Shown piece after piece: positions 1-44,794 of a stretch of 44,794 bases of DNA. This stretch comes from a virus, in the IMG/VR virus record IMGVR_UViG_3300008262_004551, positions 1 through 44,794 of that record, one strand, 5' to 3'. The notes under the pieces are model-generated. The model worked only from the letters and a program-made list of their open reading frames with translations. It was not told the DNA's origin and ran no database searches. The position numbers were made by a program, and so were the translations under genes. The number at the start of each line of letters is the position of its first letter. Positions within the stretch are counted from its first letter, which is position 1.

Positions 1-49
1 TTAAAAATTGTCAAGTTATTTTTTAAGCAATATACAAAATAATCTTCTG

Positions 50-589
50 TCATTTATCAGAAATTATAGCATCAATTATAATTTCTTCAACTATTTCAGT
101 TGGTAATACGAGATTTGTTTCGGCTAAAATGTTTTTAAATTCTTTTAAATTATTAATTAATTGTTTTTTACATTCGATAGCTTTTACTAATTGTTCAGTA
201 TTTAAATTTTTATATGTAGGTTTTTCCGATATACTAAGAGCTTCTAACAAAGGTTCTCCTATATTCATAATAATAGAAGAAATTCTTTTATAAAATCTGT
301 CTAATTTTGATGTATATGTAAAATTATTCTTCTTTTGTAATTTTTCTGATATATAACTCAATAAAACCGTACTTTCGGCTTGTTCTGTATATCTATTTAA
401 ATATTCTGGACTTTTTACGTGATTTTTACTGTATGGGTTGAAATAACATCCACTACCAACTGATTTAGAACCACAATACATACAAGAAGTTGGATCTCCT
501 GTATGAACATGAACTTTGTTAGGAGAAAACAAACAAGTTTTCCCATAACTAGTAGAACCGCAATATACACATTCTGTTTTATTTTTCAT
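50..589 (-). CDS. Tandem zinc-knuckle protein of unknown function
   Basis: The protein has 179 residues. The N-terminal third holds two copies of a C-x2-C-G-S-x6-C-x(7-8)-H unit: Cys7, Cys10, Cys19 and His27 in the first, Cys36, Cys39, Cys48 and His57 in the second. Each unit also carries a shared F-x-P/F-N-P stretch between the last Cys and the His, so this looks like a duplicated small zinc-binding module. The rest is charged and helical with no recognised domain. The start codon overlaps the end of the upstream nuclease gene by 11 nt, so the two are probably cotranscribed. A role in binding nucleic acid or another protein is possible, but nothing in the sequence settles it. The gene ends 49 nt from the window edge, and those 49 nt hold nothing recognisable. 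Confidence 0.75.
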   Translation of the reverse strand: MKNKTECVYCGSTSYGKTCLFSPNKVHVHTGDPTSCMYCGSKSVGSGCYFNPYSKNHVKSPEYLNRYTEQAESTVLLSYISEKLQKKNNFTYTSKLDRFYKRISSIIMNIGEPLLEALSISEKPTYKNLNTEQLVKAIECKKQLINNLKEFKNILAETNLVLPTEIVEEIIIDAIISDK

Positions 590-1070
590 ACAATTTATTT
601 TTGTTTTTATCTAAGAACTCCTCAACTGATTGAATTAAATATTGATCTTTGTATATAAAATAATTTTCTTTTTGCATTTGGTTTGCAAAAAGATTTATGT
701 CATAAACAACAAAAATACCTTTATTATTTATCTTAAAGAATAGTAACCATTTTTGTTTTTTTGTTTCACATGATTGTTTTATCCAACCATCTAACAATGA
801 ATTTTTACCTACAAATAAAGAATTAAATGAAAAGTCTTTATATGATTTGCATTCCATAGATATATGACTCAACTCTTTTGGTACTATAATATCTCCATCA
901 GCAAGAAGACGTTGTTCTTCTGTTAATTTATCATATCTATGAATATTTAATCCACCAACAAATGCTCCAGAATTTGGAATTCTTTGGAAGTTTAATCCAA
1001 AGCAATTACTTAGTATTTCACAGATTTGTCTTTCGAATGCTTTTCCTTTGTTTTTGTTTTTGTTTGCCAT
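579..1070 (-). CDS. Putative PD-(D/E)XK nuclease (Holliday-resolvase-like)
   Basis: A 163-residue protein with the order of conserved residues seen in PD-(D/E)XK nucleases: KGKAFERQI near the N-terminus supplies an early Glu, DGDIIVPKE near residues 58-66 supplies the metal-binding Asp, and MECKSYKDF near residues 72-80 supplies the E-x-K pair. A GAFVGG loop precedes the core. Phage relatives with this layout are usually annotated as endonucleases or Holliday junction resolvases, which would suit processing of recombination intermediates next to uvsY and uvsW; the exact substrate is inferred. The N-terminus (NKNKNKGKA) is lysine-rich. The gene starts inside the 3' end of the upstream small gene (53 nt overlap). 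Confidence 0.7.
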   Translation of the reverse strand: MANKNKNKGKAFERQICEILSNCFGLNFQRIPNSGAFVGGLNIHRYDKLTEEQRLLADGDIIVPKELSHISMECKSYKDFSFNSLFVGKNSLLDGWIKQSCETKKQKWLLFFKINNKGIFVVYDINLFANQMQKENYFIYKDQYLIQSVEEFLDKNKNKLYEK

Positions 1071-1284
1071 GTTTTTTTGTTTTCCTTTGAGTAATTAGTT
1101 CTGGAAACGTTCTTTTCTGCATAGGAAAATTATTATTTGGTATAATATTTGATCCAGTAGCATATGAATCTGTGTTATTTAATTGATTACCTGTATCTAT
1201 AGAAGGTCCAGACATTGAACCATATACACCAGCCCATTCCATTTCTTCTATAACTTTTAAAATTATTTGTTGTAATTTATTCAT
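1018..1284 (-). CDS. Small basic protein, unknown
   Basis: An 88-residue product with an amphipathic N-terminal helix, a Gly/Ser/Asn-rich middle (YATGSNIIP region) and a very basic C-terminal tail (about residues 66-86). The 3' end overlaps the nuclease gene by 53 nt, and the basic tail is encoded in that overlap, so the tail may be partly a by-product of overlap. A near-consensus late promoter lies just upstream, pointing to late expression and perhaps a virion or DNA-associated role. I do not recognise the family. Confidence 0.6.
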   Translation of the reverse strand: MNKLQQIILKVIEEMEWAGVYGSMSGPSIDTGNQLNNTDSYATGSNIIPNNNFPMQKRTFPELITQRKTKKHGKQKQKQRKSIRKTNL

Positions 1285-1298
1285 ACTATGTTATTATT

Positions 1299-1306
1299 TA
1301 TTTATG
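1299..1306 (-). promoter_or_regulatory. Candidate T4-type late promoter core
   Basis: Read on the minus strand this is CATAAATA, one mismatch from the T4 late core TATAAATA, about 15 nt before the start codon at 1284. The same spacing is seen in front of other late genes here. It overlaps the start of uvsY on the other strand. Gene 55, the late sigma factor, is in this window. Confidence 0.45.
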
Positions 1307-1699
1307 AAAAATACGTTCGAAGATTATGAAAAAGAGATAATAATCGATACAAGTATTGATGAATTAAATATTTTAGAAAAACAACTAAAATTACCCACAA
1401 TAAAACACAAATGGGTTTTTAGATTAATCTCTTATAAAAGAGAACTTAATCGTTTAAATAAAAAAAGAAAAGAAATAAAAGAAACTGTTATTTCAAAATT
1501 GGAAAATATTCCAAAAGGAATACCTAAAAAAATACTTGATTCAAAAATTGAATCAAGTGATCAAATTCAGTCAATAGACGATCAAATTCAAGAAATTTCT
1601 ATTATGATAGAATATTTAGAAAAGGTTGAATTAATTTTAAAGTCAATGAGTTATGACATTAAAAACATAATAGATATTAATAGGTTAGAAACAACATGA
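1304..1699 (+). CDS. uvsY: UvsY-like recombination mediator
   Basis: 131 residues, close to T4 UvsY (137). UvsY loads UvsX recombinase onto gp32-coated single-stranded DNA. The pattern fits: an acidic N-terminus with an I-I-D-T-S motif, then a basic helical segment (KHKWVFRLISYKRELNRLNKKRKE) shown here only by its core LISYKRELNRL, a central linker, and a C-terminal helical part ending SYDIKNIIDINRLE, which resembles the UvsY C-terminus. Sequence identity is low, so the call rests on length, pattern and position directly before uvsW, the same neighbour as in T4. The stop overlaps the uvsW start as ATGA. Positions 1534-1558 form a perfect 11-bp inverted repeat with a 3-nt loop inside the gene, without a following T run. 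Confidence 0.72.
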   Translation: MKNTFEDYEKEIIIDTSIDELNILEKQLKLPTIKHKWVFRLISYKRELNRLNKKRKEIKETVISKLENIPKGIPKKILDSKIESSDQIQSIDDQIQEISIMIEYLEKVELILKSMSYDIKNIIDINRLETT

Positions 1700-3123
1700 T
1701 AAAAATATCTTTTAGTGGAAAAAAACAAAACATCCTTCAGTTAGAAGGAGACTCGTCTTTTATTTCTCTGATAAGAGAAAACTTTTCTATACCAAATCCA
1801 GCATATAGAAGAAATTCACCATTTTCTCAACCTAGACTTTATTGTATAACACCATCAGGGAAATTTGAGATAGGGTTGTTGCAAGAAATAACAAATTTTA
1901 CATTAAAAAAAGGAGTTTTATCTGTTATAGATGAAGAAATTAAAAAAATATATAAACCGACTAATTTTTCCAATGAAATTGAAATTGAACCACTTTCACT
2001 AAAATATAGAGATTACCAAGAATCTTGTATAAAAAATAACCTCTTACAAGGAAGAGGTGTAACAATTCTTCCTACAGCTGGTGGAAAGACTTATGTAATG
2101 GCTGGATTAATACATAACATTAAAAAACTTTTAAATAGAGATGATTTTAAAAGTTTAATTATAGTTCCATCTATTCAATTAGTAGAACAGACATATAAAG
2201 ATTTTTTAGATTACGGACTTACTGACATTACAAAATGGTCTGGTAAAAATAAACCAGATTTTAATAATTCAAAAATAATAATAGCAGGAACACAAATACT
2301 TTTAAGTAAAAGTACTGATTTATCTATTTTAGCTAATATTGATTTGTTTTTGTGTGATGAAGTTCATGGAATAAGAAAAAATAACAATATTAATAAAATT
2401 TTCACTCTTTTAAAAACACCATATACTTTTGGTTTTACAGGAACCATGCCACCTTCACTCATAGATCAATGGAATATATTAGGAAAATTTGGACCTGTTA
2501 ATTATGAAGAAAAAACAATAAATTTAGAAAAAAAAGAATATATATCATCATTTCGAATTGTTATTTTAAAAATAAAACATAGAAATATACCAGCATCTAT
2601 TGTATCATTAGATAGATCGATGGAATCTTACAAAAAAGAATTAGAGTTCTTGTTACAAAACAAAGAAAGAAATGATATTATTTGTAATTTATCAGAAAAA
2701 TTAACATATAATACGATTATCATGGTTGACCGAATCGATCATGGTGATGTTTTATTTAATTTATTAGAAAAACAAAGTAATAAAAAAATATACTTCATTC
2801 AAGGATCTACTGAAATAGATGAAAGAGAAAAAATAAGAGCTTTGATGAGCAATAATAATGATGTTGTTGTTGTTGCTATGTCGAAAATATTTAGCACAGG
2901 AATTAACATCCCTAACTTACATAATATTATATTTGCTTCTGCTGGAAAAGCTAAAATAAAGATAATGCAATCAATAGGCAGAGCACTTAGATTGCATTCC
3001 AATAAGAAAATAGCAAATATTTTTGATATATCAGATAATACTAGATACGCATCAAAACATTTACAAGAAAGAAAAAAAATATATGAAACCGAAAAATACA
3101 AAATCATTGAAAAGGAAATCTAA
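1696..3123 (+). CDS. uvsW: UvsW-like superfamily 2 DNA/RNA helicase
   Basis: 475 residues; T4 UvsW has about 500. UvsW unwinds branched DNA and R-loops and helps switch replication from origin-dependent to recombination-dependent mode. Helicase motifs appear in order: YRDYQESCI (Q-like region, about residue 107), Walker A LPTAGGKTYV (about 122-131), DEVHG Walker B (about 221-225), FGFTGTMP (motif III, about 250), and QSIGRALRLH (motif VI, about 426-435). An N-terminal domain of about 100 residues precedes the core, as in T4 UvsW. The gene starts by ATGA overlap with uvsY and runs 41 nt into gene 55. Confidence 0.9.
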   Translation: MIKISFSGKKQNILQLEGDSSFISLIRENFSIPNPAYRRNSPFSQPRLYCITPSGKFEIGLLQEITNFTLKKGVLSVIDEEIKKIYKPTNFSNEIEIEPLSLKYRDYQESCIKNNLLQGRGVTILPTAGGKTYVMAGLIHNIKKLLNRDDFKSLIIVPSIQLVEQTYKDFLDYGLTDITKWSGKNKPDFNNSKIIIAGTQILLSKSTDLSILANIDLFLCDEVHGIRKNNNINKIFTLLKTPYTFGFTGTMPPSLIDQWNILGKFGPVNYEEKTINLEKKEYISSFRIVILKIKHRNIPASIVSLDRSMESYKKELEFLLQNKERNDIICNLSEKLTYNTIIMVDRIDHGDVLFNLLEKQSNKKIYFIQGSTEIDEREKIRALMSNNNDVVVVAMSKIFSTGINIPNLHNIIFASAGKAKIKIMQSIGRALRLHSNKKIANIFDISDNTRYASKHLQERKKIYETEKYKIIEKEI

Positions 3124-3682
3124 AGATTTCGAAGAAGGTGATTATATACCTATTTATAATGAAGAAAATGAATTTATAACTGATGAACCAGATTCAATTG
3201 ATGATGATGATTTAGAATTTGATACAGAACTTTATTCTAGAAAAAAACCAAAAGTACCAAAAGAAAAATTCTATGTTGATCCTAAAAAGTTTGATGATGA
3301 AATTGTAAAATATTATGAAACTGATGTTATTTCTAATGAATTAGCCGAGATGATTAGTAAAATATCTAACAAATTAAGTTTTGCTGGAAATTTTTCTGGA
3401 TATACTTATAGAGAAGAAATGGTAGGCGATGGAATAGTTAGAATGTTCAAAGCATTGATATCAAAGAAATATAACAGAGAAAAAGGAACTAATCCATTTT
3501 CATATTTTACAAGAATAGCATTTAATGCATTTAGAAACAGAATTAAAAAAGAAAAAACTATTCATGATGCACATGAGAGATATCAACAAGAATATATGAT
3601 AATGACCGAAGGTTTTGCAAACCTTCTTAAAAATAATCAAACAAAAATAACAAAAGATAACGAAAACATAATAGATGATTAA
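3083..3682 (+). CDS. 55: Late-transcription sigma factor gp55
   Basis: The protein is 199 residues from the ATG at 3083, which follows an A-rich leader inside the end of uvsW; an upstream ATG at 3023 would add residues that only mirror the uvsW frame. gp55 directs host RNA polymerase to TATAAATA late promoters. The core is recognisable: NFSGYTYREEMVGDGIVRM followed by NPFSYFTRIAFNAFRNRIKK, both close to the T4 protein's sigma-2-like region. Odd points are an acidic N-terminal extension (about residues 15-55) and a C-terminus ending NENIIDD, with no copy of the LDFLYE-type clamp-binding tail of T4 gp55. The stop overlaps the start of gene 47. Confidence 0.88.
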   Translation: MKPKNTKSLKRKSKDFEEGDYIPIYNEENEFITDEPDSIDDDDLEFDTELYSRKKPKVPKEKFYVDPKKFDDEIVKYYETDVISNELAEMISKISNKLSFAGNFSGYTYREEMVGDGIVRMFKALISKKYNREKGTNPFSYFTRIAFNAFRNRIKKEKTIHDAHERYQQEYMIMTEGFANLLKNNQTKITKDNENIIDD

Positions 3683-4712
3683 TGTTTTAGATTCAAAAGT
3701 TGGATGTTTTTCAGATGTTCATATTGGTCTTTATCAGGACAGTCCAGTGTGGCATGATATATGTTTAGACTTTGCAAAAAACGTTTCTTCTTTTTATAAA
3801 AAAAATAAAATAAAACACATAATAATACCTGGAGATATATTTCATAATAGATCAGAAATATCTGTAAAAACAATACATACTGCTAAACTATTTTTTGATT
3901 ATTTTAAAGATTTTCATATTATTATATCAGCAGGAAATCATGATTCTTTTTTTAAAGAAAGATCCGATATAAATTCTATTAGTATTTTTGATGGATGGTC
4001 AAATATATCAATTGTTGATTTAAAACCATTGATATTAAATACAGAAGATAACAAAAAAAGTGTTTCATTTATTCCTTGGGGAACTTCTTGTTCAGACATT
4101 CCAAAAACAGATATATGTTTTGGCCATTTTGAGATAAACACGTTTTACATGAATACATATAAATCATGCGAAAAAGGAGAAGAATCAAAAAACTTATTAG
4201 AAAAAAGTAAATTCATAATATCTGGTCATTTTCATAAAAAGGACCATAGAAAATATAGCAATGGTCAAATATTATATGTAGGAAGTCCATATCAACATAA
4301 TTTTGGTGATTATGGTGATGATAGAGGTTTTTATATTATAGATTTAAATAAAGATAATTTTGAATTTTATAAAAACGATTTTTCTCCAAAGTTTGTAAAA
4401 TTAGATTCTACTTCTATGGATAAAGATAACATAGAAAATGATATTAAAAACAATTTTATATCATTAACATTAAATTCAAACGAGAGTGAACAAAAAATAA
4501 ACAATATTTTAAATAAAATACATTCATTCAAACCAAATAATATAAAAACAGAATATATCGATGTTACAGAAGTTAAAAATAACAATGAAAATCAATATGA
4601 TTCTGTTGACATACTCAAAAATATATATGATTATGTAGAAACATTGGATATTGACTGTAAAGAAGAAGTCGTTAATTATTTAACAGAAACATACAATAAA
4701 ACAAACAAATGA
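3675..4712 (+). CDS. 47: Recombination nuclease subunit gp47 (SbcD/Mre11-like)
   Basis: 345 residues, matching T4 gp47 (339). It is the metallophosphoesterase subunit that with gp46 resects DNA ends for recombination-dependent replication. Motifs: CFSDVHIGLY (Asp14, His16), IIPGDIFHNR (Asp54), SAGNHDSF (Asn88, His89, Asp90), a single His in CFGHFEIN (about 155) and ISGHFHKKD (about 183-186). All expected metal ligands appear intact. The start overlaps gene 55 by 8 nt. The stop overlaps the next gene as ATGA, yet that gene is a glycosyltransferase and the partner gene 46 begins only 9.2 kb further on. Confidence 0.93.
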   Translation: MINVLDSKVGCFSDVHIGLYQDSPVWHDICLDFAKNVSSFYKKNKIKHIIIPGDIFHNRSEISVKTIHTAKLFFDYFKDFHIIISAGNHDSFFKERSDINSISIFDGWSNISIVDLKPLILNTEDNKKSVSFIPWGTSCSDIPKTDICFGHFEINTFYMNTYKSCEKGEESKNLLEKSKFIISGHFHKKDHRKYSNGQILYVGSPYQHNFGDYGDDRGFYIIDLNKDNFEFYKNDFSPKFVKLDSTSMDKDNIENDIKNNFISLTLNSNESEQKINNILNKIHSFKPNNIKTEYIDVTEVKNNNENQYDSVDILKNIYDYVETLDIDCKEEVVNYLTETYNKTNK

Positions 4713-5458
4713 AAACAGGAATAGGAATATTAGATCTATATGATGATGATAGTTTAAAAGAATGTTTAAAAAACATTCCAGATAATTGTCACTTAACAGT
4801 AGTCAGTAACAGAAAAAATGGTTATAAAGACGAGAAAATAAATTCTTATATAAAAGTAGAAGATGTCTCGCTTGCTCATATGAGAAATTTAGTTTTACAT
4901 GATTTCAGAATACAAAATCTTGATTACTATTTTATTTTACATTCTGATCAAATTTTAAAAGATTCAAACATTTTTGAAAATACAATAAATTTATCAAAAA
5001 TATTTGGTACATGGTTTTTAACAGGACATGTTGATGATAAAACATTGGATATAGAAGATGATTCTGGTGTTGCTTTAAAACTATCAACAAAATTAAATAC
5101 AAAGTTTTTATTTACATTTAAAGGAATAATAAAAAACAATGGTTTCTTCGATGAAAGATACATAAACTCACATGATTTAGATGTTATTGATTATATCATT
5201 AGACTAAAACAAAAAAAATTATATGTTTCTGATGGTTTTTATCCAACAATTTCAACAGAAATTAAAGAAAACAAAAAAACAATAGAAAATTCATACATTC
5301 AAGACTATCCTAGTGAAGAATTATCTGTAAGGCACTCATATGGTTATTTCATGCACAAAAACCACTATATTCCAAACCACAGTGACCCAAAACCAAAACC
5401 ACAAGACGAAGTTTTAACTTCTGTTGAGTTTTTACAACAAAATTATGCAAAAAAATAA
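4709..5458 (+). CDS. GT-A-fold glycosyltransferase-like protein
   Basis: 249 residues. The order of elements fits a GT-A nucleotide-sugar-dependent transferase: an N-terminal beta-alpha start (GIGILDLYDD), then SLAHMRNLVLHDF where GT2 proteins place the A-R-N-x-G segment, then FILHSDQIL at the position of the D-x-D metal site (about residue 74-82, with a single clear Asp), then GFFDERYINSHDLDVIDYIIR where GT2 enzymes bind acceptor. The last 35 residues resemble the end of the next gene product (a Y-x-H/K, P-rich, Y-x-KK ending), suggesting tandem duplication. First gene of the glycan block; translationally coupled to gene 47 by an ATGA overlap. Donor and acceptor are unknown. Confidence 0.6.
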   Translation: MKTGIGILDLYDDDSLKECLKNIPDNCHLTVVSNRKNGYKDEKINSYIKVEDVSLAHMRNLVLHDFRIQNLDYYFILHSDQILKDSNIFENTINLSKIFGTWFLTGHVDDKTLDIEDDSGVALKLSTKLNTKFLFTFKGIIKNNGFFDERYINSHDLDVIDYIIRLKQKKLYVSDGFYPTISTEIKENKKTIENSYIQDYPSEELSVRHSYGYFMHKNHYIPNHSDPKPKPQDEVLTSVEFLQQNYAKK

Positions 5459-6308
5459 AATTGGTATAGGAATAATAACATGCAATAGACCAGATTATTT
5501 TAAGGAATGTCTTAAAAGCATCGATTATTCTTTAATTGATACTTTGGTTGTTGTAAATGACGGAAATGACCTGGATTCTGATACAAAAGAATACATTAAA
5601 TCTAAAAACATACATTATATATTAAACGAAAAAAACTTAGGTGTTAGTAAAACTAAAAACAAAGCACTAAAATATTTAATGAATAGTGATTGTGAACATA
5701 TTTTTCTCTTAGAGGACGATTGTGTTATAAAAAACAATGAAATATGGAAAAAATATATTGATGCTTACGAAACAACAGGAATTCCTCACTTTAACTATGG
5801 TCCAGCTAGTCCTTGGAATAGAAAACAAGATGATCCAACACTCATAGGTGATTTATCTAGAAGAAAAGACGCAAAACAAAACACAGAACCAAATCCTAGA
5901 TTAAAAATAGAACACAAGAATGGAATAACACTTTGTTTTTATGAACATATCGTAGCAATGTTTACTTATTTTCATAGATCTATAATAGAAAGGGTTGGTT
6001 ATTTAGATGAAACATTTTATAATGCATGGGAACATGTAGAACACACATATAGAATAATAAAAGCTGGTTTATATTCTCCATTTTGGTATTTTGCAGATAT
6101 AGAAAAAAGTGAAGATTATATAAAAGAAGCAGAAAATGAAAAGGCAAATACTTCTTTAGCTTCCAATGAAGAAAAATTTATGAAACAAGTCGTTGATGGA
6201 CTTCAACATTTTTATAAATTACATAACACAGTACCATCACAGATACAACCACCAACAAAACAACAAGTTATTGATGTTATAAAAGACATATATAACAAAA
6301 AACAATAA
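5445..6308 (+). CDS. Family 2-type glycosyltransferase
   Basis: 287 residues from the ATG at 5445; a TTG seven codons upstream is also open, but the ATG lies in the usual overlap (14 nt with the preceding gene). Clear GT2 start KIGIGIITCNRPDYFKECL, then VVNDGNDL, then NLGVSKTKNKALKYL, then LLEDDCVI as the acidic metal site (about residues 92-95), then GYLDETFYNAWEHVEHTYRI for the catalytic-base region. The family transfers a sugar from a nucleotide donor onto a glycan or other acceptor. Its C-terminal tail resembles that of the preceding gene product. Position inside a cotranscribed glycan block supports the role; sugar specificity cannot be read. Confidence 0.82.
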   Translation: MQKNKIGIGIITCNRPDYFKECLKSIDYSLIDTLVVVNDGNDLDSDTKEYIKSKNIHYILNEKNLGVSKTKNKALKYLMNSDCEHIFLLEDDCVIKNNEIWKKYIDAYETTGIPHFNYGPASPWNRKQDDPTLIGDLSRRKDAKQNTEPNPRLKIEHKNGITLCFYEHIVAMFTYFHRSIIERVGYLDETFYNAWEHVEHTYRIIKAGLYSPFWYFADIEKSEDYIKEAENEKANTSLASNEEKFMKQVVDGLQHFYKLHNTVPSQIQPPTKQQVIDVIKDIYNKKQ

Positions 6309-6312
6309 ATTT

Positions 6313-6879
6313 ATGCAACATATATATCAAAACATAGATGGATGGTTTTCTTTTCCTGGTTTATACTCAAATGTAGTAAAACTTTTTCCAGAAAACTCTC
6401 ATTTTGTAGAAATAGGAACATGGTATGGTAGAAGTGCTGCTTATATGGCAGTAGAAATAGCAAATTCCAATAAAAAAATTAAATTTGACTGTGTTGATAC
6501 TTGGGTAGGAAGTGATGAAGAAATTCATAAAAAAGAATTAGATGTTATAAACAATACTTTATATGAAAAATTTTTATCAAATATAGAACCTGTTAAAAAT
6601 TACATAAATCCAGTAAGAATGGAATCTCTAAAAGCGGTAGAATTATATAAAAATAATAGTTTAGATTTTGTTTTTGTAGATGCATCACATGATTATGAAA
6701 ACGTAAAAAAAGACATAGAAGCATGGTATCCTAAAGTTAAAAGCGGAGGAATACTGGCTGGACATGATTATGTTGATGTATGGAAAGGAGTCATACAAGC
6801 AGTTGATGAATTTTTAGAAAAAGAAAATTATAAATTAAATATAAAATCCGAGTTTTGTTGGGGTATTGTTAAAAGATAA
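6313..6879 (+). CDS. Class I SAM-dependent methyltransferase
   Basis: 188 residues. The glycine motif FVEIGTWYGRSAAYMA (about residues 31-46) is the SAM-binding motif I; CVDTWVGSD follows as the acidic loop after strand 2; LDFVFVDASHDYENVKKDI is motif IV with the HDYE ending typical of the Methyltransf_24 group, and SGGILAGHDYVDVWKGV completes the core. In glycan loci this type methylates sugars, and an O-methylated glycan is the natural inference from the flanking transferases. Starts 4 nt after the preceding stop and is followed at 1 nt by the next start, so it is in the same operon. Confidence 0.8.
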   Translation: MQHIYQNIDGWFSFPGLYSNVVKLFPENSHFVEIGTWYGRSAAYMAVEIANSNKKIKFDCVDTWVGSDEEIHKKELDVINNTLYEKFLSNIEPVKNYINPVRMESLKAVELYKNNSLDFVFVDASHDYENVKKDIEAWYPKVKSGGILAGHDYVDVWKGVIQAVDEFLEKENYKLNIKSEFCWGIVKR

Positions 6880-6880
6880 T

Positions 6881-7699
6881 ATGTCTAAAAATATAACATT
6901 TGTAACTCATTTAAGATATGATAGTCCAGACAGGCTAGATAATCTACAAACAGTAATAGATTATTATGGATATTACTTACCGGAAAGTAAGTTTATATTC
7001 GTAGAAGACGATATTGAACATAATAAGTCATTCGATTCAATTAAATGGAAAAAAGGAACTTCTTTTTATTTTTTAAAAAACGAAGGCGTTTATCATAGAA
7101 CCAAATCTTTAAACTATGGAATGAAACAAGCAAATACACCTGTGGTTGTTTCGTTAGACACCGACTGTATTGTTCCAATAGAATCAATAAAGACGTGTGA
7201 AGACAATCTTTTAACAGAAAGTGTGGTTGCATGGCCTTATAATGGATATTTTATTGATACTGATTACAATTTAAAAAAACAATTTATAGAAAATAATTTG
7301 AATTATAATATTTTCTTAAAAAGATTAGATGGTAAGTTAGAAATGTCTCTATCATCAATATATAATAACTGTTCTGTCAGATGTACAAACAAAGAACATC
7401 TTGGAACTGGTGGTATTGTAATGTTTAATAAAGATTCTTTTTTAAAATATGGTGGATATAACGAAAATTTTATAGGTTGGGGATGTGAAGATAATGAAAT
7501 AGTAGACAGAATGAATATATTAGAACAAAAAACATTCAGAGACACAAGAAAAGAATCTATATGCTTTCATTTGATACATTCAAACGCACAAAGAACAGAA
7601 AATCCATATTTTTTAAAAAATTCAAATATTCAACAAATTATAAAAAAAATGAATAAACAACAACTTTTACAACACATATCTACTTGGAATAATATATGA
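6881..7699 (+). CDS. GT-A glycosyltransferase, galactosyltransferase-like (GT7-type C domain)
   Basis: 272 residues from the ATG at 6881, one nt after the preceding stop; a TTG at 6866 would overlap but is less likely. Features: ITFVTHLRYDSPDRLDNL N-terminal strand, FVEDD, SLNYGMKQANTPVVVSLDTDCI containing a D-T-D metal site (about residues 90-92), and GGIVMFNKDSFLKYGGYNE followed by GWGCEDNEIVDRM. That G-W-G-x-E-D-x-E motif is characteristic of the beta-1,4-galactosyltransferase C-terminal domain and the related chondroitin polymerase type. Galactose or GalNAc transfer is plausible, not proved. The stop overlaps the fucosyltransferase start by ATGA. Confidence 0.78.
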   Translation: MSKNITFVTHLRYDSPDRLDNLQTVIDYYGYYLPESKFIFVEDDIEHNKSFDSIKWKKGTSFYFLKNEGVYHRTKSLNYGMKQANTPVVVSLDTDCIVPIESIKTCEDNLLTESVVAWPYNGYFIDTDYNLKKQFIENNLNYNIFLKRLDGKLEMSLSSIYNNCSVRCTNKEHLGTGGIVMFNKDSFLKYGGYNENFIGWGCEDNEIVDRMNILEQKTFRDTRKESICFHLIHSNAQRTENPYFLKNSNIQQIIKKMNKQQLLQHISTWNNI

Positions 7700-8514
7700 T
7701 AACAAATACAAATTTAGGAAAACATGGTGAATTTGGAAATCAATTATTTCAAATTTCTGCTGTTATAGGATGCGCATTAAAAAATAATACTGATTTTAAC
7801 TTTTTTAAATGGAAAGGTCTTATTTCAAATACAGAATATTCTAAATTTTTTAAAAATCCAATACCAGAAACTTTAGAAAAAAATATAAGTTTTAAATTTT
7901 ATTCAGAACCTAATTTTTATTATAACGAAATACCATATATAGAAAGTTTAAATTTAGATTTATTTGGATATTTTCAAAGTGAAAAATATTTTTCTCATTG
8001 TAAAAAAGAAATTAAAAATTACTTTAAACCATCTAATCTAATATTAGATAAAATTAAAAACTTAGATTATAAAAATACTGTTTGTATACAACTTAGGTTT
8101 TATGATAGTTCAAGACAATATGGTTTTAATCATATAAAAAATGACCCAGTTTTATATGGAGATACATATTATACAGTAGAAGATAATATTCCTTTTTTGA
8201 AAAACGCAATAAATTTTTTTGGGAAAAATAAAAACTATTTTGTAACAACAAATAACTTTAATAAAGCAAAAGAAATGTTTTCAATTTATCCTAATTTTTA
8301 TTTTTTAGAAAAATATACATATCTCGAACAATTTTTTATTCAAACAATGTGTGAGCATAATATTATTACCAATTCATCTTTTGGATGGTGGGGTGCTTGG
8401 TTGAATCAGAACCCAAACAATATTGTATTTGCACCATCAAATTGGTTTAAACCAAACTATAAAAATAAAGAAGCTACTAAAGATTTATACCCCAATGAAT
8501 GGAGGGTTTTATAA
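7696..8514 (+). CDS. GT11 alpha-1,2-fucosyltransferase-like protein
   Basis: 272 residues, within the usual GT11 range. The N-terminal GEFGNQLFQISAVIGCAL matches the G-x-x-G-N-Q-x-F-Q signature of the family. VCIQLRFYDSSRQYG (about residues 129-143) sits where GT11 enzymes have the H-x-R-R-x-D-Y donor-binding motif, keeping Arg and Asp but not His. The C-terminal NSSFGWWGAWLNQNPNNIV, followed by APSNWF, is the other strong family signature. GT11 enzymes use GDP-fucose and add alpha-1,2-fucose to galactose, the step that makes H-type structures. No GDP-fucose synthesis gene is visible here, so donor would come from the host or from genes elsewhere. The stop overlaps the next ATG as TAATG. Confidence 0.87.
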   Translation: MITNTNLGKHGEFGNQLFQISAVIGCALKNNTDFNFFKWKGLISNTEYSKFFKNPIPETLEKNISFKFYSEPNFYYNEIPYIESLNLDLFGYFQSEKYFSHCKKEIKNYFKPSNLILDKIKNLDYKNTVCIQLRFYDSSRQYGFNHIKNDPVLYGDTYYTVEDNIPFLKNAINFFGKNKNYFVTTNNFNKAKEMFSIYPNFYFLEKYTYLEQFFIQTMCEHNIITNSSFGWWGAWLNQNPNNIVFAPSNWFKPNYKNKEATKDLYPNEWRVL

Positions 8515-9404
8515 TGAAAAGTTTGGTTACTGGTGGTTGTGGATTTATAGGAAGTCGTTTAGTTGAAAGACTTATTAAAAATAAAGATGATGTTATTGTA
8601 ATAGATAATAATTCATCTAATAATGATAATAATTTTATTGTTGATGGAGCAAAATATTATAATATAGATTTAAATGATTTTGAAAAAATTTTACCTTTAT
8701 TTAAAGGTGTTGATAGAGTTTTTCATTTAGCAGCAGATGTATCTATAGATTTTTGTAACAAGAATCCTAGAACATCAGGAATAAACAATTCCAATATAAC
8801 ATTAAATACATTGGAATGTTGTAGATTACATAATGTTAAAAAATATGTTTTTTCTTCTACATCTGCTGTTTATTTAAACAAACAAGAAAAAACCGCATAT
8901 AAAGAAACAGACGAAACCGAGCCTTTAAATTTATATTCAGCATCAAAATTATTTGGAGAAAATTTATGTAAAATATATTATAATTTGTATGGGGTAGAGA
9001 CTGTTATACTAAGATATTTTAATGTTTTTGGTCCTTCAATGAACATAAGTCCTTATTCATCTGTTATTGTGAATTTTTTAAATGCAAAAAAATACAAAAA
9101 ACCACTATCTATTCATGGTACAGGAGAACAAACAAGAGATTTTGTTTTTATTGATGATGTAGTTAGTGCTAATATTCTAGCCTCTCAGACACAACTTAAA
9201 AAATATGGTTCAATATTTAATGTTGGAACAGGAAAATCTTTAACTATAAATAAATTATCAAAAATAATATCAAAAGAACGAGTTTTCTTAAATCCAAGAA
9301 AAGCTGACATAAAACACAGCTTATCTAGTATAAAAAAAATAAAAAAAGAATTAAATTGGAAACCGACAATTACAATTGAAATTTGGTTAAAACAAAATAA
9401 TTAA
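8514..9404 (+). CDS. NAD-dependent sugar-nucleotide epimerase/dehydratase (GalE-like)
   Basis: 296 residues from the ATG at 8514, preceded by a clear Shine-Dalgarno (GGAGGG at 8501-8506); an in-frame ATG at 8499 lies before that site and is rejected. Extended short-chain dehydrogenase fold: VTGGCGFIGSRLVERL (residues 5-20) binds NAD, FHLAADVSI follows, SSTSAVY carries the catalytic Ser/Thr, and Tyr141-x3-Lys145 in YSASK is the catalytic pair. LRYFNVFGP and GTGEQTRDFVFIDDV are typical of UDP-glucose 4-epimerases and relatives. It would supply a nucleotide sugar such as UDP-galactose to the adjacent transferases. It is slightly short of the usual 310-340 residues at the C-terminus. Confidence 0.87.
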   Translation: MKSLVTGGCGFIGSRLVERLIKNKDDVIVIDNNSSNNDNNFIVDGAKYYNIDLNDFEKILPLFKGVDRVFHLAADVSIDFCNKNPRTSGINNSNITLNTLECCRLHNVKKYVFSSTSAVYLNKQEKTAYKETDETEPLNLYSASKLFGENLCKIYYNLYGVETVILRYFNVFGPSMNISPYSSVIVNFLNAKKYKKPLSIHGTGEQTRDFVFIDDVVSANILASQTQLKKYGSIFNVGTGKSLTINKLSKIISKERVFLNPRKADIKHSLSSIKKIKKELNWKPTITIEIWLKQNN

Positions 9405-9409
9405 AAATT

Positions 9410-10015
9410 ATGTTAAATATAGGCTTATTGATAATAGCGACCAATAAATACGTTGATTTTTTAGATCCTTTGTTAAAAAGCGCAGATCAATATTTTTTAA
9501 AAACACATAATGTAACATATTTTATTTTTACAGATAAAGATATATCTAAATTATACTCAACTAGAAAAATTGTAAAAATTGAAACACAACACAAACAATG
9601 GCCTTGGATGACATTAGGTAGATATAAAATTTTTCATGAAAATAAACAAGATTTATCACAAATGAATTATCTTTATTATTGTGATGTTGATATGAGATTT
9701 GTTGATAATATTGGAGAAGAAATATTAAGTGATAGAGTAGCAACGCAACATCCCTATCAGGGCGGAAAGAGGGGAACACCAGAAACAAATCCTAATTCAT
9801 TAGCATGTGTTCATCCGCATGAGAATATGGAATATTTTGCCGGTGGATTTAATGGTGGAACATCAGAAGAATATTTAAAAATGGCAAACTCTATTTCAAA
9901 AAACATTGAAATAGATTATAATAATGGTATCATAGCAATTGCAGAGGAATTGAATATTCCTTATCCTAAAAAATTACTAGCCTTACAAAAAAATCACAAC
10001 AATCTAAGAATATAA
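9410..10015 (+). CDS. GT6 (ABO-type) glycosyltransferase, internally shortened
   Basis: 201 residues; family members usually have about 230 or more in the catalytic domain. Hallmarks: NIGLLIIATNKYVDFLDPLL start, WPWMTLGRYKIFHE, YYCDVDMRFVDNIGEEIL with a D-V-D metal site at residues 92-94, ATQHPY, and EYFAGGFNGGTSEEYLKM. GT6 enzymes add alpha-1,3-Gal or GalNAc to fucosylated or plain galactose, as in the human A and B antigens. After GIIAI (about residue 177) the family normally continues with a W-H-D-E/Q-S segment needed for catalysis and a S-P-x-Y stretch; here the sequence jumps to EELNIPYPKKLLALQKNHN, which matches the family's C-terminal end. An in-frame loss of roughly 25 residues is inferred, so activity is doubtful. 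Confidence 0.8.
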   Translation: MLNIGLLIIATNKYVDFLDPLLKSADQYFLKTHNVTYFIFTDKDISKLYSTRKIVKIETQHKQWPWMTLGRYKIFHENKQDLSQMNYLYYCDVDMRFVDNIGEEILSDRVATQHPYQGGKRGTPETNPNSLACVHPHENMEYFAGGFNGGTSEEYLKMANSISKNIEIDYNNGIIAIAEELNIPYPKKLLALQKNHNNLRI

Positions 10016-10045
10016 TTATTAGCAAAATGTTTAATATATAAAAAA

Positions 10046-10702
10046 ATGAAAAAAGGAGTAATAGTTTATCATAATAACATAGATAATCTTTACCCAAAAA
10101 GATGGGTAGATAAATCAATTAATTCAATGATTAATCAATCAGATAATGATTTTATTTTTTATGAATTAAATTATGAAGGTAAAAATAATTCCGTTATTCC
10201 TACCGATAACAAACTTTTTTGGTCAAAAAAATTATTAAATTATGCAGAAGCTATGAATTTTTTATTAGATCGAGCCTTTGAGGATAATTGTGAATATGTC
10301 TTTAATACAAACTTAGATGATTTTTATGATTTAAAAAGAATAGAACTTCAATTAGATTTAATAATAAAAAATAATTTACATTTAGTTAGTAGTGATTTTT
10401 GTTATGTGGAAGAAAAACAAAACGCAAATCAATATGAAGATGTTATAACAAAAATTTTAAATATTACAAAATATGATATTAAAAAAAATCTTGATATTAG
10501 ACATAATGTAATTGCTCATCCGGCAGTATGTTATAGTAAAAAATTTTGGAATGATAACAGTAACAGATATAATATAAACAAAACACCAGAAGAAGACTTG
10601 GATTTATGGATACGATCCATAAATAAAGGTTATCGATTTGGAATTCATGAAAAAGTCTTGTTATATTATAGAATACACACTAATCAAGTTAGTAATAAAT
10701 GA
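10046..10702 (+). CDS. GT2-like glycosyltransferase
   Basis: 218 residues. The sequence has the parts of a small GT-A enzyme: VIVYHNNI start, WVDKSINSMINQSDNDFIFYELNY, then LNYAEAMNFLLDRAFEDN where GT2 proteins carry the A-R-N-x-A helix, then FNTNLDDFYDLKRIELQL with the acidic pair at the metal site (about residues 94-95), then PEEDLDLWIRSINKGYRFG as the E/D-D acceptor motif. The C-terminal LLYYRIHTNQVS is a common ending of GT2 proteins. A 30-nt spacer separates it from the GT6 gene, one of the wider gaps in the block; the stop overlaps the next gene by ATGA. Specificity unknown. Confidence 0.76.
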   Translation: MKKGVIVYHNNIDNLYPKRWVDKSINSMINQSDNDFIFYELNYEGKNNSVIPTDNKLFWSKKLLNYAEAMNFLLDRAFEDNCEYVFNTNLDDFYDLKRIELQLDLIIKNNLHLVSSDFCYVEEKQNANQYEDVITKILNITKYDIKKNLDIRHNVIAHPAVCYSKKFWNDNSNRYNINKTPEEDLDLWIRSINKGYRFGIHEKVLLYYRIHTNQVSNK

Positions 10703-11352
10703 ATATAAAACAATTTATCAATACAAATTTAAATAAAGATTGTGTTTTTTTTGAAATTGGTTCTCATTTTGGAACTGATACTAAAGAATTTCTAAAAATA
10801 ACTAATAAATTACATTGTTTTGAACCAGATCCAAGAAATATAAAAATATTTAAAAATTTAAATTTACCAGTTAACTTAAATGAATTCGCAATTTCAGACA
10901 AAGATGGTGTATGTGAATTTTATCAATCCAATGGAAATGTATATGAATCTAAATATGGACCAACTGATAATGAATTAATTAATAAAAATGACTGGTCGGC
11001 TTCTTCGTCTTTAAAAAAACCTAAAAACCATATAGTAAAAACACCATGGGTAAAATTTGATAACGTTATTGAAATAAAAACAAAAAGATTAGATACGTAT
11101 TGTAAACAAAACAATATTTCAAAAATTGATTTTGTTTGGATGGATGTTCAAGGTGCTGAATTAGATATTATACGAGGAATGGGTGATTTTATTAAAAAAA
11201 TTCACTATATTTATACAGAATATAGTGATGAAGAATTATATGAAAATCAAGGTAATAAGGATCAGATAATAAAATTACTCGGAATTGATTGGGAAGTTGT
11301 ATTTGATTTTGGTGGAGATGTTCTTTTAAAGAATAAAAATTATTTTATATGA
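10699..11352 (+). CDS. FkbM-family methyltransferase
   Basis: 217 residues. VFFEIGSHFGTDTKEFL (about residues 16-32) is SAM motif I, HCFEPDPRNIKIFKNL contains the E-P-D-P variant of the strand-2 acidic residue typical of the FkbM family, and DFVWMDVQGAELDIIRGM (about 145-162) is the diagnostic FkbM motif, with the D-V-Q-G-A-E core. FkbM enzymes O-methylate small molecules and sugar hydroxyls and are common in surface glycan loci. ATGA overlaps on both sides fix it within the glycan operon. The middle part (about 80-130) is lysine-rich and less conserved. Confidence 0.85.
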   Translation: MNIKQFINTNLNKDCVFFEIGSHFGTDTKEFLKITNKLHCFEPDPRNIKIFKNLNLPVNLNEFAISDKDGVCEFYQSNGNVYESKYGPTDNELINKNDWSASSSLKKPKNHIVKTPWVKFDNVIEIKTKRLDTYCKQNNISKIDFVWMDVQGAELDIIRGMGDFIKKIHYIYTEYSDEELYENQGNKDQIIKLLGIDWEVVFDFGGDVLLKNKNYFI

Positions 11353-12029
11353 TATCAGTAACAATACCAACATATGAAATGAACGGTACTGGTTGTTTTT
11401 TTCTTGATAAAAGTTTTCAATTTTTAGAAAAACAAACATTTAAAGAATTTGAAATAGTAATTTCAGATCATAGTTATAATGATGATATAATGAATTTATG
11501 TTTAAAATTTAATAACTTAAACATAAAATATATAAAAAATGAAAAAAAACGTGGAAATTCTTCTGCAAATTTGAATAACGCAATTTATAATTCAAATTTT
11601 GATATCATAAAAATTTTAATGCAGGACGAATATATTTTTAAAGAAAATACTCTTTTTGAAATAAATGAATGTTTTTCATGTAAAAACACCAATTGGGTTG
11701 CTACTGGTTTTTTTAATGGTAATTTTAACTGTAAAATGATTCCTTATTATGATGATTATAAAGTTATACATGGTCATAATCCAATAGGAAGTCCTAGTAT
11801 AATTTCTATAAGGAAAACACAAAATTTAGAAATATTCAATGAAGATTTAATATGGTTAATGGACTGTGAATATTATAAAAGATTATTTGATAAGTGGGGA
11901 CAGCCTAAAATAATAAATGACTATAAAATTTTTATAAACCACCATCAGAACCAGCTTACAAATATTATAAAGGATGAAATAAAACAAAAAGAACATTTGT
12001 TTTTAAAGAAAAAATATGACAAGAACTGA
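11349..12029 (+). CDS. GT2 family glycosyltransferase
   Basis: 226 residues. Canonical GT2 opening ISVTIPTYEMNG, then LEKQTFKEFEIVISDHSYND, where the D-H-S replaces the usual D-D-G/S, then NEKKRGNSSANLNNAI for the nucleotide-binding helix, then IIKILMQDEYIF, where the D-x-D site is reduced to a Q-D-E (about residues 93-95). The C-terminal half contains DLIWLMDCEYYKRLFDKWG, the usual E/D-D-x-x-x-x-R acceptor region. The altered metal site is seen in many functional GT2 members, so activity is not excluded. It overlaps the next gene by 14 nt and the previous by ATGA. Confidence 0.82.
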   Translation: MISVTIPTYEMNGTGCFFLDKSFQFLEKQTFKEFEIVISDHSYNDDIMNLCLKFNNLNIKYIKNEKKRGNSSANLNNAIYNSNFDIIKILMQDEYIFKENTLFEINECFSCKNTNWVATGFFNGNFNCKMIPYYDDYKVIHGHNPIGSPSIISIRKTQNLEIFNEDLIWLMDCEYYKRLFDKWGQPKIINDYKIFINHHQNQLTNIIKDEIKQKEHLFLKKKYDKN

Positions 12030-12603
12030 TATAATTAATAAATTAATAAAAAAGAATAACTATAAAACCTATTTAGAAATAGGTGTAAATACTCCAAACC
12101 AGCCGGGTTATAATTGGATTAATGTTGATGTCCAATTAAAACATGGGGTTGATCCAAACGTTGATACTACATATAAAGTAACTTCTGATGTTTTTTTCGA
12201 AAAATATATACCTCATAAATATGATTTAATTTTTGTTGATGGTTTACATACATTTGAACAGTCTTATAAAGATATTATAAATTCTTTAGCTTTTTTAAAC
12301 GAAAACGGAACAATAGTTGTTCATGATTGTAATCCTATAAACGAAATATCTCAACGACCAATAAGAGAATCTAATGAGTGGAATGGAGATGTATGGAAAT
12401 CTATATTAAAACTAAGATTAGAAAATAAAGATTTACAAATATATACAGTAGACACTGATTATGGCTGTTCTGTTATTAAAAAGGGGAGACAAGACTTACT
12501 AAAGCCTGAAAATAATATGTATGATTATTTTTATTTTGAAAAAAATAAAAATAAAATATTAAATCTAATATCAGTAAATGAATTTATTTTAAAATTTGTT
12601 TAA
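12016..12603 (+). CDS. Class I SAM-dependent methyltransferase
   Basis: 195 residues. YLEIGVNTPNQPG (about residues 20-32) is a motif I of the E-I-G-x-x type; NVDVQLKHGVDPNVDTTYKVTSD replaces the usual acidic loop, and YDLIFVDGLHTFEQSYKDI is motif IV with the D-G-L-H-x-x-E-Q signature of Methyltransf_24 sugar-type enzymes. ENGTIVVHDCNPINE matches the next strand, with the H-D-C-N-P pattern seen in that group. The family methylates sugars or other small molecules; the acceptor here is presumably part of the same glycan. Overlaps the preceding glycosyltransferase by 14 nt and is followed 12 nt later by the GT10 gene. Confidence 0.82.
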   Translation: MTRTDIINKLIKKNNYKTYLEIGVNTPNQPGYNWINVDVQLKHGVDPNVDTTYKVTSDVFFEKYIPHKYDLIFVDGLHTFEQSYKDIINSLAFLNENGTIVVHDCNPINEISQRPIRESNEWNGDVWKSILKLRLENKDLQIYTVDTDYGCSVIKKGRQDLLKPENNMYDYFYFEKNKNKILNLISVNEFILKFV

Positions 12604-12615
12604 TTTTATAAAAAA

Positions 12616-13449
12616 ATGAAAACTATATCTTTTAAAAATTTTTGGAGTGGATTCGATTATACACAGCATTCAGCATTTAATTGGATTGTTGATATTTACA
12701 AATTAAATGTTGTAAAAAATAATGCTGATATTGTTGTTTATTGTACTTTTGGAGATTATATTGATGATTCTTATAGTCATACGAAAGTATTTTTTACAGG
12801 AGAACAGATTAAGCCTGATTTAAGTATATATGATTTCTCTTTTTCTTTTGAACATATGGATAATCCTAGAAATTTTAGATTTCCTTTATATTTGTGGCAT
12901 CATGAAAATTATTTTTCATTAAAAACCAGACCCCAAAAAAACTGGGCTATAGAAAAAACAAAATTTTGCAATTTTTTATATGGTAATGGAAATGAATCCA
13001 TGGATGGTGTAAAAAAAAGAATTTGGTTTTTTAAAGAGTTACAAAAATATAAACACATAGATTCTGCTGGTTTAGTTTGTAATAATACAGGATATCGTAT
13101 ACCCGAAGATAAAAAAGTAGAATGGTTAAAGGATTATAAATTTACTATAGCTTTTGAAAATCAACAGCACTCTGGATATACAACTGAAAAACTTATTCAA
13201 CCTTTAATTGCAGGATCTTTGCCTATATATTATGGAAATAATACAGTTTATAAAGACTTTAATACAAAATCATTTATAAACACACATGATTATAATAATT
13301 TAGAAGAAGTTATAAGTAAAATAATTGAATTAGATTCAGATGATGATTCATATAATCATATAATGAATCATCCTGTTCTTTTAGAACCATTACCAGAATG
13401 GACATCTAAAAATTGGTATATTAATTGTTGGGATAAAATTATAAAATGA
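12616..13449 (+). CDS. GT10 alpha-1,3/1,4-fucosyltransferase-like protein
   Basis: 277 residues, the size of a soluble bacterial GT10 domain. Family features: the opening FKNFWSGFDY, a two-lobed layout with FSFEHMDNPRNFRFPLYLW in the first lobe, FCNFLYGNGNESMDGVKKR at the start of the second, then the donor-binding block YKFTIAFENQQHSGYTTEK (about residues 174-192) with LIAGSLPIYYG. The F-E-N and T-E-K elements bind GDP-fucose in GT10 enzymes. GT10 adds alpha-1,3 or 1,4-fucose to GlcNAc, forming Lewis-type structures. With the GT11 gene upstream, this phage has two different fucosyltransferase families in one operon. The stop overlaps the start of the frameshifted methyltransferase by ATGA. 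Confidence 0.9.
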   Translation: MKTISFKNFWSGFDYTQHSAFNWIVDIYKLNVVKNNADIVVYCTFGDYIDDSYSHTKVFFTGEQIKPDLSIYDFSFSFEHMDNPRNFRFPLYLWHHENYFSLKTRPQKNWAIEKTKFCNFLYGNGNESMDGVKKRIWFFKELQKYKHIDSAGLVCNNTGYRIPEDKKVEWLKDYKFTIAFENQQHSGYTTEKLIQPLIAGSLPIYYGNNTVYKDFNTKSFINTHDYNNLEEVISKIIELDSDDDSYNHIMNHPVLLEPLPEWTSKNWYINCWDKIIK

Positions 13450-13933
13450 ATGTAAACTGTTTTTAGAAACAGGTACTTATAAAGGTGATGGTGTTCAGTG
13501 GGGATTAGATAACAATTTTTCTAGAATATATTCTGTTGAATTAGATAAAAAACTTTACGAATATTCTAATAATCGTTTTCTTAATAACAACAATGTTAAA
13601 ATTTCGTGCTGCGATACACTACATTTTTTAAAAACAGTAATACCTACGATAAAAGTTTCTAGTTTAATTTATTTAGATGCTCATATAAGCGGGGGTGATT
13701 CTTCTCATAATCCAAATCATCCAGTTCCACTTAAACAAGAATCAGAAATTATACTTAATATGTTTTTTGATATAACGAAATTAATAGTTGTGATTGATGA
13801 TGTTAGATTGTGGAAAAATCAATTAATTAATGATTTAATAAGTTTATATAAAAATAAAAAAATGGAAGCGTCTTATATAGATGATTCTATAGTTTTTTGT
13901 AATAAAAATTTTCTTATAAATGAAGAAAATTAA
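13446..13933 (+). pseudogene. Methyltransferase-like gene with a frameshift at codon 6
   Basis: This stretch looks empty if only ATG-initiated frames are considered. The ATG at 13446, in the same ATGA overlap used by its neighbours, opens MNVNCF and meets TAG at 13464-13466. Moving back one base in the T5 run at 13460-13464 gives a continuous frame FLETGTYKGDGVQWGLDN to a stop at 13931-13933, about 162 residues in total. That frame carries a motif I-like E-T-G-T-Y-x-G-D-G, SVELDKKLYEYS, and SSLIYLDAHISGGDSS with conserved D-x-H, all typical of small SAM methyltransferases of sugar loci. A one-base deletion in the T run, natural or from sequencing, is the simplest reading. The end overlaps gene 46 by 14 nt. 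Confidence 0.78.
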
Positions 13934-15725
13934 TTTTAAAAATATTTCCATTCAAAATTTTCTGTCTGTTGGTAATGAATGTTTAAAATTAAATTTTAAA
14001 AGTGGAATTTCTCTTATAACAGGAGTTAATAAAGACAAAGACAGTAAAAACGGATGTGGTAAAACCACTATTTTAGATGCTTTATATTGGGCTATTTTTG
14101 GAAATACTATTAGAGACATAAAAAAAGATAAAATTGTTCATGATCATTCTAAGGAAACATGTTCAGTAGATTTAGAATTTGATATAATAGGATTGGACGG
14201 AAGTGTTGTAGAATATAAGATTGAAAGAACATTAAATCCAAGTAAGGTTCATTTATATAAGAAGGAAGTTGATACCACCTACTCTACTATTCAAAAAACA
14301 GACGAAGCCATCCTAGAGCTTATGGGAGCTAATGAAGAGTTGTTTAGAAACTCAGTGATAATGTCATTAGACAATACTCTTCCTTTCATGGCTCAAAAGA
14401 AAGTTGAAAAAAGAAAATTTATTGAAGGTATTTTACAGATTAATATTTTTAGTGACATGTTATTGAAAGTAAGGTCTGATTATAACGAAAATAAAAAAAA
14501 CTTTGAAATTTTAACAAATAAATTTACAGAAAAGCAAAAGACAATTTCCTTTTTTGAAGAACAAAAAAGGAAAAATGAAGAAATCAAAAAACAAAAAATA
14601 GAAATTCTTCAAAATAAAATAAAAGAAAATGAAGAAAAACTAAAAACTAATGAAAATAAAAATTTATTAGATGCAAAATCTAAAATAGAAGAATCTTTAA
14701 AGAAAACAGAAGATGCTATAATTAAAATAGAAGATAAAATAAATAAAACATCCGATTCTTTAATGGAATTTACTAAAAAAGAAGCGAAATTTCATACTGA
14801 AATAGAAAATATAGATAAACAAATAAATTGTTTTAAAAATAAAACAGGAAATTGTCCAACATGTAAAAGAAAACTATCAGATGAAGATGATTCTTCTATA
14901 GAAACTCATATAAAGGTATTATTAGAAGAGAAAAACACAAAAAAACAAGAATTTGATCTTGTTTCTAGTAAGAGACATCAGATTTCAAAAGATAAAATTG
15001 AATTACAAAAGAAAAAGAAAGAATTAGAAGATCTTTTTAAGTTATTAAACCAAAAAATAATAAAAATAGAATCTCTTATAAAAGAAAATTGTAATATAAA
15101 CGAAAAAAACAACGAGTTAAAAACTTCTATAAACAATATTTTAGAAGAAAAGGACTATACACAAGATAAAATTCAAGAAATTTGTGAAGAAACAAAGTTA
15201 TTGGAGGAAACATTAACAAATGAAAAGAAAAATATTACAATTCTTCAAAACTCTAAGAATATTTTATCTGAAGAAGGTGTAAAGACGTATATAATAAAAA
15301 AACTTTTAGTATTGTTAAATAATAAACTAAACTATTATTTGAAAAAGCTAGAAGCACCATGTACTTGTGTTTTTGATGAAATGTTCGAAGAGACAATTAT
15401 CAATGAAAATAATAAAGAATGTTCATATTTCAATTTTAGTGGAGGAGAAAGAAAGAGAATAGATCTTGCTATTATTTTTACTTTCCAAGACATATTAAAA
15501 TCACAGGCTGGTGTATTCTATTCTTTAAATATGTATGATGAATTGTTTGATTCAGCATTAGATGAACTAGGTTCAAGTAAAGCAATAGAGGTTTTAAAAG
15601 AAAATGCAGAAAAATATGATCAATCTATATATATTATATCACATAACTCGTCTGTTTCTAAAAATAATATAGATAATATTATAGAACTAGAAAAATTAAA
15701 TGGAAAAACAAAAATAATAAGTTGA
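13920..15725 (+). CDS. 46: Recombination nuclease ATPase subunit gp46 (SbcC/Rad50-like)
   Basis: 601 residues; T4 gp46 has 560. It is the ABC-type ATPase that with gp47 resects DNA ends. Walker A is NGCGKTT at about residues 44-50, in a longer loop than usual. Long coiled-coil arms rich in Lys and Glu (about 170-300 and 325-460) flank a CPTC zinc hook at about residue 310. The ABC signature FSGGERKRIDLAI is at about 503-515, followed by MYDELFDSALDELG (Walker B and D-loop) and IYIISHNSS (H-loop His). All catalytic elements are present. It is placed far from gene 47 because of the glycan block between them. Its TGA stop lies within a TTGATT box that looks like the -35 of the next promoter. Confidence 0.94.
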   Translation: MKKINFKNISIQNFLSVGNECLKLNFKSGISLITGVNKDKDSKNGCGKTTILDALYWAIFGNTIRDIKKDKIVHDHSKETCSVDLEFDIIGLDGSVVEYKIERTLNPSKVHLYKKEVDTTYSTIQKTDEAILELMGANEELFRNSVIMSLDNTLPFMAQKKVEKRKFIEGILQINIFSDMLLKVRSDYNENKKNFEILTNKFTEKQKTISFFEEQKRKNEEIKKQKIEILQNKIKENEEKLKTNENKNLLDAKSKIEESLKKTEDAIIKIEDKINKTSDSLMEFTKKEAKFHTEIENIDKQINCFKNKTGNCPTCKRKLSDEDDSSIETHIKVLLEEKNTKKQEFDLVSSKRHQISKDKIELQKKKKELEDLFKLLNQKIIKIESLIKENCNINEKNNELKTSINNILEEKDYTQDKIQEICEETKLLEETLTNEKKNITILQNSKNILSEEGVKTYIIKKLLVLLNNKLNYYLKKLEAPCTCVFDEMFEETIINENNKECSYFNFSGGERKRIDLAIIFTFQDILKSQAGVFYSLNMYDELFDSALDELGSSKAIEVLKENAEKYDQSIYIISHNSSVSKNNIDNIIELEKLNGKTKIIS

Positions 15726-15750
15726 TTTATTATTAATTTTATATTAGTAT
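15722..15750 (+). promoter_or_regulatory. Sigma70-like promoter before the glycosyltransferase gene
   Basis: TTGATT at 15722-15727 and TAGTAT at 15745-15750 are separated by exactly 17 nt, the optimal sigma70 spacing. The TGA stop codon of gene 46 (15723-15725) is inside the -35 hexamer. The next ATG is at 15761. Confidence 0.55.
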
Positions 15751-15760
15751 ATAAGAAACA

Positions 15761-17062
15761 ATGGCATTAAAAATAAAAAATTCTAATGAAGAAGAAAGCA
15801 GAGTAACTTATGGTTATGAATCTGTAAATGTACCAGTTCCTTTTGCTCCGACAGGAACTCATAAAAACCTTTTAAATCAATTTTATATAAAGTTAGTTCC
15901 TATTAAAATACCTCCAGTATCTCCTGTAGAGATGCCAGAAGCGAATTTACCTAGAGTTTTAAATTATTATGCTGATTATGGTGGTTGTGGTCACTGGAGA
16001 ATGATCTGGCCTGAGTTTTTACTAAATTTCTCACAGAGGGCGGTTTGTTCTGGAATGACTCAAATGATATTAGATCTTAGATTTTATCAAAATATCAAAG
16101 CAATAAGATTCCAAAGACAAGCAACTGAAAGTCAACTCTCCTTTATAAGAGAGTTGCATAAAGTAAAAAACAATTTTGGGTTAAAATTAATGTATGAAGT
16201 AGATGATGTTGTTTTTAAAGAAGACATTCCAGATTATAATAGATGTAAAGATGCGTTTAATGATGATAAAATAGTAAAAAATATTTTAGAAATTATAAAT
16301 CTTATGGATGAAATGACAGTAACGTGTCAATTCATGAAAGATTATTATATCGAAAAAACTGGAAATAAAAAAATAACAGTAATACCAAACTATGCTCCCA
16401 AGTTTTGGTTAGATAGGTTCTATAAAAAGGATGTAATTCTTAAAAATTACGAAAAAAACAAAAAACGTCCAAGAATTTTATATGCTGGTTCTGGAACTCA
16501 TATAGACGTATTGAATAGAACCGGAATGAAAGACGATTTTCATCATGTTATTGATGAAATTATTAAAGCAAGAAAGAAATTTAAGTTTGTATGGAAAGGA
16601 TGTTATCCACTAGCATTAAAACCATTCATTGATAATGGAGAAATGGAATATGTTGGATGGTCTTCTTTGTTAGATTATCCACAAGATTTATGGAATACCA
16701 ATTGTAATGCTACATTTGCCCCATTAACCGATAATAATTTCAATTATTCAAAGAGCAATATAAAAATGATAGAAGCTGGAGCATTAGGATTGCCTGGAAC
16801 ATATCAGGATATGTGTACATATGAATTAGCTAAAAATAAATTTAAAAATGGAAAAGATCTAATTTCACAATTAGAATATATAACATCAGACTGTGATAGA
16901 TATATGAAAGAATCAGAAAATGCTAGAAGTTTTGCTGAAACGATGTGGTTAGAAGATCACATGGATAATTACGAAGGTCTATATCTCACAGCTTGGGGGT
17001 CTAAAGAAAGAAATGAAAAATATCCTGAGCTTATAAAGTTAAATCCAGATCAAAAAATTTGA
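15761..17062 (+). CDS. GT4-like glycosyltransferase next to the DNA polymerase gene
   Basis: 433 residues. The protein has a Rossmann-type layout suggesting a GT-B enzyme: an N-terminal lobe with NLPRVLNYYADYGGCGHWRM, AIRFQRQATESQL and MYEVDDVVF, then TVIPNYAPKFW at the lobe junction, then RPRILYAGSGTHIDVL opening the donor-binding lobe, EYVGWSSLLDYP, and NYSKSNIKMIEAGALGLPG, which has the E-x-x-x-x-G-x-P-x pattern of GT4 donor sites. It stands alone, separated by gene 46 from the glycan block, with its own promoter, so it may be an older part of the phage core with a different job. A local inverted repeat occurs at 16133-16156. Acceptor unknown; DNA, protein and cell-surface glycans remain possible. 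Confidence 0.75.
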   Translation: MALKIKNSNEEESRVTYGYESVNVPVPFAPTGTHKNLLNQFYIKLVPIKIPPVSPVEMPEANLPRVLNYYADYGGCGHWRMIWPEFLLNFSQRAVCSGMTQMILDLRFYQNIKAIRFQRQATESQLSFIRELHKVKNNFGLKLMYEVDDVVFKEDIPDYNRCKDAFNDDKIVKNILEIINLMDEMTVTCQFMKDYYIEKTGNKKITVIPNYAPKFWLDRFYKKDVILKNYEKNKKRPRILYAGSGTHIDVLNRTGMKDDFHHVIDEIIKARKKFKFVWKGCYPLALKPFIDNGEMEYVGWSSLLDYPQDLWNTNCNATFAPLTDNNFNYSKSNIKMIEAGALGLPGTYQDMCTYELAKNKFKNGKDLISQLEYITSDCDRYMKESENARSFAETMWLEDHMDNYEGLYLTAWGSKERNEKYPELIKLNPDQKI

Positions 17063-17085
17063 TTTTACAAGTAAAAAGATATAAT
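17059..17085 (+). promoter_or_regulatory. Sigma70-like promoter before the DNA polymerase gene
   Basis: TTGATT at 17059-17064 and a perfect TATAAT at 17080-17085, spaced 15 nt, which is short. As upstream of the previous gene, the TGA stop of the preceding coding region lies inside the -35 hexamer. The start codon of gene 43 is at 17102. Confidence 0.45.
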
Positions 17086-17101
17086 ATATGAATGATAAAT
17101 C

Positions 17102-19687
17102 ATGGCATATAGAAACATATCTTACGATAATTATAATGGTTGCATTCATTTGTGGACTTGGGATGAAAATGGTGAAAGAATAAAGATAGAAACATCATAC
17201 GAACCATCTTTATATGTAGAAAGTGCATCACACAATGATGCACTTTCTATTTTTAATGATAGCTTGAAAAAAATAAGTTTTAAGAACAATTATTATAGAA
17301 ATAAATTTGTAAACGAAACTCCAAATAAAAGAATTTTTCAAAATCTTTCTGTTGAGCAAGATTTTCTTCTTAATACATATAAGAATGGAATAGATAATGA
17401 TACTTTAGATAATAAACCACTTAAAATTTTCTATTGGGACATAGAAACATATAGTCCAGATTCTTTTCCAGAACCATCCGAAGCAAAAGACACTATAAAT
17501 CTAATAACAATTTACGATACTCTTTCTGAAAAATATTATTCTTGGGGATTAAAAGAGTATAAATCAACAAATCCTGATGAAATTTATATTCATTGTAAAA
17601 ATGAATATTATTTAATTGAAAAGTTTTTAGATTTTTGGGAGAAAGATCCACCAGATATTATGGTTGGATGGAATACTGAAAGTTTCGACGTTCCTTATCT
17701 TATAAACAGAATTAAAAATTTAAAGGGTGAGGAAGAATATATGAGGCTGTCGCCTATTAAAAATGTATACAAAAGAGAAGGTGTTGTTATAAACAAATAT
17801 AACAAACCAATAGATAAGTGGTATATTAATGGTGTATCTAATTTGGATTATATGATTATTTATAAAGCGTTCTCCAGGGGAGATTCTGAATCGTATTCTC
17901 TTAATTTTATAGCAGAAAAGGAATTGAAAGAAGGAAAGATTGATTTTGGTAGTGGCAATTTAGCTGAATTGGCTAATTCTGATTGGAAAACATTTGTTAA
18001 ATACAACATACAAGACGTAAAGTTGTTGGTTAAATTAGAAAATGTTTTAAAATATATAAAACTAGTAAGAAATCTTTCATATATGGGTTTTATTCCATTT
18101 GAAAAGGCTACAGGTAAGGTTTCAATGATAACTGGTGCTGTTGCACATGAATCATTATTACAGGGAAAAATGATACCTACATTTAAAACAGAAAATAATA
18201 AAGTAGATTATCAAGGTGGATATGTTCATGATCCAGAAAGAGGATTACACAATGCTATTGTTAGTTATGATGCAAATAGTCTATACCCAAATACTATAGT
18301 TTCTCTTAATATTTCACCGGAAACAAAAATAGGAAAGGTTATAAGCAAAGAAAACGATGATTATGTAATAACTTTAATTAGCGGAAAGAATATTTCTTTG
18401 ACAAAAGAAAAGTTTTTAAAATTAGTAGAAAAGGAAAAATTGTGTGTTTCTGATTATGATGTAATATATACACAAAAAGTAAAAGGAATTATACCTAGTT
18501 TCATAGATAAACTTTATAAAAAGAGAGTTGATACAAAAAAGGAAATAAATAAAATCCAAAAAGAATTAAATGTATCTGAAGATACAAAACAAAAACAAAG
18601 ATTAGAACAAAAAATTCAAGATTTAGACACTCAACAAAACGTATATAAGTTAATTTTGAATTCTATATATGGTGTTTTTGCTCAAAAATATTCTCCTCTC
18701 TTTGATATAGATCACTCAGCAAGCGTTACATTAACAGGTCAAGCTGTTATTAAAAAAGCATCAGATATTGTGTATGAATACGCAACAGAAAAAGGAGTTG
18801 ATTGTAAAAAAGAAGATATTTTTATATATGGAGATACTGATTCAAATTATATAACAATACATCCTATTTTAAAAAAGTTTAATTTAAATTTATTAGAAAA
18901 TAATAAAAAGATAACAAAAGAAGCATTCAAAATTATTGATGAAATTGATAATAAAATTAATACGGATATAATTGAATGGTCAAAGAAAGTACATAATTCA
19001 TTAGACCCTAGATTTGTTTTTAAAAGAGAAACAATATGTGATAAAGCAGTCTTTCTAGAAAAGAAGATGTACATATTACATGTTATAGACAAAGAGGGTC
19101 ACAAACCAAAAGAACCCTTTTTATATAAAGGTATCGAATTGGCAAGATCATCAATGTCAAATGAAGTAAAAAGTCTTATAAAAAATGTTATCGAGTCTGT
19201 TGTTTTATCTGAGAATAAAACAGATTCTGATTCTATTTTTATAGAATCATATAAAAAATATAAAGAAATGGATATTTTTGAAATATCAAAAAGACAAAAA
19301 GTATCTGATATTGAAAAATATCAATCTAGATCTTCTGGTTTTAATACAGTAAAGGGATGTCCTGTTCATGTTAAGGCATCTATCTATTTTAATAGACTAT
19401 TAACTGAATATAACATAGAAAATCTTTATCCAAAGATTACAAATGGAAGCAAGGTTAAAATGTTTTATGTTGACAAAAATAAATATAATTTAAGTGTTAT
19501 TTCTTTTATAGATGATTTTCCTAATATTATTTTAAATGATATTAAACCTGACTATGAAAAAATGTTTAAAAAAATCGTATATCCACCAATTGAAAGATTA
19601 TATAAATGTATAGGATGGGAACCTCCATCATTAACGTGTAATTATGTAGTTGATATAAATAAATTATTTTGTGAAGATGACACTTGA
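17102..19687 (+). CDS. 43: DNA polymerase gp43 (family B)
   Basis: 861 residues; T4 gp43 has 898. Replicative polymerase with proofreading. Exonuclease motifs: FYWDIETYSPD (Exo I, about residue 109), VGWNTESFDVPYLINRI (Exo II, about 191), and KYNIQDVKLLVKLE (Exo III, about 301). Polymerase motifs: DANSLYPNTIVSLN (motif A, about 390), KLILNSIYGVFAQKY (motif B, about 515) and IYGDTDSNYI (motif C, about 576). The protein is complete. A 14-bp perfect hairpin followed by five T residues lies within the first 50 codons (17217-17254). In T4 this protein represses its own translation by binding its mRNA; whether this hairpin is related is not known. Expressed from its own promoter after the glycosyltransferase gene. 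Confidence 0.97.
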   Translation: MAYRNISYDNYNGCIHLWTWDENGERIKIETSYEPSLYVESASHNDALSIFNDSLKKISFKNNYYRNKFVNETPNKRIFQNLSVEQDFLLNTYKNGIDNDTLDNKPLKIFYWDIETYSPDSFPEPSEAKDTINLITIYDTLSEKYYSWGLKEYKSTNPDEIYIHCKNEYYLIEKFLDFWEKDPPDIMVGWNTESFDVPYLINRIKNLKGEEEYMRLSPIKNVYKREGVVINKYNKPIDKWYINGVSNLDYMIIYKAFSRGDSESYSLNFIAEKELKEGKIDFGSGNLAELANSDWKTFVKYNIQDVKLLVKLENVLKYIKLVRNLSYMGFIPFEKATGKVSMITGAVAHESLLQGKMIPTFKTENNKVDYQGGYVHDPERGLHNAIVSYDANSLYPNTIVSLNISPETKIGKVISKENDDYVITLISGKNISLTKEKFLKLVEKEKLCVSDYDVIYTQKVKGIIPSFIDKLYKKRVDTKKEINKIQKELNVSEDTKQKQRLEQKIQDLDTQQNVYKLILNSIYGVFAQKYSPLFDIDHSASVTLTGQAVIKKASDIVYEYATEKGVDCKKEDIFIYGDTDSNYITIHPILKKFNLNLLENNKKITKEAFKIIDEIDNKINTDIIEWSKKVHNSLDPRFVFKRETICDKAVFLEKKMYILHVIDKEGHKPKEPFLYKGIELARSSMSNEVKSLIKNVIESVVLSENKTDSDSIFIESYKKYKEMDIFEISKRQKVSDIEKYQSRSSGFNTVKGCPVHVKASIYFNRLLTEYNIENLYPKITNGSKVKMFYVDKNKYNLSVISFIDDFPNIILNDIKPDYEKMFKKIVYPPIERLYKCIGWEPPSLTCNYVVDINKLFCEDDT
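17217..17254 (+). terminator. Terminator-like hairpin inside gene 43
   Basis: A perfect 14-bp inverted repeat, TAGAAAGTGCATCA at 17217-17230 and its complement at 17236-17249, with a CACAA loop, followed by T5 at 17250-17254. It lies about 115 nt after the gene 43 start codon, within codons 39-50. It has the form of an intrinsic terminator or attenuator that translation of the gene would run through. Function is inferred from shape only. Confidence 0.5.
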
Positions 19688-19711
19688 TTTATTTTAAAAA
19701 TAAAGTAAGAT
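19684..19711 (+). promoter_or_regulatory. Sigma70-like promoter before the 127-residue protein gene
   Basis: TTGATT at 19684-19689 and TAAGAT at 19706-19711, spaced 16 nt. The TGA stop of gene 43 (19685-19687) is within the -35 box, the third such case in a row. The next start codon is at 19723, so the leader would be only a few nt. Confidence 0.4.
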
Positions 19712-19722
19712 AGTACTCCTAT

Positions 19723-20106
19723 ATGAGCGATACACAAAATAAAAAAATAACAGCATTCCTAGATAACGTAGGAAGAACAATTGTTGGTCAGGTAGAATCA
19801 GAAACAGATACTATACTAAATATTACAAACCCAGTTGTATTATCAACTGTTCCAACACCAGACAATAGAATGTCTATTCAATTATTTCCGTTAATTTTCA
19901 GAGAATTTTTGGGAGACAAGGAAGCAGACGTTACTTTTAGTTTCAATAAAAGTTCAATTACTAATACAGATATTAGTGCATTGGATTACAGACTACAGGC
20001 ACAATATAGTCAAATCTTTAACAAGAGTAACATCTTGATTCCTAATCAAGATCAACAAGCAGCACAAGAAGGCTCTCCAAATGTTGTAAAGCTTTTTGAA
20101 GAGTAG
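19723..20106 (+). CDS. Conserved-looking small protein, unknown (Sm-like beta protein possible)
   Basis: 127 residues. No catalytic motif. The N-terminal half alternates hydrophobic residues in a way that suggests a small beta-barrel: ITAFLDNVGRTIVGQVES followed by DTILNITNPVVLST, then a loop with PTPDNRMSIQLFPLIF. Sm/Lsm-type folds show this G-x-x-V/I-x-G-x-V pattern, so an RNA-binding Sm-like protein is one possible reading, of low certainty. The C-terminal 50 residues are polar and Gln-rich (NQDQQAAQEG). It has its own promoter, lies between the polymerase and recombinase genes and is closed off by a strong terminator, so it is a single-gene unit and probably well expressed. Confidence 0.65.
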   Translation: MSDTQNKKITAFLDNVGRTIVGQVESETDTILNITNPVVLSTVPTPDNRMSIQLFPLIFREFLGDKEADVTFSFNKSSITNTDISALDYRLQAQYSQIFNKSNILIPNQDQQAAQEGSPNVVKLFEE

Positions 20107-20120
20107 GATAAAACAAAAAA

Positions 20121-20154
20121 AGACCCAAGGAATAATCCTTGGGTCTTTTTTTTT
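20121..20154 (+). terminator. Intrinsic terminator after the 127-residue protein gene
   Basis: A 10-bp perfect stem, AGACCCAAGG at 20121-20130 and its complement at 20137-20146, with an AATAAT loop, followed by nine T and preceded by a run of A. It starts 14 nt after the stop codon. The flanking A and T runs would let it work in both directions. Strong confidence given the GC-rich stem in an AT-rich genome. Confidence 0.92.
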
Positions 20155-20155
20155 A

Positions 20156-20186
20156 TTGATTTTTTTAAAATTTATTATATTATAAT
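20156..20186 (+). promoter_or_regulatory. Probable promoter before uvsX
   Basis: TTGATT at 20156-20161 immediately after the terminator T run, and TATAAT at 20181-20186. The spacing of 19 nt is long for sigma70, but both hexamers are good and the region lies between a terminator and the uvsX start at 20195. A TATATT at 20176 is an alternative -10 with short spacing. Confidence 0.45.
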
Positions 20187-20194
20187 GTTTAATT

Positions 20195-21343
20195 ATGGCT
20201 AAAACAAAAAAAGAAACAAACAACCAAGACATAAACGAAGAAGTAATCGAAGATGCTTTTAAGGTATTGGATGAACTAAATCCAGATGCATCATTTTTAA
20301 ATGAAAATACACTTTCAACTGTAAAGGAATGGATTGATACTGGATGTATGGCTTTGAATGCTATTATTTCTGGATCTTTATATGGAGGTATCCCGATGGG
20401 AAGAATTACTGGATTCGCAGGACCACAGGCTTGCGGAAAAACACTAATGGTTAATAAAATAATGGCAAATGCACAAAAAAAGGGAATGCATGTTGTATAT
20501 TTTGACACAGAAGGAGCATTAGATCCTGATACTGCTATCAATTTAGGGTGTAATCCAGAAAAAATAAAACACTGTCCTATTGAGATAATTGAAGAATGTA
20601 GAAATCAAATTGTTAAATTTTTAAAAACTGTAATTGAAAAGGGACTTCAAGGAAAGGTTATGATTGCCATAGATTCTTTAGGAAATTTAATTTCTTCTAG
20701 AGAAGCAAAGGTAATTGAAGACGGAAAGGATTCGGCTGATATGGGTGCTAGGGCAGTTGCACTTAAATCTATGCTTAGAGCAATTACACACGCTGCATCT
20801 AAGGCTAATTGTCCGGTTGTCTTTACGAATCATATTTATGATAACCCAGGAGCAATGTATCCTACTCTTATAAAAAACCAGTCTGGTGGCTCTGGACCTC
20901 TTTATATGTCGTCTGTATTGGTTCAGATGTCAACGAAACAAGAAAGAGTTGGAAAATCTGATAATAAAAATGCTACAGATGATGTTACTCCATTGAGTAA
21001 GGATGTTAATGGATTAACCATGAGAGCATTAACAACAAAAAATAGATTTATTCCTCCGTTTTTAGAGTGTGAAATGTATTTAAATTTTAGAAATGGTTTA
21101 TCAAAATATTCTGGTTTATTAGAAATGGCAGAAGGTTATGGTGTTGTTACAAAACAAGGTCATAGATATGTTGTCGGAAGTGATGTTCTCGGTTTTTATA
21201 AAGACTGGAAAGATGATGAGAATGTTTGGGATAAAAAAATTCTTCCTTTACTTGAAGAAAAATTAAAGGATCAACTTACATTCAATAATGAATCAAAAAT
21301 AAATATTCAGAAAAAATCAGATCCCGTCCTATTGGAAGAATAG
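20195..21343 (+). CDS. uvsX: UvsX recombinase (RecA/Rad51-like)
   Basis: 382 residues; T4 UvsX has 391. It forms the nucleoprotein filament for strand exchange and works with UvsY and gp32. The Walker A box GPQACGKT spans about residues 76-83, VVYFDTEGALDPD follows as in RecA proteins, KVMIAIDSLGNLIS is Walker B (about 155), and VFTNHIYDNPG is the segment after it. The C-terminal part with the LEMAEGYGVV region matches phage UvsX rather than bacterial RecA. It is a single-gene unit between two intrinsic terminators, with its own promoter. The last codons form a perfect 9-bp stem (21325-21347) across the stop codon. Confidence 0.95.
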   Translation: MAKTKKETNNQDINEEVIEDAFKVLDELNPDASFLNENTLSTVKEWIDTGCMALNAIISGSLYGGIPMGRITGFAGPQACGKTLMVNKIMANAQKKGMHVVYFDTEGALDPDTAINLGCNPEKIKHCPIEIIEECRNQIVKFLKTVIEKGLQGKVMIAIDSLGNLISSREAKVIEDGKDSADMGARAVALKSMLRAITHAASKANCPVVFTNHIYDNPGAMYPTLIKNQSGGSGPLYMSSVLVQMSTKQERVGKSDNKNATDDVTPLSKDVNGLTMRALTTKNRFIPPFLECEMYLNFRNGLSKYSGLLEMAEGYGVVTKQGHRYVVGSDVLGFYKDWKDDENVWDKKILPLLEEKLKDQLTFNNESKINIQKKSDPVLLEE

Positions 21344-21347
21344 GACG
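21325..21347 (+). other. Hairpin spanning the uvsX stop codon
   Basis: CGTCCTATT at 21325-21333 and its exact complement at 21339-21347 with a GGAAG loop. The uvsX stop codon at 21341-21343 is in the right arm. There is no T run after it; the true terminator hairpin begins 5 nt later. Two stems in a row at the 3' end may protect the mRNA end. Confidence 0.6.
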
Positions 21348-21352
21348 AACGA

Positions 21353-21380
21353 GCGAGGGAGACAACTCCCTCGCTTTTTT
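21353..21380 (+). terminator. Intrinsic terminator after uvsX
   Basis: GCGAGGGAG at 21353-21361, ACAA loop, and exact complement at 21366-21374, followed by six T. A GC-rich 9-bp stem plus T run 10 nt after the uvsX stop codon, the clearest sort of rho-independent terminator. Confidence 0.93.
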
Positions 21381-21382
21381 GT

Positions 21383-21411
21383 TTGACTTTTTAATATAAA
21401 AAAAATACTAT
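21383..21411 (+). promoter_or_regulatory. Sigma70-like promoter before the helicase gene 41
   Basis: TTGACT at 21383-21388 and TACTAT at 21406-21411 with exactly 17 nt between. It directly follows the uvsX terminator and precedes the gene 41 start at 21419. It would drive the long replication operon that follows. Confidence 0.65.
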
Positions 21412-21418
21412 ATATCGT

Positions 21419-22813
21419 ATGGCAGTAGAAATAGATTTTGACTATTCACTTTTTGAAAAAGTTATTGTATATAATTCATTAACAAATGCGAATTATTTTG
21501 AAAGTATATATGATCATATAAACATTTCTTATTTTTCTGAACAATACCACAAAACCACAATGGAAATATTGTGCGAGTATTATAGAAATAATAAAACGAT
21601 TCCAAATCTAACAGAATTAAAAGTTTATTTTACAAGTACAGAACAAAGAGAAGCTCTAAAACAAGTATTTTTAAATTCTAAAGAACTTGATAAAAAATAC
21701 GATAAAGATTTTTTATTAAAAAATACTGAAAAGTTTTTTAAAGAAAAAGCTGTATACAATACAGTCTTAAAAACTTCTTTGAACATTCAGTCTGGAAATA
21801 TTAACACTTCAGAAATTTTAAAATCATTTGAAAAAGCATGTTCTATTTCTTTGGTTGAAAATAATGGATTTGATTATCTTGAAAAAATAGAAGAACATTG
21901 TGTTGAATTACAAAAAACATTTAAGTATATACCATCTGGTTGGAAATGGCTTGATGAAAAAATAGGTGGAGGATTCCTGGCTACAGGACGAGCACTCTAT
22001 GTTTTCTATGGTGTTACAAACGTTGGTAAGTCTATATTTCTAGGTAATATTGCTACTAATATTTTAAGTCAGGATAAAACAGTTGTTCTTATTTCAATGG
22101 AAATGTCAGAACAAGTGTATGCTAAAAGAATAAGTGCTCAATTATCTCAGATTTCAATGAATGATCTATCATCTGAAATATCATTACTTAAAAACAAACT
22201 GAATTCATATAAAGTTAAACATAAAAATTCTAAATTAATTATTAAAGAATTTGCTCCGAAAACAGCAACAGTTCTTCATATTAAAACATATATACAAAAA
22301 CTTATATCTACTGGTGTAAAACCTGATGTAATAGTATTAGATTACTTGAATTTGATAGCACCATCCGATAAAGGATTATCTTCGTACGAAGCAGTAAAAG
22401 AGATTACAGAAATGGTAAGAGCGTTGTCTTATCAGTTTGAATGTCCTGTAATATCAGCAACACAAGCAAATCGTTCAGCTTATAATGAAATAAATCCAGG
22501 ATTAGAAACAACAAGTGAATCGATGGGTTTATCTCATACAGCAGATGCACAATTTTCTATTTGGACAGAAAAAGAAGACGTAGAACTTGGAATTATTCAT
22601 TTAGGTATAACAAAAAACAGATTTGGTCCTAGAGATTGTCATACTGTATTAGAAATAGATTATCCAACACTAACATTGAAAAATCCAGACGATGTTTCTT
22701 TGAGTTTTCAAAAGAAAAATACAGATTCTAATAATAAAACAAAAAAACAATTTAATACTAATATTAGTGATACTATAAATTTACTAGAATCACTTTCTGA
22801 TGATATTGACTAA
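21419..22813 (+). CDS. 41: Replicative DNA helicase gp41 (DnaB-like)
   Basis: 464 residues; T4 gp41 has 475. It is the hexameric helicase moving on the lagging strand. Walker A is GVTNVGKSIF at about residues 198-207, VVLISMEMSEQVYAKRI follows (H1a/E box), VIVLDYLNLIAPS is Walker B (about 304-316), VISATQANRSAYNE contains the Gln of motif H3, and KNRFGPRD carries the arginine-finger region. The N-terminal helical domain (about 1-150) is divergent as usual. First gene of an operon that continues through a DHH protein, a gp59-like loader and gp32. Confidence 0.95.
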   Translation: MAVEIDFDYSLFEKVIVYNSLTNANYFESIYDHINISYFSEQYHKTTMEILCEYYRNNKTIPNLTELKVYFTSTEQREALKQVFLNSKELDKKYDKDFLLKNTEKFFKEKAVYNTVLKTSLNIQSGNINTSEILKSFEKACSISLVENNGFDYLEKIEEHCVELQKTFKYIPSGWKWLDEKIGGGFLATGRALYVFYGVTNVGKSIFLGNIATNILSQDKTVVLISMEMSEQVYAKRISAQLSQISMNDLSSEISLLKNKLNSYKVKHKNSKLIIKEFAPKTATVLHIKTYIQKLISTGVKPDVIVLDYLNLIAPSDKGLSSYEAVKEITEMVRALSYQFECPVISATQANRSAYNEINPGLETTSESMGLSHTADAQFSIWTEKEDVELGIIHLGITKNRFGPRDCHTVLEIDYPTLTLKNPDDVSLSFQKKNTDSNNKTKKQFNTNISDTINLLESLSDDID

Positions 22814-22838
22814 TAAAAAATAAAATGTAAATAAAATC

Positions 22839-23729
22839 ATGTCTAATAAATTATATAAAGTTTTTACTCATGGTGACTTGGATGGTGCTGTGAGTCTTTT
22901 GTGTTTATTATGGGCTAAACCACAAGATATTATTGAATATGAAGAATTGTATAATAATACAGTGGAAGAAAGACTTTTATCGTATAACGAAAAAACATTA
23001 AATAAACCAACCACGATAATAATGGATTTTGCATTAAGAGAAAGTTTTCTAGGTTTAGACTTATCTGAATATGTTTTTATAGATCATCATAAAAAATCAG
23101 AACAATTTGTACAAAAATTTAAAAATAGTAAAATTATATTTAAAGATACAACATCAAATACTGCTTTGATGTATAATACATTGTTAAAAAATTCTAATTC
23201 ATTAACAAAAGAACAAAAATATTTAATAGCACTAGCAAATGATTTTGATTGTTATGCTCTGAATCTTCCTCATTCTTATGATTTAAATATATTATTTTGG
23301 ACTGAATATAGAGGAAAGTTCTATAAATTTATAAATGATTTCAAAGATGGATTCAAGGGATTTACAAAATCACAACAAATTTTTATACAAAGAGAAAAAG
23401 AATTAGCTTGTAATCAAGCTGATAAAATTAATAAATTCATAGGTTCTTTATCTATAAAGAATAATACATATAATTGCATCGCAGTTATCGGAGAAAAAAA
23501 CAACATGCTTGTAAATGATTGTATTATAAATAAATATAATCCAGATCTGTTTTTTTATATTAATACAAAAACAGAAAAGGTCAATATGAGAAAAAAAACA
23601 AGCATAGAAAAATTTGACATTGGTCTTTTTGCGGAAGAATTTTGTGATGGTGGAGGAAATTTTAATTCCGGTGGAGGAAGTTTAACCCCTATCTTTATGG
23701 AATTGATGAAAAATTTAAAACCGGAATGA
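22839..23729 (+). CDS. DHH-family phosphoesterase
   Basis: 296 residues. Motifs of the DHH superfamily in order: VFTHGDLDGAVS (motif I with Asp13 and Asp15), TTIIMDFALRE (motif II, Asp63), VFIDHHKKSE (motif III, D-H-H at 82-84), and ALANDFDCYA (motif IV Asp). The C-terminal part ends in FCDGGGNFNSGGGSL, the glycine-rich substrate-binding motif of the DHHA1 domain. The family includes RecJ exonuclease, oligoribonucleases (NrnA), pAp phosphatases and cyclic dinucleotide phosphodiesterases. Which of these activities it has cannot be read; its place directly behind the helicase gene suggests work on nucleic acid ends or on nucleotide fragments. The stop overlaps the next gene by ATGA. Confidence 0.85.
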   Translation: MSNKLYKVFTHGDLDGAVSLLCLLWAKPQDIIEYEELYNNTVEERLLSYNEKTLNKPTTIIMDFALRESFLGLDLSEYVFIDHHKKSEQFVQKFKNSKIIFKDTTSNTALMYNTLLKNSNSLTKEQKYLIALANDFDCYALNLPHSYDLNILFWTEYRGKFYKFINDFKDGFKGFTKSQQIFIQREKELACNQADKINKFIGSLSIKNNTYNCIAVIGEKNNMLVNDCIINKYNPDLFFYINTKTEKVNMRKKTSIEKFDIGLFAEEFCDGGGNFNSGGGSLTPIFMELMKNLKPE

Positions 23730-24016
23730 TAATAACATCACATCAACAGATTGAAAAAATTATAAATCCATCAAATTCTTTGGATACTTTAGAGTTTGAA
23801 GAAATTACATTAAAATTTGGTTCTTATATTTGTATTTGTCATAATAAAAAATTAAATTTTCTAAATTTGTTAAAATTGATTTTAGAAGATAAAAATATTC
23901 AAAAAATTTATTGTGATTTATTAGGAGAATATAACTTGCAATATGTCATAAAAACGTATATTGATAATATACCTGGTTTTTATAAAAAAATATTCAGGTC
24001 AAAATTCAACAAATAA
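23726..24016 (+). CDS. Small protein, unknown
   Basis: 96 residues, not recognised. It has a hydrophobic CICHNKKLNFLNLLKLIL stretch in the middle and a basic C-terminus (YKKIFRSKFNK). ATGA overlap with the DHH gene and a 5-nt gap to the next gene show it belongs to the operon. It occupies the region between gene 41 and gene 59-like, so a small replication accessory is possible, without direct evidence. Confidence 0.6.
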   Translation: MIITSHQQIEKIINPSNSLDTLEFEEITLKFGSYICICHNKKLNFLNLLKLILEDKNIQKIYCDLLGEYNLQYVIKTYIDNIPGFYKKIFRSKFNK

Positions 24017-24021
24017 AAAAA

Positions 24022-24669
24022 TTGACTATTACAGAAAAACAAAAACAAATTTATAATTGTTATTTAAAACATTCAAGAAAAGGTAAGCCTTACACTTTTA
24101 GAAAAAATTTTGATGATTTAGATGATGGTCTAAAAATAGATTTGTATAAACTTCAGAATTTTTTTAATAAATTTAAACATATAGACATAAATTTCTTTTT
24201 TGAATCCTTTTCTTTTGTTTATCCAAACGATCAATACCCACATTTAAATTTTTTTACAACAAGAAAAGCTATAAAATGTTATTCTTTATATAAAGAATAC
24301 AAAGAAAATTTATCACCTGATTTACAATTAGATGAAATAAAAAAAAGTATTGTTTATATAGGTTCTTTTTGTTTAAAAAACAAAATTCAGTTAAGTGAAT
24401 TTTTAAATCACAAAACTTTATGTATTCCTACATGGGTTCTTGATTATAAAGAAAGCAAAATTAACATATATTCAATCATTGCACTTGGATATAGCAATGA
24501 TTTATACAATATGGAAACAGACGAAAGAGATATTATTGTACCAGGACTTTCTAAAAATATAGAATCTTATAAAATAAGATTTAATAACTGTAATTCAAAA
24601 GAAAAAATCAAAAACTGGATTTTACACACAGAAAATTTTATTAAAAAAAATTTGACATTACCAAAATAA
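24022..24669 (+). CDS. 59: Putative helicase loader, gp59-like
   Basis: 215 residues, matching T4 gp59 (217), and directly before gene 32 as in T4. gp59 loads gp41 helicase on gp32-coated DNA. Identity is low, but the helical pattern follows gp59: an early basic FRKNFDDL segment, FFNKFKHIDINFFFESFSF, then RKAIKCYSLYKEYKENL, then DEIKKSIVYIGSFCLKN in the central helix, then LDYKESKINIYSIIALGY and the C-terminal YKIRFNN. No ATG is available near the 5' end; TTG at 24022 is chosen because it gives the full length directly after the previous gene. The alternative is an unrelated protein of this size. Confidence 0.55.
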   Translation: MTITEKQKQIYNCYLKHSRKGKPYTFRKNFDDLDDGLKIDLYKLQNFFNKFKHIDINFFFESFSFVYPNDQYPHLNFFTTRKAIKCYSLYKEYKENLSPDLQLDEIKKSIVYIGSFCLKNKIQLSEFLNHKTLCIPTWVLDYKESKINIYSIIALGYSNDLYNMETDERDIIVPGLSKNIESYKIRFNNCNSKEKIKNWILHTENFIKKNLTLPK

Positions 24670-24694
24670 CAACATATTATGAAGACTTCAAATT

Positions 24695-25570
24695 ATGAAT
24701 AAATACTCAGCAAATCTCTTCGAATCAATTAAAGATGCCTTGAACAAGAAGGCTCCAACAGAAAGCTCATTTAAGGATTTCATGAAAATGGAAACAGGAA
24801 AAACTTATGTAGTTAGATTGGTTCCAAATCTAGAGTCTCCAGATAGAACATTTTTCCATTATTTCCATCATATGTGGAAAAGCACTGCAACTGGTAACAA
24901 TATTTCTTTCCTATGCCCAACAACATACGGAGAAAAGTGCCCGATTGAAGAATATCGTTCTAAAATTTATAGAACTAAGAACGAATCCGAGATTGAAAAG
25001 ACCAGACCTATTAAGAGAAATGAATCTTGGCTTGTAAATGTCTTTGTTGTAAAAGATCCTTCCAATCCAGAGAACGAAGGAAAGGTTAAAATTCTCCGTT
25101 ATGGAAAGCAATTAAACAAAATTATTACAGATGCTATCACAGGAGACGAATCCGATGAATTTGGAGCAAAGATCTTTGATCTTTCTGAAAATGGTTGCAG
25201 TTTTAAAATAAAAGTAGAACAAAATGAAGGTGGGTATCCTACATATGTTAGTTCTAAGTTCATGTCACCATCTAAACTAGACGGTGTAACTGATTCAGAA
25301 GAAATTTACTCTGAATACAAACAGCTAGATAAAATCTTTACACACAAAACAACAGAAGAAATTCAAGAATTACTGAATTATCATTTCTTGGGATTAGAAA
25401 AGGGTTCTGTTCAGAAAGAACTTCCCGTTCATGAGCAAATTCCTGATATTGATAGCATGGTTGAAATTGAAAGTTTTTCTGGAAAGGAAGAAAAACCACA
25501 AATGAAGGAAACATCTTCTGATTTTGATGATGCTGATGCTAAAATTGAAGAAATTCTTAAAGATCTTTAA
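24695..25570 (+). CDS. 32: Single-stranded DNA-binding protein gp32
   Basis: 291 residues; T4 gp32 has 301. It coats single-stranded DNA in replication, recombination and repair. The N-terminal cooperativity segment (NLFESIKDALNKK), the OB-fold core beginning KMETGKTYVVRLVPN, an aromatic-rich FFHYFHHMW strand, the zinc region LCPTTYGEKCPIEEY, and an acidic C-terminal tail (SDFDDADAKIEEILKDL) appear in the right order. In T4 zinc is held by one His and three Cys, the last two in a C-P-V-C; here the corresponding text is C-P-I-E, so only two Cys (74 and 82) plus His58 or His59 are visible. Codon use is richer in G and C than its neighbours, as expected for a highly expressed gene. Confidence 0.95.
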   Translation: MNKYSANLFESIKDALNKKAPTESSFKDFMKMETGKTYVVRLVPNLESPDRTFFHYFHHMWKSTATGNNISFLCPTTYGEKCPIEEYRSKIYRTKNESEIEKTRPIKRNESWLVNVFVVKDPSNPENEGKVKILRYGKQLNKIITDAITGDESDEFGAKIFDLSENGCSFKIKVEQNEGGYPTYVSSKFMSPSKLDGVTDSEEIYSEYKQLDKIFTHKTTEEIQELLNYHFLGLEKGSVQKELPVHEQIPDIDSMVEIESFSGKEEKPQMKETSSDFDDADAKIEEILKDL

Positions 25571-25574
25571 GAAT

Positions 25575-26384
25575 ATGCCAACAAAGAAATCGCCAGATGA
25601 GATTTTTTATGTAGAAAAAAAATCAATCAATACACCACACCCTATTACAGTAGGGTGTGGTGATATTTTTTATCAATCTTTTATTTTTGACAAAGAGTTA
25701 AAACCAAAACCTTCGATTTTTAATATAAAAATTGAAACACCACTGAATAATAAGGTTTGTGGTTTTAATATCAATAAAATTTCTGATATTATTTATAATA
25801 ATAAATCTCAAAACATAAAAAATGTAATTGATGATGTATTATCTAATGAATTATTAGATAATCTTTCATTAACAATTAATTTTGATTATTTTATTGAGAA
25901 AAAAGCACCAGTTTCTGATAAAAAATCAACGATTATGTATAATTGTTGTATAGAAATACAGAAAAAAGATGAAACAATAAAATATTATCTAGTATGTAAG
26001 GTTCCTTACGTTGCTTCTTGTCCTGCATCCAAAGAAATATCAGATTATGGTGCTCATAATCACAGAGGATTAGCAGAAATCCGAGTCGAACTAATAGATT
26101 TAGATCAAAGATCATTCTGGATTGATGATTTGGTTTGTATTGTAGAGAAATCATCTTCTTGTGGTGTTTATAATTCAATAGAATTACAAGATAAAGCATA
26201 TCAAACCGAGTTGCTTTACGAAAAACCATTCTTTATAGAAGAAATAACAAACAATTTAAATAATCTATTAAAAAAACAACTAGAAAAATCAATAAATGAT
26301 TATTCATTTTCACTAACACATAATGAAAATATCAATTCTTTGACTTTTTTATCAAAAAGCAGTTCAGGAAAAACTAATATATGA
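25575..26384 (+). CDS. folE2: FolE2-type GTP cyclohydrolase (GCYH-IB)
   Basis: 269 residues from the ATG at 25575; an earlier ATG at 25524 lies inside gene 32 and is rejected. FolE2 converts GTP to dihydroneopterin triphosphate, the first step of folate and of 7-deazaguanine (queuosine/preQ0) synthesis. The diagnostic block VASCPASKEISDYGAHNHRG is at residues 146-165, with Cys149 and His161 as metal-ligand candidates; a second conserved block runs VEKSSSCGVYNSIELQDKAY with Cys196, then TELLYEKPFFIEEI. Family members usually read C-P-C-S-K in the first block; the second Cys is Ala here. It lies 4 nt behind gene 32, so it is expressed with replication genes, and it carries a strong hairpin near its 5' end. 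Confidence 0.85.
   Translation: MPTKKSPDEIFYVEKKSINTPHPITVGCGDIFYQSFIFDKELKPKPSIFNIKIETPLNNKVCGFNINKISDIIYNNKSQNIKNVIDDVLSNELLDNLSLTINFDYFIEKKAPVSDKKSTIMYNCCIEIQKKDETIKYYLVCKVPYVASCPASKEISDYGAHNHRGLAEIRVELIDLDQRSFWIDDLVCIVEKSSSCGVYNSIELQDKAYQTELLYEKPFFIEEITNNLNNLLKKQLEKSINDYSFSLTHNENINSLTFLSKSSSGKTNI
25633..25671 (+). terminator. Terminator-like hairpin inside the start of folE2
   Basis: CACCACACCCTA at 25633-25644 and its exact complement at 25651-25662, loop TTACAG, then ATA and T6 at 25666-25671. A GC-rich 12-bp perfect stem in this AT-rich genome, 63 nt after the gene 32 stop codon and within codons 20-30 of folE2. It could end most gene 32 transcripts while allowing read-through to folE2. 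Function is inferred. Confidence 0.6.
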
Positions 26385-26749
26385 ATATAGAACAAGAAGA
26401 AAACTTGCAAGCAGCTATGTTGGCTGGTATGGTTAAAGGAAAAATGAGAGAAGTGGACTCATTAATGACTGATAGACCTGATATTCCAGCTGATAGAATT
26501 AAGTTAGAAAGTTTTATTAACCTAAAACAGCATACACAGCATGTTAATAACACTCATATTCCAATTAATCCAATACAAAACGTTACAGTAGCCCCAACAC
26601 AAGAAAAAACTACTGTTTTAGATGCTAAAGTATTAGAAGATATAGAATCTATTAAAATAACAATTGAAAAAATAAACAATAATTTAACAAAAATGTGTGG
26701 AATGTTTGGAAAAGTTTTCCAAACATTAGTAAAAGATAATAAAAAATGA
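26381..26749 (+). CDS. Small protein, unknown
   Basis: 122 residues, not recognised. The N-terminal half is acidic and helical (EENLQAAMLAGMVKG), the middle is Pro, Thr and Asn-rich and probably unstructured (about 52-76), and the C-terminal third is a heptad-like helix (VLEDIESIKITIEKINNNL) that could form a coiled coil. ATGA overlaps with folE2 and with the clamp gene on either side fix its reading frame. Its last codons contain an 11-bp inverted repeat (26701-26727). Confidence 0.6.
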   Translation: MNIEQEENLQAAMLAGMVKGKMREVDSLMTDRPDIPADRIKLESFINLKQHTQHVNNTHIPINPIQNVTVAPTQEKTTVLDAKVLEDIESIKITIEKINNNLTKMCGMFGKVFQTLVKDNKK

Positions 26750-27492
26750 AAAGTTTTGTGTTAGAAAAAAGGTTTTTAGAAAAATATCTAAAAACTGTTA
26801 ATAGATTATGTGATAGTTGTGTTCTTAAAATAGAAGAAGATAATATATCTTCGATAAGTTCTTCTCCTGATAATGTTGTTATTTTATACATAAAAGGAAA
26901 ACTATCAGATAATACAAATATTTGTGATAAAATTAATATTATAGATATTAAAAGACTAATATCTGGATTGGATTGTTTGGATTCTGACTTGATAGAAATT
27001 CAAATAAATGAAAATTATATCAAATGTATAGACAAAAATTCAGGTGATAATGCATATTTTAAATATCATCTAGTTGATGATAGTGTTATGTCGAAATCTA
27101 CGTATAGTGTTAAAAAAATATCACAATTAACATTTAATACAGAGTTTTCTATACCAACACAATGTCAAAGAAAGATAATGTCAGCATATTCTTTCTCTTC
27201 TGATTGTTCAAAATTATATTTAAAGGAAGATTCTGGTTCTATATATGCAGAAATTAATGATCTAACACAACATAACAGAGATAGTGTTGAGATAAAAATA
27301 ACAAACGAATATATTGGTGAGCCTATACAAGCACCAATACCTATTAATATTGAAGTTTTTAAGATGTTATCTTATACAAAAGATAGTAATCTTTCAGTAA
27401 AGATTAACAAAGATTACAACGTTTTAATTTTTAATATTAAAGAAGATGAATTTTTAGATGTAAAATATATTACATCTGCTCTTGTTAAATAG
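26746..27492 (+). CDS. 45: Sliding clamp, gp45-like
   Basis: 248 residues; T4 gp45 has 228. The clamp holds gp43 on DNA and in T4 also activates late transcription. Sequence similarity is weak, but the alternating short beta-strand pattern and domain duplication fit a PCNA-like ring: FLEKYLKTVNRLCDSCVLKIEEDNISSISSS opens domain one (shown in part as LKTVNRLCDSCVLKI), SGLDCLDSDLIEIQIN follows, and the second domain has YSFSSDCSKLYLKEDSGSIYAEIND with VFKMLSYTKDSNLSVKINKDY near the C-terminus. Position within the replication operon supports it. No clamp loader genes (44, 62) lie in this window. Confidence 0.68.
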   Translation: MKSFVLEKRFLEKYLKTVNRLCDSCVLKIEEDNISSISSSPDNVVILYIKGKLSDNTNICDKINIIDIKRLISGLDCLDSDLIEIQINENYIKCIDKNSGDNAYFKYHLVDDSVMSKSTYSVKKISQLTFNTEFSIPTQCQRKIMSAYSFSSDCSKLYLKEDSGSIYAEINDLTQHNRDSVEIKITNEYIGEPIQAPIPINIEVFKMLSYTKDSNLSVKINKDYNVLIFNIKEDEFLDVKYITSALVK

Positions 27493-27516
27493 AAATAATA
27501 ATATAATTATTATTAT

Positions 27517-27840
27517 ATGGCAAAAACTAAAATTACTACAATAAGTTATTTTTTAAAAAGACTTAGAGACAGTGGATATGTAGCAGATAAATTATACGCA
27601 AATTATAGTATTTCTGATTCTAGAAGTTGGACTGTTGTAGTTGATCCAGAAAACACTAATATTATGATTACGTGTTTTAATAATAAAAACTTTTTAGGTG
27701 AAGAGTTTTTTGAAATGTATGATGGTGGTCAATATATTACCGAAAATTTTAAAATTAAAACTTCATCTATAGAAGTTATAATAGAATATTTAGTAAAATT
27801 TAATATTAATAACAAATCATCTTCATATAAGGGAAAATAA
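27517..27840 (+). CDS. Small protein, unknown
   Basis: 107 residues, not recognised. FLKRLRDSGYVADKLYANYS gives an N-terminal helix, then SWTVVVDPENTNIMITCFNN and a YDGGQYI stretch suggest a small alpha/beta fold; basic C-terminus. It follows the clamp gene after 24 nt that contain a perfect AT-only inverted repeat (27494-27514) and a TATAAT at 27502-27507. It is followed 1 nt later by the next gene. Confidence 0.62.
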   Translation: MAKTKITTISYFLKRLRDSGYVADKLYANYSISDSRSWTVVVDPENTNIMITCFNNKNFLGEEFFEMYDGGQYITENFKIKTSSIEVIIEYLVKFNINNKSSSYKGK

Positions 27841-27841
27841 T

Positions 27842-28222
27842 ATGGCTTTAAATAAAAAAAGTAAAACTAAAAACTCAAGCATTCCTTCATTATCATCTGT
27901 AAATGTTGATAATAAAGACGAAGTTCTTAATATTGAAAAGAAACTTTATGATACTTTAAATGCTTTAGAACTAAAAAAAAGCATGGATAAATGGTTAAAA
28001 ACAACCGAAGGAAGACAAGCTACTATTTTAAGAGATTTAAGTATTTTAAAAGGAATAAATGAAGAATATTTAGATAGTTTTTTGTTATTAGGATATACAA
28101 TAGACGGAGAAAGAACAGTTATCCAGAGTTATAAAAACCCGAAAGATAAAGATGCTTTAATGGAATTTTTAAAGATAATTTTTTTACAAAACCATCAAGG
28201 AGGATTTTACGAGAATGAGTAG
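27842..28222 (+). CDS. Small protein, unknown (gp33 considered)
   Basis: 126 residues. A basic, low-complexity N-terminus (about 1-20) precedes a helical body: EVLNIEKKLYDTLNALELKK, then KWLKTTEGRQATILRDLSILKG, then EEYLDSFLLLGYTIDGE. Size and position near the clamp gene raised the late co-activator gp33, but the C-terminus (QGGFYENE) lacks the hydrophobic L-D-F-L-L clamp-binding end of T4 gp33, so no name is given. It overlaps the next gene by 8 nt. Confidence 0.6.
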   Translation: MALNKKSKTKNSSIPSLSSVNVDNKDEVLNIEKKLYDTLNALELKKSMDKWLKTTEGRQATILRDLSILKGINEEYLDSFLLLGYTIDGERTVIQSYKNPKDKDALMEFLKIIFLQNHQGGFYENE

Positions 28223-29321
28223 TAATTTAAGAAGTCAACCAGCACAGCCAGACCAATGTAAAACAGTTAATTCTAATTCACCCTATGATTTATCATCATA
28301 CCCTAAGTTTGATGGTTCTGGTTTAAATACAGACGTAAAACCTTTTTTGTGCGAAGCACTTAAAATGTCTAGAGATGAAAATCAAGATCCGGTTATTAGA
28401 CCTGGTTTTGATATGTTTAATATCAGTCCATGGATAGATTCGTTAACCGGTATGAAAGGAATAGGTGATCCTAGAATAGATATGGGCGAAATGATGTTAA
28501 AAACAATTGAAAAATATAAACCTTTATTAGATATAAAGCTTCAGGTTTTACATGATGGATGTCAAATAATAGGAGATGAATTTTGTGATGCTTCTGGAAA
28601 AAAAATTTATAGTTTCAAAGAAAAATGTCCAGACATAGATCCTACAGAAGAAATTACATTAGAAAATCTTCAAAAATTTACTTATGATTTGTTTAATGAT
28701 AGAATAAAAACTCTTTCTGATAATTTTGTTAAATTTATTAAAAAAACATATGTTGATACTGGATTTAAAGTAGAATTAATAACCATGAGCGATGGTGATA
28801 TGCAAAAAATGAGATATGGAAAACAGGCTCCTATATTTTTTGTAAGTTGTACAGTAAAAATAGATAAATCATCTGTTAATACAGTTACTAAACTAGTAAA
28901 ACAATTAGAAAAAAATCCAGGCTTAGATAATTCTTCTTTAAAAAAAGAAATTGAAAAATATAAAGACCCTACTTCAATGAGGAATCCTGTTAATTTTAAC
29001 AGATATCATAAATATTTTTTTGATTCTAGAGGACTTGTATCAAAAGGTCTTGGTATAACCCTTATTCTAAAAGAAGTAAAAGAATTTAGAAGATTTGATG
29101 ATGATGATTTTATTGATGCTATGTCTGGTCCAATATGGCCGGAACTAGCTGATACTCCTGGTCCAAAAGTCGATCCAAACTCTCCATTTATTTACGCATA
29201 TAAATCATTGGAAGCCCCTTTTATACCAATCAAAATTTCACAAGATGTTAGTCCTGGTAATCTTGTTGTTCCTTCTGCTGGTGCTGCATTAAACGAAGCA
29301 AATAGTAGACTTAGGGTATAA
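28215..29321 (+). CDS. Conserved-looking 368-residue protein, unknown
   Basis: Not recognised. The N-terminal 45 residues are Pro, Ser and Asn-rich and probably flexible; the rest looks globular, with the segments MSRDENQDPVIRPGFDMFN, LQVLHDGCQIIGDEFCDASGK, APIFFVSCTVKIDKSS, and a conserved-looking RFDDDDFIDAM near the C-terminus. Aromatic and acidic content suggest a structural or binding role. It is the last plus-strand gene: its stop at 29319-29321 abuts the stop of the minus-strand spike gene with no gap, so any terminator must lie inside one of the two genes. A Shine-Dalgarno AAGGAGG ends 11 nt upstream, rather far. Confidence 0.7.
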   Translation: MSSNLRSQPAQPDQCKTVNSNSPYDLSSYPKFDGSGLNTDVKPFLCEALKMSRDENQDPVIRPGFDMFNISPWIDSLTGMKGIGDPRIDMGEMMLKTIEKYKPLLDIKLQVLHDGCQIIGDEFCDASGKKIYSFKEKCPDIDPTEEITLENLQKFTYDLFNDRIKTLSDNFVKFIKKTYVDTGFKVELITMSDGDMQKMRYGKQAPIFFVSCTVKIDKSSVNTVTKLVKQLEKNPGLDNSSLKKEIEKYKDPTSMRNPVNFNRYHKYFFDSRGLVSKGLGITLILKEVKEFRRFDDDDFIDAMSGPIWPELADTPGPKVDPNSPFIYAYKSLEAPFIPIKISQDVSPGNLVVPSAGAALNEANSRLRV

Positions 29322-32300
29322 TTAACAAGGTGAATTATTAATATTAACCTTTATACTTCCGTCTTTATTATATTCAAATTTAACGTTTTCGTCACTTAAT
29401 CTAGTACCTTGGAACCCAGGAACGTCTCCTAATCCAAAAGAATTTAATTTTCCTTTTTTGGATGTTGTATTACCATTCCCCCAATTTCCAAACCCACCAC
29501 AACCAGCAAGTGATTTAGGACCACCATCCATTCCCATACCATTCTTTCTTGCTCTCGTAGGAACAGGACCAGGGTCTGATGAATTTGAATCAACACCAGA
29601 ACCGCTATCGAAATAAATTCCTTTTGGTGTTATATAATCAACATGTATAGGCTTAGGATCTTCTAATTGATTGTGATGCCAGTTGTAAATTGGACCAGCA
29701 TATAAACCAAAAAATAAACCAGTTGGTGCATATTCCATTACGGTGTTTGTTAAAATAGTATTATAACACTGCATAACAAATTTAATAATATTAGTTAGTG
29801 TTAATATAGCACCAGGCATTAAAAAATGCGTTATTGCAGTTCTTATTGTATTTAAGATATCATTTGTTTGACATGATCCAAGCGCCCAATTAGAAAAAGG
29901 AATTCTTTGATCAGGAGAACCTGCCATATCAGACTGCAACCTTTGTGCTACTGTGTTTAAATATTTACAACTAAGTTCACCTTCAACATTTAAAGCTCCT
30001 TTAATTCCAGCATTGCCAGTAACACTAAGACCTTTAATTAAAGTATTTGGTGCATTTAAATTAATACCACCACCATTTGAACCATCCTCTGCATCAATAG
30101 TTACTACCTTACCCTTAAGTGTTGTATGATTAGTAGATCCAACAACCATTTCACCATTTGATGTTAATATTTCTAAAGAACCACTATTAAAAACTAATTT
30201 TCCTTTTGTTATAAATTCTATTCCAGGTGATCCTGCTATTATCTTTACAGAATTACCACCTTTTATAATAACATTTCCACCAGGAAATTGAATAGGTGAA
30301 CAATAAACACTTCCTGGTAAATTTGGAGCCGCTAGTTGACGCATTGTTGATTTATTACCATCTTTTGTGCCTATAGCAACAGGTACTGATTTATTAACAG
30401 TTGTTGCAAAACATTCAGCATCGTTCATTGTTAATCCAGCATTTATAATAATATCTTTTGCGGCAGTAACACTATAAGAACCACCATTACCTAATTGTTG
30501 TTCCAATTCAGCAATTTCTTTTTGCTTAGAAACTAATGTTTCCATTGCTTTTTTATTTGCTTCTTCTATTGGTTTTTGTGGTGAAGGAATTTGACCTTTC
30601 TTACAATCTGGATTTCCACATTCTCCTAATGCTTGTCCCTTTACTATATCAACGAATGGAATATAAATTAAATTTGCTAAAAATAAAAAAACGTCTATTG
30701 CATAAGAAAACCAAGGAAGTCTTAATAATCTTAATAATGATTTTGCTTTGTTAGCATATTGGGTAAGTCTTTCAGTAGCATAATCCATAGAACATAATGG
30801 ACAAGGAACAGTTTCTCCGCTTTTTGCGTTTTTTGTTATTTCTTCTACTTTTTGTTTTTGAACATCATTTAATAATTTTTTTAACTTTTCAGAAGCTTCT
30901 TGTTGTTTTTTGATTTCTTCTGGTTTTCCAGGAATACCACATGTAAGATTAACATCACCCGTTGCTGTATTATTAATACTTCCAAAATTTCCAACGTTAA
31001 ATTCAGCAGATTGGTGAAGATCACCTCTTACATGATAATTACAATCTCCTTGTGATGTTAATTCAAGATTATTAGGTGTAGAAGAAACACCAGTTCCACC
31101 AGCTTGAAGATTAATCGAAGCAAATGAATTTGGAACACCATCTTGGTCAATTGAATCTTCTCTGCTATATGTAAGTGAAACGGGTCCAGAACCTAACATA
31201 CCAGCATCTCTAGTACCTTCTTTACCACTAATAAATCCATCAGATCCATAACCAGCCATTTTTTTAATAGTTTCTGGTTCTAACAAATTAGCAAAATAAA
31301 CAGGTTTTTGTATATCACCACCTAAGAAAAAAACAAAAACTTTAGCACCTTTATTTGGAATAGAAAACATTCCACTCGGTTGATCACCAGCCAACATAGG
31401 ATTGTTAACCGATGGATTAAAATTAGGAACTGGGTTTAATAACATCTCACTACCATCACCAGGAACTACACTACCAACAGATTTAACGTGTTTATCAATA
31501 GAAGAAACATCTGATTGTGATGCTAATAATGCTCCATTTAAATTAGATGTAGCAAATTTTGTGTTTAATGAAGGCCATTCGTTTTCTCCCAATATTTTAT
31601 ATGCTGTATTAAAGTCACCATTTACCATTGCAGCATAAGCATCTGGTCTATTTTTTTGTATATAATCAGAAACTTTAACCATTTGTTCAGAGGCTGATCC
31701 TGTTCTTAAATCAACACCACCACTATTCATATTACCGGATGTTTGGAAAAATCCAGAATCCCCAGCAACTTTCTGTGCAGCAGAAAGATTTCCTCCGTTT
31801 TTTAAATATTCTTCTTTTACATATCTGTTTCTAACTTCTAGTGTTTTTGTTCCAGGTGGGAGATTTTTCAATGATTCAACCTCTGCTTCCCTACCATCTG
31901 GATAACGAACATAATTTCTATATGAATTATTAGAATTTGAATAGGCTTCTGTTGGATTAAATCCAGATTCTATTGCTCCTAATCCATATAATCCTTTTTT
32001 AACATTTGGATCTAATGCGTCATATCGCTGTAAAAGATTAATATCAGAATATCCATCCTTTACAGTCCTATCAGCCGATGTAGCTGTTGCTGCTGGATTA
32101 ACAACAGTTCCTGGAATTTCAGCGGCATCTAATGCTGTTTTAGTAGGAGGCTCATCATCATTTGCATATTCACTAGTTGATGATAAACCAAATTTTTTAC
32201 CCCATTTATCATATGCTTGATCTGTTAACCTAATCAAAGAAAAATCAGTATAACCAGCATTTGATCTTATCATTTGTTCTGGAGATTCAACACCAGATAC

Positions 32301-33062
32301 ATTATCACTAGCCCATACAACCTTTCCAGATATTCTACCATCGTCAATACAAGTTATTATATGACCAGCTGCGCCATTAGATCTTTTTGCTAAAAATTGA
32401 TCACCTAATCTAGCAGTAGTACCTTGTACATAAGGTTGTACATTACCATAGTATCCACTTGAAGTAAAAGCATTAGTTTCACCTCTTTTTGCACCGTCTA
32501 TTATATCTCTTGGCGTACTATTTCCATCAAAAAGACTCGTTCCTTTTGTAATAAGATCCTTATCACTCAATCCAGTACCAGCATGTACTGTAGCAGCTGT
32601 CAAACATCTTCCACCCCAATCATCAGAAAGATTGACACCCCTACCTGCTGCTCTTGCTTTACCAGCATTAGTATTTGCTTCGTTTAAAAATCCTTTTAAT
32701 GTTGGGTCTGTCAAAGGACTTACGTTATCATATGAAGGAGTTCCTAGTGTTTGAAGTGGATTTGTATGAGTTCTTCCTGTTTCTTGATTAAATGTAGCAG
32801 ATGTTCCTCCACCAAATATTGGTGCTGCACATTCAGCCCATGGTAATACATTTTGTAATTCTTCTATCAGTTTAGGATCAAGAGAACCACTATCATGGAT
32901 ATGTTTAAATGATTTATTTTTTAATTCATCATTCCATTCTGTGTGTAAAGTATTGCTTAGGTGAGGTATCCATACTTGTACTCTTCCTCTATATTCGGGG
33001 TCTTCTCTGTTTACTACTATTCCGATATAATTTCCAAACAAAGGTTCTTTTGTGTAACTCAT
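29322..33062 (-). CDS. 5: Baseplate hub spike and tail lysin, gp5-like, with extra domains
   Basis: 1246 residues against 575 in T4 gp5. Domains in order: OB-fold N-terminus (about 1-85, GNYIGIVVNREDPEYRGRVQ, then LPWAECAAPIFGG); a CHAP/NlpC-type cysteine peptidase or amidase candidate (about 140-285, GGRCLTAATVH with Cys153, GHIITCIDDG with His234); a lysozyme/transglycosylase-like domain (about 340-510, YGLGAIESGFNP with Glu365, then GDSGFFQTSG); the completion of the OB fold (about 555-600, MFSIPNKGAKVFVFFLGGD); then a beta-repeat spike (about 650-1100, e.g. DVNLTCG, DIIINAG, KLVFNSG). A helical insert near 715-855 holds CPLC and CGNPDC cysteines around a hydrophobic stretch. The C-terminal 140 residues are Gly/Asn-rich. 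The protein should puncture the outer membrane and cut peptidoglycan. Confidence 0.85.
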   Translation of the reverse strand: MSYTKEPLFGNYIGIVVNREDPEYRGRVQVWIPHLSNTLHTEWNDELKNKSFKHIHDSGSLDPKLIEELQNVLPWAECAAPIFGGGTSATFNQETGRTHTNPLQTLGTPSYDNVSPLTDPTLKGFLNEANTNAGKARAAGRGVNLSDDWGGRCLTAATVHAGTGLSDKDLITKGTSLFDGNSTPRDIIDGAKRGETNAFTSSGYYGNVQPYVQGTTARLGDQFLAKRSNGAAGHIITCIDDGRISGKVVWASDNVSGVESPEQMIRSNAGYTDFSLIRLTDQAYDKWGKKFGLSSTSEYANDDEPPTKTALDAAEIPGTVVNPAATATSADRTVKDGYSDINLLQRYDALDPNVKKGLYGLGAIESGFNPTEAYSNSNNSYRNYVRYPDGREAEVESLKNLPPGTKTLEVRNRYVKEEYLKNGGNLSAAQKVAGDSGFFQTSGNMNSGGVDLRTGSASEQMVKVSDYIQKNRPDAYAAMVNGDFNTAYKILGENEWPSLNTKFATSNLNGALLASQSDVSSIDKHVKSVGSVVPGDGSEMLLNPVPNFNPSVNNPMLAGDQPSGMFSIPNKGAKVFVFFLGGDIQKPVYFANLLEPETIKKMAGYGSDGFISGKEGTRDAGMLGSGPVSLTYSREDSIDQDGVPNSFASINLQAGGTGVSSTPNNLELTSQGDCNYHVRGDLHQSAEFNVGNFGSINNTATGDVNLTCGIPGKPEEIKKQQEASEKLKKLLNDVQKQKVEEITKNAKSGETVPCPLCSMDYATERLTQYANKAKSLLRLLRLPWFSYAIDVFLFLANLIYIPFVDIVKGQALGECGNPDCKKGQIPSPQKPIEEANKKAMETLVSKQKEIAELEQQLGNGGSYSVTAAKDIIINAGLTMNDAECFATTVNKSVPVAIGTKDGNKSTMRQLAAPNLPGSVYCSPIQFPGGNVIIKGGNSVKIIAGSPGIEFITKGKLVFNSGSLEILTSNGEMVVGSTNHTTLKGKVVTIDAEDGSNGGGINLNAPNTLIKGLSVTGNAGIKGALNVEGELSCKYLNTVAQRLQSDMAGSPDQRIPFSNWALGSCQTNDILNTIRTAITHFLMPGAILTLTNIIKFVMQCYNTILTNTVMEYAPTGLFFGLYAGPIYNWHHNQLEDPKPIHVDYITPKGIYFDSGSGVDSNSSDPGPVPTRARKNGMGMDGGPKSLAGCGGFGNWGNGNTTSKKGKLNSFGLGDVPGFQGTRLSDENVKFEYNKDGSIKVNINNSPC

Positions 33063-33087
33063 ATATTAAAATGCGTTTGATGTATTT

Positions 33088-34899
33088 CTATAACCCCATC
33101 GAATTAGTAAGTCCATCTTCTGGTCTATTTCCACCAATAGATAAAGATGCTCCTGTTGCAACTGTATATAAACCTTCGTTTATAGTGTCTTTTAATCCTC
33201 TTATGTCTTGTTTCAATGAAGTAAATGTTTTTCTTATTCCTTTTCTCATTGCAACTAATGCAGGAGGCATAACAACATTAGGAGATGGTTGTGTTGGATC
33301 TGTTAAATTTATTTGACCATTTATTCCATATTTTTTTAAAACACCAGCTAATGGATATAAAACAGGAGCTTTTGATCCAAATTGATTTAAAATTCCACCC
33401 ATTATATCTCCTTTTAAATAATTTGCCATATAACCATAACCATGATCAGATAATACTGAACCTAAATATCCCATTGGATCATTAGCAACACTATCAACAA
33501 TATTGATTATTTCATTAAATTCTTTAGGTAAAAAAGATTTAATAGATCCAGTTGGATCGCTAAGAAAATCACCAATTATTCCAGCATCTACATCAAATGC
33601 CTTTAAAACATCTGATATTTTTAAAGAAGATGTAAAAAAGTTAGTATAAGTCGTTAAATCTCCTGCAAAAATAGATATTATATCCAATATAAAACATAAT
33701 ATTTCTAGTGGTATTATTTGGTCAATCATAAATAATAAATAACCCATAACCATTCCCGCTATACCATCTATAACAGCTATAAACTCTTGAACTGCTTTTA
33801 ATGCTCCTTTATAAATATCATAAACAATTCCTGCTATATAAGAAGCTACGCCGTTTATATAATTTATTGCATATTGAATAGATCCTAACACATTTGCTGG
33901 TAGTGCTAAATAAGTTTTACCCTTTAAAACATTTATGTATTTTTCTAGTTCTGATGATAGTTTTGGGTGAATACTATTTAATGCTTTTTCCAACAAAGAT
34001 GGTACATGTTTATTCGGTCCATTAATTGGACTTGATGGGACTCTTTCACTATTTGAAACTAAAGTAACTCCAATATCTCCAACATCTTCAAAAAATTTGT
34101 CTTTATATGCTGGTGTTTTCATAAATGCTTTTTGTATTCCTTTATGAAAATTACCTTTTATTATAGAATTTCCTTTTGTCCACATATAAGATAACATATT
34201 ACCTGATATAGTAATAGGAGACTCATTTATATTATCATTATCAAGTGAACGAACAGTACTTCCAACACAAGCAGAACCATTATATAACATATAAACCCAA
34301 GCAGCTAATAAATTATTATTACCTGTTCCTGTTAAATATGTACTCATTGCTAATAAATCATTTTTACTTAAACCAGCCTGCTTTGCTAAAGAAGATATAG
34401 AAACTGCTACATTAAAAGAATCTCCCATTATAGGTGATCCACCAGAAGGTGTTCTTGTTGCAGCTGCTTTTCCTTCCTGTGTTACATTTCTTATTTCACT
34501 ATTTCCTCTTCCTGAATTAGATGTTAATTTTTCATCTTTAGGAAATAATGGATTTTCAACATTTCCCGCTATTTTTAGTTCATCATTTATATAATCAGTT
34601 TCTTTTCCAGGAAGATTTATTCCGAACGGATCATTACTAAAACCAGCTGCCTCAAATACTCCTCGATTTGTATAATTTTCACCACCTACTAAATTAAAAC
34701 TCGACGGAGTATCTGATTTGATAAATGGTGGATTTTCTGTTAAATTTGTATTATTTTGAGTGTTATTAGTAGTAACTGTTTGAGTCCCACCACCAGTAGG
34801 AGTTACTGGTTTCCCAGAATTTTGATCATATACCCAATTACTAGTATTAGATTGTTCTGGTGTATTTGTAAGAATAATTTGAAATGGTTCCGTAGCCAT
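33088..34899 (-). CDS. Tail-associated structural protein, unknown, with hydrophobic core
   Basis: 603 residues. The first 150 residues are Asn, Thr, Pro and Gly-rich with little predicted structure. Residues of about 165-215 form a compact helical part (AKQAGLSKNDLLAMSTYLTG). The region from about 330 to 430 is strongly hydrophobic: LGSIQYAINYINGVASYIAG, MVMGYLLFMIDQIIPLEILC and similar, enough for several membrane-crossing helices. The C-terminal 170 residues are mixed and soluble-looking. It has an exact late promoter and sits between the hub and spike genes, which suggests a late virion protein of the tail tip or one delivered into the host envelope. Both are inference. Confidence 0.7.
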   Translation of the reverse strand: MATEPFQIILTNTPEQSNTSNWVYDQNSGKPVTPTGGGTQTVTTNNTQNNTNLTENPPFIKSDTPSSFNLVGGENYTNRGVFEAAGFSNDPFGINLPGKETDYINDELKIAGNVENPLFPKDEKLTSNSGRGNSEIRNVTQEGKAAATRTPSGGSPIMGDSFNVAVSISSLAKQAGLSKNDLLAMSTYLTGTGNNNLLAAWVYMLYNGSACVGSTVRSLDNDNINESPITISGNMLSYMWTKGNSIIKGNFHKGIQKAFMKTPAYKDKFFEDVGDIGVTLVSNSERVPSSPINGPNKHVPSLLEKALNSIHPKLSSELEKYINVLKGKTYLALPANVLGSIQYAINYINGVASYIAGIVYDIYKGALKAVQEFIAVIDGIAGMVMGYLLFMIDQIIPLEILCFILDIISIFAGDLTTYTNFFTSSLKISDVLKAFDVDAGIIGDFLSDPTGSIKSFLPKEFNEIINIVDSVANDPMGYLGSVLSDHGYGYMANYLKGDIMGGILNQFGSKAPVLYPLAGVLKKYGINGQINLTDPTQPSPNVVMPPALVAMRKGIRKTFTSLKQDIRGLKDTINEGLYTVATGASLSIGGNRPEDGLTNSMGL

Positions 34900-34913
34900 G
34901 TTTTTATATAAAA

Positions 34914-34921
34914 TATTTATA
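34914..34921 (-). promoter_or_regulatory. T4-type late promoter core TATAAATA
   Basis: Exact TATAAATA on the minus strand, 15 nt before the start codon of the 603-residue protein gene at 34899. This matches the gp55-dependent consensus and the short leaders typical of late genes. Confidence 0.8.
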
Positions 34922-34935
34922 TAACAAAACTCAAT

Positions 34936-35247
34936 TTACCACTTATTAATTGGACAATGTTCTGCTTTTAAATATGTTTTAACAGCTAAATAACAGCCAC
35001 ATTTTGAACATCTTTGTGATAAAGAATCAAAAAATTCACAACCCTTACATATATCTAATCGTTTTTCAGCTTCTACTGGTTCCATTCTTAATTCATGACC
35101 TCTAGCTACACTTGAAATGTTTCTAGAAACACTTTGACCAAAATTTCTAATCATCTGACCAGTACTAGGCATTATTGGTTTATTTGATGATTGTAATTGC
35201 TGTGCTCTTGTTTCATCCAATCTTCTTTTAAAAAAATCCATATTCAT
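34936..35247 (-). CDS. Small zinc-ribbon protein
   Basis: 103 residues; an internal Met at position 3 is an alternative start. The C-terminal 40 residues carry a zinc ribbon: Cys67-x2-Cys70, then Cys80-x2-Cys83-x-Cys85, and Cys98 followed by P-I-N-K-W at the very end. Proteins ending in C-P-x-x-K-W with this spacing occur in many phages of this type beside tail genes. The N-terminal half is Ser, Gln and Arg-rich. It lies between the hub gene and the 603-residue gene with gaps of only 4 and 36 nt, so it is part of the tail operon. A chaperone or minor virion role is possible. Confidence 0.72.
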   Translation of the reverse strand: MNMDFFKRRLDETRAQQLQSSNKPIMPSTGQMIRNFGQSVSRNISSVARGHELRMEPVEAEKRLDICKGCEFFDSLSQRCSKCGCYLAVKTYLKAEHCPINKW

Positions 35248-35251
35248 ATGT

Positions 35252-36850
35252 TTAATATTGTTTAGAATCTAAAACATCCCAATGATTATTTACACCATCT
35301 ATCTTAGAAGAATATACATCTGTTAAATATTGATCTTTACTAAAATAATGAACTACCTTAGTAATAAACCACTGACCTAAAAATTTATCATCAAAAGTAT
35401 TTTTGTCACTGGAATCTACTCTATCTACAAAAATAAAATTTCCAGGAGATCTTAATGTTAATCCATGATTTTGAAAATATAATGTTTGATTTAAAAAGAA
35501 AAAATCTTTCATCATTTTTATTACATTTAGTTCATTAGAACCTTGAGTATAAAAACTATTTTCTATAGATAAACCTTCTAATTTTGTTTTATTTATATTT
35601 TGCCATATTTGAGGTTTAGTTCCTTCTGTAGAATGAGAAAAAAGACCACCTAAACTTGCAGCATTTTTTATTTTTTCATAAATTTGAGTTACTTTATTTT
35701 GTTCTGAAAAAATATTATAAGTTCCTGTTGAAAAATCATATTTATGTATAGGTCTGTTAATAAGTCTAGCATCATCAACTGGACTCATTTGAGAAAATTT
35801 ATAACTATTAATAATAGATGTTTTAGGACTAAAAAAATTAATAATCTTGTTATTACCTTCAGGAGTTACTTGTGCTCTAGATACATATGCAGTTTTTCCT
35901 GTAAACAAAGGATCTATTCCATCGTTTAGTAATACTCTTTCTATTTGTTTTGCTTTTTTAAAATAATCAATAAGAGAAATAAGTTGCCATGTTTTTTTAA
36001 ATCTATCAAATCTTAAAAAAACAGGATCTCCGTCTTTTCCTACTGCATGATTCAACATAAAATCTAAATCATCTAAAACGGTGGAATTTGCTGGAGATGT
36101 ATAAAAAACATCACTTTCATTATTAGAAGGAATGTTCCACAAACTTTCGTCAATGTTGTTAAGTTTTATATCAGGATCATCTATTGATCCTGCATCACTA
36201 TAACCAACCATTAATGTTGATGCATCGCTTTCTGAAGAAGAAAATTTGTTAGAGGCTGAAGTGTTTATTATAGATGCTATAGAACTGCACGGGTTCATTT
36301 TTCTTTGGTCATCAGTTAATTCGGAAATCCTTTTTCCTGTTTTTGATGCAGGTCCGTGTGTAGCAGTAGACCAAGGTATATTTCTTTCTGAAAAAATTTG
36401 ATACCTTTCATCAATAAAATAAAATTTTCTTGATTTAGAATTAACAGAACCAGATTCCATATCTTGAACATCATATATGATAAAATCATAATCCATAGTC
36501 CAATCTTCATCGTTTATTTTAGTATCATCTGAAAGTGTAGTTATTCTTATATTAAGTTTATTTCTTGCATCATGTCTAAACTTAAAATATCCATTTCTTT
36601 CAAAGAAATTTTTTAAATATTCCTGTCTATTATACGGTGAACCTCTTTCTATTGCTTCAAAATCATTACGAATACTAATCCATCCTTTAGTCCACCAATT
36701 AACCAAATCTTCCTGTATAACAAGATCATTTACAACTGAAAAAGGAACAACAAATGGTTCTTTTGAATTTATATTATATAAAGTTATCCTTATTTGATAA
36801 GTTTGATTTGATATATTAACAATTTCACCTTTGTATGCATTATTACTCAT
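35252..36850 (-). CDS. Baseplate hub protein, gp27-like
   Basis: 532 residues, longer than T4 gp27 (391). The N-terminal part (about 1-180) has the strand-rich pattern of a hub tail-fold domain (NISNQTYQIRITLYNI, then VPFSVVNDLVIQEDLVNWW). The C-terminal part ends GQWFITKVVHYFSKDQYLTD followed by VYSSKID, which is typical of hub proteins: a G-x-W/F-x-x-x-x-V-x-H strand before the last beta turn. The middle (about 200-330) is Ser and Asn-rich. Position directly before the spike and zinc-ribbon genes and after the tube-like gene matches the hub slot. It should trimerise around the gp5-like spike. It could equally be named a gp44/gpD-type hub; the fold is the same. Confidence 0.7.
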   Translation of the reverse strand: MSNNAYKGEIVNISNQTYQIRITLYNINSKEPFVVPFSVVNDLVIQEDLVNWWTKGWISIRNDFEAIERGSPYNRQEYLKNFFERNGYFKFRHDARNKLNIRITTLSDDTKINDEDWTMDYDFIIYDVQDMESGSVNSKSRKFYFIDERYQIFSERNIPWSTATHGPASKTGKRISELTDDQRKMNPCSSIASIINTSASNKFSSSESDASTLMVGYSDAGSIDDPDIKLNNIDESLWNIPSNNESDVFYTSPANSTVLDDLDFMLNHAVGKDGDPVFLRFDRFKKTWQLISLIDYFKKAKQIERVLLNDGIDPLFTGKTAYVSRAQVTPEGNNKIINFFSPKTSIINSYKFSQMSPVDDARLINRPIHKYDFSTGTYNIFSEQNKVTQIYEKIKNAASLGGLFSHSTEGTKPQIWQNINKTKLEGLSIENSFYTQGSNELNVIKMMKDFFFLNQTLYFQNHGLTLRSPGNFIFVDRVDSSDKNTFDDKFLGQWFITKVVHYFSKDQYLTDVYSSKIDGVNNHWDVLDSKQY

Positions 36851-37473
36851 AATTCATCATGACAATTAATTGAACATTTATTAACATTATGTTGAAATTC
36901 AACATGAAATTGATTGTAACCAAACGAAGCAGATCCAACAATTTCCACTCCGTCTTGATAAGAATAATTAATACCACCTAAATTTGTTATAAAAGCATCT
37001 TCATATACAAATTTTAAAAGTGTGTTATTATATTCATCTAATACTAAAATTGATAAATCTGTTATATATTCAGAAAAAGGATTACTAAGTTCAAAAGAAG
37101 GATCGTGTGGAACATTATTTACGTTAATAATTTCAGAAGTTGAATATTTAGAATCATTAAATAGATTTAACCATTTCCATAAAATATAATAGTTATGATA
37201 TCCATTATCTAAGAAGAATTTAATATCTAATGCAGGATAATCTGGTCTTGAAAATGAACTTGTTTTATATGTTTGACCACCATAACCTAAACTAATAGAA
37301 GGTATTGATATATCAGGAACCGACATACTAACAACAGAAAGTTCTATTTTATCTTCATTAAAATCACTTTTCATCAATGTTTCAGAAAGTGCTAATTTTT
37401 TAACTGCTGGTGGAAGACCAAACAGAAAAAGAAATTTATCATTTCTGGATTTATTTAAAATTGATTGATTCAT
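36847..37473 (-). CDS. Tail tube-fold protein (gp19/gp54-like)
   Basis: 208 residues, larger than T4 gp19 (163). The order fits the tail tube fold: KIELSVVSMSVPDISIPSIS for the first strands, YPALDIKFFLDNGYHNYYIL followed by WKWLNLFND for the helix region with an N-Y-x-x-x-W-x-W pattern, ITDLSILVLDEYNNTLLKFVYEDAFITNLGGINYSY (part quoted: DLSILVLDEYNNTLLKFVYE) and QFHVEFQHN at the C-terminal strand. Proteins of this fold build the tube or start it on the baseplate (gp48, gp54). Because it lies among baseplate genes and no sheath gene is next to it, a tube initiator or hub-to-tube adaptor is likelier than the main tube subunit. The start overlaps the hub gene start region by 4 nt. Confidence 0.65.
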   Translation of the reverse strand: MNQSILNKSRNDKFLFLFGLPPAVKKLALSETLMKSDFNEDKIELSVVSMSVPDISIPSISLGYGGQTYKTSSFSRPDYPALDIKFFLDNGYHNYYILWKWLNLFNDSKYSTSEIINVNNVPHDPSFELSNPFSEYITDLSILVLDEYNNTLLKFVYEDAFITNLGGINYSYQDGVEIVGSASFGYNQFHVEFQHNVNKCSINCHDEL

Positions 37474-37476
37474 ATA

Positions 37477-39312
37477 TTAAAAAATTATTATTGGATTAAT
37501 GTTATTTTCCTCTATGTTTTTTTCTTTTTGTTCATTATTATTTATACTTGGTGTTGAATCCCACAAATTATTAATCCAATTTAATAATTCATAACTTTCA
37601 TTAACATCTTCGGTTATTTCTTGTTTTCCTATATAACTTAATGGAATATAGTTGTTTGTTGTTTTTTTGTAAATGTTACTTTTTCCATAAAAAAGAGAAC
37701 TTTGTTTTAATAAATCATTATTATTAACAAAAGGTTTCATTTTTAATGGTCTACCTTGATCGTCTATATCATGAATATAAAAATACTTTTCAACAATAGA
37801 TGGATCTAATATGAAAAGTCCCCATATTAATGCAAAAACTCTATCATCAAAATCATCATTTGTTCTTTTGCTATATGTATAATTTGGATGTTGGATAAAA
37901 TTATTAATTTCCAATAAAGTATCTAATTCATAAAATTCTACAGCATTTAAAGAATTTATCCAATATCTTAAATTAGAAGTTCCTCTGTATTTTGTATTTG
38001 TGTGACTATGAATTCCTAGTCTATTATCATTATTATAATGTTTGCTCATTCCTTCTGAATTATAACAAACAATATTTTCATAATTATGAATTTTACCTAA
38101 AACATCTAAAACTTGTTGACCGCTATTATTATTTTCAACTAAAACTGGAGGTCTTCCCCAATCATTTAATATTCCCATTAATCTAGTTCCAAAATGATAT
38201 GGGCTTATATTATTATTAACATATATAGCTGCTTGTTTTATGTTTTGTAAATTTGAAACGTTCATTATCTGAACAACTGTATTTGATCTTCCAATACCTT
38301 CACCAACATCAACACCAACTACAAAAAAATCATTTTCTTTTGGAAGATCAAAAATTTTATAACAACCTTCATCTAAAACTAAAACAGGTTCTTTACATTT
38401 AGCTTTTAGTTCTTCTAAAAGTTTTGGATCGATTACTGTTTTTCCTTTTGTGAAAAATTGATTTCCAAACTCTTGTTCAAAATCTTGTTCAGAACCTAAT
38501 TGCTCTATTGTTGATTTTTTCCATTGTTCATCTCTTCCAGGAACATCTTCCCAGTGAACCATTTCTAAATTCCATTCACTGTTTGGTTTTTGTGCTTCTT
38601 TATATAATTCATAAAATTTGTTATCAGTACCATTTGGTGTACTGATAACAATTATTTGAGAATTTTTAGATGAAGATATAATAGGAATAGCAGATTTCCA
38701 AAGCTCTTTCATTACCTCGTTTGGACAGTGAGCCATCTCATCTATAAGCAATAGATTACTTGTAGAACCACGAGGACCAGCTGATGATGTAGTACTAACT
38801 TGAATAGCAGATCCATTTGATAAGTTAAATCCATTTTTTCTCCAAGATTTTACTGATGGTTTTAGATATAATGGAAGTTCTTCAAATGCCATTCTTATTC
38901 TTCCAAAAATTTCTTCAGCAGTATCTGCTTTATTGGCTACGATTGTTATTCTCTTATCATCGAAAAAACATACCAACCATAATGCATACATTGTGATACA
39001 AGTACTTTTTCCGACCTGTCTACTTGCACAAACTACATTAAATCTATTTGCCTTAAATGATTTTAATAATTTTTTTTGAAATTTGTATAACTCTATTTTT
39101 TTCTTTCCTTCGTCTAGAGTTACAATATAAAAGTGACTTTCAGCAAAATGTAGAATACTTTTTCTACAAAGCTTCAAATCTTCTTCCATTTCTTTAGTCC
39201 ATTTTAAAGTAGCATTTCCTCTTAAAAGATTTTCGTTTCCTTTAAAAAAAACACCATCAACTAAAATGTCTTCATTTTCCAAGTCTGGAATGTTTATGTT
39301 TTTTTTAGGCAT
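37477..39312 (-). CDS. 17: Terminase large subunit gp17
   Basis: 611 residues; T4 gp17 has 610. It is the packaging motor ATPase with a headful nuclease. Walker A CASRQVGKST is at about residues 96-105, Walker B LLLIDEMAHC at about 188-197 with the catalytic Glu, and coupling motif VISTPNGTDNKFYEL follows (about 220). The nuclease domain begins at about 330 with GVDVGEGIGRSNTVVQ (first metal Asp), then VLVENNNSGQQV (about 395), and ends with NDDFDDRVFALIWGL (about 490, last metal Asp). All sites look intact. Unlike T4 it does not lie with genes 16 and 18; it is wedged between a gp53-like gene and a tube-fold gene. Confidence 0.95.
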   Translation of the reverse strand: MPKKNINIPDLENEDILVDGVFFKGNENLLRGNATLKWTKEMEEDLKLCRKSILHFAESHFYIVTLDEGKKKIELYKFQKKLLKSFKANRFNVVCASRQVGKSTCITMYALWLVCFFDDKRITIVANKADTAEEIFGRIRMAFEELPLYLKPSVKSWRKNGFNLSNGSAIQVSTTSSAGPRGSTSNLLLIDEMAHCPNEVMKELWKSAIPIISSSKNSQIIVISTPNGTDNKFYELYKEAQKPNSEWNLEMVHWEDVPGRDEQWKKSTIEQLGSEQDFEQEFGNQFFTKGKTVIDPKLLEELKAKCKEPVLVLDEGCYKIFDLPKENDFFVVGVDVGEGIGRSNTVVQIMNVSNLQNIKQAAIYVNNNISPYHFGTRLMGILNDWGRPPVLVENNNSGQQVLDVLGKIHNYENIVCYNSEGMSKHYNNDNRLGIHSHTNTKYRGTSNLRYWINSLNAVEFYELDTLLEINNFIQHPNYTYSKRTNDDFDDRVFALIWGLFILDPSIVEKYFYIHDIDDQGRPLKMKPFVNNNDLLKQSSLFYGKSNIYKKTTNNYIPLSYIGKQEITEDVNESYELLNWINNLWDSTPSINNNEQKEKNIEENNINPIIIF

Positions 39313-39313
39313 T

Positions 39314-39661
39314 TTATAAATCTTTTTTTAATTCCGATAAAACTAAACCAACATAATTTGGTTTTAATACTTTAATAACAGTATTTGAATCAAATTTTTT
39401 AAAAGGATTTGTTTCTTTGTTATATAAACATAAAATCCACCATAAATTCATATTATTATAATACCTATGTGCAATAGAATACCAAGTATCTGTAGATGTT
39501 ACAATATATTCTTCTTCGATTTCACTATCAGTTGCTGGAAATATAGATATATTTTTTAATAAATTAAAAAACCTAGTTCCGTTATTGTTTTCGTATACAT
39601 TAAAATAATTTTCATATTTAAATGAACTTGAAAAAACGTCTGGTATGTCTTGTATTTTCAT
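39314..39661 (-). CDS. 53: Baseplate wedge protein, gp53-like, LysM fold
   Basis: 115 residues; T4 gp53 has 196, so this is the core. The C-terminal half is a LysM-type module: YIVTSTDTWYSIAHRYYNNM then NLWWILCLYNKETNPFKKF and VIKVLKPNYVG. The W-x-x-I-x-x-R-Y-Y, L-W-W-x-L and N-P-F elements recur in gp53 and in short LysM tail proteins of other contractile phages. It joins the wedge to the hub. It lies directly before gene 17, 1 nt apart. A near-consensus late promoter (39674-39681) is 13 nt before its start. Confidence 0.72.
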   Translation of the reverse strand: MKIQDIPDVFSSSFKYENYFNVYENNNGTRFFNLLKNISIFPATDSEIEEEYIVTSTDTWYSIAHRYYNNMNLWWILCLYNKETNPFKKFDSNTVIKVLKPNYVGLVLSELKKDL

Positions 39662-39668
39662 TTTATTT

Positions 39669-40682
39669 TTATCTATTTATTCCTACTGAATTTAAAATAG
39701 TTTCTCCTGCTGTACTTGTTACTTCTATTTTATCAGCTGCGCCCATAGCACCTTGAAATATATTAGAACTTACTGGAATAAGTTCTCTAATAGTTATTGA
39801 TACCATGTAAGCCTCTGGAATTAACAAATAAGTTCCAGTAATTATTTCATCGGTTCTTCTTGTTGTTCCTATACTATCTATTTTAAGATCTGAAACATAA
39901 GCCAATGGCATATATATACCACCAAGAGCATCACTTTGTACTGTATATACAGAAGGAGGAACATATGTAACTAATGATGTTCTGTTTTTTAAATTTTGAT
40001 AAGTTATTAAATTTGTAAAATGAAAATTATTTTCAGTATCCTCTACAGTAAATGTATTATATAAAGGAAATTTTATTGTTATAGTAGTTGGACTTGTATT
40101 ATCAAATTTTTGAACCTTTTCTGTTCCAACACCAGGAGTAATAGAACCAACAGCAAGACCTATAGTAGCTCCCAAGAGTTTTTCAAATCCAGATGAACTT
40201 GATTGTGAATTATTAGAATCAGAACCCCCAACAGGATTCCATTGATTGGTTACTGATCTTATATTAGAACCATTCGCCAACAGCCACGGTAATTTGTAAA
40301 CAAACCCTTTTCTATTTTCTACTTGATACATTTTTCCATAAGGCTCGCTTAGAGACTGTAATAAATTACCAGTCTTTTGGTATTCTTGTTGCATAGCTTG
40401 ACCTGTTCCTAAAATATTAAAAAAAGTAGAAGCTAATCCAGACATAGATAATGTATGTTCTGTTAAAATTATAGAAGGAACTTCTTCTATATTTTCTCCA
40501 TAATTTTTCCATCTAAACTTACCTCTTACATCTATAGGTCCAGATTTTGGAATTAATATTACTCTTTCTAATGCATTTAAGTTTGTATCATTAATACTAA
40601 AAGACGTGGAAGGGTTATCAAACTGATATAAATTATTATCGTTTAAGTATTCTAAACCCGCTGGTGTTTTATTAGAACTCAT
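39669..40682 (-). CDS. Tail tube cap protein, gp48/gp54-like
   Basis: 337 residues; T4 gp48 has 364 and gp54 320. The C-terminal part is the best evidence: LLIPEAYMVSITIRELIPVS followed by SNIFQGAM resembles the gp48 ending, with a strand x-V-S-I-T-I-R-E-L-I before an N-I/L-F/Y-x-G turn. The centre has PTTITIKFPLYNTFTVEDTE, a strand pair, and SLVTYVPPSVYTVQ. A Gly and Ser-rich, low-complexity stretch lies at about 145-190. Such proteins cap the baseplate hub and start tube polymerisation. Position directly after the tape-measure-like genes matches gene 48 in T4 (27, 28, 29, 48, 54 order). Confidence 0.65.
   Translation of the reverse strand: MSSNKTPAGLEYLNDNNLYQFDNPSTSFSINDTNLNALERVILIPKSGPIDVRGKFRWKNYGENIEEVPSIILTEHTLSMSGLASTFFNILGTGQAMQQEYQKTGNLLQSLSEPYGKMYQVENRKGFVYKLPWLLANGSNIRSVTNQWNPVGGSDSNNSQSSSSGFEKLLGATIGLAVGSITPGVGTEKVQKFDNTSPTTITIKFPLYNTFTVEDTENNFHFTNLITYQNLKNRTSLVTYVPPSVYTVQSDALGGIYMPLAYVSDLKIDSIGTTRRTDEIITGTYLLIPEAYMVSITIRELIPVSSNIFQGAMGAADKIEVTSTAGETILNSVGINR
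39674..39681 (-). promoter_or_regulatory. Candidate late promoter, one mismatch
   Basis: AATAAATA on the minus strand, one mismatch from TATAAATA, 13 nt before the gp53-like start. It overlaps the last codons of the gp48-like gene. Weaker than the exact sites elsewhere. Confidence 0.35.
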
Positions 40683-40683
40683 A

Positions 40684-41844
40684 TTATCTATTATATGTAT
40701 TATTTCTTAACCAATCCATTCTGGTTAAGAATATTTCGTCTCTTTCTGCCGAAAATTTTAATGTATTTTGGCTTGTTGTTTGTGTTGTACTGTTATTTAC
40801 AATAACAGGAGAAGGTGTTGAGGTATTATTTGAATTTTTATTTCTTTCAATTTGTGATTGAACTCTTACTAAATGTTCTATTTGTTTGTTTAAATTATCA
40901 ATATTTTCATTTAGTTTTTTAAATGTTTTATCAACAGAATCACCAGGTTTAGATGCAAATATAGAATCATTAGCATGTAATGTTATTACATTTCCTGTTT
41001 TTGGATCTATAATTATGTTTCCAGAATTTTTAATATCTTGTCTAGGTTCTATATTTAAAGAACTATTTTGGTTATTTAAGCCAGCTATTTGAGATAGTGT
41101 AGGATCATTACTATAAAAGTTTGCATTTTTTTGAGATCCTTCTATTTCTTTTGATTCGTTTTCATAATCTTCTAATGTAGTTACTTTTTTACCTTCTTTA
41201 AGTTCGTTGTATCTTTTTGTTTTATATTGTAAATTGTCTCTTTCTTCTAATAATTGTTTTTTCTGGTTCTCTAATTCAGATATTCTTTTTATATTAGAAG
41301 CAGCACCACCTCTATCTTTTGGTCTGGAATTTTTTAATTCCTCTATTTCTTTTTCTATATTACTTTTCTTTTCAAGTAATTGTTTATCTTCTTCGAGTAT
41401 TTTATCCTCTTCTTCTTTTTTATATTCTGTGGGAAGATTTTTTATTATTTTTTTTGATGATTCAGATAATGGGTTTTTACCTGAGTTTGTTTGAGAAGTT
41501 TGTTCGTTTGGAGGCTTTTCATTTAACCACGCAGCAATAGGGGAAAACATTCCTCCTATGTATGGTAATTTAGAAAGAGCGCCCATTCCTCCAACAATAT
41601 CACCAGAAACTAATTTTGTTAAACCTTCACCCAAAGATGAAAATGTTTTAAATATTCCTGTTGTTTTAAATTTTTCCCATATTCCTTTGAAAAAATTTCC
41701 AACTGCAACTGATTTTGGTTTTTCTGTTGTTTCGTCTTTTGAATCTAAAAATGAATTTAAAACGTCTAGACCAATAGAAATTCCTGTGCCTATACCTGGT
41801 ACTAATGTTGCAATACCAGAAACAACATCCAACAATCCACCCAC
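40684..41844 (-). CDS. Tape-measure-like protein, downstream part
   Basis: 386 residues starting with GTG at 41844, preceded by a consensus Shine-Dalgarno AAGGAGGT at 41851-41858. It opens GGLLDVVSGIATLVPGIGTG then ISIGLDVLNSFLD, a copy of the module GAGLAGFVPGIGTAISVG that ends the upstream gene product. Then come a Gly-rich hydrophobic part to about residue 105 and long Lys, Glu and Gln-rich coiled coils (about 130-235, 310-340), typical of tape measure proteins. The frame continues upstream of the GTG to about 41892 and reads SAWDRFQGGNIVGG there, homologous to SAWDNFSKGN in the upstream gene. This suggests both belong to one protein (about 870 residues) split by a frameshift. It lies before the gp48-like gene, as gene 29 does in T4. 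Confidence 0.65.
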   Translation of the reverse strand: MGGLLDVVSGIATLVPGIGTGISIGLDVLNSFLDSKDETTEKPKSVAVGNFFKGIWEKFKTTGIFKTFSSLGEGLTKLVSGDIVGGMGALSKLPYIGGMFSPIAAWLNEKPPNEQTSQTNSGKNPLSESSKKIIKNLPTEYKKEEEDKILEEDKQLLEKKSNIEKEIEELKNSRPKDRGGAASNIKRISELENQKKQLLEERDNLQYKTKRYNELKEGKKVTTLEDYENESKEIEGSQKNANFYSNDPTLSQIAGLNNQNSSLNIEPRQDIKNSGNIIIDPKTGNVITLHANDSIFASKPGDSVDKTFKKLNENIDNLNKQIEHLVRVQSQIERNKNSNNTSTPSPVIVNNSTTQTTSQNTLKFSAERDEIFLTRMDWLRNNTYNR

Positions 41845-41848
41845 TATA

Positions 41849-43306
41849 TTACCTCCTTGAAATCTGTCCCATGCACTTCCAAAACTTTCCTTCTAAAATA
41901 TTTCCTTTACTAAAATTATCCCATGCAGAATAGAGTGTAAACATTGTTCCTATTAGTGGTAAAAACTTTAATTTACTTCCTATTTTAGCAAACATACCAA
42001 TACCCTTCATTAACATAGAAGATACGTTTATTGTTTGTTTTGTTAATTCTTCCTTTTTTTCCTCTCCCTGAAAATCTATAAAGGCGTTCATTAAACTTAA
42101 TCCTACAGAAATTGCAGTTCCAATACCAGGAACAAATCCAGCTAATCCAGCACCAATATCTATTAATCCTTGTCCATATTCTCCTTCTTTAAATCTTCCA
42201 TATGCATCAGCAAAGCTAATAACCGAACCAATTAATGGAATAGCTTTTAATGTAACTTTTGATATTCCTTTTAATAAAATACCAGCACCAGTCTTTAAAA
42301 TTCCCTTTAAACCACCTTTAGACAAAGCCTGTGCTGTTTTAGTAAGAATTCCACCAGCAGCATTATCACCTAAACCTAAGAAAATACCCTTAAATGTCAT
42401 TAATAAATCATCAGCAAGTGTTCCTAAAAATGTTCCTATTGAAGAAAAGGTTTTACCCATGGTTATTTTAAAACCACCCATTGTTAAAAATTTTCCAATA
42501 GCATTTACTGTTCCTTGAAATTTATCGAAAACTTCAGCAGCTTTATCACCAAACTTTTCACTTATAAATTTTTTAATTTCCGGCCAAAACATACCAGCCA
42601 AAACAGTAGCACCACCAATAGCTGCTAATAATGCAGGAAGGGATGTAATTAAATCTTTCAAAAATCCCATAATCCCACCACCAGTAGGTTGTGCTGTTGT
42701 CTTTAAGTTTAATTTTTCTAAATTTTCCTTTTCACCATCTATTAAACTTTTTGTTAATTTAACTAAAAAGTTACTTGTTTCTGTAGAAAAGGAAATAATA
42801 TTTTCTTGTTTATTTTTTTGTAGTAATTTTTCTTCTGGTTGTTGTGGTTTATTCTCTGGTTCGTTTTGTACTATAGGATTTTCGGGTTTTTTATTCTCTG
42901 GTTCGTTTTGTACTATAGGATTTTCGGGTTTTTTATTATCCGATGTCTTATTGGAAAAAACATTTTTTAATACATCTAAAGCTGATGATGAAGAATTTTG
43001 TTTTTTTTCTTCTGGTTTGCTAGGTTCACTTTTTTTTATATCATTTATTTTGGAATTAATCACGTCTTCAAGTTGTTTAAATATACTTGAAGTTTTTAAT
43101 GAATTTTTATTTATATCCTTAATCAAAACTTCCCAGTTTTTTAATAATGGTTTAAGATATTTTTCTTTAAAATCTCGTTTTAAAGAAGGTAATTCTTCTT
43201 CTTTTATTAAAATTTTTACTAAAACATCCAAAGGGTTTTCTTTCAAACCCTTTTCCATGAATTTTTTTATAAAATCTTCAAAATTTGTAGCAGAATCAGA
43301 TACCAT
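41849..43306 (-). CDS. Tape-measure-like protein, upstream part
   Basis: 485 residues. The first 200 are charged and coiled-coil or linker-like, with two perfect copies of the 14-residue unit KKPENPIVQNEPEN (about residues 124-152). From about 205 on, the protein is rich in Gly, Ala and Ile with repeated modules: LKAIPLIGSVISFADAYGRF, GAGLAGFVPGIGTAISVGLS and LKFLPLIGTMFTLYSAWDNF. Such hydrophobic modules are common in tape measure proteins that enter the membrane during DNA delivery. The end KFWKCMGQISRR is out of pattern and lies after the point where the downstream frame takes over. An exact late promoter is 23 nt before the start codon. A 9-bp inverted repeat sits at 43230-43253. Confidence 0.68.
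   Translation of the reverse strand: MVSDSATNFEDFIKKFMEKGLKENPLDVLVKILIKEEELPSLKRDFKEKYLKPLLKNWEVLIKDINKNSLKTSSIFKQLEDVINSKINDIKKSEPSKPEEKKQNSSSSALDVLKNVFSNKTSDNKKPENPIVQNEPENKKPENPIVQNEPENKPQQPEEKLLQKNKQENIISFSTETSNFLVKLTKSLIDGEKENLEKLNLKTTAQPTGGGIMGFLKDLITSLPALLAAIGGATVLAGMFWPEIKKFISEKFGDKAAEVFDKFQGTVNAIGKFLTMGGFKITMGKTFSSIGTFLGTLADDLLMTFKGIFLGLGDNAAGGILTKTAQALSKGGLKGILKTGAGILLKGISKVTLKAIPLIGSVISFADAYGRFKEGEYGQGLIDIGAGLAGFVPGIGTAISVGLSLMNAFIDFQGEEKKEELTKQTINVSSMLMKGIGMFAKIGSKLKFLPLIGTMFTLYSAWDNFSKGNILEGKFWKCMGQISRR
42851..42934 (-). repeat. Two tandem 42-bp coding repeats
   Basis: Two copies of a 42-bp unit, 42851-42892 and 42893-42934, are essentially identical, and the identity runs on a few bases at the ends. 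They encode the 14-residue unit KKPENPIVQNEPEN twice, within the Pro and Glu-rich linker of the tape-measure-like protein. In-frame repeat number change would alter linker length. Confidence 0.85.
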
Positions 43307-43328
43307 AATATTATTTATGGTAAAAAGC

Positions 43329-43336
43329 TATTTATA
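43329..43336 (-). promoter_or_regulatory. T4-type late promoter core TATAAATA
   Basis: Exact TATAAATA on the minus strand, 23 nt before the start codon at 43306. A second partial site, CATAAATA, lies nearer the start codon at about 43313-43320. Confidence 0.75.
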
Positions 43337-43346
43337 ATAAATAAAA

Positions 43347-44162
43347 TTACATTAAAAATAGCAAATTATCAATATTTATTGATTTATTATATTTTAAATC
43401 AGTTGATGTTACATATAAAATATCATCCAATGACTTCTTCCAGTCTGATATTTTTTGTAAAACTTTTTGTATTAAATCAGCAGTTAATAGCTCAGTTAAT
43501 TTAATTCTTTGATTTATTTGTAAATCATTTAGTTCTATAACGTTTTCATCAAATGAAATTTTTGTTATGAATTTTGAAACTTCTCCTATAAAAGCTTCTG
43601 ATAAAACATTCCCAATTTCTTCCATGTTTTTAACTTGTTCTATCTTTTTTGATGTTTTTGATAACTCTGTTTCGTATTTAGAATCCAAGATCATAGAAGG
43701 AACCGTTACTTCTACTTCTATTTTTGTTTCATTTTTAATAATGTTGATTGTTTCTTTTTCTGGATGAATATAATTTTTAGTTTTTTCTATTATACCATCC
43801 AAATCAACGTCTTCTGAATACATAGGATTTTCATTAAAAATAACATTTAATTTGTTAGAAATTTTATATCTTAAAAATAATCCAATAAAAATTTTATCAT
43901 AAATAGTTAAACTATTAATATCAAATCCATCAGTTATTACGTTTTCTTTTATTATATCTAAGAACACTTTGGTAAACTGTGTTTTATATATTGATGTATC
44001 TGTTATAGTTTCTAAAAGTTTTTTCTGTTGTTTTGCATTAAGTTCTTTAAATTCAATGTTTTGTTTTAAAGATGGTATAAATATTTGTAATGTAAAAGAA
44101 CTAGATATTTTGTTTAAAGCATCTAAAATGCTATTAAAAGAATTTTCTTTGTTTTCTGTCAT
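43347..44162 (-). CDS. Baseplate hub assembly protein, gp26-family
   Basis: 271 residues; T4 gp26 has 208. The N-terminal part follows the T4 gp26 family: LQIFIPSLKQNIEFKELNAK, then QQKKLLETI, then NVITDGFDINSLTIYDKIF and IGLFLRYKISNKLNVIF. That pattern (K-Q-Q-K-x-L-L, a D/N-G-x-x-x-x-x-L-x-x-x-D box, and a L-x-x-R-x-x-S-x segment) is the T4_baseplate signature. The C-terminal half is a predicted helical domain unlike T4. In other contractile phages proteins at this place act as chaperones for the tape measure. Lies directly before the tape-measure-like genes with a 40-nt gap that holds a late promoter. Confidence 0.68.
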   Translation of the reverse strand: MTENKENSFNSILDALNKISSSFTLQIFIPSLKQNIEFKELNAKQQKKLLETITDTSIYKTQFTKVFLDIIKENVITDGFDINSLTIYDKIFIGLFLRYKISNKLNVIFNENPMYSEDVDLDGIIEKTKNYIHPEKETINIIKNETKIEVEVTVPSMILDSKYETELSKTSKKIEQVKNMEEIGNVLSEAFIGEVSKFITKISFDENVIELNDLQINQRIKLTELLTADLIQKVLQKISDWKKSLDDILYVTSTDLKYNKSINIDNLLFLM

Positions 44163-44253
44163 AACTTTTTAATAATTATTTAAGAATTCTCTGTTTTCAA
44201 CTGCTGTGAAAGATAATTTAATAAATTATTTTTTTCTAATGGGATCATTTGAT

Positions 44254-44794
44254 TTATTTCTTCCACAGTCTAATCAAATCTTGTATAGTTGCATTAAAAA
44301 ATTCTAATTTATATTGTTCGAATTGTTTTATACCAAAAATTTCAATACTAGATATTTCCTTTAATAAATTTATAATATTCGTTTGTACTGTGTTTTTTAT
44401 GGATGCTGGTAATGATTCCATTAATTGTTTTTTTTGTTCAGCATCAAACAAATTAAAATCAAAAATTTTGTCTTTTATTTTTATTGTATGTATAAATGTA
44501 GGAATAGAATCTAAAAATCTAATAATATATTCATTTTTTATTGTGGATAAAAAATATTCTTCGTTTTGTAACAAGGGCCAATTTAAATATATTTCTGTAT
44601 CTTCGTTTTTTATAACTTCATATTTCTTTATTGCATTTGAAATTGTTAATATATTAAATAATACATCATAAAAATTTATAACAGCATTTGTGTTTTTTTC
44701 GCTATCTAAAGAAATTTCTAATGTTGATGATATAGATACTGTTCTTAACCTTATACATAACATTAAAAATTCTATAATATTTAATTTATATATA
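44254..44794 (-). CDS. Partial gp26-family baseplate/tape-measure chaperone, runs off the edge
   Basis: The frame is open to the right window edge; an internal ATG at 44763 gives 169 residues, but the codons before it (reading YKLNIIEFL) continue the fold, so the true start is outside. Its opening IEFLMLCIRLRTVSISSTLEI matches the L-x-x-R-x-x-S-I segment of the gp26 family (T4_baseplate), and KIFDFNLFDAEQKKQLMESL repeats the F-x-x-L-x-A-x-Q-K-K-x-L-x-E pattern of the 271-residue neighbour. The two genes are thus probably paralogues, like gp26 and gp51 in T4. The 91 nt between them hold nothing recognisable. Confidence 0.6.
   Translation of the reverse strand, partial: IYKLNIIEFLMLCIRLRTVSISSTLEISLDSEKNTNAVINFYDVLFNILTISNAIKKYEVIKNEDTEIYLNWPLLQNEEYFLSTIKNEYIIRFLDSIPTFIHTIKIKDKIFDFNLFDAEQKKQLMESLPASIKNTVQTNIINLLKEISSIEIFGIKQFEQYKLEFFNATIQDLIRLWKK

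Follow-up and report, generated by a model that had tools for sequence, protein, structure and literature searches.

Gene content of the locus

The stretch of DNA analysed here (the window, 44,794 nucleotides of the IMG/VR record IMGVR_UViG_3300008262_004551) comes from an uncultured T4-like phage, as the initial annotation had recognized. It contains a run of about 9 kb of sugar-building genes, all on the plus strand, between gp47 (3675–4712; SbcD-like nuclease subunit; PHROG 100, 4e-61) and gp46 (13920–15725; SbcC-like; PF13476, 7e-18), both also on the plus strand and constant as the left and right flank, respectively. The block had been assigned to the correct place and strand; its right end, however, is at 13919 and not at 13933, since the start codon of gp46 is located at 13920.

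Profile searches and structural comparisons identified four GT2-like enzymes in this block. GT2a, the first cassette gene (4709–5458), encodes a GT-A-fold glycosyltransferase-like protein with a weak PHROG 2456 match (5e-6) and no Pfam match, whose AlphaFold model (pLDDT 89) had GT-A glycosyltransferases as best Foldseek matches (TM about 0.5). It is followed by GT2b (5448–6308; PF00535, 2e-9; PHROG 2456, 3e-35), and further downstream by GT2c (10046–10702), which matched PF00535 only at 0.01 and is 65% and 64% identical to its copies in the related contigs L044 and L060, respectively, and by GT2d (11349–12029; PF00535, 4e-6). A GT7C/GT2-type, β-4-GalT-like glycosyltransferase with the C-terminal motif GWGCED (6881–7699; PF02709, 4e-12) matched β-1,4-GalT structures weakly. 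For the GalE-like nucleotide-sugar epimerase (8514–9404; PF01370, 2e-51), UDP-glucose 4-epimerases were the closest solved structures, and the TIGR01179 score (151 bits) was under the 262-bit cut-off.

While these GT2-, GT7- and GalE-like assignments agree with the initial annotation, only three of the four SAM methyltransferases listed there are intact, namely MT24a (6313–6879; PF13578, 2e-20), an FkbM-family enzyme (10699–11352; PF05050, 7e-20; TIGR01444 above cut-off) and MT24b (12016–12603; PF13578, 2e-9). The fourth (13450–13919; tblastn 1e-7 to a methyltransferase of contig L002) is disrupted at its 5' end, with no ATG, GTG or TTG start and out of frame with the ATG that overlaps the GT10 stop. 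Its L002 counterpart likewise comes after GT6 and GT10.

The remaining genes encode a GT11-like glycosyltransferase (7696–8514; PF01531, 4e-11, 43 bits against a cut-off of 23.9), an ABO-type GT6 (9410–10015; PF03414, 3e-26, 93 bits, covering only positions 75–261 of the 313 in the profile) and a GT10 α-1,3/4-fucosyltransferase-like protein (12616–13449; PF00852, 6e-21, 75 bits, cut-off 23.9) with the FucT N-terminal domain (PF18025, 9e-17, 62 bits, cut-off 27.2). Pfam profiles placed all three in the families named in the initial annotation. Contig L044 carries a collinear sister cassette, all ten genes of which are shared with the window, and this collinearity together with the E-values excludes chance as the source of the family assignments. 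The cassette is probably cotranscribed, given that its same-strand genes overlap or lie at most about 30 bp apart; scans of the window (25% GC) for consensus promoters and terminators yielded hits at about chance level. No tRNAs were found in the window.

GT6, GT11, GT10 and fucose supply

The initial annotation had proposed a blood-group-like route, in which GT11 would form an H-type fucosyl-galactose, GT6 would add GalNAc or Gal and GT10 would produce a Lewis branch. All three genes are indeed present in the window, and GT11 occurs at 81 of 98 GT6 loci, so that GT11 and GT6 are probably functionally linked. Moreover, the trio recurs in four other IMG/VR contigs, namely, with GT6 intact, in L060 and in three more; the set is therefore not unique.

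The condition of the window genes argues against a functional route. GT6 matches ABO transferases (1e-23) and has its DXD motif (DVD), with an in-frame internal loss of about 28 residues that includes the catalytic WHDESH segment; this segment is kept in all nine aligned GT6 relatives, and W.DE in 105 of the 107 viral GT6 frames checked. The window protein has neither a full-length C-terminal subdomain nor the catalytic WHDES segment of the GT6 family. Unlike human ABO and BoGT6a, it lacks the segment that carries the equivalent of BoGT6a Glu192, replacement of which by Gln leaves 4×10^-5 of the activity (PMC3961637). A plain frameshift was rejected, as the WHDESH segment is absent from the other two frames and the reading frame is kept across the gap, which may reflect either a true deletion or a mistake in the assembly.

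With regard to GT11, motif I of α-1,2-fucosyltransferases (HxRRxD), which binds the phosphate of GDP-fucose, is replaced by QLRFYD in an alignment with 11 phage GT11 proteins. QLRFYD is common to the window, L044 and one L060 protein (L060a), L020 has QMRFYD, and L060b has the canonical HVRRGD. Judged by this alignment, the window GT11 is a member of a divergent subfamily that lacks the GDP-fucose phosphate-binding motif; no solved homologue was detectable by sequence search. GT10, in turn, looks intact from its conserved residues: it matches H. pylori FucT (4e-26), and its E63, R135, Y188, E191 and K192, invariant in seven relatives, align with FucT E95, R195, Y246, E249 and K250, the residues contacting GDP-fucose. 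GT10 is missing from the L044 sister cassette.

Neither GMD nor GDP-fucose synthase was found in the window, whose sole sugar-nucleotide enzyme is the GalE-like epimerase; GMD is encoded in the cassettes of some relatives, and no GDP-fucose synthase was found next to it in the relatives checked. Furthermore, family membership leaves donor and linkage unfixed. With GT6 and GT11 lacking these segments and GDP-fucose synthesis genes missing from the window, we regard a working H to A/B to Lewis route as highly improbable.

Cassette exchange at a fixed site

The main feature missed by the initial annotation is that the block is best understood as a member of a large set of interchangeable sugar cassettes, all of which occupy the same position in the replication operon. 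Around 18 related contigs hold sugar cassettes of 5.7–11.7 kb between gp47 and gp46. The gap measures 5.7–9.5 kb in the window's clade, which has no member among isolate collections, and 11.7 kb in the L060 contig. At 29 outgroup loci, by comparison, the two genes are only 0–18 bp apart, and in the isolate phage C48C1 the value is −6 bp.

Near-complete cassette swaps were observed among phages with replication proteins 90–95% identical. L029 and L027, for instance, share 92% identity in PolB, 96% in UvsX and 90% in the glycosyltransferase GT4x, yet their cassettes are unrelated, with none of the nine L029 cassette proteins having a relative in L027. The right edge of the exchanged region is sharp: in blastn comparisons, L013 and L029 (92% DNA identity, 11.8 kb) are alignable from 8 bp before gp46, and L027 and L029 (85% DNA identity) from 2 bp before it. 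When the 218 proteins of 22 cassettes were clustered, 100 clusters were obtained, 57 of them singletons; GT2a and GT2b, both at the left edge, were present in 19 and 20 of the 22 cassettes, respectively. Relatives of MT24a (58–66% identical) stand directly 5' of gp46 in L014, L015, L016, L022 and L027. GT4x itself (15761–17062, plus strand; PHROG 7162), a GT4-type enzyme of the GT-B class encoded immediately 3' of gp46, belongs to the conserved core outside the variable region, and its identity is 60–92% within the clade and about 40–45% in most outgroups. In GTDB, it was found only in one Verrucomicrobia MAG contig (39%), together with a distant Roseovarius match, which is too little to assign a host; among isolate phages, only distant Streptomyces phage matches were obtained.

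Since GT6 and one methyltransferase are broken in the window, the genes could be mostly neutral cargo accumulating at a recombination hotspot, without consistent function, and cyanophage LPS clusters have been suggested as possible 'stuffer DNA' (PMC3037559). This is very unlikely, considering that nearly every clade member has a cassette, that coding density is about 1, that conserved frames are intact in relatives and that the content is almost purely sugar genes (glycosyltransferases, sugar-nucleotide enzymes and methyltransferases).

Proposed function of the locus

Bacterial O-antigen loci likewise have constant flanks and a variable centre of glycosyltransferases, sugar-nucleotide enzymes and modifying enzymes. 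The phage cassettes differ from them in having essentially no membrane proteins: no Wzy-type flippase or polymerase, no O-antigen ligase and no GtrA, GtrB or other Gtr-type membrane protein was seen in the cassettes. In a hydropathy scan, the window cassette proteins showed no transmembrane segment, a result compatible with peripheral membrane association, and only 3 of 206 cassette proteins had a hydrophobic stretch (one each).

We put forward, with nearly even confidence for and against, that the locus builds a phage-type-specific glycan in the cytosol, the acceptor most likely being a virion protein. The block would represent the variable section of a locus for phage glycan synthesis, with an O-antigen-like layout minus the membrane parts. 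GT4x, GT2a and GT2b would probably initiate or elongate a common core on an acceptor inside the cell, to which the swappable genes would then attach phage-type-specific sugars taken from host nucleotide sugars and from those remodelled locally (by the GalE-like epimerase in the window and by GMD in some relatives), and the methyltransferases would probably trim or cap the product. Soluble cytosolic enzymes, expressed together with the replication genes, would do this work, and a virion protein as acceptor would give the phage a strain-specific glycan coat. Cassettes may be exchanged by recombination via the conserved sequences on either side, gp47/GT2a on the left and gp46 on the right. The window seems to have lost the GT6 step and one of the methylations, and its glycan would accordingly be a truncated version of that of L044, plus a GT10 residue.

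Chloroviruses provide a precedent for virus-encoded capsid glycosylation with viable broken-gene antigenic variants; PBCV-1, like the phages, has its own glycosyltransferases and a GMD pathway and, as proposed for the phages, a conserved core with variable decorations (PMC5408694). It is, however, a eukaryotic virus with scattered genes and a proven acceptor, whereas the virion protein is a putative acceptor in the phages. A more specific version of the virion-glycan reading is a tentative possibility: a dedicated glycotype locus in the T4-like phages of this clade, in which a single replaceable replication-operon cassette of soluble phage enzymes would provide each lineage with its own virion glycan on a conserved core, swapping and gene breakage being forms of antigenic or adsorption-type variation. 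Such a locus would be the phage equivalent of bacterial O-antigen loci and of capsid glycosylation in chloroviruses.

A close rival, doubtful in itself, is that the cassette alters host LPS/O-chain or capsule during infection, thereby excluding rival phages or fitting the host surface type; cassette diversity would then mirror host serotype diversity. Consistent with this, cassette families resemble O-antigen enzymes, GMD or other sugar-nucleotide enzymes occur in some cassettes, and cytosolic glycosyltransferases acting on lipid-linked inner-membrane sugars, with a host flippase and ligase, would need no transmembrane helices. By contrast, the lack of a gtr-type membrane protein, the near absence of transmembrane segments and a linked GT4x that stays constant in phages with differing cassettes speak against it. 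Pelagimyophage glycosyltransferase islands, usually read as host-surface modifiers, are comparable to the cassette in being fixed in position, non-syntenic, rich in glycosyltransferases and carried by T4-like phages, but this hypervariable host-recognition island maps to the structural genes, in the company of tail fibres, between VrlC and gp14 (PMC7029224). The window cassette is located inside the recombination/replication operon instead, and consists almost only of sugar genes.

The position among replication genes would also suit a T4-style glycosylation of phage DNA, a role that the initial annotation had considered. T4 phage glycosyltransferases act on hydroxymethylcytosine, and the fold of GT4x distantly matches viral proteins that carry a DNA alpha-glucosyltransferase annotation. 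Nevertheless, the thymidylate synthase/dCMP hydroxymethylase family (PF00303) was not found in 20-odd related records, several of about 200 kb (0 of 10 and 0 of 17 in overlapping sets; the window is a genome fragment). The top PDB folds for the GT4x AlphaFold model (pLDDT 82.6) were the ordinary GT4 enzymes BshA, MshA and PimB', with no DNA glycosyltransferase among the top 50 PDB matches, and about ten different enzymes plus methyltransferases far exceed one base modification. DNA decoration is accordingly disfavoured, and we consider it quite unlikely. In a TET/JBP search, the controls themselves gave no match.

Comparison with known phage clusters

Large LPS gene clusters have been described in T4-like cyanophages (PMC3037559). 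P-SSM2, S-SSM7, S-SM2, S-CAM9 and B23 carry GT11, GT6, epimerases and GT2s in one run, like the window, although their clusters lie near hli03/phoH and tRNAs rather than between gp47 and gp46. Unlike the window, none of the nine reference records tested contained GT10 together with GT6. The Synechococcus phages S-SKS1 and S-SCSM2R have GT10 in a glycan cluster, as in the window, together with GMD and GDP-fucose synthase in the former and several GT11 in the latter; their genomes contain no GT6, and the location of the cluster differs. Clusters with GT11 and GT6 are thus already known from cyanophages, and the positional finding is more interesting than the blood-group gene content.

If the cassette does build a virion glycan, some lytic phages would carry whole exchangeable sugar coats, and the host range, adsorption and mutual exclusion of phages would have to be read differently in metagenomes. 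The fixed site and the sharp edges make the proposal testable, as one conserved gp47-to-gp46 primer pair could type many phages. For glycan synthesis, the cassettes also constitute a large source of natural variants of methyltransferases and of GT6, GT10 and GT11. In the IMG/VR search for GT6, a single-sequence query returned no relatives, its automatically chosen patterns being located in variable regions, whereas an alignment query returned more than 300.

Gene content and state of the window cassette

The 44.8-kb window, from an uncultured T4-like phage in IMG/VR, carries recognizable phage core genes (UvsY, helicase, late sigma gp55, gp47, gp46, PolB, UvsX and terminase). Between gp47 (3675-4712) and gp46 (13920-15725), 12 ORFs and one disrupted frame lie on one strand, overlapping or tightly packed. 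Pfam, PHROG and NCBIfam bore out the enzyme families named for this block by the initial annotation, in the order GT2-like, GT2, MT24, GT7C, GT11, epimerase, GT6, GT2-like, FkbM, GT2, MT24 and GT10 with a FucT N-terminal domain, the sole nucleotide-sugar enzyme being GalE-like. A fourth methyltransferase is present at ~13450-13919, albeit in a frame that lacks an ordinary start codon. Its match is to a methyltransferase of contig L002, likewise placed after GT6-GT10. With this caveat and those below, the gene block was confirmed.

The state of the three blood-group-type transferases differed. GT10 is intact as judged by sequence: it matched Helicobacter pylori FucT (4e-26) and kept the residues that contact GDP-fucose. 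The GT11 family match also held, with motif I reading QLRFYD and not HxRRxD. L044 (the sister cassette), L060a and L020 share the variant motif, which indicates a conserved subfamily whose donor should not be assumed; L060 has an additional, canonical GT11. By contrast with GT10, the GT6 frame is not intact. In an alignment with nine relatives, its ORF reads NGIIAI-AEELN, and WHDESH and the subsequent C-terminal segment, kept in all nine (the 62% identical L044 orthologue among them), are missing in between. Among 107 GT6 frames from 98 loci, some of which overlap on the same contigs, W.DE was missing from two, namely the window and a frame truncated by a contig end. The lost glutamate corresponds by numbering to Glu192 of BoGT6a, whose E192Q mutant retains 4x10^-5 of activity (PMC3961637). 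Phage GT6 proteins carry DXD motifs (DVD, DAD, DSD), as in the vertebrate enzymes, in contrast to the NXN of most bacterial GT6 (PMC3961637).

The reading of the block as a blood-group-like route is partly supported. Its families are present, but given the GT6 lesion, the variant GT11 and a GalE-like protein as the only nucleotide-sugar enzyme, the sequence does not support a functional H/A/B/Lewis pathway in this phage. Nor is the trio unique: with profiles built here, GT11, GT6 and GT10 were found in combination in the window and in L003, L060 (the same contig as L161 and L204), L233 and L274. GT11 accompanied GT6 at 81 of 98 loci, and GT10 did so at 12. Annotated clusters combine GT11 and GT6 in P-SSM2, S-CAM9 and B23, and others hold GT10 (S-SKS1, S-SCSM2R); of nine reference records tested, not one had GT6 as well as GT10. 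The L060 cassette also holds GMD, and adjoining gp46 it encodes a short DegT-like and a hexapeptide acetyltransferase-like protein (both judged by eye). No GDP-fucose synthase was detected in that cassette, whose product may be an amino sugar instead of fucose.

A hypervariable locus at the gp47-gp46 junction

Relatives were retrieved by searches with gp46, PolB, gp47 and GT4x, a conserved GT-B glycosyltransferase (15761-17062), and contigs with gp47 at least 45% identical were taken as the window's clade. With the exception of L078 (51 bp), all clade contigs measured had a gp47-gp46 gap of 5.7-9.5 kb; in the L060 contig it reached 11.7 kb. Outside the clade, it was 0-18 bp in 29 outgroup loci, -6 bp in isolate C48C1 and 488 bp in L034/L035. 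In the simplest reading, touching gp47 and gp46 are the ancestral state and the junction is an insertion site. Two outgroup contigs, L087 (7308-14508) and L091 (4282-13266), carry cassettes of 7.2 and 9.0 kb at the same junction that include GT11 and GT10 and look independently acquired; by eye, these also encode a HAD-like phosphatase, a kinase-like protein and an apparent nucleotidyltransferase-isomerase fusion. Outgroup L096 (16714-19614) has, as judged by eye, genes resembling RmlD and DegT in the interval from PolB to UvsX, so the gp47-gp46 junction is not the only place in the replication region where sugar genes insert. PolB itself is split by a ~1-kb insertion in L018 (2476-6041), L031 (180-3748) and L037 (10001-13555), at about the same point (after ~116-118 residues of match), suggesting an intron or homing element.

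Cassettes appear exchanged between close relatives. L029 and L027 share 92% protein identity in PolB, 96% in UvsX, 90% in GT4x and 81% in gp47, yet L027 has no relative of any of the nine L029 cassette proteins. At the DNA level, similarity of the pair begins again 2 bp upstream of the gp46 start codon (8 bp for L013/L029). At 40% identity, 218 cassette proteins from 21 loci and the window, including two near-duplicate locus pairs and both outgroup cassettes, formed 100 clusters, 57 of them singletons. Only GT2a (4709-5458) and GT2b (5448-6308), the first two cassette genes, were near-constant. Several cassettes fuse GT2b to an apparent methyltransferase domain (L044:11781-13217, L060:11805-13250), pointing to coupled transfer and methylation. 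GT2, MT24, FkbM, epimerases, GT11, GT7C, GT25 and GT6 were the top Pfam families among the 117 cassette proteins scanned. The window's cassette type is common to L044 (10/10 L044 genes) and L060 (seven genes). Its GT10 and broken methyltransferase have no counterpart in the L044 cassette and look like a later right-end addition. The counterpart of its third gene, a methyltransferase (6313-6879), directly precedes gp46 in L014, L015, L016, L022 and L027, a sign of internal reshuffling. The block is better described as a hypervariable locus for glycan cassettes, sited where gp47 meets gp46 in an uncultured clade of T4-like phages, and as a novel form of the phage glycan clusters already known; an earlier description of this site was not found in the searchable literature, and may still exist.

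Constant neighbours and possible targets of the glycan

GT4x lies between gp46 and PolB in all clade relatives checked and in many outgroups, with 60-92% identity among clade members and about 40-45% for the majority of cassette-free outgroups; among isolates, only distant Streptomyces phage matches were obtained. Its model (pLDDT 82.6) resembles the GT4 enzymes BshA, MshA and PimB', and that of GT2a (pLDDT 89) shows a GT-A fold, for which chondroitin polymerase, TarP and WrtF were modest matches.

Practically no transmembrane segments were found in cassette proteins. This, together with the setting in the operon and the conservation of GT4x, makes us lean, at little short of an even chance, towards cytosolic glycosylation of a virion protein. 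For similar islands, the published view favours host O-chain modification (PMC7029224), and 'stuffer DNA' has also been raised (PMC3037559); the host surface as target is the close, somewhat less likely alternative here, and sequence does not decide between the two. Glycosylation of phage DNA is unlikely, as no thymidylate synthase/hydroxymethylase family member occurred in related records, several of ~200 kb included.

The virion-protein reading has a parallel in chlorovirus capsid glycans, in which a constant core and a variable periphery follow the same pattern as this locus, and viable antigenic variants arise from broken GT genes (PMC5408694). By analogy, the GT6 and methyltransferase lesions of the window would yield a truncated glycan variant.
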